Shown here: positions 1 to 39,123 of the stretch, piece by piece | Layout of the letters: every line of letters begins with the position of its first letter | Position numbering within the stretch: the first letter of the stretch is position 1 | Assembly (NCBI GenBank): GCA_001600495.1 | Contig: BCKE01000104.1 | Location: 1-39,123, forward strand | DNA from: Pilasporangium apinafurcum | Lineage: Eukaryota; Oomycota; Peronosporomycetes; Pythiales; Pythiaceae | Direction of reading: 5' to 3' | Length of the DNA stretch: 39,123 nt | Translations under genes and position numbers: made by a program | Notes under the pieces: generated by a model | Seen by the model: the letters and a program-made list of their open reading frames with translations, nothing else | Databases searched by the model: none | What the model was told of the DNA's origin: nothing

Positions 1-67
1 TTCAAATCTCACAAGTTCATAATTTTGCATATCAAGCTACATATCTGATATTGTTATGATTATTTCA

Positions 68-131
68 TTTACGAAAGCGTAATTACTATATTTACGAAAA
101 CGTAATTACTAATTTACGAAAGCGTAATTAC
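68..131. repeat. Three tandem short palindromic units
   Basis: Three near-identical 19-bp units start at 68, 91 and 113, a period of 22-23 bp. Each holds the inverted pair TTACG / CGTAA around a four-base spacer (AAAG, AAAA, AAAG), followed by ATTAC. They lie just upstream of the transposase-like frame. They could be subterminal transposon repeats, protein-binding sites or a small satellite; the sequence does not decide. Confidence 0.7.
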
Positions 132-151
132 GAGGTAATCATTGCATATTT

Positions 152-688
152 ATGTGTAAGGAAGAATGGTTGGTTCTTAGGCCAATAAGAAATGAATGGT
201 TAGAAAGAAAGAGAGTAGTGCAAGCTAAAACAATAATCTCACTTTTTAATTTACCTTCAAACACTCAAGTTCCTTACACTCATGAACTTGTCAAGATCTC
301 ACCAGCTGAATTCCTGCGTAAATGNCGAAAACAAGTCGCACGTCTAGAGCATCGTTACTCTGTCGAGCAACTTGATACAATCGCCGATCAGCATAAGGCN
401 TTAATCCGCGCTTACCGCAACGAGTCTGTCTTACGTGGTGGTATCGACAGCTTCAATGGAACGACCTCGTTTGACACTGCTTGGACCATACTGGGTTCCA
501 GATTTCCTGATCTCGTTGATTTCTGTGGAGGCATTGCGACCGTCTTCCCTGGTACGTCTACCGTCGAGTCAGACTTTTCGATCCTCCGGTGGGAAAAGAA
601 TGAATTTCGGAAGGCCTTGTCTGACTTCGGACTCGAGGGCGTCTTGCATTCAAAGCAGTACCTGCTTCTTGAGTCATTGGTAGCATAG
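152..688 (+). mobile_element. hAT-like transposase C-terminal remnant
   Basis: This open frame of 178 residues ends in a segment typical of the hAT C-terminal dimerisation region: a TSTVESDFSILRW block, then an arginine/leucine-rich helix with FRKALSDFGLEG and LHSKQ. Similar tails occur in repeat-derived proteins of Phytophthora and relatives. I see no DDE catalytic core or BED zinc finger, so it is a 5'-truncated copy or the last exon of an element running off the window. Two single-base ambiguities (325 and 400) fall inside the frame, which suits collapsed repeat copies in an assembly. A domesticated gene is possible, but neither its start nor any promoter is visible. Confidence 0.55.
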
Positions 689-1094
689 ACTGACATATAA
701 TGAATAAACAACAATTTATCATATACGCCTATAATAAATTTCACGAGGCGCCTAGAACAAGCTATTCTAGGTATTATAGTCGACCACCCAAAGAAAACAG
801 GCCTGGCTATAATCCATAATAATTTTATTTGAAACGGCGCAATAGTGTTTGCAAAAAGTTAGAAAACAGGGTGCCTTTATCTTTATTGTCGGGACTGTAT
901 AGCACAAGAACAGAAAAACCCAAAGACCCGAATTTTGGGGCTACTGACTTGACCAAAAGCAAGTTTCACTCAGCAAGATGATTGGCGAAACCATACAATT
1001 TATGACTGATATTTTAGCCAATCATATTTACTCACGTCGAAATGGGTTTAGATTTCTGACGTGACCATTTGGTGATATCTTTTGACGATTTCCT
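689..1094. other. AT-rich spacer with a 7-bp hairpin
   Basis: There is no coding frame of substance between the transposase remnant and the HADHA promoter. The only structure I see is a perfect inverted repeat, CCTAGAA at 751-757 and TTCTAGG at 765-771, separated by seven bases. It could be a transposon end or a transcript 3' hairpin. The rest is unremarkable AT-rich DNA. Confidence 0.4.
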
Positions 1095-1110
1095 TCATTT
1101 TCAGATTTCG
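1095..1110 (+). promoter_or_regulatory. Oomycete-type initiator upstream of HADHA
   Basis: TCATTTTCAGATTT lies about 50 bp before the chosen ATG at 1148. It resembles the oomycete initiator plus flanking element (TCATTY followed by CA-ATTT). The match is partial and by eye; no TATA box is visible. Confidence 0.4.
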
Positions 1111-1147
1111 ACGAGAGCCAACACGTGAAGTGGAAGAGAAACACGAG

Positions 1148-3515
1148 ATGGCACTCCAGACTGTGTTGCGCAATGCCTCTGGCCCAGCCCGTCTCGGTAA
1201 TGATGGTGTTGCTTCTTCTATTTCTGCTGGCATTGAGCTGATCTCGTCTAAATGCACATTTGGTTAGGCATGAGCAGAGCAATGTCTACGTCCTTTAGTG
1301 GCGACTATCTTTCGATTGAGACTCGCGAAAACGGTGTCGCCATTGTTCGCTTGGACGACAAGACCTCGCGTGTCAACACCATCTCCTCCAAGATGACGGA
1401 TGAGTTTGTGTCGATGCTGGATGCGATCGAAAAGGACTCTGACATCAAATCCGTGGTGGTGATCTCGGCGAAGGTATGCTTAGTGTCAGGTAGGATGAAA
1501 TAAAACTGTTTGTGGCTGACGGCGCTTTGCTTCATTTGTAGCCTGGATGCTTCATCGCTGGTGCAGATATTGCACAACTCCAAGCATGCCCTACGGAAGC
1601 GGAAATGAAGGCTTTGTCTCAAAATGGACAGAACTTCATGAATCGCCTTGCAAATTCGAAGAAGCCATTCGTTGCAGCTATCGATGGTTCTTGCATGGGT
1701 GGCGGATTGGAAGTTGCTCTGGCGTGCCACTACCGTATTGCTTCGCAAAGCAAGAAGACAAAGCTTGCTTTGCCTGAAGTGATGTTGGGTTTGCTTCCTG
1801 GTGCAGGAGGAACCCAACGGTTGCCAAAGCTTGTGGGTTTGCAAGCAAGCTTGGATATGATGCTTACCGGCAAGAACATTAACCCAGACAAGGCGAAGAA
1901 GATGGGTCTGGTGGATCAGGTCGCTGACCCATTCGCTTTAGAAAGCGCTGCTATTGCTGCTGCTCAACAGCTTGCGTCAGGTAGCTTGAAGCCCAAGAAG
2001 AAGAGCAAGAACATTGTCAACAAAATCCTTGAAGACACACCTCTCCGCTCGATTGTGTTTAAGAAGGCGGGTGAAATGGTCGAAAAGAAGACTGGTGGCC
2101 ACTACCCTGCTCCAAAACTCATCTTGGAGGCGGCGCAGGCTGGTGTTGAAGGTGGAATAACCAAGGGTCTTGAAGTGGAAGCGTCAAACTTTGCGAAGCT
2201 CGGTATGACGAGTGAAGCGAAGGCATTAATGAGTATCTTCTTTGGTCAGACGTCGTTGAAGAAGAATCGTTATGGCAAGCCTGAGAAACCTGTGCAAACC
2301 ATGGCTGTCATCGGTGCTGGTCTCATGGGTGCAGGTATTGCGCAAGTGTCTGCGTCCAAAAACATTCGTGTGCTACTGAAGGATCGTGATGCCGCCGCTG
2401 CTGCTAAAGGGGAAGACTACGTGCGCAACAATCTTGAACAAAAGGTAAAACGTCGTAGCCTGACTACCTTCGAACGTGATGTTATCATGTCGAATGTGGT
2501 GCCTCTGTCGGATGAAGATGACGTATGGAAGACTCATATAAAGAATGCGGATCTGGCGATTGAAGCTGTCTTCGAAGATATGGCGCTAAAGCATCGTGTT
2601 ATCAAGGACTTGGAGCAGTATGTGTCTGACGATTGCATTATTGCTACCAATACGTCTGCGCTTTCAGTGGCCGAAATTGCAACTGCAAGCAAGAGACCAG
2701 AAAATGTGATTGGTATGCATTACTTCTCGCCTGTGCCGAACATGCCTTTGTTGGAAATCATTCGCCATGAAGGTACGTCCGACAGCGTCGCGGCCCGTGC
2801 GGTCGATGTCGGTCTCCGTCAAGGCAAGACCTGCATCGTCGTCAAGGATGTTCCAGGCTTCTACGTGAACCGATGCCTGGGTCCTTACATTGCTGAAACG
2901 TTGTCGTTAGTGGAATCGGGTGTAAAGCCTGACCACATGGATAAGCTCATGACCAAGTGGGGGCTTCCAGTGGGTCCCATTACATTGGCCGACGAAGTGG
3001 GTCTGGACGTCGCGGCTCATGTGAACCATACGTTGTCGGGAGCCCTCGGTACGCGCATGTTGGGTGGAGATGCTAAAATCTTTGAAGAAATGATCAGCAA
3101 GGGGTTCCTTGGTAAGAAGAGTGGCAAGGGCTTCTATGTGCAACCTAAGTCTAAGAAGGAAAAGAAATCGATTAACCAAGAAGCGCTGGATATCGTGAAA
3201 AAGTTCCAGAAGACAGACCTGAAACTCTCGGACGAAGATGCTATTAACCGGTTGGTTTCTCGTTTCGTTAACGAAGCAGTGCTCTGCGTGCAGGATGAAA
3301 TTATTGCGTCTCCTACAGAGGGCGACATTGGTGCAGTGTTCGGCATTGGATTCCCGCCATTCATCGGTGGTCCATTCCGATATGTTGACCGTGTGGGTAG
3401 CACCAAGTTTAATGACATGATGCTCCGTTTTGCCGACAAATACGGTGAGCAATTTACTCCGGCCCCACTTTTGCAGGATATGGCCAAGAGCAACAAGAAG
3501 TTCCACAACAACTAA
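1148..3515 (+). CDS. HADHA: Mitochondrial trifunctional protein subunit alpha
   Basis: Three exons (1148-1196, 1268-1473, 1542-3515) encode about 742 residues, close to the usual length. The protein joins an enoyl-CoA hydratase domain to a 3-hydroxyacyl-CoA dehydrogenase domain for long-chain beta-oxidation. The hydratase shows GGGLEVA and LPEVMLG, placing the two catalytic glutamates near residues 141 and 164. The dehydrogenase has a GAGLMGAG nucleotide-binding loop near 343 and HYFSPVP with the catalytic histidine near 478. The start was chosen because a 71-bp GT..AG intron joins a short first exon in frame and gives an arginine-rich, acid-free leader typical of mitochondrial import. Starting at the internal methionine at 1270 would remove most of that leader. 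The second intron is 68 bp. The gene converges on CFAP36. Confidence 0.93.
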
Positions 3516-3708
3516 GTTTATATAATGTGAAGACGCTGTGGAGCTGTGATTAGTAGATGTGTTTTAAGTGACACACAATGTATGGATCTTCTCGTACTGT
3601 TTCCCTTCCTCATCTTCTCTCCAGATGATTGTTCTTGATAAATCATACGCGGACTCCCACATTCTAATGCACCAACGCCACTGAATCAGTGGTTGTTTTG
3701 CATCGAGG

Positions 3709-5168
3709 TTAAAACAAAAAATTAGGCAAACGCACCAGTTTGGCATGGACTTTTCGCTCTCGTTCCTGGCTCTTGCGACGCAACTCTTCCACTCGTTGCA
3801 TTTTTTCATCCAGTTCGGCCAGCTGCAATAACAGCATTAACGTCACAAATGTTGTAATGCACGTATCGACGCAAATATATATCCTTCAGACCTGGTGAAC
3901 ACTAAAGCCAGATGCACTAGGTTCGTCCACAGTAGATGTCTCCAGCAAATCCTGCTTCATCCGACGCGCAAGCGCTATCCGTAGTGCATCACGTCGCTCT
4001 TCCACTTCTGACTTCTTAAGCTCTTCCGGCACAGTATTTTGAATCTTTTCGGCCAGCTCAGCAGGCTGGATGTACGTTTATATCGTAGATTCAGCCAAGT
4101 ATCGTAAAAAAGAAACATCTCCGCTTCCACTTACCGGCTCAGGCGCATTTCTTTTTTGCTCCTGTTGGTATTCCTTCAGTTTCTGTTCTCGCTCTTTCTT
4201 CTTTTTCTCAATGATGCGATCGCGCTGCGTTCTCAGATATGATTCACGGCGTTTAAGCTCATCTTCCGAGATTTCTGCCTGTAAATTCATATTAAACACG
4301 TTAAGTTATAATTCAGCCTGTGATATGAGCGGGCATGTACCGACTTACGTTTGTCTGCCATTCCTTCTGCTTGCTTCGGTTTTCGTGGAGCGTCTCCTTA
4401 TTCTTCTTGAAAATCTCCTCTGCCTTTTTCTTGCTTTCGTGCACCTTTCTTTGAACTTCATCGGGCGACATATGATTTTTTCCCTCGGGTGAATCCGAAA
4501 ATTTATCTTCGGCGATTTTTGATGCCACGGTTGCGAGTCGGAGCTGCTCCTCCTGGACGACCATCGACATGGCGATAGCCGACTCCAGCTCCGCCTGCTC
4601 CATCTCTTCCTGCTTGTACAGGATACTCAGTTCCATGAAGTGCGTCTCTATGTCGTGATCTAAGTCCTCAACACTCGCTGTGTCCATCGTTTCTTCGCGC
4701 AAAGCTTTAATGGCTTCAAGCTCCAGTTCAAGGCTGCGTTTAATCATGAGCTTTTTGAATGTCAAGAAATCATCCATCGCCAAAATTTGGTTCACGACCT
4801 CCATACTGATCTCCGTGGAATTGCGGCTGCGCTCACAGACTTCAGCAAAATCAGTCACTGTCATTCCAATTTCAGCCAGATTGACGCCCAATACCTCCTC
4901 CACTACAAGACAAGCCAAAACGGTCATTGTGAGAATATATATCGTTATTTTTTGTTCCATGGAGTGCTGATGGAGTCTTACCAACGCCTCGAAACTGTTC
5001 ATGAAGCTCTGTATATATGAACTTGTTCTCGTCACCCGTGTCGAAGCTGGCACAGTTTTCGTCGATGAAACACATGATTGGCACTTCCCACGCCGGCGAA
5101 CGAAAGATGTTCATAACGTAATCAAACACCCAGTCATTTTCATCTTCTGTGAACTCGAAGCTGCTCAT
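3709..5168 (-). CDS. CFAP36: CFAP36-like flagellar protein with BART domain
   Basis: Five exons (5168-4982, 4902-4349, 4278-4135, 4065-3892, 3822-3709) encode about 390 residues. The N-terminal half matches the BART-like domain of CFAP36 (CCDC104): WVFDYVMNIFRSPAWEVPI, then FIDENC and YTELHEQF, then a helical stretch with DDFLTFKKLMI. The rest is charged coiled coil, including the family-typical ELKRRESYLRTQRDRI block. CFAP36 proteins bind ARL3-type small GTPases and associate with cilia, which fits a zoosporic organism. The start at MSSFEF was preferred over an in-frame methionine 38 residues upstream because the conserved domain begins directly after it. It is divergent from the SR gene, with 275 bp between starts. 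Confidence 0.85.
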
Positions 5169-5443
5169 GATGCTCCGTTGCGGACGTTTCCTCTCAACAC
5201 AATACCACTTTAGGCAATGAACGATGAAGAACGTGCGATCTCTTCTTTCAATGTGTGAAACCAACAGTACCAACAACAACACCTGCGTCGTTTCAAGATC
5301 ACATTCTGCTTTCAGGTAGCCATGTTCAGCACTACAGTAATTTCCATATTAATATACTTTGAGTACAGAATCAAATCTGAAAGGGTTTTGCGGTCATGAG
5401 AGGGATGTGGTCTGTTGGATGAAGAAGATTGTCCTGAACAACC

Positions 5444-6899
5444 ATGTCGAAATTGTACGTCGGCAATCTCCATTACGACACGGAGCCGCGTGAGCTGGAA
5501 GGCGAATTCGCTAAGGTCTGAAACTTTCTTTAGACAGTGCTATTCATGGCGGTGTTATGTGGGCTGCCTTTCTAACTCAGTTTGTGGTATATCGATGTGG
5601 CTTCTCGCCTGTCCGTCTTTGTACTGCAGTTCGGCAAGATTGAGCAATGTTCCGTTAAGAAAGGTTTTGCGTTCATTCACTTTGAAGAAACGCGCGATGC
5701 AGCGGTAAATACGCGTTGAATCTCTTGAAATATCACATCACAGTGCAAAGAGTACCCGGATGTTCATGAATAAATTGGTTGTGATTATAGGTCGCTTTGA
5801 AAGAAATGGACGCTTTCGAGTGGAAAGGCAGACGCCTTCGTGTTGCCTTTGCCACATCCATAGGCGATGGCAGCGACCGTCGTCGTGATCGCGGTGTTGA
5901 TTCATCGCAGCGCGAGAATGTACAGATCTCGCCAAACCTTTTCGTCGCGAATATTCCTCCCCACGTCAAAATGAGTGAATTGGAAGCGTTCTTTGAGAAA
6001 TTTGGCAAAGGTATTTTTGTGTCAGAGGCTTCTATTCCAATGAACTAAATTGTGCTGATCCATCGGTATGGAATATTCCTGTTGCAGTGGCAAACGTGAA
6101 AGTGCTTCCTCAGGCTCGTGGAAATGCTGCCATGTCTGCGTTTGTGGACTTTGCCGATCCGTCGGCGGCGCAACGAGCGCATAACTCTGAGCTCATTTTG
6201 GACGGACATCATTTACGAAGCGATTACAACATTCGCAGGTAGAATAGACAGCTGCGCGCTTTATATGGGGGCTAAATCGATAGCTGATATATTTAATATG
6301 CAACGGCAGGAGGGCACGTGAACGGGATGATTTTGAGAGAGGAGATCGACGAAAAGATCGCGATTATGAGAACGACAGCGGTCGTGCTTCATCTCGTCAT
6401 GGCTCCTTCGATGACCGTCGGTCCTTTGGCAGCAATCGTTCTCGCGGTCAGGACGATGACGAGCGTTACCAAAGCAGTTCTCGACCACGCAGTCGCTCAC
6501 GCGATCGCAGCTCAGAGAGGCGACGTGAAGAAAATGACCGATACCATCGACGGAATGAACAATATGATCATCGAGAGCGAAGCCCACCGCACGGTAAAGG
6601 TAACAGAAACCGGCATTACGGGGGAAATGGCTATCGCAGTGACATAATTAGCTCACCGAGAGGCGATGCATATGGAGAACCACCCCGGAGCAGGCGAGAC
6701 TACCAAGGTCCTGTAGAAGCATCTCCACGTCGGGGAAGGAAGGAACGAAGTTTGTACGTGGCTGTTCGTCCTATTGCTTTTTTGCTTACTTATTCATGGG
6801 GATGCATATCGACATTGAAGAAATCACTTTTATCTCCATCTCTCATGTTCCAGGTCTCCTCCTGCTGCTCGCAGATACAGAAGTCGCTCAAGAGACTAG
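5444..6899 (+). CDS. SR-family splicing factor, two RRMs and RS tail
   Basis: Six exons (5444-5515, 5630-5704, 5791-6010, 6088-6238, 6310-6753, 6854-6899) give 335 residues. RRM1 (about 3-68) has RNP2 LYVGNL and RNP1 KGFAFIHF. RRM2 (about 98-172) starts NLFVANI and carries the degenerate RNP1 SAFVDF. From about 173 to the end the protein is an arginine/serine/aspartate-rich tail, and the last small exon closes it with YRSRSRD and a stop. That in-phase RS ending supports the final 100-bp intron. Two RRMs followed by an RS tail is the SRSF1/SRSF4-6 arrangement, so it should act in spliceosome recruitment and splice-site choice in the nucleus. I cannot assign the exact orthologue. RMI2 follows 139 bp downstream on the same strand. 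Confidence 0.88.
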
Positions 6900-7038
6900 A
6901 GAGTCGTTTGAACCAGATGACTAGGGAAGAGCAATGCTCAGGTGTTGTCAAATAATGGACCCTTAATTAATTCCTCTCAGTACTCTTTTTTGGATTTTGT
7001 CTGCAACAGTAGTTGTCATCTATTATTCATGTGAGCAA

Positions 7039-7619
7039 ATGGCGCCAAAGCCTAATGCAACAGTCAAAGTGTTCATCTCTCAGGTGCAGAGTGCGCTTCG
7101 GTCGTCCACGCGACCTACACCAATCATCCAGGGCATCGACTGTTCTCGTCTCTGGGTTCAGGTGGGTGAGTACATGTTCTATCGCACGTATCCATCCGAA
7201 CAGGAGTGGGTTTAATACAATCGAATTGGTTTCATTAGGGGATCGTTGTTGAGACCTACGGAATGGAATGTCTGGTAGATGATGGAACTGGTGTGATACT
7301 GGTGGATATGAAGGTGTTTCTAAAAAACATGCCACAGGGCGTCGGTGGGAAAGGGCCAGGCGTTGGTACGATTGCTCTTATTCACGTTGCTTGTATCCGT
7401 CATCTGTTAGCTGATTGTATCTCATTTGTATTTGTTGCATTTACAGGAGAATTCATCATGATCATCGGCCCGCTTCATAAGAAACAATATGGTCAAGAGG
7501 AATCACAACCACTACGACTGCTGGCCCATCAGATTGTTACTCTGGATACGAAGACGCAACGCGAAGCAGTTTGGTTCTTAGAAGTCATAGAATATTGGAC
7601 TGCTGTGGTCACGCAATAG
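7039..7619 (+). CDS. RMI2: RMI2-like OB-fold subunit of a BLM/TOP3 complex
   Basis: Three exons (7039-7161, 7239-7365, 7447-7619) encode 140 residues, near the usual length for RecQ-mediated genome instability protein 2. The order of elements matches RMI2: LWVQGIVV as the first OB-fold strand, LVDDGTG with a turn, an EFIMIIG strand, and a C-terminal WFLEVIEYW helix. RMI2 pairs with RMI1 in the RecQ-helicase/topoisomerase III complex that dissolves double Holliday junctions. The call rests on pattern recognition over a short, divergent family; a generic OB-fold protein is the alternative. Its 3' end converges on the disulfide isomerase gene, 155 bp away. Confidence 0.72.
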
Positions 7620-7774
7620 CTGTTTACTATGAAAGCGAGGGAAGAAGACACTGAAGCAAATCGGCGCAAGTTGCTGTTTCATTTGATTTCCATGATGAGA
7701 ACAAACGTGTATCTACAGCATCCGGCCTCCACATGTGTTCTGTGTATCCAGCAGAGCGATTTTCTTTAGCCACT

Positions 7775-9443
7775 CTACTCTTCCTTGCTCTTTGCCTTTG
7801 CTGGACGTCCGTGCTGGGCTTCTTGGTACGCCGCAACATCGTTGTCACCGAGACAATAATCTAGCAGAGCCACCAGGATCGCGACAAAGATCGCGATCAG
7901 TAGAATACCCGCCAAGATCGCCATTACAGTGTGCTCGGTAGCCCATTCCTGTATCGCCAAATGTGAAAGCAAGTTAGCCTCATAGTCCATAACAAATAAA
8001 TGCCAGAAATGCTTTGTTGCCTGCACTTACAATCGCGCCGTCCACAATGTTGGAAAGGAAGGATTCATCAGGAATTGGGCCGATGGAGTCAGCCTTTTCC
8101 CATTCACCGTTCACAAAATCAATAAACCTGGATAGTTGTGGACATGAGAGGAACAGTGGCATTGAATATTACCAAGTACTCATATATCCAGGTACAGTAC
8201 ATAAAATAATTTACGTACGCGTTGAGTGATCGACCGCCTTTATATTTGTATACAGTGCCGTCATTGATGTAGAGGAGCGTAGGGTATCCGCCGACGTTAA
8301 AACGAGAGCAAACACGACGATGAACCGTGCAATCAACCTGTAAACCATTTATCGAAGCAACTAAGGTTCACAACAAAATGCCTCATACTAGTAGTCAATT
8401 GATCAATCTTACCTTGGCCACCCGCGTGTTGCTTCCGCTCTCCTTGAGTGAAATGCTCAGCTTGTTCCATGTTGGAGCCTAAGATCACAAGAATTCAGTC
8501 AGCATCAGGATATAGTCTACCATGACAGCAAATATCATGCAGCACTTTCGTACCAGACGCTTGCAGTGACCACACCATGGGGCATAGAATTTGATGATCC
8601 ATGGATCTTTGCTATCCTTGACCAAATCTTCAAATGTAGCAGATGTGATATGAACGACAGCGCTATTCCTCTCCACCTTTGCCCGTTCTTCCTCTTCAAT
8701 GGCCTTTTGGGATACTATCAATGAATCAAAATAAACACAAAAAGATTATTCATTCGTCCCGCGACACATCACTCACAATCCGTGGATCAACGTACAGAAT
8801 TCACCCTTGGTCAACACTTGCTCTGATGGCGATTTCTGCATCAACATACACGTTAGAAGAGCAGTTACAGCGAAATGGGACTATCGAAATGCTGATTTCT
8901 CACCTTGTACCCTGTCGTGGCAAACTGGACCATATCTACAAGCTCGCGCTTGCCCGAGTAGTCATAGAATCGGCCTGACGTAACCACCTTCAAAGTTGGA
9001 TACGATTGCACGCCCATACGCTCGCAGATACCTCGTTCGGTTGTGCAGTCTACTTTGGCAACACGAACTTCCGCCCCCTAATAAATTCCATCAAAACCCA
9101 CGCTCATCAACCCACACCGACATAAGACGCTACTTCATCAAAATATGCATACTGAAATTTGCGGATCATTCGGGATTTGCTCAAAAATCGGTGCGAGTTT
9201 CTTGCAATGACCACACCACGGTGCGTAAAATTCGACGAACCAGACGTTCTCTTTGGTTGCCTTGTCGAACGTCGCTTCTGTGAGCGAAACTACTGAGGCC
9301 TGAGCAATTTGTGCCTGCACACGAGAATAGAGAGAACTCAGTTCGGATAGTAGTCGAGAAAGAGAGAGAGAGAGAGAAGAGGATAGTGTACGTACTACGA
9401 AGGCGAGGGTCAGTCCCACGTAGAGCGCAGCGCAAAATCCCAT
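7775..9443 (-). CDS. ER membrane protein disulfide isomerase, two CGHC domains
   Basis: Nine exons (9443-9396, 9314-9153, 9077-8904, 8835-8796, 8714-8554, 8478-8413, 8337-8219, 8127-8031, 7948-7775) encode 346 residues. A hydrophobic signal peptide covers about residues 1-20. Two thioredoxin domains follow, each with APWCGHCK, the active cysteines lying near 50-53 and 189-192. Each also has the RVAKVDCT and YPTL motifs. One transmembrane helix spans about 297-318, leaving a short cytosolic tail ending KSKEE, which fits a KxKxx ER-retrieval signal. It should form or shuffle disulfides in secretory proteins while anchored in the ER membrane, as TMX-type PDIs do. Exons 4 and 6 are only 40 and 66 bp. 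Confidence 0.9.
9356..9381. repeat. GA microsatellite in first intron of the PDI gene
   Basis: A purine run containing about eight perfect AG units lies inside the first PDI intron (9395-9315). On the sense (minus) strand it is a CT tract upstream of the CAG acceptor at 9317-9315. It may act as a polypyrimidine tract and is likely length-variable. Confidence 0.8.
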
Positions 9444-9612
9444 GTTGTGCTGCTGTCGTTGTCTTCTTGAATGTCGTAAATACCGGCACGCGCGGCTGTT
9501 TGCTCCCCCAGTCTCACACCAGATCAAATGCCCACCCTTTGCAGTGTAACAGTATGCAACTTTCCGTTATGTATGTACACATAAATATCCGTTAAGTTAG
9601 AATAACATCGTG

Positions 9613-12600
9613 TTATTTGGTTATTTGCTTCTCTTCAACTTTAGCGAGGTACTGTGTAGTGTCCTCTTCAATGTCTCTCAAGATTTGCTTCCGTGTTTCA
9701 TTAATATCTTGGGCAGTAAATGCTGATGGCGAGATAAGCAATTCCAAGTTAGTGTCTGTAACATCTTTTTTGATTGCCCCGTCTTCAGTATCGGATTGCA
9801 CCAATGATACGTAGCTTTTTAAAATCACTTCTGCAAACTTGAGCACATACACGCCGCAATCAAAACTGTTCTCCTGATGCGGAGCCTTCACATAAATAGG
9901 ATGCACACGGTCTTCCTCATACACCACATTATCTGACCCACGTCCAGATTTCTCCCACTCTAATGCAAGAAACCTATCGCATACAGTGACATCAGTATAA
10001 TAAACTACAGCGACCCTATGCACAGCACACACACCCTTTGAGGTTGCGAATGATTGCCGCTTTACTGTGATAACTACCCAGTGGGTCCAGTAGCGCAATA
10101 CACGACTTTGGTTGATTCTATAGGCAGCAAAACACCAAGCCACAACATTCAGCTTTGATAGTGAGCACACAACACTACAAATAGCTTTACCTCGTCAGTT
10201 GGATCCATAGTCGCCATCTTCGGATTGATAATGACGGCTATACTCCAATGCAAGCTATAGTCAAATACAACAGCTTATGAGTAACTGCCCACCAGCCCTT
10301 GTGTATTCTCGCCATTCGTACTCTTTATTAATTGGAATAAATATCATCGATCGGCTGAAGAAATCCGAATGAGTGAGCCAGGTCGATACGTTCTGGTAGC
10401 CCGCTTTCATCCGATCGCCAGGGGTATTCCCTTTTCCCATTCGAAGTCTCGAATAAAAATGAGAGCTCAAGAACAAAACATTTTTCTGAATAAGGGGACT
10501 TTTTTGGAAATCAACCAGCATCATTCGTCTAAACAAACATTCAAGCACATCATTAGAGCGGCACGTCCACGAATCCATTCACACACAAGCACTGACTTGA
10601 AATAATAATCAATGATGTTATCATTGAGGTATCGTTCTGGTTTCAATCGGGACACGTCCTGGCGGGTAATGGTCACAATATCGGACGAACATGGAGGTAA
10701 TGGGTAGGTAAGCTGAATTTCGTGGCAATCGCTCTCCGCTTCATCTGACTCAAATCCCCTACAACAGCAACGGGTCATCCCAATCCATCGACTTGAGTGC
10801 TTTAATACATCAATGCAACTTTCGTACTTTAGGTTTGCTTCTTTTCTACGCTTTGGGCGACCCGTGTCTTCTCTGACAGGAACATTTGAAGCATGACTAA
10901 GGAGTGCACAAAGATATAATTTACCCGTTTCACTGCTTCCGCTGCGCAGTATAAAACCAAATTAATATCTCAAGCGTTGAAGCAGGGCAAACAACTACTC
11001 ACATTCGCTGCACATCCGCGCAAGCACCACGCAACACATCTTCGAATCGTTCAAACATTTGTCCATCCTTTTGGTCATTTGGAGCTTGGACAACAATTAA
11101 TTGTTTGGTATCATCTTGATTCAAACAGCAAAATATTTTGTTGTTACCAGCGGCTGTACTCAAAAACAACAATTTCCTCGGCGACAAACCTTCACTATTT
11201 GGGTCGAAAAACCTTTGCACAAGTTTGTGGTCATCTCTCTGAGGAAGTGTACACTTCAGTGCCATGAAGGACGTTTCCGCCATCAATCTCTCGGCCACAT
11301 CCGCAATCTCGTCTAGTTGTGGTTGTTCTCCTTCTTCTGGCCGCCGATAAATACTAAAGAACAATTGTCAGTCTCTTGGAGAGTATTGTTTATGGTAAGT
11401 CACGTACTAAGCCTCCTTAACGTCCTTGTAATCAATCGTAATGTAAGGCATGAATTGCAGTCTTTCGTTCCTCTTCCCTCTATATGTGAGTGAACAGAGT
11501 GAGTTGTCAGTTTATGCAGCTAACAAAAAAACTAAAGATGATGCCTTGACCCACGACACACCTGATACTGCATATCCAAAAGCACTCTGACTGAACCATG
11601 AGATCAACTGAACAGAATAATTTCCCAATCCACGCGTCACAGTTTTCGATCGTAAACAATGAGTTACTCTTGATGACACTAACATCAATGTTTGCAACGG
11701 TCACATTGGATAAACTTGATTCATGCTCGTCTTGCTTGAGCGTTGTTGAGTCTTTGTTTTCAAACGTTTCCGGCTCAGAATCAGAATCGAGATGAATTGG
11801 TTGATCCGCACTCCCTATTGTATTCGTCTTACACTGAGCCAGTCGTGTTGAATATCTCCGCGTCTGGATAGAACTTTGCACGTCATAGTTTGTTTGTGAA
11901 GATACATATGAACGGCTAGTGCTGGATCGCAGGCTGAATCGAGTCGGCACCACTTCCCGCTTCCGTTTCATCGACCGCGAGGTTGGAGACGAGCGAATGG
12001 AGGATATATCCTCTTGCTCGTTCAACACATCCGAGCTCTTTGACGAGCCGAGAGACACGCGTGGTTTCTGCTTGGGATTCGTCGACTCAGCAGATGCTCT
12101 TGTGTTCCACCAGCCGCTTGATCCCTGTGGTTGATCGCTTGGTTGGATGAGATGCGGAGATCCCATTTCCAGTTTTGGTGCTGGAGCGCTCGCTGATTCC
12201 AAGGATTGCCGCTTCTGCTGCGGTTTCCCAAGGATACGTTTCGCGCCAGCAGCGGAGCGTCTTTGGATTGTCGTGAGAAATGCTTCTTGCTCTTTGGGTG
12301 GCATAAAGTTCTAAAAGCAAAGAGACGAGCAAAAAGTTAATTGTTTAGAAAACTAGGCCAGAGTGATTTATGCCATTGAGCGTCTTCAGCTCTTTCTCAC
12401 CCCCTGGCGGAGATTTTTTTCTTCGTTGTTCATGATAGACAATCCTGGGGCATTGATACTCGCTCCACTCGCAGGCACTTTCACATACTTTCTTGGGTGA
12501 TCAACTCCGTTCGCACGATCGTGTGGCAGTCGACGAGCGGCTCCATAATCTGATCCATTGCGACTATCATCGCCAAAGTTAAAATTCATCTCCTGGTCAT

Positions 12601-12954
12601 CACCATGGTGAACCATTCGTCTGGCGCGACTGAAAAGAAGCCAAATGCGAACGCAAACATCCATAATAACGTGAATTAAGCTTAGCTGTCCAAACCGAAA
12701 GTATAAAGATACATGGAATTAGCATCATCGCACCTACTGCCGCGTTCTTCCGCCACACGACGAAAATCTGGCGTAGTTTGGTCTCGCGTACGGGTTCTGC
12801 CATCGTGGTAGTGTGGGTTGCTAGGCGCACTCATGCGGTTGCGAAGTGCACCAAAACGTCTAGTGCGCGGTTGTTCCTCTGGTGTATGGATGCCGTCCAG
12901 CTCCATTTGCATCCTCGTATTTGCACGATTAAACCCACCGCCATATGTCTCCAT
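9613..12954 (-). CDS. SENP6/7-Ulp2-type SUMO protease
   Basis: Eleven exons (12954-12734, 12629-12401, 12310-11562, 11479-11408, 11353-11003, 10896-10828, 10758-10597, 10528-10322, 10254-10191, 10117-10035, 9973-9613) give about 855 residues. The C-terminal C48 peptidase opens with LKPERYLNDNIIDYYF. The triad is complete: histidine 689 in DLHWS, aspartate 719 in ALLDPLGSYH, cysteine 775 in SFDCGVYVL, with oxyanion glutamine 769. The catalytic block split by inserted sequence, and the PLGSYH context, resemble the SENP6/7 and Ulp2 branch that trims poly-SUMO chains. The N-terminal part of about 590 residues is mostly low-complexity and charged. Only the frame read here at 10117-10035 restores the aspartate. 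The acceptor at 10897 may instead be at 10873, and the 69-bp segment 10827-10759 is a frame-preserving probable intron. Confidence 0.86.
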
Positions 12955-13069
12955 CTCGTCCAGCGTGCCTATATTGGTGCATATGGATGATGAAGGAAAA
13001 AACCTTTGAAAACCGATACTTCCTCCAAGGGCAACTTTTTTTCTGGTGCCAGCTGGTTAGCTCCCGAAA
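12955..13069. promoter_or_regulatory. 115-bp divergent promoter region
   Basis: The start codons of the SUMO protease (minus) and the WW-helicase (plus) are only 115 bp apart, so this stretch must hold both promoters or a shared one. No TATA box or clear initiator is visible. Confidence 0.5.
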
Positions 13070-15895
13070 ATGACGAATGATGCAACATCGCATGCACTAC
13101 CGGACGGCTGGGTCATCCGTGTGTCTCGATCGAAAAGCAAAGTGTATTATTACAACACCAGAACGAAAGCGACACAATGGACACGCCCGTTATCAGTCGC
13201 GAATAGCAAACGCCAGCGCTCTGAATCCACTGATGAACAAGCAACAGAAGAAAAGGAAACACAACTGCAGTCGCGCATTCGCATCGCCATGCGTGTGGGT
13301 GGGTCTATCGGTGCGAAGAATAAGCGTATCCGCGCGGATACAACACCATTTACACCGTGGAGTCATCAGCTGCGCGCGATTGAGAAGGTAATCACTGCGA
13401 TCCAGCAAGCACCACAGCCGAAAACGACGCAACGATTTCTATTGCAACACAGTACTGGTGCAGGGAAGACAATGACCATGGCGGCATTGGTGCGTGTAAC
13501 TCTCACTTACTCTCTGATCTCTCATTGATCAATGCCATACTAGCGCATGCTTGTATGTAATACAGACACATCAATTGCTTTACTTTGAAGATGCTGATGG
13601 TGCACGTTTTCACACGATCGTGATCATGCTCGATCGTATCAAACTGGATGAACAAGTAGGAGACATAGTGGAGGCTTTTTTGCATCGGAATGGCATTGAA
13701 GAAGTGTTTCGTGCGGAAAGTATTGGTCATTTGGCGAAATTGTTGTCGATCGATTCCCAGCAGCGCGTCATCATCACGACGATCCAGAAGATGGGGTTAC
13801 TAGTGAAAGACGATGTGCTGCTGACGCGACTTTTGCATCAAACCAGTAGGGGTGACGATAACGCTGGTGGTGTAGCTGACAAAACGTCTTCCAACACAAA
13901 TGAGTTTAGTCGCATCGGTATTCTTACAGACGAAGCTCATCGCTCTCATACTGCTTCGACGAGAGAAGCAATCCAGCGTGTGATGGCAGCAGGAGAAGAA
14001 CACACCACGCCAATGACGGTACGAAAAACCCTCTGTGAGGACGAGATTATGAAGCTTACATGATTTGCTCGTACTCTAGTTTATTGGGTTCACAGCTACA
14101 CCCAACACTGAAGCCCTCCAGCTCTTCGGTTCCGTAACTGACAAAATTCTCCATCCGTTTGACTGCTACTCTATTGATCAAGCAATCAAAGATTTGCGAA
14201 TCATGAATGTGTTGCAAAACTACGTATGCATACGCTTCGACATTGAAACTGCCATTCCGACCGATGTAATGAAGACACTCATTGACGAATGCGCGCTTCG
14301 AAGTGTTCTCGACTTTGCTAGTGAGAGTGATACGGTGTTAAAAGTGAAGGCGCTACTCATGATGGAAGACTTTGAAGGCAAAAAAGTGAATTGGTCAAAG
14401 GCGAAAGTAAGTGACAGCACACTCTATCACTGTGTTATCATACTTCTATAGGCTGACTTGTTTATGCCGGTTGTGGTGTTCTCTCAGTGTATGATTGTAG
14501 CGCGTAGTAGGCGAGACGTGGTCCGCTACCATACGTTGGTCTCCACCTACTGCACGAATAGGTTTGGTCGAGTCTGAACAATGTATTTCCAACGCCATTG
14601 TGCCTGGTTGCCCTGATTGTTGATCCTCTTCAACTGTATGTAGGCAATTAGGCTGGAATGTTTATGCGGCATTCAGTGGGACTCTTGCTCTTGACGACGG
14701 TGTCACGTACGTCAGTGAACAAAATCTAAATGGTACGCACAATACTCTCGCCATCAGCGACGTGGTCATTGTTTGCGACAAACTTGATACGGGGTACAAC
14801 GATCCAATGCTTGCAAGTATGTATATTGATCGATACCTGCGCTCAAGCACTCAGACCGTACAACTCCTGAGTCGCCTCAATCGTCGTAACAAAGGTACAA
14901 AAGCGTTTTTTATTCTGCTAAATGGACGAACTATTTTACAATTGGTTGCCTTCAATATGATTAGATAAATCGAGCGTGCACATCATGGATTTTGCGAATC
15001 ATGCTGCACAAATTCGTAGAAGCTTTGCTCACTATTGGCAGGAAGCTCGAGTACCATTTATTTCCGATGCAATTGATGAACCTACTGAGATATCAAATTT
15101 CGTGACTGGGGTGACAATTCTATGCGATTTCTTGCCGACTCTCTACGAGGACAACGGTCAGTTATCAGTTAGCCGCATTGTGGAGGAAAATATTCTCCAT
15201 CTTGAACGAGATTCCTTTCAGCAAGTGCTGGATGCACTCCGACTCTCCGTATCAGCGTGGAACAGGCTTCATTCTCGACGATCTTCCCATCATATGATAT
15301 CCCACTCTCCTATCAGGTATGCATTCTTGTCTAATATGTTAGTTGCTGGGTACTGTTGATATGAATATTATTGCGTCTACTTAGCCACAAGATCCTATTA
15401 CAGCTAAAGAAAAAGGTTGAAAGCCATATTTCCGCGAAAGCGAATGAACCTAGGAACTCAGTGGAAGAGATCAAGTACAAAATGTCCACTCGTGTTCATC
15501 ATTATCAGAAGTCATTCATCGGGTCCATTTTCCCTCAGTCGCTTCTGGTAATACGGATATTATTTTTTGCTTCCTTCAATATAGTACTAACTTCAACAAC
15601 TTGAAACTTGGGATGTTGCAAGGCCCGAAGCACTAATAGTTGTTGTCTTTCCGATGGCATAATCAACCTATTGAAGTTCGGTCCATTGGAGAAATTTGAG
15701 CTATTCCTTGCACTATTGGGGCTACACAAACATCGACAATCGATCGATGACGACGTGAAGAACATTGCACTGGGTACTGATCAAAATGGCACAGCCCCAA
15801 ATCGGGAAGTGACCAGTGTAGAACATGGAGATCGAATACGAACCCAGATTTCCAAATTAAGAGGAATCTTGGTCGATTTACTAGAACAAAGTTGA
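13070..15895 (+). CDS. WW domain fused to HsdR-class SF2 helicase
   Basis: Eight exons (13070-13489, 13566-14018, 14080-14406, 14452-14561, 14644-14894, 14965-15316, 15385-15547, 15623-15895) give about 782 residues. A WW domain lies at about 10-42 (tryptophans 14 and 37, YYYN, proline 40). The helicase follows: HSTGAGKT with Walker A lysine 133, DEAHRS at 262, FIGFTATP at 292, DKLDTGYND near 482 and QLLSRLNRRNK at 510-520. STGAGKT, TTIQKMG, the tail of the DEAHRS motif, YSIDQAI and the DKL-TG / RLNR pair are characteristic of the motor subunit (HsdR) of bacterial type I restriction enzymes rather than ordinary eukaryotic DEAD/DEAH helicases. The N-terminal HsdR nuclease domain is absent. The donors at 14562 (GTTTGG) and the AAG acceptor at 15622 are atypical; a TACTAAC branch site 31 bp upstream supports the latter. 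The substrate is unknown. Confidence 0.8.
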
Positions 15896-15911
15896 TGCAC
15901 GGCAAGTGTCG

Positions 15912-18900
15912 CTAACGTGAATGTTCGAGCTTGCTAACCGTATCATATACTAGCTGCGACAGTCCATGATACAGCGTATTGAAATCTTCGTTCGAGTACG
16001 CAACTATGTCAAGAGTTCTGGTTGGTGTGATAATTGATAAGCAGTGTCGATCATCAGCAAACTTTGATACTGAACGCTGGAAAACTCGTGTATGCTTCCC
16101 TGTTGCGATCTCAGTGATGCTCGATACCAGTATGTTCTTCTGAAAGAGTACATTGCTTGGACGGAGTTTTTTGGAGCGTCCGTGAAGCTGCTGGTCGTCT
16201 TCAGTACGGATGTTGTGTGGCCTCGTCCACATTAATCGGGTGCAAAGTGAGTCAGAGAAAAGAAGTCGTGGGTGCGGTTTGCCTATTCGTCCATGCTGCA
16301 TACACAAATTTGTTGAGCTGTTTGACTGACAACCACAACGAGCATATAGTTTATACCTTTTCGACGATAAAACCTCTTTGAAGTTTGGTCGTAAACTTGA
16401 CAAGATCTTTAATGTCGTAGGCATGTCGTGGAATCATATTGATGTCATATTTATTCGCTGTTGTTTCAACTGAGTTAGTTGCTTCGCCAAAAGCGGTCAA
16501 ATGTAGTGGCGGAAGCACTGCGACAGAATCGGTTGCGTTCTGGTTCGACGATACCATTTGATGTAGTGTTTGAAAGAAGCTAGTATGTGCTGGTGACTCG
16601 CTGTACTTGAATCGCTCGACACTGTCACGGGTCTGGAGCTCAACTACATGGTCGAATGTGCCATATACACTGTGGCCGGTGCTATTTTCTAAAGCCACTT
16701 GAGTAATAGTCCGAATAGGCAAATAAAATGGCTGATTTGGTGTCGACATAAGTGCTGGCTTCCACGTGATGTGTGTGAAATGAGTATCGACAAATAATCT
16801 GCCTTCAGTCCATGTCTCAGGTTTACTTAGCTGTAAGTTAGTAACAAATACAACACGCTGAGTCATTGCCTCAGGACAATTCAATAGCAATAAATAATCA
16901 AACCTTGTGGAGTATGATGGCTGTCGACAGTGCATTAACATTGTCAAGTGACGGGGACCTTGGGTCAAGACCGCGATGAATACTGGACATAGTCTGAGAC
17001 TCATCACCACATTGTTCTCTTTCTTTCCGCGCCATGCGCTCACGCCATGAACGTTGTATCTTCATGCAGGAATGAATGTGGTGCGCACCAGCAGTGAAAT
17101 CTATGCCGGTAACTCCAGATGGTGTGATGACCCAGTCGGCTGATATTGCACTTTTCAAGTCATTATCTCCTGAGAGTCGACTGCCGTTCACACTCTCCTC
17201 ATCATATCGCTCATCTTCGTCCGTTGTCTCCGAATACCAGGACGCATCTGTTTCTGCTCTTTCCAGAATGTCTTCGCTAAGTGCTGTTCCAATAAATGAC
17301 AGCGTTGTTTCCGTATCTGCACGTTGAGGCCCACATGCAATTTCCATGCATCCTCGGCCCATTACATCCGTTATGCAATGACTCTCTTCTTTAGGAGATT
17401 GTTGAAGCAACGAGAGAGACGACTCTGATCCCACTGGAGAGGGTAGACTTGGGCTGGGAGCAATTGAGTCTGCTTCTTGATTTGAAAATCCACCCATCGA
17501 CTCGCCTCGGAGTGATACCTCAAAGTCGTCAAACCACTGTATTGAATCTGGTGATAAACTCGCAGCCTTTTCATTGGGATGCATTTCGATCGCTTGTATA
17601 AGCTCTTGAATTTCTTGTTCCCATTGATCAGTTGGCTCCGTTGCTGTAGATATTTATCAACAGATATAATCATTAAAACATCAAGTGTTGATCTGATATG
17701 TGTATACTTACGATGTGCAGTCATGGGCGTTTGTTCGTTGTTGTCGATACAAGTCATTTCTTCACTTGCTTCGTTAAGTGTCCTAAGCTCACAATGGCTC
17801 AACTCAAGCTGCTGGCCATTCTCTGGACGATCCATTTGAGTGGAAATTGACGATTCTTTGCCAGTCGAATTGATGCCAGTTAATGCAATTCGAAACAGGA
17901 CATGCACTGCCCATTTCAACTCAAGACTTGGACTGCATGCTGTCGGAACTGACGGACGCGGTTGTAGTGACACAGATGGGGATATTTCTTCATGATTTTG
18001 GTGAGCTATGGTTGCGCCAATACCAGATGACTGATCATCTCGATATTTCTGATACATTTGTGTTCGCACAAACGCACGTACGAAACCTACTTCTCTGTCA
18101 GAGAAGCTCTGGCCCGCATTTTGGTTAGTCACTACTTCAGTCTTCATGCATTCTCGAAGCAACTGCTCAATATGACGACGAATGCGACGAATGACTATGT
18201 CCACGACAAAAGGAGCAACGCTTCGGTCAACGTCGTGCGAAAGAAGTGTCCCATGCCGACTAAGACTAGACAACTCTCGGGATAAATGATCACTTTCTGG
18301 TAGTTTCAAATCATCGAATACAGCAAGGTCATCGGAGTGTAGCTCAACACAATTATCTATCAAACGAACAATGCATGTCCCCTTCGCCAAGTCAAAGCTA
18401 TTGGGAACCTTGTCAACTCCGCAAATCAATGGCACTGGGGCCTGGACGGATTTAAAGCACAAAAATGCATAAGTTATGAGCAGGATTACATCATAGATGC
18501 GCTTACTTACATCCATGTATTCATGCAGTAGTGGTGGTAAAACTGTGATTAGTGGGCCCGCCCAAACCAACGGATGGAGTAGCGACGCAATCCCCAACAC
18601 CGCAGCAGATAGATACGATAAATTTTCGCACACTATGATCACTTTCATTTCCAACAATAAGATGCCCAGAACTTGAAGGATCTTATCAAGAGATAAACAC
18701 AAGAGCAGTTGGGGCAGTGCCCACTGGAGTAGTAGCGTAGTTTTCTCGTTTGTTCCATCTTCTACACGCGGTCGACACAGTAGTAATGGATCCACTTGCG
18801 ATGGTAAGGCATTTATTGCTAAACTTTCGCCTTCACGTGGAATCGACGATGCTTTCAACTTTCGTAAAACTTCATCAATCACATGCGCGTGCTATCCAGT

Positions 18901-20106
18901 CACAACATCAGATGAATGAAGGCTGAGAAAAGTCTGACTGCTTTATAACCTATAGACATATGAGGTTCAATACCGTATTGGACACGATGCTGCTGAGCGA
19001 TGTAATGTCTTCTTGCGTTTCCAGGTCCCTCGAATGGTAATCTGAGCGAATGCGTCAGTTTAATACAATTTCTGCATCGCAATTGCTTCATTTCACGCAC
19101 CTAGCAATCGTCTCAAAATCGCCCGAAAGAATGGAATGAACGGGAACTGAGACACGATACAGTAACAAATCGGGATCCTCATGGCAGTCGATTGACCGTT
19201 GTTCATCAACGGGATCTTTACCGACCCTTTCATACATAACGCGTACTGAACGTCTTGACCCTGGGACCCTCCTCCGGAGAGCATCAACACGAAGAAATTG
19301 GCTTCGCTAGAGTTTGGCGACGGCGACGATTCGTGATCTTCATACGTGGAAACGATACCTTTTGGAAAGCAGAAGTGCTCGATACTCGTCGCATTGAATT
19401 GACTTTCAGGAGGATATGCAAACGCAACCGTAGCTTCAAACACGTTCTTTTCGTGATTCCAAAAGTTGCGAATGGCAATGTCGGCCAGGTCTGGCGCAAT
19501 GATTACGAGATAATCGAATAACGTCTGGACCTTATCAGGAGAGGTAATGCTGGAGCTCTGTCAATCGTAGTTTAGTGATAGGTGTATGAATGAATTCATT
19601 ACTAATCTCTTTTACCTCTGAGTCGCTTGCAGCAAGCAGTGTTGGTGCAGCTTGTCGCTCTCTCAAGTGCACTAACTCACTCTCTACTGCTTTCTCTAGC
19701 GTTTCAAGCGAATGGTAGACTCCATCGAACAAATCTACATCTGTTTGCGCTCTTCCAAGTGTTCTTCCCTTCGGAACATTAATCCCGTTTAGCTCCAACC
19801 ACGAGGAAAGATTCTGAAACCTCTCCATGTCCATTGCTGATGTCATGCGGTGGAGCGTGGCGTTACGAGCCATCACTGATGCTGCAGAATCCGACTGTAT
19901 CCCATCGAATGACTTTGAATGGAGAAGAGGCTTAGGACGAGTGCTCCACTTCCGCACTCTAGTTTTTTACATAGGAATGCTTCAGACACATATGTAGGTA
20001 TCGACTCCAGCCATACATCGACTTATACACACCTGCCCATGCCGCCAAAGATGGATTTCTGTCGCGTCGATCCGCTGCCACCGCCCTCGTCGTCACCATC
20101 ACTCAT
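15912..20106 (-). CDS. DENN-domain Rab regulator with C-terminal PH-like domain
   Basis: Nine exons (20106-20033, 19958-19616, 19557-19101, 19041-18974, 18891-18511, 18441-17712, 17643-16904, 16830-16357, 16295-15912) encode about 1216 residues. The upstream DENN part lies at about 150-330, with FPFIPFFRAILRRLL. The central DENN core (about 330-470) contains LEMKVIIVCENLSYLSAAVLG, then HPLVWAGPLITVLPPLL, followed by APVPLICGV. A dDENN-like helical part follows. A basic IQRSWRERMARK stretch resembles a single IQ motif. The last exon begins HGRIGKPHPRLLF and reads as a PH-like domain. DENN proteins are GDP-GTP exchangers for Rab GTPases on membranes. The subfamily is unclear. The start at 20106 is the only methionine that splices in phase to the next exon. 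The 69-bp intron 18510-18442 has no in-frame stop. Confidence 0.85.
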
Positions 20107-20203
20107 TGCATTCACTGCCTTTCAACAATCCGTTTCTTCTTCAACATACCAAATATTACCTTTTTTTGTGAAAATGTCTCTGATCAAGCTACTTTTGTCT
20201 CTC

Positions 20204-20211
20204 TCATTTTT
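20204..20211 (+). promoter_or_regulatory. Initiator-like TCATTTTT upstream of PEX13
   Basis: The TCATTTTT lies about 80 bp before the PEX13 ATG in the 178-bp interval shared with the divergent DENN gene. It matches the core of the oomycete initiator but not the flanking element, so this is a weak prediction. Confidence 0.3.
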
Positions 20212-20284
20212 GTTGAGCAGACTGTTTTCACTCTTGAAGAACGGAATAGAAAGGAGTTGAGAGAGCGAGTAAGCAGCAAGACAC

Positions 20285-21527
20285 ATGGCGACAACTAATA
20301 GCAGCACCAGACTCTCTACAACGTCTACCTCCATGGAATCACCAGCAAAACCTTGGGAACAGAGGCAGACGGCGGCCACTCGCAGTGGTAAGGAGTTGAA
20401 CTACTCTACATTCTCTGTCGTTAGCTGATACAGAACTTGATTACTTGTGTTTCAATGTGCAGCCTCCAATACCGCGCTTCCTGTGTCTCGCACCACATCC
20501 AGTGCTCTATCGTCCGCTGATATCGGGAGTAGTGGAAGCCCTGCTGCTATTTCCTCTTCTGCATTAAGCCAGCAGAGCATGATGAGTCCAACCACCACAA
20601 ATGACTTTGGAAACTCGATGACAGCTTACGGTGGTTCTTCGTATGGAACAAACGGATACGGTAACACAATAGGCTCCACGTACGGAACAGGTGGTTACGG
20701 CGGATATGGTGGAATGAGCACGTATGGAGGTGTTAGTGGATACGGAGGAGGTTATGGTGGATATGGGAGTACGTATGGCGGATATGGTGGTGGGTATGGT
20801 GGATATGGTTCTATGTATGGCGGCTATGGACGAATGGGCTATGGTGGTGGAATGATGGGGGGATTGGGTGGTGGGATGATGGATCCCAACGGCCAGATGG
20901 GCTGGTTGTCGAGCTTCAATCATACTGTTAGCTCCATCGGTCAGATTACAGAGGTGAGAATGGCTTTTGAATGAAGCTTATATGCGCAAACATCTTACCG
21001 TTGACGAATGATGTTTATATAGATGCTGGGGATGAATGCTGAAGCATTAAATTTTTGCATTGGTGCGTATATGTCTATATTATTTGTTTACTTGGCAACG
21101 ACGTTATACTAATATTGTGTGCATTGTAACAGGGAGTTTCGTACATTTTGTCGAGCGAATAGGAGCCATGTGCGCGAGTATGGCTGCCAGCTTGACCCCA
21201 CGTCAGCCTCGACAGGGTACACACCATCTACTCTCATCCTGTCTTATTTTCTAAGTCTGATTGCGTGTATGTTTGGATGATCATGTAACAGGAGAGCCGC
21301 CTGTGACAGAAGAAGAAGAGAAGAGCCGTCGTCGTCGAGTTCGAATCTTCCAATGCATTGTTAGTATGGTTGCATTCACATGTCTCTATAAATGCTTGCG
21401 ATGGGTCACCAATCTGCGAAACAAAACTCGACGGCCACTGCTGACTGCTCCTTCGGCTAACTTAAATCGGAGTTTGGAGAATATTTTCCAGAACACAATG
21501 GGTCGAAGCACACCGATTCTTCAATGA
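20285..21527 (+). CDS. PEX13: Peroxisomal import docking protein PEX13, no SH3 domain
   Basis: Five exons (20285-20387, 20463-20953, 21023-21062, 21133-21216, 21292-21527) encode 317 residues. Residues 20-25 are PAKPWE, the signature N-terminal motif of PEX13. A tyrosine/glycine-rich stretch covers about 90-175. The conserved helical region follows, with FVHFVERIGAMCASMAASL. A basic run precedes a hydrophobic segment near the C-terminus (QCIVSMVAFTCLYKCL). PEX13 docks cargo-loaded PEX5 at the peroxisome membrane, and YG-rich PEX13 segments are reported to form a permeable conduit. No SH3 domain is present, unlike yeast and animal PEX13 and like plant forms. Exon 3 is only 40 bp. The gene converges on MOCS2A. 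Confidence 0.87.
20627..20881 (+). repeat. Imperfect Tyr/Gly codon repeat within PEX13
   Basis: This part of PEX13 exon 2 is a degenerate tandem array of TATGG(T/A)GG(A/T)-like units coding YGG, GYGG and GGYG, with scattered Met, Ser and Thr. Copy number is likely to vary between strains. Confidence 0.75.
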
Positions 21528-21676
21528 GTTTGTCAACAGGTTCCCAACCTATGTAGATTATGAGGTTTCTTTTCAGATTATGAAGCATGCAATTATTGCC
21601 TTCTACTGATCATATACATAAATAACCTCGGTGTGAGATGTTCCTCGTTGTGTATGTTCTTGATTCCTCCACAAGT

Positions 21677-21931
21677 TCATCCGCCGCTGATTGGAGGGAT
21701 GAGCGCCACTTCATCTCCGTCTTGCAATTGCGCATCGTCATCCGCGTATTCGAGATTGCGTGCCAGGGTGATGGTGTTAATGGTAGCTGCTGCGTGTGGG
21801 TATTTCTCACAGAGCTGTCGCCGTAGATGTATGAGTGTCGCGGGGCTGGCGTCTACATCCACGACCTCCTCTCGCATCCCGATTTCCTCCCGCACCGATG
21901 CGAAGTATAGCACTTTCACTTTGGTTCCCAT
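21677..21931 (-). CDS. MOCS2A: Molybdopterin synthase small subunit (MoaD/MOCS2A)
   Basis: This single exon gives 84 residues from the ATG at 21931; an in-frame ATG at 21967 would add 12. It has the ubiquitin-like fold sequence of MoaD: VKVLYFASVREE at the start, ARNLEY in the middle, then DGDEVALIPPISGG. The terminal Gly-Gly is where sulfur is carried as a thiocarboxylate for the dithiolene of molybdopterin. The ALIPPISGG ending separates it from URM1. Partners would be MOCS2B and the sulfurtransferase MOCS3, neither in this window. In animals the two MOCS2 subunits share a bicistronic mRNA; no MOCS2B frame is visible next to it here. Confidence 0.88.
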   Translation of the reverse strand: MGTKVKVLYFASVREEIGMREEVVDVDASPATLIHLRRQLCEKYPHAAATINTITLARNLEYADDDAQLQDGDEVALIPPISGG

Positions 21932-22187
21932 TGGCGCTGTTGAATGATTCTGAATGTGTTTGAACAATTGTCATTTACGGAGGAAGGACACAATTTATGG
22001 AGGGAAGAGATAGGTGACGTCGAAGCGTCAAACATAGCATATCTAGATGTGACACGAAGGTTGCATGAAGTGTGGCCGACCGTTGGAATGGATCGACCAA
22101 GCAGACGTATCTTAAAGAGCTGCGCTGCAGTGCGCAATGTCGGGATCCGCTCCCGCCGTGAAAAAGCCATGGCGATATTACTACATC

Positions 22188-25100
22188 ATGGGATTCCCCA
22201 ATAGCAAAAGCATTTCAAAGGAAAAGGTAAGCGAATCCTTCACTTTCTCGTGTTCATATGGTTTTCCATATACAGGTTGCCTATTGAGCTGACTGATTGT
22301 AATAGCTGGTAGCGATGACGGAAGTGACCGAAGCCATGACGCAAAAAGAAGAGGAGTATCTGCAGAAAATGGCAGCTCGTAATGCTGGTCCACCTCCTGA
22401 ATTGATACCGTCTCCGCTTGCTACTTGGGTAGCTTTGTTTTTAAAATACCAGTGCATTGGGATGATCTTGCTGATGGCATGCTCGCTTGGAGGGATTTAT
22501 TATATTTACACAGCGGATGATGCAGAAGATATCAGCCAAACGGTAATCTACACAGCTACAGCTATTGCTATGGGAGTCATAGCCATTAATATGATCGGAT
22601 TATGGGCACTGCATCTACACACCATCATTGGATACCGACTCTTGCTCGTCCTGCTTATGTTGATGACCATGATGTGTGCATTTGCATACGACGAAGCAAA
22701 AACCATTCACTTCACTCAAAAGAAACTTCGCGGGGCTTTGAACGCCGACACCGCACATGATATCACTGAAAACGATGTGAGGCAGATTCTGAATGGAGGT
22801 TCAACGCCGTCATTGTGGCACCGCTTCCTTTTTGATGGACCCGCATGGTTTCTCAGATGGCTGCAACAATATTGCTCGATAAAGAGTGACCAGGACAACC
22901 ATGATGTAGATGATCCCGATCTCAAACTCGACTCGATCGACTTCTTTCGCCAAATGTACAATTCAACTGCGACACCATGCGTAGAAAAAACACTAGAAAG
23001 ACATCTACAAGTAGAAGCAATCGCAGAACCAATCACTATTGTTTGCCTGGTGCTGTTTACGATACAGATAGCAACGGTCATCGTGCTTCTGCTAACAGAC
23101 AATTCGGCATCTGAGACGAGGAAGTCCTCAAGTCGGAAACAGAAACACTGGCGCGAACTCAAGCAATCTGCATCTTCGCGATTCTGGCCGTTGATACGTT
23201 TGCTCACATTTGCAAATGCAATTTGTGGTATTGCCATAGCAAGCGTCAGCTTCAGTCTAATGCAGTCATGTGCATTTGCTGGACAACTCCAATGGATATT
23301 GTTAGCCATCGGCGTGTATGCGCTTGCAGTGATTATTTGTTCGATACTGACGATCTCCCAGTGTGCTCCACGGCTTGTTACATGTTTGTTATTTCTCTGT
23401 GTCACTGCAGAAATATATTCGGCAGCACAAACTGAAACCATTCGTTTGGAGTTGGGTCACACCAATGGGGCAGCATTACAGCTGCTGAAACACATATATG
23501 TGCAGGTCTCGAAGCAGACATGTTCAGTGGTGGTCCAATGGATATCACACGTATGTCTGTCTACAAATGATTTAGTTGTGTCAGGGAAGAGCAATTCATC
23601 AGTAAGTGGCTTCGACTCCAATTGCCAACAAGAATTTGCAACGCTGCTGCTTCTTTCAGTTCAGTTTGCTTCGTCGCTCTTGATTTGGATGATCGCGTCA
23701 CATGCGGTTCTATTGACACTCTTATTGGTTCCAGCAATTGTGCTATGCGTCTCTACATCGATGCAGAGGATAGACCGTAGCAAGTGTTACTCTTATCTTT
23801 CTACATGCACATCATACGGCTCATCGCCGTCACAAGAAGAAGCAATAAGGGATGTCAAACGTTGGAGAAAGAAACCGTCCCTCTCATTCCATGAAGCGAC
23901 AGAACTGTACCTGACAACTGTGCGGTCAAAAGATGCAGAATCGCTGGAAAAAGAACGGCAGGCATTTTATGCTGAGTGGGCGACTATGACTGGCCATGAC
24001 ATTGCTAAAGCTAATACCTCCGCCGTCGTGTTTGCGGATGAATTTGAAGCGCTTGTCCGAACGCTCGTGCTGCGGCGACTCACTACGAAATGCAAACTGG
24101 ACGTAAGTTTCAGTGTCTCCAAAGATGGAACAGTCCACATTGCGAAGCTGTTTGCATCCGATAATCTGCTCATGACAACATTGTGTGAGATGGACTACAA
24201 ATTAAAACTGACAAACGCCATCGACCCAGGAAGAAGCTTCTGGAAGAACACAAAGGAAGTGAAAAATGATTTAAAAATTCTCGACCAACGCACTGTCAAA
24301 CAAAAGTTCAAGTTACTGTTACTCAACAACGTTATTTCTCAAAAAGAGGCAGAACAATTCCCTAATGAGTCGTTGTCGCGTGTTTCCGCTCGTATCCATG
24401 CGTTAACGCGAATTGCTCGAACTGCCAACGGCGACATCAAGTGTCAGAACTTGTATCCTCCGTACGCCAAGTATGTTCCAGCTACGCATCTTCAATACCT
24501 TTACAAGAAATACCCCAACAAACTGGATATTCCAGGTGTGATGCGCAAGTCCTCCGCACTTCGAACCATCGACTGTCTCCGTATCACCCGTCATATCCTA
24601 GACAAGGAGGTCGATACAAGTCTCATGCTCCAGAAAGGCTTACTCGTTTCGTTTCATTGTTTGCACAGTGCGAGTCGTTTTGATTTTAATTCACGTACTT
24701 CACTCAGCTCTGCCTGGATCACATTTTGGAAACCCACGCATCTTCCAGGGGAATATGACCCAGAAACGCATTGGTTCCGTAATCAACTGGGTCGCTGGAA
24801 TCCATTTCGACAGCCTTTGGGAAATGTTTGTGATTATTTTGGTGAATCTATAGCATTCTACTTTGCTTGGATGCAAACGTATGGTCAACTACTCGTGTTT
24901 CCAGCAATCTTTGTCTGTTTGTTATCGATAAGCCAAGGTGGAAACGATGAAACTATGATGTCCATCACGTGGTCTTTTTATCATTCCAAGCAGAAAATAG
25001 AGGGTAACCAACCGAACGTAGTTGTCTCTCCGCTTGGGTTTGGAGTGGGCATGAGTGTCATCGTGTGGGGATATCTCTTCGCCAAAATATGGGAACGACG

Positions 25101-27214
25101 AAGTGTTTGGTACCAACTCGAATGGGGGACCACACGTCTTGGTCTAAACGACAAAGATCGCACGAATTTTCGCGGAAAACCACAGCGTGATCCAGTCACA
25201 CATGAGATGGAAATCTATTTCTCTGGACGAGCAAGGCTCCAGCGACAGTTGATGTCCTCTTTATTATTGACTATTTTAGCCGCGGGAACTATTGTAGTGG
25301 TGCTTACACTCCTTCTAGCACAAGGTGTGTACGCTCAATGGCTGGATGTTAGAGTATCTGTACTTCTCAGCTGCTTTTCACTATCGTTGTTAATGCAATG
25401 GAACGGAGACGTTATCTCATATGTATCCCATCAACTCAGTGAATGGGAGAATTATAAGAATGAAGCGGCATTTCAACAGAGCGTCATCGCTAAAGTGTTT
25501 GCCTTACAGCTGGTGAATACTTATTCGGGTCTATTTCTGCTGGCGTTTGCTGACCTGAAGATGCTGCAACATACACCTTTCCGGACTCTATATGACACAT
25601 ATCAACAAAGAATTGGCCACGTCAGTGTCGTGGTAGAACTCCAGACGCTGCTGTTGCTGATCTTTCTTGTCCGCATCTGCTCTCACCTGCTAGGAATGAC
25701 CCACAGTCTTCTTTGTGCTCGAGCTACCTCAAGATCATCATCATCAGCCTTTAGTCACGTAAACGCCGATGAGACTGAAAGTGCTCTGCCATCATATGGT
25801 GGTACATACGAAGATTACACGGAGATTGTGATGCAGTTTGGTCTCGTCGTGATGTTCTCCACTGTCTTCCCCTTGGCACCATTGCTGGCATTCTTGGAAT
25901 GTCTCTTAGAGATCCGTTTAGATGCGATCGATCTTTGCTGGCTACTGCAGCGGCCGCCACCTATTCCAGCTGAAGATATCGGTCTCTGGACCTCTTGTGT
26001 ACAAGTACTTCTAAAACTCTCGCTGATCACCACTTTTGGTTTCATGTTCTTCACATTTAATAATCATTCTGGTGAGTCACTCGTGCAACGGCTGAGTATG
26101 TTCGTCATTGCTGTGCTTGGCAGTTGGCTGCTTTCGGAGTTGTTTTGGTTCTTGGTGCCAAATAGGACTCGAGCGATGGAGGAGACTGAGGCGCGGAATG
26201 AATTTGTCATTGAACGCTATTTCGGTAGTAGCTCGCAGTCAAGCGATAATGGTGCTGGGGGCAACAAAAGCGATTTACAGAAGCATGAAGCAAACTTGTT
26301 GAAATCTATAGGTGCCAGCAATGATTCTGAGACTCTGCTTCCACCAGATTCGTCATTGGAACACTTCCATGAGCGTGTCGATTTACTTCGCCGACTGAAT
26401 GTTGCCCTACGCAAGCGCGACGAGCTGCATGTAGTCATCCCTCCCGTTATAATGCCAACTGTATCACCAATACCGGACTCACAGAGCTTAAATACTGCAG
26501 AACTTGTGGAAGGATCTCAATTCGAGGAAGCAGAGACGAAGAGCGCCTATAGCCCTCCGAGTATGGCTGAGTCTGAAGAGCAAATGATTGTAGGATATAT
26601 CCGCAGACCACCCATGCAATCCAAGGCTGATCAAGGTCGTCAAGAAATACCAATCACAGCTGCAAGTCCAGTGCAACCAACAGAGAGAATTCAAAAAGAA
26701 CATTCAGATGACCCAGTTGTTTATGCTGATCCTTCCTCTGTAAGAGAATCTCAGCCTGAGCAACGACTATCAGTGCACTACGCGACCCAACGGGAGGAGC
26801 AAATGACACATACCGAGTCTTTGGAGTTGCCAACAGACGTGATTCCGATAACTCAAGATACCCCGGTCAGCACTCCGGTCAGCCGTGACTTGTTACACAG
26901 AGAGAGTATTAAACGTCTTGACGTTGCAAAAGATGATGGTGGGCAGTTTAGGACATTTTTGGTTGTTTTTGGCATAGTCACATTGATAAAATGTGTATGT
27001 GCTGTTATGGCGTGTAGATTCCCAACGCAGAAGCAGCTGGAGCTTTTTTAGCAGAAAAAAGCTCCCCTCTAATGAATCAGCAAAACACGCTTCCATCACG
27101 GCGTCAGTATCTCCACCGAACCACCCAATACTCCAATTGTCTGGTATTGACGCTGTGAAAGAAGCTTCTCGAAGAAGTCTATACAATTTTTCTGTGGATG
27201 ATGACTGGACATGA
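22188..27214 (+). CDS. Anoctamin (TMEM16) with two N-terminal tetraspanin-like modules
   Basis: Three exons (22188-22226, 22306-26938, 27018-27214) encode about 1622 residues. The first exon gives MGFPNSK, a possible N-myristoylation signal (Gly2, Ser6). Residues about 50-280 hold four hydrophobic segments with a 110-residue loop between the third and fourth. Residues about 305-500 repeat that plan. From about 720, and clearly by GESIAFYFAW near 858, the protein follows the anoctamin family, ending with DYTEIVMQFG, FPLAPLLAFLE and LEIRLDA. These last segments supply acidic residues that bind calcium in TMEM16 channels and scramblases. A cytosolic tail of about 300 residues follows. The loops lack the tetraspanin CCG motif, so that label rests on topology. 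Without the last intron the tail would end in a hydrophobic segment at 27051. Confidence 0.85.
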
Positions 27215-27262
27215 AGTAATACTATAACAATGTCAAGAACGATAAGAGATTGGAATTATCAA

Positions 27263-28253
27263 CTAACTTCGTGGCAAATGATGTGAGTGTTCTGATTGCC
27301 CGTATTCCTGCGAGATTGGCTGGGGCGATGGAGCATGTAGGTAGGTGGCATAGAAGGGATCTTGTGTGGTGATCTATCCATTGTGCACATGGCATCATTG
27401 GGCCGGATAAAACCAACAACGAAGGAAAACTTGAGTTAGGGTAGACTTACTTCGCCGCGAGATTTTTGACTTCGTATTTCCCGAAGCTGTGGCAGCTGAC
27501 CCTCTTGATCAGGGATTTTCTCGAGGCGTAGCTCAACGTTGGCACTCTTCCGTAATGTGTGAGGAACACGTGATGTAAACCCCTAGTTTGGGCCCAGAAA
27601 AGGTTAGACTATAATAGTTGTGGTTAATCGTCTTTTAGAAGAAGAAAACAAACCGTTTGCGATGGAGATCGCGGGTTTGACCTCACTGTTGCCACCTGGA
27701 AGCTTCGAGAGCCTGTGAAGATGTCTTCTCCCGGTGCCATCCCAAAGAATCCTTCCTACACGGTACATTTGATGGTATTCAGATCTGGATCAATAAACTC
27801 CCGAATTAGAAATCAGACAGTCAGAGTTCTAACCTGATCCAATGCTGTCCGTCGTCGCAGATCCTGGTTGCTCGGAAGCGTGAATTTGGCCTGAAAGTCG
27901 CGGTTTTTTACACACCAGGATGAAGGCGACGATTCTTCTCGAAAGCGATGATCACTTGGCGGTCGATACGGTGTCTTGATGGTTTCGTTCTTGCGAGCGG
28001 CCTCATTTTTCAGCTCATACTGCCCATCAACACGCATTGCCGTCCTGAATTGTGGATATTGTCCAGAATCACGAGAGGAGCCATAGGCAACATGCCTCGT
28101 ACGCGCAATACGTGCCGATTGGGTCTCCACAGCCCCACTTTGCAACTCTAGCTCAAATGCTGCGAAAGCTTTCTGACTAGCGATAGAGCATCGAGATGTT
28201 GATCTCAAGGCTTCCGCCAACAGTGACGGTGTATCATGTTGTTGTTCCGACAT
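27263..28253 (-). CDS. Conserved-looking hypothetical protein
   Basis: I do not recognise this protein. Four exons (28253-27834, 27755-27654, 27582-27451, 27373-27263) join in phase 0 to give 254 residues with no signal peptide, membrane helix or coiled coil. It is basic, rich in Arg, Ser, Gln and Pro, and carries short phrases such as YGSSRDSGQYPQF and FFGMAPGEDIFTGSRSFQ that look like linear binding motifs. Several cilium microtubule-binding proteins have this character, but that is only a hint. The stop lies 48 bp from that of the anoctamin on the other strand. The start is the first ATG; an in-frame open stretch continues upstream without ATG, so a 5' exon is possible. Confidence 0.6.
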
Positions 28254-28388
28254 CGAGAATAAAATACCATTAGCCCATGTGAGGACGAATACGCTGTTTG
28301 GTCTAAAAACAGAACTCGGTATATTATCGAAGCGAGACACACAGCGTATTTCTTAATAAAACTGGCTATCTGATGCAGTTTGCTGTAA

Positions 28389-29915
28389 CTAGACCTCGCA
28401 CTGAGTATTCCATCGCCACTCGTAATGCTGCAATGCATTCACAAAGTGAACAAGCGCAGCAGCTACTACACAAATGTGCCATAGCTGGTGACTAGAGAAC
28501 CACACGTCGAACCGGCCAGGATAGAAACGCTCCGGAAATCTGGTAGCATAGATGATCGCCCCCAACGTGTAAAGTAATCCCATGAGAAGCAACGGGCCGA
28601 TCATGACGGTAACATGCGGATCAAAAATGCCGAAATGCCACACCAAATGACTCACTGGTACGACTCCAAAGAAACCCAACGACAGGAAAATGGCTGTTCG
28701 CATTACGAGGTACTTTGGGGTGCTGAATGTGGGCGTGAGACTAACGACAAACGTGATGGCAGCCATCACCGAAATAGTCGTGAGATAGAGCCGTAGAATC
28801 CACGGGTGGCAGTAGAAGGAGTAGTAGATCATTGGATAAAAGGAACCTGCAATGAGAACTGTGATCCCAGCGTAGTCCAAGCGCGAGAGGAAGAAGTACA
28901 CAGGCTTGCTATGAACGAAGAGCAGGTGGAACAAGGCACTACACGTGAGACAGATCACAGCGCTCATCATAAACACAAAGATGGGCCAGTGTGGCACGTG
29001 GTGCGTATCCACACTCGATATGATCTGTAACCCGTTCTTCACGCTGTCCGCTAAGCCATTTAATTCTTCCAACGCATATTTCATCGTCAGATCGGCCCCC
29101 ACTTGATTCGCCACACCCTGAAGAAATGACGAAAAGCCTTCGACGCGATGATTAAGCTGTTCCGTTAGCGAATGCATTTGGCTGTAATCCTTGACGTGAC
29201 TCAGACGGTCCTTCATCAGCACTAGCTCGTCCTTGATTAGTTCCATCTGCAGCGCTACGCTCTCCGAGAAACCCACCACATTCGACTCCAAGATATCGTG
29301 GAATCGCTCCAAACTCGGAATTTGATGCAAACTGTGCTCAAAAATGGCACGTGCTACTTCATAATACTGCTTATCCGGGACTGTCGACCGTGGCGGTGGA
29401 CAATAATTCGGCAGACACGTCGCCAAGAACATGCGTCCTGTGTGATGACCACCATCTAGATAGAGACCTGGACTCTGCATAGCATTGCACCAAACTTGAG
29501 GAAGTATCATTGATGCCTCGTCGTTGCTGCGCGTCTGAAGCGCATCGCTGGAGACTGCGAGGTAGAACATAAGCGATATGAAGATGAGCGAGCCGACGAT
29601 ATGCGTCCACACATTAAGCGTCTCATTGTGTAACTCAAAGAGCGAGAGGATGCAATCGCGCACAGAGTAGTTGAGTCGATATCCAGAACGAATGTATGAA
29701 TTGTCTGCGAGATACGCAAAGCCTTCCTGGTGCAGGCGTTCGAACGTGTGGAGTCTACTAACTGTCGTGATGGTGGTGGTCATCACAGGTTTCGTACATT
29801 TTGTGGTCACGCTCTCCACCTTGACAGATCCAGCAACAGCACCTGCGCCAGTGTTCTTCATCTGTTTCTGCTGCATGCGTGCACTGCGGCGCAACACCAA
29901 ATGTTCCGTTTCCAT
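28389..29915 (-). CDS. PAQR/adiponectin-receptor family protein with long first loop
   Basis: The 508-residue protein has the PAQR signature SGYRLNYSVRDC followed by LFELHNETLNVWTH. It also has SALFHLLFVHS in the second helix and SSHQLWHICV in the last. The family's zinc ligands are histidines in these positions; the first is in FHLLF and the last two in HQLWH. PAQR proteins act as receptors or ceramidase-like hydrolases of lipids. A loop of about 190 residues (about 122-310) between helices one and two, with four cysteines and a predicted coiled coil, is far longer than in adiponectin receptors. The start used is the first ATG. The frame stays open 18 codons further to an acceptor-like TAG at 29970, so a small 5' exon may exist, but the nearest candidate implies an implausible 38-bp intron. 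Confidence 0.82.
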   Translation of the reverse strand: METEHLVLRRSARMQQKQMKNTGAGAVAGSVKVESVTTKCTKPVMTTTITTVSRLHTFERLHQEGFAYLADNSYIRSGYRLNYSVRDCILSLFELHNETLNVWTHIVGSLIFISLMFYLAVSSDALQTRSNDEASMILPQVWCNAMQSPGLYLDGGHHTGRMFLATCLPNYCPPPRSTVPDKQYYEVARAIFEHSLHQIPSLERFHDILESNVVGFSESVALQMELIKDELVLMKDRLSHVKDYSQMHSLTEQLNHRVEGFSSFLQGVANQVGADLTMKYALEELNGLADSVKNGLQIISSVDTHHVPHWPIFVFMMSAVICLTCSALFHLLFVHSKPVYFFLSRLDYAGITVLIAGSFYPMIYYSFYCHPWILRLYLTTISVMAAITFVVSLTPTFSTPKYLVMRTAIFLSLGFFGVVPVSHLVWHFGIFDPHVTVMIGPLLLMGLLYTLGAIIYATRFPERFYPGRFDVWFSSHQLWHICVVAAALVHFVNALQHYEWRWNTQCEV

Positions 29916-30040
29916 CTGTTCTTCGCACACGTTCTCGATTGCTGGCAAGTACGAGAATAGCTCCTCCACCTAGAAGCACCACAGGCTGTACTAGTAAATT
30001 ATAATACCGATTTCTGACACTCTTTCATCACTTTCTCATC

Positions 30041-30412
30041 CCAATTAGCCAATCAGATGAAGTCATTTCAGTATATCAATGACGCAGCAGCAATAGATAA
30101 CGGCGGTACAGTAAGAAACGGTAATAAAAACGGTGTATGTCACAAGTCTTCCGTTTCTGAAGTTTAAAGTTTGGTTACTGACGTACTGGTGACCATCCAG
30201 TGTGTGTGTGCACTTCCATACATCAATTCTTTTACCAGCATATTTGTCAATCTCAACCAGGAAAAGCACAAGAATCTCATTAGATCGAGAACAATTTCTT
30301 CCTTTTCGTTCTGAAGAAATGGATCTTGAATCTAAGTTATAGCCAATCAGATCATCTTTATAATTTATAGCCAATAAAACTATTCATCTATTCTTATTCT
30401 GACACGGATTGG
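30041..30412. promoter_or_regulatory. CCAAT-box cluster in divergent PAQR/CAP promoter
   Basis: The interval of about 600 bp between PAQR and CAP starts has no plausible gene. It contains CCAAT pentamers at 30041-30045, 30049-30053, 30343-30347 and 30371-30375, and the reverse ATTGG at 30408-30412. The 13-mer TAGCCAATCAGAT occurs exactly at 30046-30058 and 30340-30352, and a shorter TAGCCAAT at 30368. CCAAT is the NF-Y binding core, so shared regulation is plausible but inferred. Confidence 0.5.
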
Positions 30413-30468
30413 TCAAATATCGATCTTCCCTAGTTTCTTGTGATCTTCCTTTGTACCTACCTACCTTG

Positions 30469-30475
30469 TATAAAA
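30469..30475 (+). promoter_or_regulatory. TATA box of the CAP gene
   Basis: TATAAAA lies 57 bp before the CAP ATG, a spacing that suits a transcription start about 30 bp downstream and a short leader. Confidence 0.5.
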
Positions 30476-30532
30476 ATCAGATAAATCCCCCACAAGAAGC
30501 GCATCAAGAAACAGAGAAGACAGCGAAAGCAA

Positions 30533-31951
30533 ATGGAAGCCACTAAACCCCTGCAGAATTTGTTGGAGAAACTCCAAGCGCGACTCGCCAAAGTTGAAGC
30601 CAAGGTCGGCCTGGCCTCTGGTAGTGATTCCCCCTTGGCCCCCTCCAGCCCCACCGCTACGAATGCTGCTGCACCCGCCGCAGCCGTGGAGTTATCGCCG
30701 CAACTTGTCGCATACGACGAGTACGTGGCGCAATACCTGCCCCCGTTCCTCACGGCCAGCGCTAAACTCGGCGATGAGACCAAGAAGCTCGGGGAGATCA
30801 CAGAAAAAGCCTTCGCAGCGCAGCGATCGTATCTTCTGATGGCGAGTCAGTGTAAGAAGCCGGCGTCGCCCAATCCGGAGCATCTGAAGGAGCTGCAGGC
30901 GTGCTTGAAGGAGATCAACAGCCTTCGTGACAACCGTAGTGCGTTCACCAACCATCAGAACATGGTCAACGAAGGTATCCAAGCGCTCGGATGGCTCTGT
31001 GTAGAGCCAGCACCAAAACCCTTCATCGAATCGTACGTTGGTGGCTCCGATTTTTGGGGCAACAAGATCCGTGTGCAGTACAAGACCACGGATCCGGACC
31101 AAATTGATTTTGTGACGACATTCAAGAACATCTTGACGGAACTCATGGCATACGTGAAGGCCCACCATACTACGGGGGTGACCTGGAACCCGAAGGGCGG
31201 AGATTCTAGTTCCTATGCACCAGGCGCTGCCGCTTCAGCGTCAGCTCCAAAGGCCAGCGCTCCTGCTGCAGGTGGCGGTATAAACAGCGTCTTTGCTGGC
31301 ATTCGATCGATTGACCAGAGCAGTGGAAAGACCGCTGGGCTGAAGAAAGTCACCAAGGAAATGCAAACGTGGCGTCAGGAATATGAGGGCGGCGACGCTT
31401 CCAAGCCAGCATCTGCGCCAAAGAAGACTCCGGTCGCTGCACCTGCTGCCCCTAAGGTTGCAAAGCCTCCGGTCTGCGAACAGCGCAATGGCAACTGGCA
31501 GATTGAGTATCAAACGTCACCCTCGCCACTCACTGTTTCCGATATTAACATGAAGCAACAAGTGTACATTTTCGGTTGTGAAGGCGCGACAATTCTGCTG
31601 GAAGGAAAGGCGAAGAACATTGTTTTTGACAGTTGCAAGAAGACCAAGTTGATCTTTGACAACGCCGTGTCCAGTATCGAGATCGTCAACTCCAAGAACG
31701 TCCAGGTGCAATGCAAGGGCAAGGTCCCATCCGTCGCGATTGATAAGACCGATGGCTGCCTCGTGTACATCTCGTGGGAGGGTCGTGACGTGCAATTCGT
31801 CACATCCAAGAGTTCGGAGATGAACGTCGCATTCCCAACGGCGGCGGGCAGCGACGACTACGTGGAGAAGCCGATCCCAGAGCAATTCGTGCACAAAATC
31901 ACGGACGATCTCACCATCTCGTCGGATGTTTCAGATCTCTACACGCATTAG
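30533..31951 (+). CDS. CAP1: Adenylyl cyclase-associated protein (CAP/Srv2)
   Basis: This single exon encodes 472 residues, the normal length for CAP. The N-terminal segment is a short oligomerising coiled coil (LLEKLQARLAKVEAKV), followed by the helical folded domain with LGWLCVEPAPKPFIESY. A central Ala/Ser/Pro linker leads to a WH2-like actin-binding stretch (GLKKVTKEMQTWR). The C-terminal beta-helix CARP domain begins near KPPVCEQRNGNWQIEY and ends DLTISSDVSDLYTH. CAP works with cofilin to strip and recharge actin monomers. The long proline runs of animal CAP are reduced here. Unlike most genes in the window it has no introns and GC-rich codons, which often marks high expression. Confidence 0.93.
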   Translation: MEATKPLQNLLEKLQARLAKVEAKVGLASGSDSPLAPSSPTATNAAAPAAAVELSPQLVAYDEYVAQYLPPFLTASAKLGDETKKLGEITEKAFAAQRSYLLMASQCKKPASPNPEHLKELQACLKEINSLRDNRSAFTNHQNMVNEGIQALGWLCVEPAPKPFIESYVGGSDFWGNKIRVQYKTTDPDQIDFVTTFKNILTELMAYVKAHHTTGVTWNPKGGDSSSYAPGAAASASAPKASAPAAGGGINSVFAGIRSIDQSSGKTAGLKKVTKEMQTWRQEYEGGDASKPASAPKKTPVAAPAAPKVAKPPVCEQRNGNWQIEYQTSPSPLTVSDINMKQQVYIFGCEGATILLEGKAKNIVFDSCKKTKLIFDNAVSSIEIVNSKNVQVQCKGKVPSVAIDKTDGCLVYISWEGRDVQFVTSKSSEMNVAFPTAAGSDDYVEKPIPEQFVHKITDDLTISSDVSDLYTH

Positions 31952-32107
31952 AAATCACTCGCATGCGTGCATGTCTTCGGCTGTTTAAGCTGTTTTTTTC
32001 TTTTAAATCCAATTACCAAGTGATTTTGTTTCCCTACATGTATCCACCTCTGACTTATTTAGATCTATGCACGCAAAACTACTTTCATTATCAATTGAAG
32101 AGTCGCG

Positions 32108-32749
32108 ATGCCACCAAAACATGCAGCAGTCGCCGTGGCGCCCCCTGCACCAACACCAGCTTCCGCCGTGTCAGCACCTGAGCCAGATGATTCAGCTCAA
32201 CCTCCAGACACAGAGCCAATCAAATGCCCCTATCTCATCTCCTTTGACGATCTCACGTACATTTTACAAGGAGAAACATCGATGGAGCGCTGTCTGCGTT
32301 TGCAAAGTGCTCTCCATGTGAGCCACTACGACACCAACCCACGCACGTCCGTGTGGGTGGATTTCTGCTTCGGTGTGCTTTGGTTCGCGCACGAGGAAGC
32401 TCAATTTCCACCAGAAAAGGTACTCGTGGCACTCACGCTCACCAACGATCTCTTCACGTTCGCTACCACCACAACACAAGCCGATCCACCGTCAACAAAT
32501 GATAAATTTCCAACATTGGAAGCCACATACGACGAATTTCGCCAACGTGTTCGTTCTCTTGAAAACTTCTCCACCGTCAACGTTGCCCAAATCGTCAAGT
32601 TCCTTTCATCTACTTTCTTCCGCCACTTTTACGCATATCAGCACGTTTTCCAGGCTCAGCGACCCTCAGTTACACGTGAATTGGAGGTGTTCGTAGAGAT
32701 TCCATTCCCTCCACAGCCACTAGCGACCGCCACACTACAGACGGAATAA
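32108..32749 (+). CDS. CFAP119/CCDC189-like flagellar protein
   Basis: The single exon gives 213 residues. After a Pro/Ala-rich N-terminus of about 40 residues, the conserved part reads TSVWVDFCFGVLWFAHEE, then FPPEKVLVALTLTNDLF. It ends in IVKFLSSTFFRHFYAYQHVF. This order of helices matches the CFAP119 (CCDC189) family, an axoneme-associated protein of motile cilia. The assignment is by remembered motif similarity and the protein is shorter than the animal ones. It lies 156 bp downstream of CAP on the same strand with its own start. Confidence 0.65.
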   Translation: MPPKHAAVAVAPPAPTPASAVSAPEPDDSAQPPDTEPIKCPYLISFDDLTYILQGETSMERCLRLQSALHVSHYDTNPRTSVWVDFCFGVLWFAHEEAQFPPEKVLVALTLTNDLFTFATTTTQADPPSTNDKFPTLEATYDEFRQRVRSLENFSTVNVAQIVKFLSSTFFRHFYAYQHVFQAQRPSVTRELEVFVEIPFPPQPLATATLQTE

Positions 32750-32770
32750 TACGCAAATTTGGAAGTGAGC

Positions 32771-32776
32771 AATAAA
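32771..32776 (+). terminator. AATAAA polyadenylation signal
   Basis: A canonical AATAAA lies 22 bp after the stop of the CFAP119-like gene, inside the 124-bp interval before the convergent downstream gene. Confidence 0.55.
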
Positions 32777-32873
32777 TGGACTTGTCTCTGTTGGCCTCTT
32801 ATGTTTTCTTTCTTGCGTACTTGACTGGAATCGTCCCAGTGGTTCTACGACGCATGGAACTATTATAATCTAC

Positions 32874-34100
32874 TCAGTGTTTAAACAATCGTGTCACGCT
32901 GTTCATATCCACGTCCTTGAGGGAGTTGATCGTGCCGTTGAGGATGATGAACGAGCCTACAATCTGCGTCGTACGAATGGTTAGTCCGCGGGGGAAAAGT
33001 ACAGCGAGTGTGGCGGCTGTCACGAAGCGTGCACGGGCAGGGATCGTCTGCGGAACGCGTGACTCCGAATGACGGATGAAATCGTTCATGTGCGCCACGT
33101 ACGACTTCTGAGGGTTCATGAGCTTCATTGTCGAGAGATTATGTGGCACATGCGAGAAATAGCCAGCCACAACACCGGCCATCATACTCCCAATGGCGTT
33201 CTTCATCACCGGACTCGTCGAGATCGGAATACGCTCCTCAAAATAGTCGGACAACTGGTTTAGACCGATACCGAAAACCACTTCACGCACACACCGAGGC
33301 ACAAGCCCACGCATCCATCGTGTGAGAAGCGATTCTGGATTCATGTGACCCGCGTTGAATGCTTCCAGCAAACTGCTGACAGGCGTCATGATAATGCCCG
33401 GTGCCACAACCTCCGCGAGCCGCACGACCTGAGGATTGTCGTACTGATCGGCATCCACGTTCTTCTCCAGCAAATGGCGAATTCCCTTGAAGCCGTTGAT
33501 GTAAACTACACGCGTGGGGATCTGCATACCCATGTTGGGGAACATCTGCGTCACCGGCTGACCCGTCAGACGGGCGTTCAAGAGCGAGTTCATGCCGCTT
33601 CGGTAGAAACTCTCGACAGCCGCAGCGACAGACGTGGCAAAGTATGGCGTGGGCTTGGCGTGTTGCTCCAGCAGTGGCGTCTGCAGCAGCCATGCTTGTC
33701 GACGGATCTCCTTCGTGAGCGACTGAATTACCTCACGCGAAGCGTCGCGGTCGTCCAGTACCTCCAAGAGATCCGAGGATTCCACCACGTAGCCATTTAC
33801 TGGTGTGATGCACCGGTAGGTCACCCCTGCGGGGTCCTGTACGACGGCATGATTCGCACCCACGGCCTCTCCAGCAGAGAACGTCCCGAGCATGTGCATT
33901 TGCCCGCCGATGTCCTTAGTGCTTTCCATGCGCCCCTGTGCGATGACGAGCAGCTCCTTTTGTGGTTCTCCTTGGTGATAAACCACCTTGCCCTTCGGAT
34001 AAGAGACGTGCCGCGCCCGTGCACAAATTTTACGCAGCGTCGCTTCTGTACACTGCGAGAACATCCCGGAGGAAGCGGTCCAATGCACGCAGTCATCCAT
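32874..34100 (-). CDS. Cyclic-nucleotide-binding-like domain fused to mitochondrial-carrier-like domain
   Basis: The single exon gives 408 residues from the ATG at 34100; the frame extends upstream only through GTG. Residues about 15-125 follow a CNB fold: YPKGKVVYHQGEPQKELLVI, then QGRMES, then a GEAVGANHAV loop. The phosphate-binding cassette lacks the usual arginine, so nucleotide binding is doubtful. Residues about 170-400 resemble the SLC25 membrane region, with YINGFKGIRHLLE, TRWMRGLVPRCVREVVF and SMMAGVVAGYFSHVPHN. The canonical PxD/ExxK/R triplets are eroded, as in divergent carriers such as the mitochondrial fission/fusion relatives. It may be an outer-membrane or non-transporting carrier controlled by its N-terminal domain; this is inference. 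Confidence 0.75.
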   Translation of the reverse strand: MDDCVHWTASSGMFSQCTEATLRKICARARHVSYPKGKVVYHQGEPQKELLVIAQGRMESTKDIGGQMHMLGTFSAGEAVGANHAVVQDPAGVTYRCITPVNGYVVESSDLLEVLDDRDASREVIQSLTKEIRRQAWLLQTPLLEQHAKPTPYFATSVAAAVESFYRSGMNSLLNARLTGQPVTQMFPNMGMQIPTRVVYINGFKGIRHLLEKNVDADQYDNPQVVRLAEVVAPGIIMTPVSSLLEAFNAGHMNPESLLTRWMRGLVPRCVREVVFGIGLNQLSDYFEERIPISTSPVMKNAIGSMMAGVVAGYFSHVPHNLSTMKLMNPQKSYVAHMNDFIRHSESRVPQTIPARARFVTAATLAVLFPRGLTIRTTQIVGSFIILNGTINSLKDVDMNSVTRLFKH

Positions 34101-34303
34101 TTTCTCCTCTCGTTTGCTTGCCAGCTCACACGCACACACAAGTTGGACGAAATCGGCTGAAGTGGCAATGGGAACAAAACTCAGCCAAGTGCCGTTTGTG
34201 CAACACAAGCGGGTTGATACACTCACGGGTTTGGGTTGTTGGTAATATGGGTGGAGTGTATGACGCCTGTTAAATGGGTTGGATGACGTATACTACTTCA
34301 AAA

Positions 34304-34318
34304 CCCACCCACCCACCC
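34304..34318 (-). promoter_or_regulatory. Potential G-quadruplex in upstream region
   Basis: The minus strand reads four GGG runs separated by single T bases. It lies about 205 bp upstream of the CNB/carrier ATG, on that gene's coding strand. Runs of this form are known to fold into very stable parallel quadruplexes. A regulatory role is not shown. Confidence 0.5.
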
Positions 34319-34476
34319 ACTCATCTGCTTCTCACCCTTTTGTTTAGATGCGCAGAGGGTTGAATGCTCAATCGGCAAAGTGGAGATGCGTTCAGATTCG
34401 TGGGGAGAGAGTTGACTCACTTTCTTCTCTTTAGGAGAGTGGGATGATGGACTCCCCAAGCACCATAAGTACACCA

Positions 34477-37400
34477 TTATCCACGTTCAGGGTGCAGTGT
34501 GACTCGCAGTTGCCGTGGACTGATTATTTGTGAGCGCCCAGCAGTCGCTACCGTCACTGGTTTTCGTCGTGGTGTTTTCCGCAATTGCGATCCTGAGCGG
34601 CTGCTAACTGTTTGTGTCGGCGGCAGAATGGGCGGAAGCATCGTCCGTGTGATCTCCTCCGATACACTTGCATCCGCAGATGAACCATACTCCTCTTCTC
34701 CGCTTTCGTGTTGCTGATGATGGAGGTACCCGGATCGACGTCGTGTGGAATTGCGACGACCACTACGTTCGCTTTCTTGTCGTAACTGCTGTACATCCTC
34801 TACCACAGGCGCGGCGGCAATCTCACGTTTGCGCTCACGCGCATCGTAGTCCACGCGGAATTTCCACGGCCGCCTGCTGAGCTCCATGTCGCCCTGCATC
34901 AGCACGCCGAGGCACTCACCCGTTAGCGTCCAAATCTTGACGCGACGATCGAATGACGAGGTGACGAAGCTCGTGGGTTCCTGAATCATCTGGATGGAAT
35001 AGACCACGTCATCATGCGCTTGCCATTGGTACAAACATCGTACGCAGTTCTCTGTCAGCAGCGGCATCCCATTCAGGAAGAAAAAGGACGCGAGGGGATC
35101 GCGGGCGAGGAATGCCGCCCACTCCGGTCCATTTTTGGTCTTGCGGACCATTCCAGCAGCATTTACGCGCAGATTACGCTGTGGATTTGCACATTCGACC
35201 GGTTTATCGAGTCGTCTCAACCCAAACGAATCTTCAAGTTGCAGCAGCAAGGGCAGAATGTTCCAGACAACAATTGCTCCTTTATCATCTCCTGCAATCA
35301 CCAAATAGGACCCGAACGAGGACGAATGGGTTCGTGTCTTGTGCGTCGTGAAGCAATTGACTGAAGCGATGCCGCCACCAACATTCTGTGCGCGCTGATT
35401 GCGGAACCGATAAACACATTTGCATTTAAATCGTGACGGACGCATCCCCCAAAAGCACAAGTTCCCTGAGTTATCACTGGCGAGTAACAGTGGAAATGGA
35501 TCCAGAAACTGCAGCGCCAGGATCCCACTGACGTGGCCAATGCATGTCCCATCGAGGCGTCCAAACTCATAGTCCCAGATCTGAAGAGAACTGTCAGACG
35601 ATCCAGAGGCGATCAAGGACAAATTATAGGAGAAATTCAGTGACGTGATGTCGGCAGAGTGGCCACCATGCATGCGTCGAAGTAAAACGCCGCGCTCAGA
35701 GTCGCTCTCGTCGTGAATATTGATGCAGCCGTCCCATGACACACTGATCACTGCCATGTATTCTGCACAATAGCAAAGACGAGACACCTCGGTAATATGG
35801 GAGCGATTCTCCACTTCAGGATATGCAAACGATTTCATTTGAGAGCCATTGAGATAGTCGAAAACCTGGATGCTGCCACCTGCGAGTGAAGAGAGCATCA
35901 TAATAACGAAAGATGAAATCTTACTTAAACTGTTTGTGTTGCGTACCGTGGTCGCCGACAATGAACTTTCTCTCTCGAAAGTCGAGACACAGTGCTGTAA
36001 GATCCGTTGAGCTCAGTCCTCTGCAACTCATTCAGCTTAGATTTCAGATAGCTGTGAAATTCTGTGGAATATTTACAAATGTGCTCTTACCGGTACACGC
36101 GGATCAGCTTTCCGAGCCGTGCATCCCAGATTTTGACGTCTCTCCCTGCCGCAGTGATGAATGAGAGAGATGTGGAATTATACAGCGCGATGAACACAGG
36201 ATGGTCATCTGTCAGCTCTGGATTTTCCAATTTCTCGTAGTCAAATTTCGTCAACTGACACAAAGTGAATATGAGCGAGGAGAACACACTTTGGAATTAC
36301 AGAAAGTACAAGACAATGCTAACCTTTTTCCCAGCAGCTACGATGCGTTTTTCAGATGTGACAGAGATGATGTTCTTGACTTCGCCCATGTTTTCCGCTG
36401 TGAAGGTCTGCATGCACGCAAAGTTTCGGATATCCCAGACCTTGAAGATTCCATCCACGTCCGCTGTAACAATCTGAGGCGTGTCCGGAATGATTTCCAC
36501 TCCACACAAACTGTTACTATGGCCATGAAGACGCAAAATGAGCTGGTCAACATACGGATTCCAAACCAGCGCGTCAAAGTCGAAGCCTGCAGAGACAAGG
36601 AATCGATATTCTGGCGAATACGCCAATGATCGGACGCCTTTGTCATGGCCATCCAACTGTTGCTTGTGCTTTCCCGTGTGGACATCCCAGAGTCGTATCG
36701 TACGGTCCATACTCGCTGATGCGAGAGATTCTAACGTCGGAAGCTATTATAGCAAAAGTATGAGAGAGCGAACACCAATCACGTCGAGAAGAAACGCTAG
36801 TGGATCCTCTTACGTTGAGCAAATCGAGGACGATATCGTCGTGTGACCGCGCAAGCAATCGTCCATTGACTTCGCCCCCCATGTGATGTTTCTCCTCCAT
36901 CCGCTCGGCATCCCACACGTACACAACACCACTGACTCCTGCAGAAAAGAGTGTAGTCGATTCTGGATACCATTTCACGCAGTTTTGAGACGTCGGAGTG
37001 TGGCAGCTCTTCAACAAACGAAGGGTAGAGTCATCATAGAAGCGGAACTGTAGATCTGAAGAGGCAAGAACGTATTGGTTGTGCTAAATGACAGAAGCAA
37101 TTGCTGCAGTCAGAAAAGATACTTCAGCTGGCTCATTCGTGAGAGAGTGGCTGAGCGGGTAATATAACTGACCTTTGGGAGATGTTCCGCACATTGAACA
37201 AATCCATCAGGAGATCTCACAGTCCGAATCAGCTCGCAGTTGGTGTTGTAGATCTTTAGCAATGGGCTGCAATTCTCTACAAGCGCAATAACATCGTTTC
37301 CCGGAAAATAGTATATCTACATGGTGTTGTATGTTAACAGATTTCATACCAAAACGAAAAGCAAACATGAGACTGAGGTTTCTTACGTGGTCTATGAAGG

Positions 37401-38019
37401 TGCTGTGCTTGGACGCATCTTCCCATGGTACGTAATGATAATGTTGAATCGAGTTGGGCTGGTGATTTTTCACTGTCAATCCTGTGTCAACGATGAAGGA
37501 CGTAAATTCCTCCCATTCCATAGAGCCGTCACCGTTGATGTCGATCTGCGCGAACAACTCGCACAAGTTGGCGACGAGCTGCTGCTCCGAGAGATTGCGT
37601 AATCGTGAGTTTTCTTCGCTATTGGGGGAACTCTGCACAAATCGCATCATGACGTAGACGAACTCAGAGATTGAAAGGCCATCCTCGTGCTGCTGGAATT
37701 CCTTGCGAAGAGAACTAACCTAAAGAATGTTATCCAGCATGTTAGTAAACCAATGTGAGCACTCATGTCATCCTACTTTATCTATCATTTTTTTAAATGC
37801 ACGTACTTTTGCCATGTCCATCATCATCATGATGTCCATCGTGAACCCTTTTTCGGGGTCATATTCGTATGGGCGCGCATTGAACTCCCGGTAGCTCCTG
37901 ATATATTCAAGCAAAGTGAAGAAAAGCAAAAGCAAATTATGCTGCAAGCTTCGATCTTCTTACTGTTGCACTTCCGTCAGGAATGCCGCAGAGGGCTCCG
38001 TTGTAGAACTTCCTTCCAT
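34477..38019 (-). CDS. WDR49/CFAP337-like EF-hand and WD40 flagellar protein
   Basis: Nine exons (38019-37964, 37897-37807, 37719-37387, 37316-37173, 37083-36814, 36743-36324, 36254-36091, 36020-35947, 35879-34477) encode 984 residues. A canonical EF-hand loop lies at 109-120 (DINGDGSMEWEE). From about 165 to 820 at least nine WD40 repeats follow, including TIRLWDVHTGKHKQQLDGH, VSAGFDFDALVWNP, VKIWDARLGK, SLQIWDYEFG and RRVKIWTLTG. The tail of about 150 residues is basic and disordered. An EF-hand ahead of many WD repeats is the layout of WDR49/WDR64, now CFAP337, an axonemal protein. The first exon, read from MEGSSTTEPS, was chosen because it splices in phase through a 66-bp intron; the downstream methionine-rich run would lose conserved sequence. 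Confidence 0.8.
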
Positions 38020-38845
38020 TTATCCGTCGTACTTGGCAAAGAAGCAACCACGAAACGACGCAATACATGGGCGCATACAAGCAACCCCCTCGATAAGAAC
38101 CACGCCTATACGTATCCATCACATCCAATAACCATACCCTAACCAACTCGTATTTAAGTGCTCCCATAATTTTAACCCGATCCGAGTCTCTATGTAAACC
38201 ACCCGATTATACCCGAACCAATTGCTGCATCATTGGACAACTTCAACGTCGTTGAGCATTAGTCACGCAACGCAATTATGTTATTTGGTTTTATGCTTCC
38301 GCCATATAACAAGCTATTGTTGCTTGTGCACCATGAGACTAGAATGCTCTCATTGCTGCCTTGGCAAGCATGTTGCATGACGTCGTATCCTATGACTTTC
38401 CACAACAAAAATTCTGATATTCTTGCAAAGTAAAATACCATTTCTGCTAAATTGTCGCTTGTATGAGCAACATGATATTGAAGCATCCATCGAACTTGTA
38501 ATGCAAAGAATGGGAGTCCACATACCCAGCAAGATTCACTAAAATATGTGTTTCACTGGTAATCCAATCCATTATCAAAGCTAAATTCAACCGTGATCTG
38601 TTAGTATTTAGGTGTTGAATGTTGTAGTATGTACTTAATGGAGAATGCAAAAGTGAGTGTATTTGTTAGTTTTTCTTTACGCTTGTTCTAAGTTGATTCC
38701 TAGCCACACAACATACAAAATGCAATATGTAAGTGCTTCATGCGTGTTGGTATTCTAGAACATTCGGTTGAACCGAACATGCTAAAATAACGGTCTCGCA
38801 TTAACCGCACTTTACGTTTCAAACAAACTTGGTGCAAAAACACTA
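38020..38845. other. Gene-free, AT-rich region
   Basis: I find no supportable gene here. Short minus-strand frames between 38259 and 38650 contain fragments that look repeat-derived, including an LLYGGSIKPNN string and a GYVDSH string, but stops and frame changes break them. The stretch next to 38019 must contain the CFAP337-like promoter; no TATA or initiator stands out. Confidence 0.5.
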
Positions 38846-38849
38846 GGCC

Positions 38850-38925
38850 GGACAGGGACTCGAACCAGCGACNTCAGGCTTGGAAATTGAACAGTAGACC
38901 ACTGCACCATAGTGAACTCAATATA
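38850..38925 (-). repeat. tRNA-like element (probable SINE head)
   Basis: Read on the minus strand, TGGTGCAGTGG fits the tRNA A box and GGTTCGAGTCC fits the B box of an RNA polymerase III promoter, at tRNA spacing. The middle contains TTTCCAA as a possible glycine-UCC anticodon loop. The acceptor, T and anticodon stems do not pair, so a working tRNA is unlikely. The combination fits a tRNA-derived SINE whose body would extend toward lower coordinates. An ambiguous base at 38873 lies within it. No second copy is visible in this window. Confidence 0.55.
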
Positions 38926-39123
38926 AATCAAAGTTAAACTTTTTATATTGATGATTCACTTATGGTGCACACACACGCGAACTTGATCACTTCTAGTATA
39001 ACTCCACTGCGCGATACAAAACTTACATGATCCACTCGAAATACACACTCACATGCATCCACTGCCTCGACGCATCCCCAACCGTCCAATTTCCATCCCT
39101 ATGCGATTCTCCGTCCCTTCAAA

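Follow-up and report, generated by a model that had tools for sequence, protein, structure and literature searches.

How a motor resembling that of a bacterial type I restriction enzyme came to stand behind a WW domain in a eukaryotic gene, and what such a protein might do there, are the questions raised by this locus. We analysed the window, which is the whole of contig C104 (39,123 bases), within a searched genome of 36.5 Mb in 136 contigs. A single protein of 770 residues is encoded on the forward strand between positions 13070 and 15895; its eight modelled exons join across seven GT-AG introns into one open frame (Table 1), confirming a preliminary description of this DNA as an intron-bearing eukaryotic gene. 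One uninterrupted frame (13061-13528), which holds exon 1, contains the WW domain and the linker together with the Q and Walker A motifs; because these elements share one open exon, the fusion of WW domain and motor is independent of splicing. This single exon also rules out that the WW exon comes from another gene, and the WW domain is part of the same gene as the motor, as had been proposed.

The introns are 61-82 nt long and have a GC content of 0.31-0.45, compared with 0.42-0.53 in the exons. Introns 1, 2, 4 and 5 are backed by an unbroken alignment to HsdR, the type I restriction motor subunit. For intron 3 we preferred the reading 14407-14487, because the 45-nt alternative (14407-14451) would insert 12 residues, ADLFMPVVVFSQ, at a gap where the eight aligned HsdR proteins have about ten fewer. 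The splice sites put forward in the preliminary description, a donor at 14562 and an acceptor at 15622, are identical to those chosen in the present model. Scored with the codon usage of neighbouring genes, the model frame exceeds both other forward frames in all eight exons and the best reverse frame in seven of them; exons 4 and 8 fall just under zero, and in introns 4, 5 and 7 the best frames reach 0.02-0.12 bits per codon, on a par with the weak exons. Because the weak exons score no better than these introns, codon usage is insufficient on its own to establish the gene model.

Table 1 Features of the WW-motor gene, with positions in the window and the basis of each assignment.
Feature	Position	Strand	Basis
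Exon 1: start codon, WW, linker, Q motif, Walker A STGAGKT	13070..13489	+	open frame 13061-13528
WW domain, Pin1 type (class IV), residues 10-40	13097..13189	+	Pfam WW; ungapped Pin1 alignment
KRQR, monopartite NLS-like motif	13208..13219	+	one of two K[KR]x[KR]; shuffle test
KRIR, monopartite NLS-like motif	13322..13333	+	other K[KR]x[KR]; shuffle test
Helicase motif I, HSTGAGKT	13448..13471	+	HsdR alignment, conservation count
Intron 1, 76 nt	13490..13565	+	GT-AG; frame and HsdR alignment restored
Exon 2: motif Ia region, DEAH box	13566..14018	+	frame 54.0 bits against HsdR profile
DEAH, motif II	13929..13940	+	conservation count
Intron 2, 61 nt	14019..14079	+	HsdR alignment continuity, GT-AG
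Exon 3: FTATP (motif III), inter-lobe segment	14080..14406	+	frame 61.8 bits
Intron 3, 81 nt, favoured over 45-nt reading 14407-14451	14407..14487	+	HsdR alignment
Exon 4: motif IV region, CMIVARSR	14488..14561	+	frame 14452-14577, 8.3 bits, weak
Intron 4, 82 nt, weak donor GTTTGG	14562..14643	+	HsdR alignment across junction
Exon 5: CDKLDTGYNDP (motif V), QLLSRLNRR (motif VI)	14644..14894	+	frame 55.8 bits; T1R_D3-like
Intron 5, 70 nt	14895..14964	+	HsdR alignment continuity, GT-AG
Exon 6: IMDFAN post-motor motif, then C-terminal region without assignment	14965..15316	+	frame 15.3 bits
Intron 6, 68 nt	15317..15384	+	frame and splice consensus only
Exon 7: C-terminal region without assignment	15385..15547	+	reading frame
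Intron 7, 75 nt, TACTAAC at 15585-15591	15548..15622	+	frame and consensus only
Exon 8: C-terminus, stop	15623..15895	+	reading frame

The helicase motifs named in the preliminary description are all present (STGAGKT at residues 128-134, DEAHRS from 262, FIGFTATP ending at 299, DKLDTGYND from 470 and QLLSRLNRRNK from 498), and its assignment of the motor to the HsdR type is borne out by profile comparisons. The NCBIfam model TIGR00348 (hsdR) matches residues 89-548 along profile positions 236-672 with an E-value of 1.7e-33 and 116.1 bits, a score below the curated cut-off of 284.55; the best PADLOC models are those of type I REase. Pfam finds WW (1.7e-10), SWI2_SNF2 (7e-28), ResIII (2.2e-20) and T1R_D3-like (1.6e-7) in the 770-residue protein, which is the sole match to PF22679 in the genome; PF18766 has two further genome sites, both below its cut-off.

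We also built an HsdR profile from relatives of the protein, 90 in number: eight from plasmids, 80 from prokaryotic genomes (the best 80 of at least 581) and two from viral contigs. After excluding 17 that were incomplete, of unusual length or short at the N-terminus, 73 remained (64 of prokaryotic-genome, eight of plasmid and one of viral-contig origin). Residues 89-538 align colinearly with positions 269-715 of the 979 in this profile at 280.5 bits, a score biased upward by the gathering of the relatives according to their likeness to the WW-motor protein, a bias of which TIGR00348 is free. In a comparison on the same profile, the genome's next SWI2_SNF2 candidate (L010) reaches 7.4 bits and the WW-motor protein 282. 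The stop-to-stop frames holding exons 1 to 6 score 26.3, 54.0, 61.8, 8.3, 55.8 and 15.3 bits, respectively: four strong matches, one moderate and one weak, the last of these (exon 4) lying below the inclusion threshold. None of 20 shuffled copies was listed at E ≤ 10.

Conservation within the motor follows its motifs. Of the 91 positions with 95% or higher conservation across 88 HsdR proteins, a count from which the viral-contig relatives L014 and L015 were excluded, the protein keeps 65, including Q100, G130, G132, K133, DEAH, TATP, T474, G475, SRLNR and DF.N; motifs Q, I, II, III, V and VI retain their core residues. The other 26 positions are changed, some of them within motifs (in motif I, GSGK has become GAGK; in motif V, QTG has become DTG), and identity to the eight aligned plasmid HsdR proteins is 30-32%. 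The pattern of kept residues is what selection on an ATPase would leave. Queried with the motor sequence alone, the PDB gave no HsdR; EcoR124I HsdR was retrieved at 95 bits by a profile of nine sequences, the WW-motor protein among them.

Other helicase families fit less well. The DEAD/DEAH family PF00270 scores 29.3 bits (cut-off 26) against 98.2 bits for SWI2_SNF2, no RecQ-named Pfam family appears at E ≤ 1, and SNF2_N, the family of SNF2 remodellers, is not among the Pfam matches at E ≤ 1; as judged by profile scores rather than by a tree, the best match lies outside the ordinary DEAD/DEAH, RecQ and SNF2 helicases, in agreement with the preliminary description.

At the other end of the protein, the WW domain carries all of the residues previously listed for it (W14, YYYN, W37 and P40, within residues 10-40) and scores over the Pfam WW cut-off. 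New here is its identification as a Pin1-type domain. Compared with PDB chains, it gives a gap-free, single-domain alignment of 36.7 bits with a Pin1 chain, and other Pin1 chains reach 28-35 bits with a shorter query. Single WW domains of NEDD4L, WWP1, Itchy and TCERG1 score at most 18.3 bits in the alignments listed, the chain totals of these proteins being similar to or higher than that of Pin1 when summed over several WW domains; the PRP40 type lies outside this domain-by-domain comparison. Residues R17, S19, R20, Y26 and W37 correspond to R14, S16, R17, Y23 and W34 of Pin1, and all five are identical. In studies of Pin1 complexes, S16, R17 and Y23 form hydrogen bonds with the phosphoserine in a peptide from the polymerase II tail (PMC9468764), and the phosphate is coordinated by R17 and the proline held by Y23 and W34 (PMC4601027); R14 makes no contact in the complex of PMC4601027 and does so in others.

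By these residues, the WW domain of the motor protein is of the Pin1 type (class IV). Because the phosphate-binding residues are identical to those of Pin1, its partner is likely to be a phosphorylated Ser/Thr-Pro protein, for example the RNA polymerase II tail, and not a plain proline-rich protein; we put this partner in place of the proline-rich one that the preliminary description had supposed.

The genome holds 98 WW matches, most of them over the family cut-off. When the 97 others were fetched as short stretches, one had the full R.SRS..K loop: L228, in what by eye is an unconventional myosin tail, with 20 of 32 residues identical to the motor's WW domain. The second nearest, with 15 of 32 identical, is in the myosin L229. 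Both myosins (assigned by eye; L228 1385-2086, minus strand, and L229 1349-2152, plus strand, contig C8) have a C-terminal WW domain with a Pin1-like SRSxGxVYY loop. Myosin XXI, a class found in stramenopiles and haptophytes, is described as having WW-bearing tails (PMC3942036). Because the nearest WW domains in the genome sit in myosin tails and such tails are described for myosin XXI, the motor's WW domain may derive from a host domain of this sort.

Between the WW domain and the motor, residues 41-88 contain both of the protein's K[KR]x[KR] motifs. At least two such motifs fell in this segment in 0.09% of 20,000 shuffles, a figure to be read in light of the shortness of the consensus and of a test made after the motifs had been spotted. 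From these two NLS-like motifs we infer a nuclear location for the protein.

We then consider where the motor came from. Prokaryotic contamination is ruled out by the introns and by eukaryotic neighbours on the same contig. The stramenopile host assumed in the preliminary description is upheld by a 608-residue frame elsewhere in the genome (L024 469-2295, minus strand, contig C8), which has a TPI match followed by a second half that is GAPDH by eye; TPI-GAPDH fusion is typical of stramenopiles. The host is probably a water mould. The motor matched 822 plasmid records, none at 60% identity or above, and seven phage records; its best PHROGs match is a family of unknown function (1.7e-50). Prokaryotic genomes gave at least 590 stretches and at least 581 relatives, of which the best 80 were kept, and a closer prokaryotic relative may lie beyond those found. 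Among viral contigs, a single-sequence query found relatives in two of 21 candidate stretches and an alignment query in 173 of 235; the best 80 of these 173 have 25-30% identity and include no closer kin.

In a tree of 91 motor rows, the protein falls outside a clade of 88 HsdR rows, between that clade and the two more distant viral-contig relatives (L014 and L015), on a terminal branch of 4.48 changes per column, where the median is 0.18; the method was a quick one without bootstrap, and the tool flags the placement as unsure, with long branches meeting and odd letter make-up. This position fits a bacterial or archaeal source and names none. The very long branch outside the clade, together with the seven introns and a codon usage and GC content close to those of neighbouring genes, would also suit an old, vertically inherited gene, that is, an HsdR-type motor present early in eukaryotes and surviving in few lineages with no later transfer from microbes. 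We consider such a history unlikely: fast evolution after a transfer gives a long branch too, the placement is itself flagged as unsure, and L014 and L015, which also lie outside the clade, are HsdR relatives from viral contigs. This alternative and those that follow overlap, and the probabilities we attach to them need not add up to one.

Much of the machinery that goes with a restriction HsdR was not found. Matches to HsdR start at residues 82-96, corresponding to position 236 of TIGR00348 and position 269 of the 73-relative profile, and a genome search with HSDR_N, the nuclease family, gave no match at E ≤ 0.1, which supports the earlier statement that the nuclease domain is missing. The region before the motor is where HsdR keeps its nuclease. 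At least 250 residues precede the motor match in 81 of the 90 relatives, and four of the other nine are cut by a contig end; here 88 residues, including the WW domain, precede it, and the WW domain thus occupies the place of the nuclease, as had been claimed. One relative, an HsdR frame of Halobellus rufus (L042), has just 36 residues before the motor match and is possibly a nuclease-less or broken archaeal HsdR.

On the far side of the motor, residues 525-770 do not match the HsdR profile significantly, and exons 6-8 match no Pfam family. The genome contains no N6_Mtase match at E ≤ 0.1 that could represent HsdM. A lone Methylase_S match was rejected as an HsdS partner, being marginal (21.8 bits, or 22.3 with neighbours, at a cut-off of 22) and by eye of the Hop2 type. 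This match (L289 793-1962, plus strand, contig C39) looks like a Hop2-type coiled coil and counsels caution with eukaryotic Methylase_S matches in general. Additional copies of the WW-motor gene were also sought, and a whole-genome DNA search returned only the gene itself. The protein is an HsdR motor by descent and not a restriction subunit by membership.

These absences bear on whether the protein might still serve in genome defence, with the motor acting in the nucleus against foreign or mobile DNA and the WW domain bringing in a nuclease or a silencing factor that works in trans. Its relatives are restriction subunits, and in six of the eight plasmid relatives fetched hsdR adjoins methyltransferase or specificity genes; the genome nevertheless has no HSDR_N, HsdM or credible HsdS match, a Pin1-type WW domain suggests phospho-signalling, and of ten neighbouring frames scanned, the six with a Pfam family include none of a defence family. 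We regard a defence role as doubtful. The minus-strand frames upstream of the gene span 9613-12310 of the window, the part at 9613-10194 matching the C-terminal domain of Ulp1 (SUMO protease), and the downstream minus-strand neighbour is a DENN-domain frame (17371-18891). A further open frame, on the plus strand at 128-688, is similar by eye to the C-terminal part of a hAT-type transposase, with no Pfam match at E ≤ 0.01.

The loss of flanking domains also raises the question of whether the motor still moves. Studies of EcoR124I report that its helical C-terminal domain participates in translocation and ATPase activity (PMC5248579) and that nuclease-domain mutations reduce the rates of both (PMC2602864); because both domains affect these activities, the trimmed motor may be impaired. 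The protein could use its ATPase as a switch, or as a clamp held in place, during DNA repair or replication and not translocate processively, a role that would accord with a C-terminal helical domain not recognisable in the sequence and with the changes at 26 of the 91 near-invariant positions. The core residues kept in motifs Q, I, II, III, V and VI speak against it, and to our minds it is improbable.

A gene-model artefact, contamination or a pseudogene, for which the weak donor of intron 4 and the weak codon-usage signal of exons 4 and 8 might be adduced, is very improbable given the intact frames, the exon-by-exon matches to HsdR, the conserved motifs, the eukaryotic neighbours on the contig, and a WW domain and Walker A motif held in one exon.

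The architecture of the protein, the conserved core of its ATPase motifs, the phosphate-contact residues of its WW domain and its single copy are established. To account for them we propose that an HsdR was taken up by a stramenopile lineage. In this lineage its nuclease half would have disappeared, the end that docks to HsdM would have been lost or strongly altered, and introns would have been gained. The motor would also have been fused to a WW domain of Pin1 type (class IV), which probably came from the host and would stand in for HsdM and HsdS as a loading device, recruiting the motor to Ser/Thr-Pro-phosphorylated proteins, whether the RNA polymerase II tail or further substrates of proline-directed kinases. 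At these sites the motor would spend ATP on pulling along double-stranded DNA, shifting or stripping bound complexes in the manner of SWI2/SNF2. That the domesticated restriction motor works in this way, as a nuclear translocase on double-stranded DNA that is recruited by phosphorylation, we hold to be almost evenly balanced between true and false. We advance with more reserve, as a possible reading, that translocation is phosphorylation-gated, with the WW domain replacing the methyltransferase core and the proline-directed kinases of the cell cycle or of transcription steering HsdR on chromatin.

Several known systems resemble parts of this protein. HsdR of EcoR124I (PDB 2w00) shares the motor from the Q motif to the DF.N post-motor motif; the WW-motor protein differs in having neither the N-terminal nuclease nor a recognisable C-terminal helical domain, in having no HsdM match and no credible HsdS match in its genome, and in its added WW domain and introns. 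Pin1/Ess1 provides the best single-domain match to the WW domain among the alignments listed, with identical phosphate-binding residues, but there the WW domain joins a prolyl isomerase and here a DNA motor; near the genome's own rotamase match, on contig C15, the WW domain has a different and shorter loop than that of the motor. The myosin-tail WW domains on contig C8 (L228 and L229) are the nearest among the 97 others in the genome, and are attached to an actin motor (by eye, from the head sequence) rather than to a DNA motor. With SWI2/SNF2 remodellers the protein shares a remote kinship of the motor and, likely, ATP-driven movement on double-stranded DNA; it is set apart from them by a motor of HsdR type and by the absence of SNF2_N noted above.

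Among the papers listed from open-licence PubMed Central, none was found to describe an HsdR motor domesticated by a eukaryote. A type I review reports no eukaryotic HsdR in the passages that mention eukaryotes (PMC3874165), nor do excerpts of PMC5023847 and PMC7641849, and sequence databases could well contain unannotated homologues.

Taken as read from its sequence, this one gene, in which a Pin1-like domain is joined to a restriction motor without the DNA-cutting part, suggests a defence motor turned into a eukaryotic nuclear machine. If this is true, the translocating half of a restriction enzyme would be separable from its nuclease and methyltransferase and could acquire a new loading domain that is subject to regulation. 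Evolution would then have reached DNA translocases of chromatin scale by a second route besides SNF2, and the protein would offer a test case for how a WW tether steers a motor.
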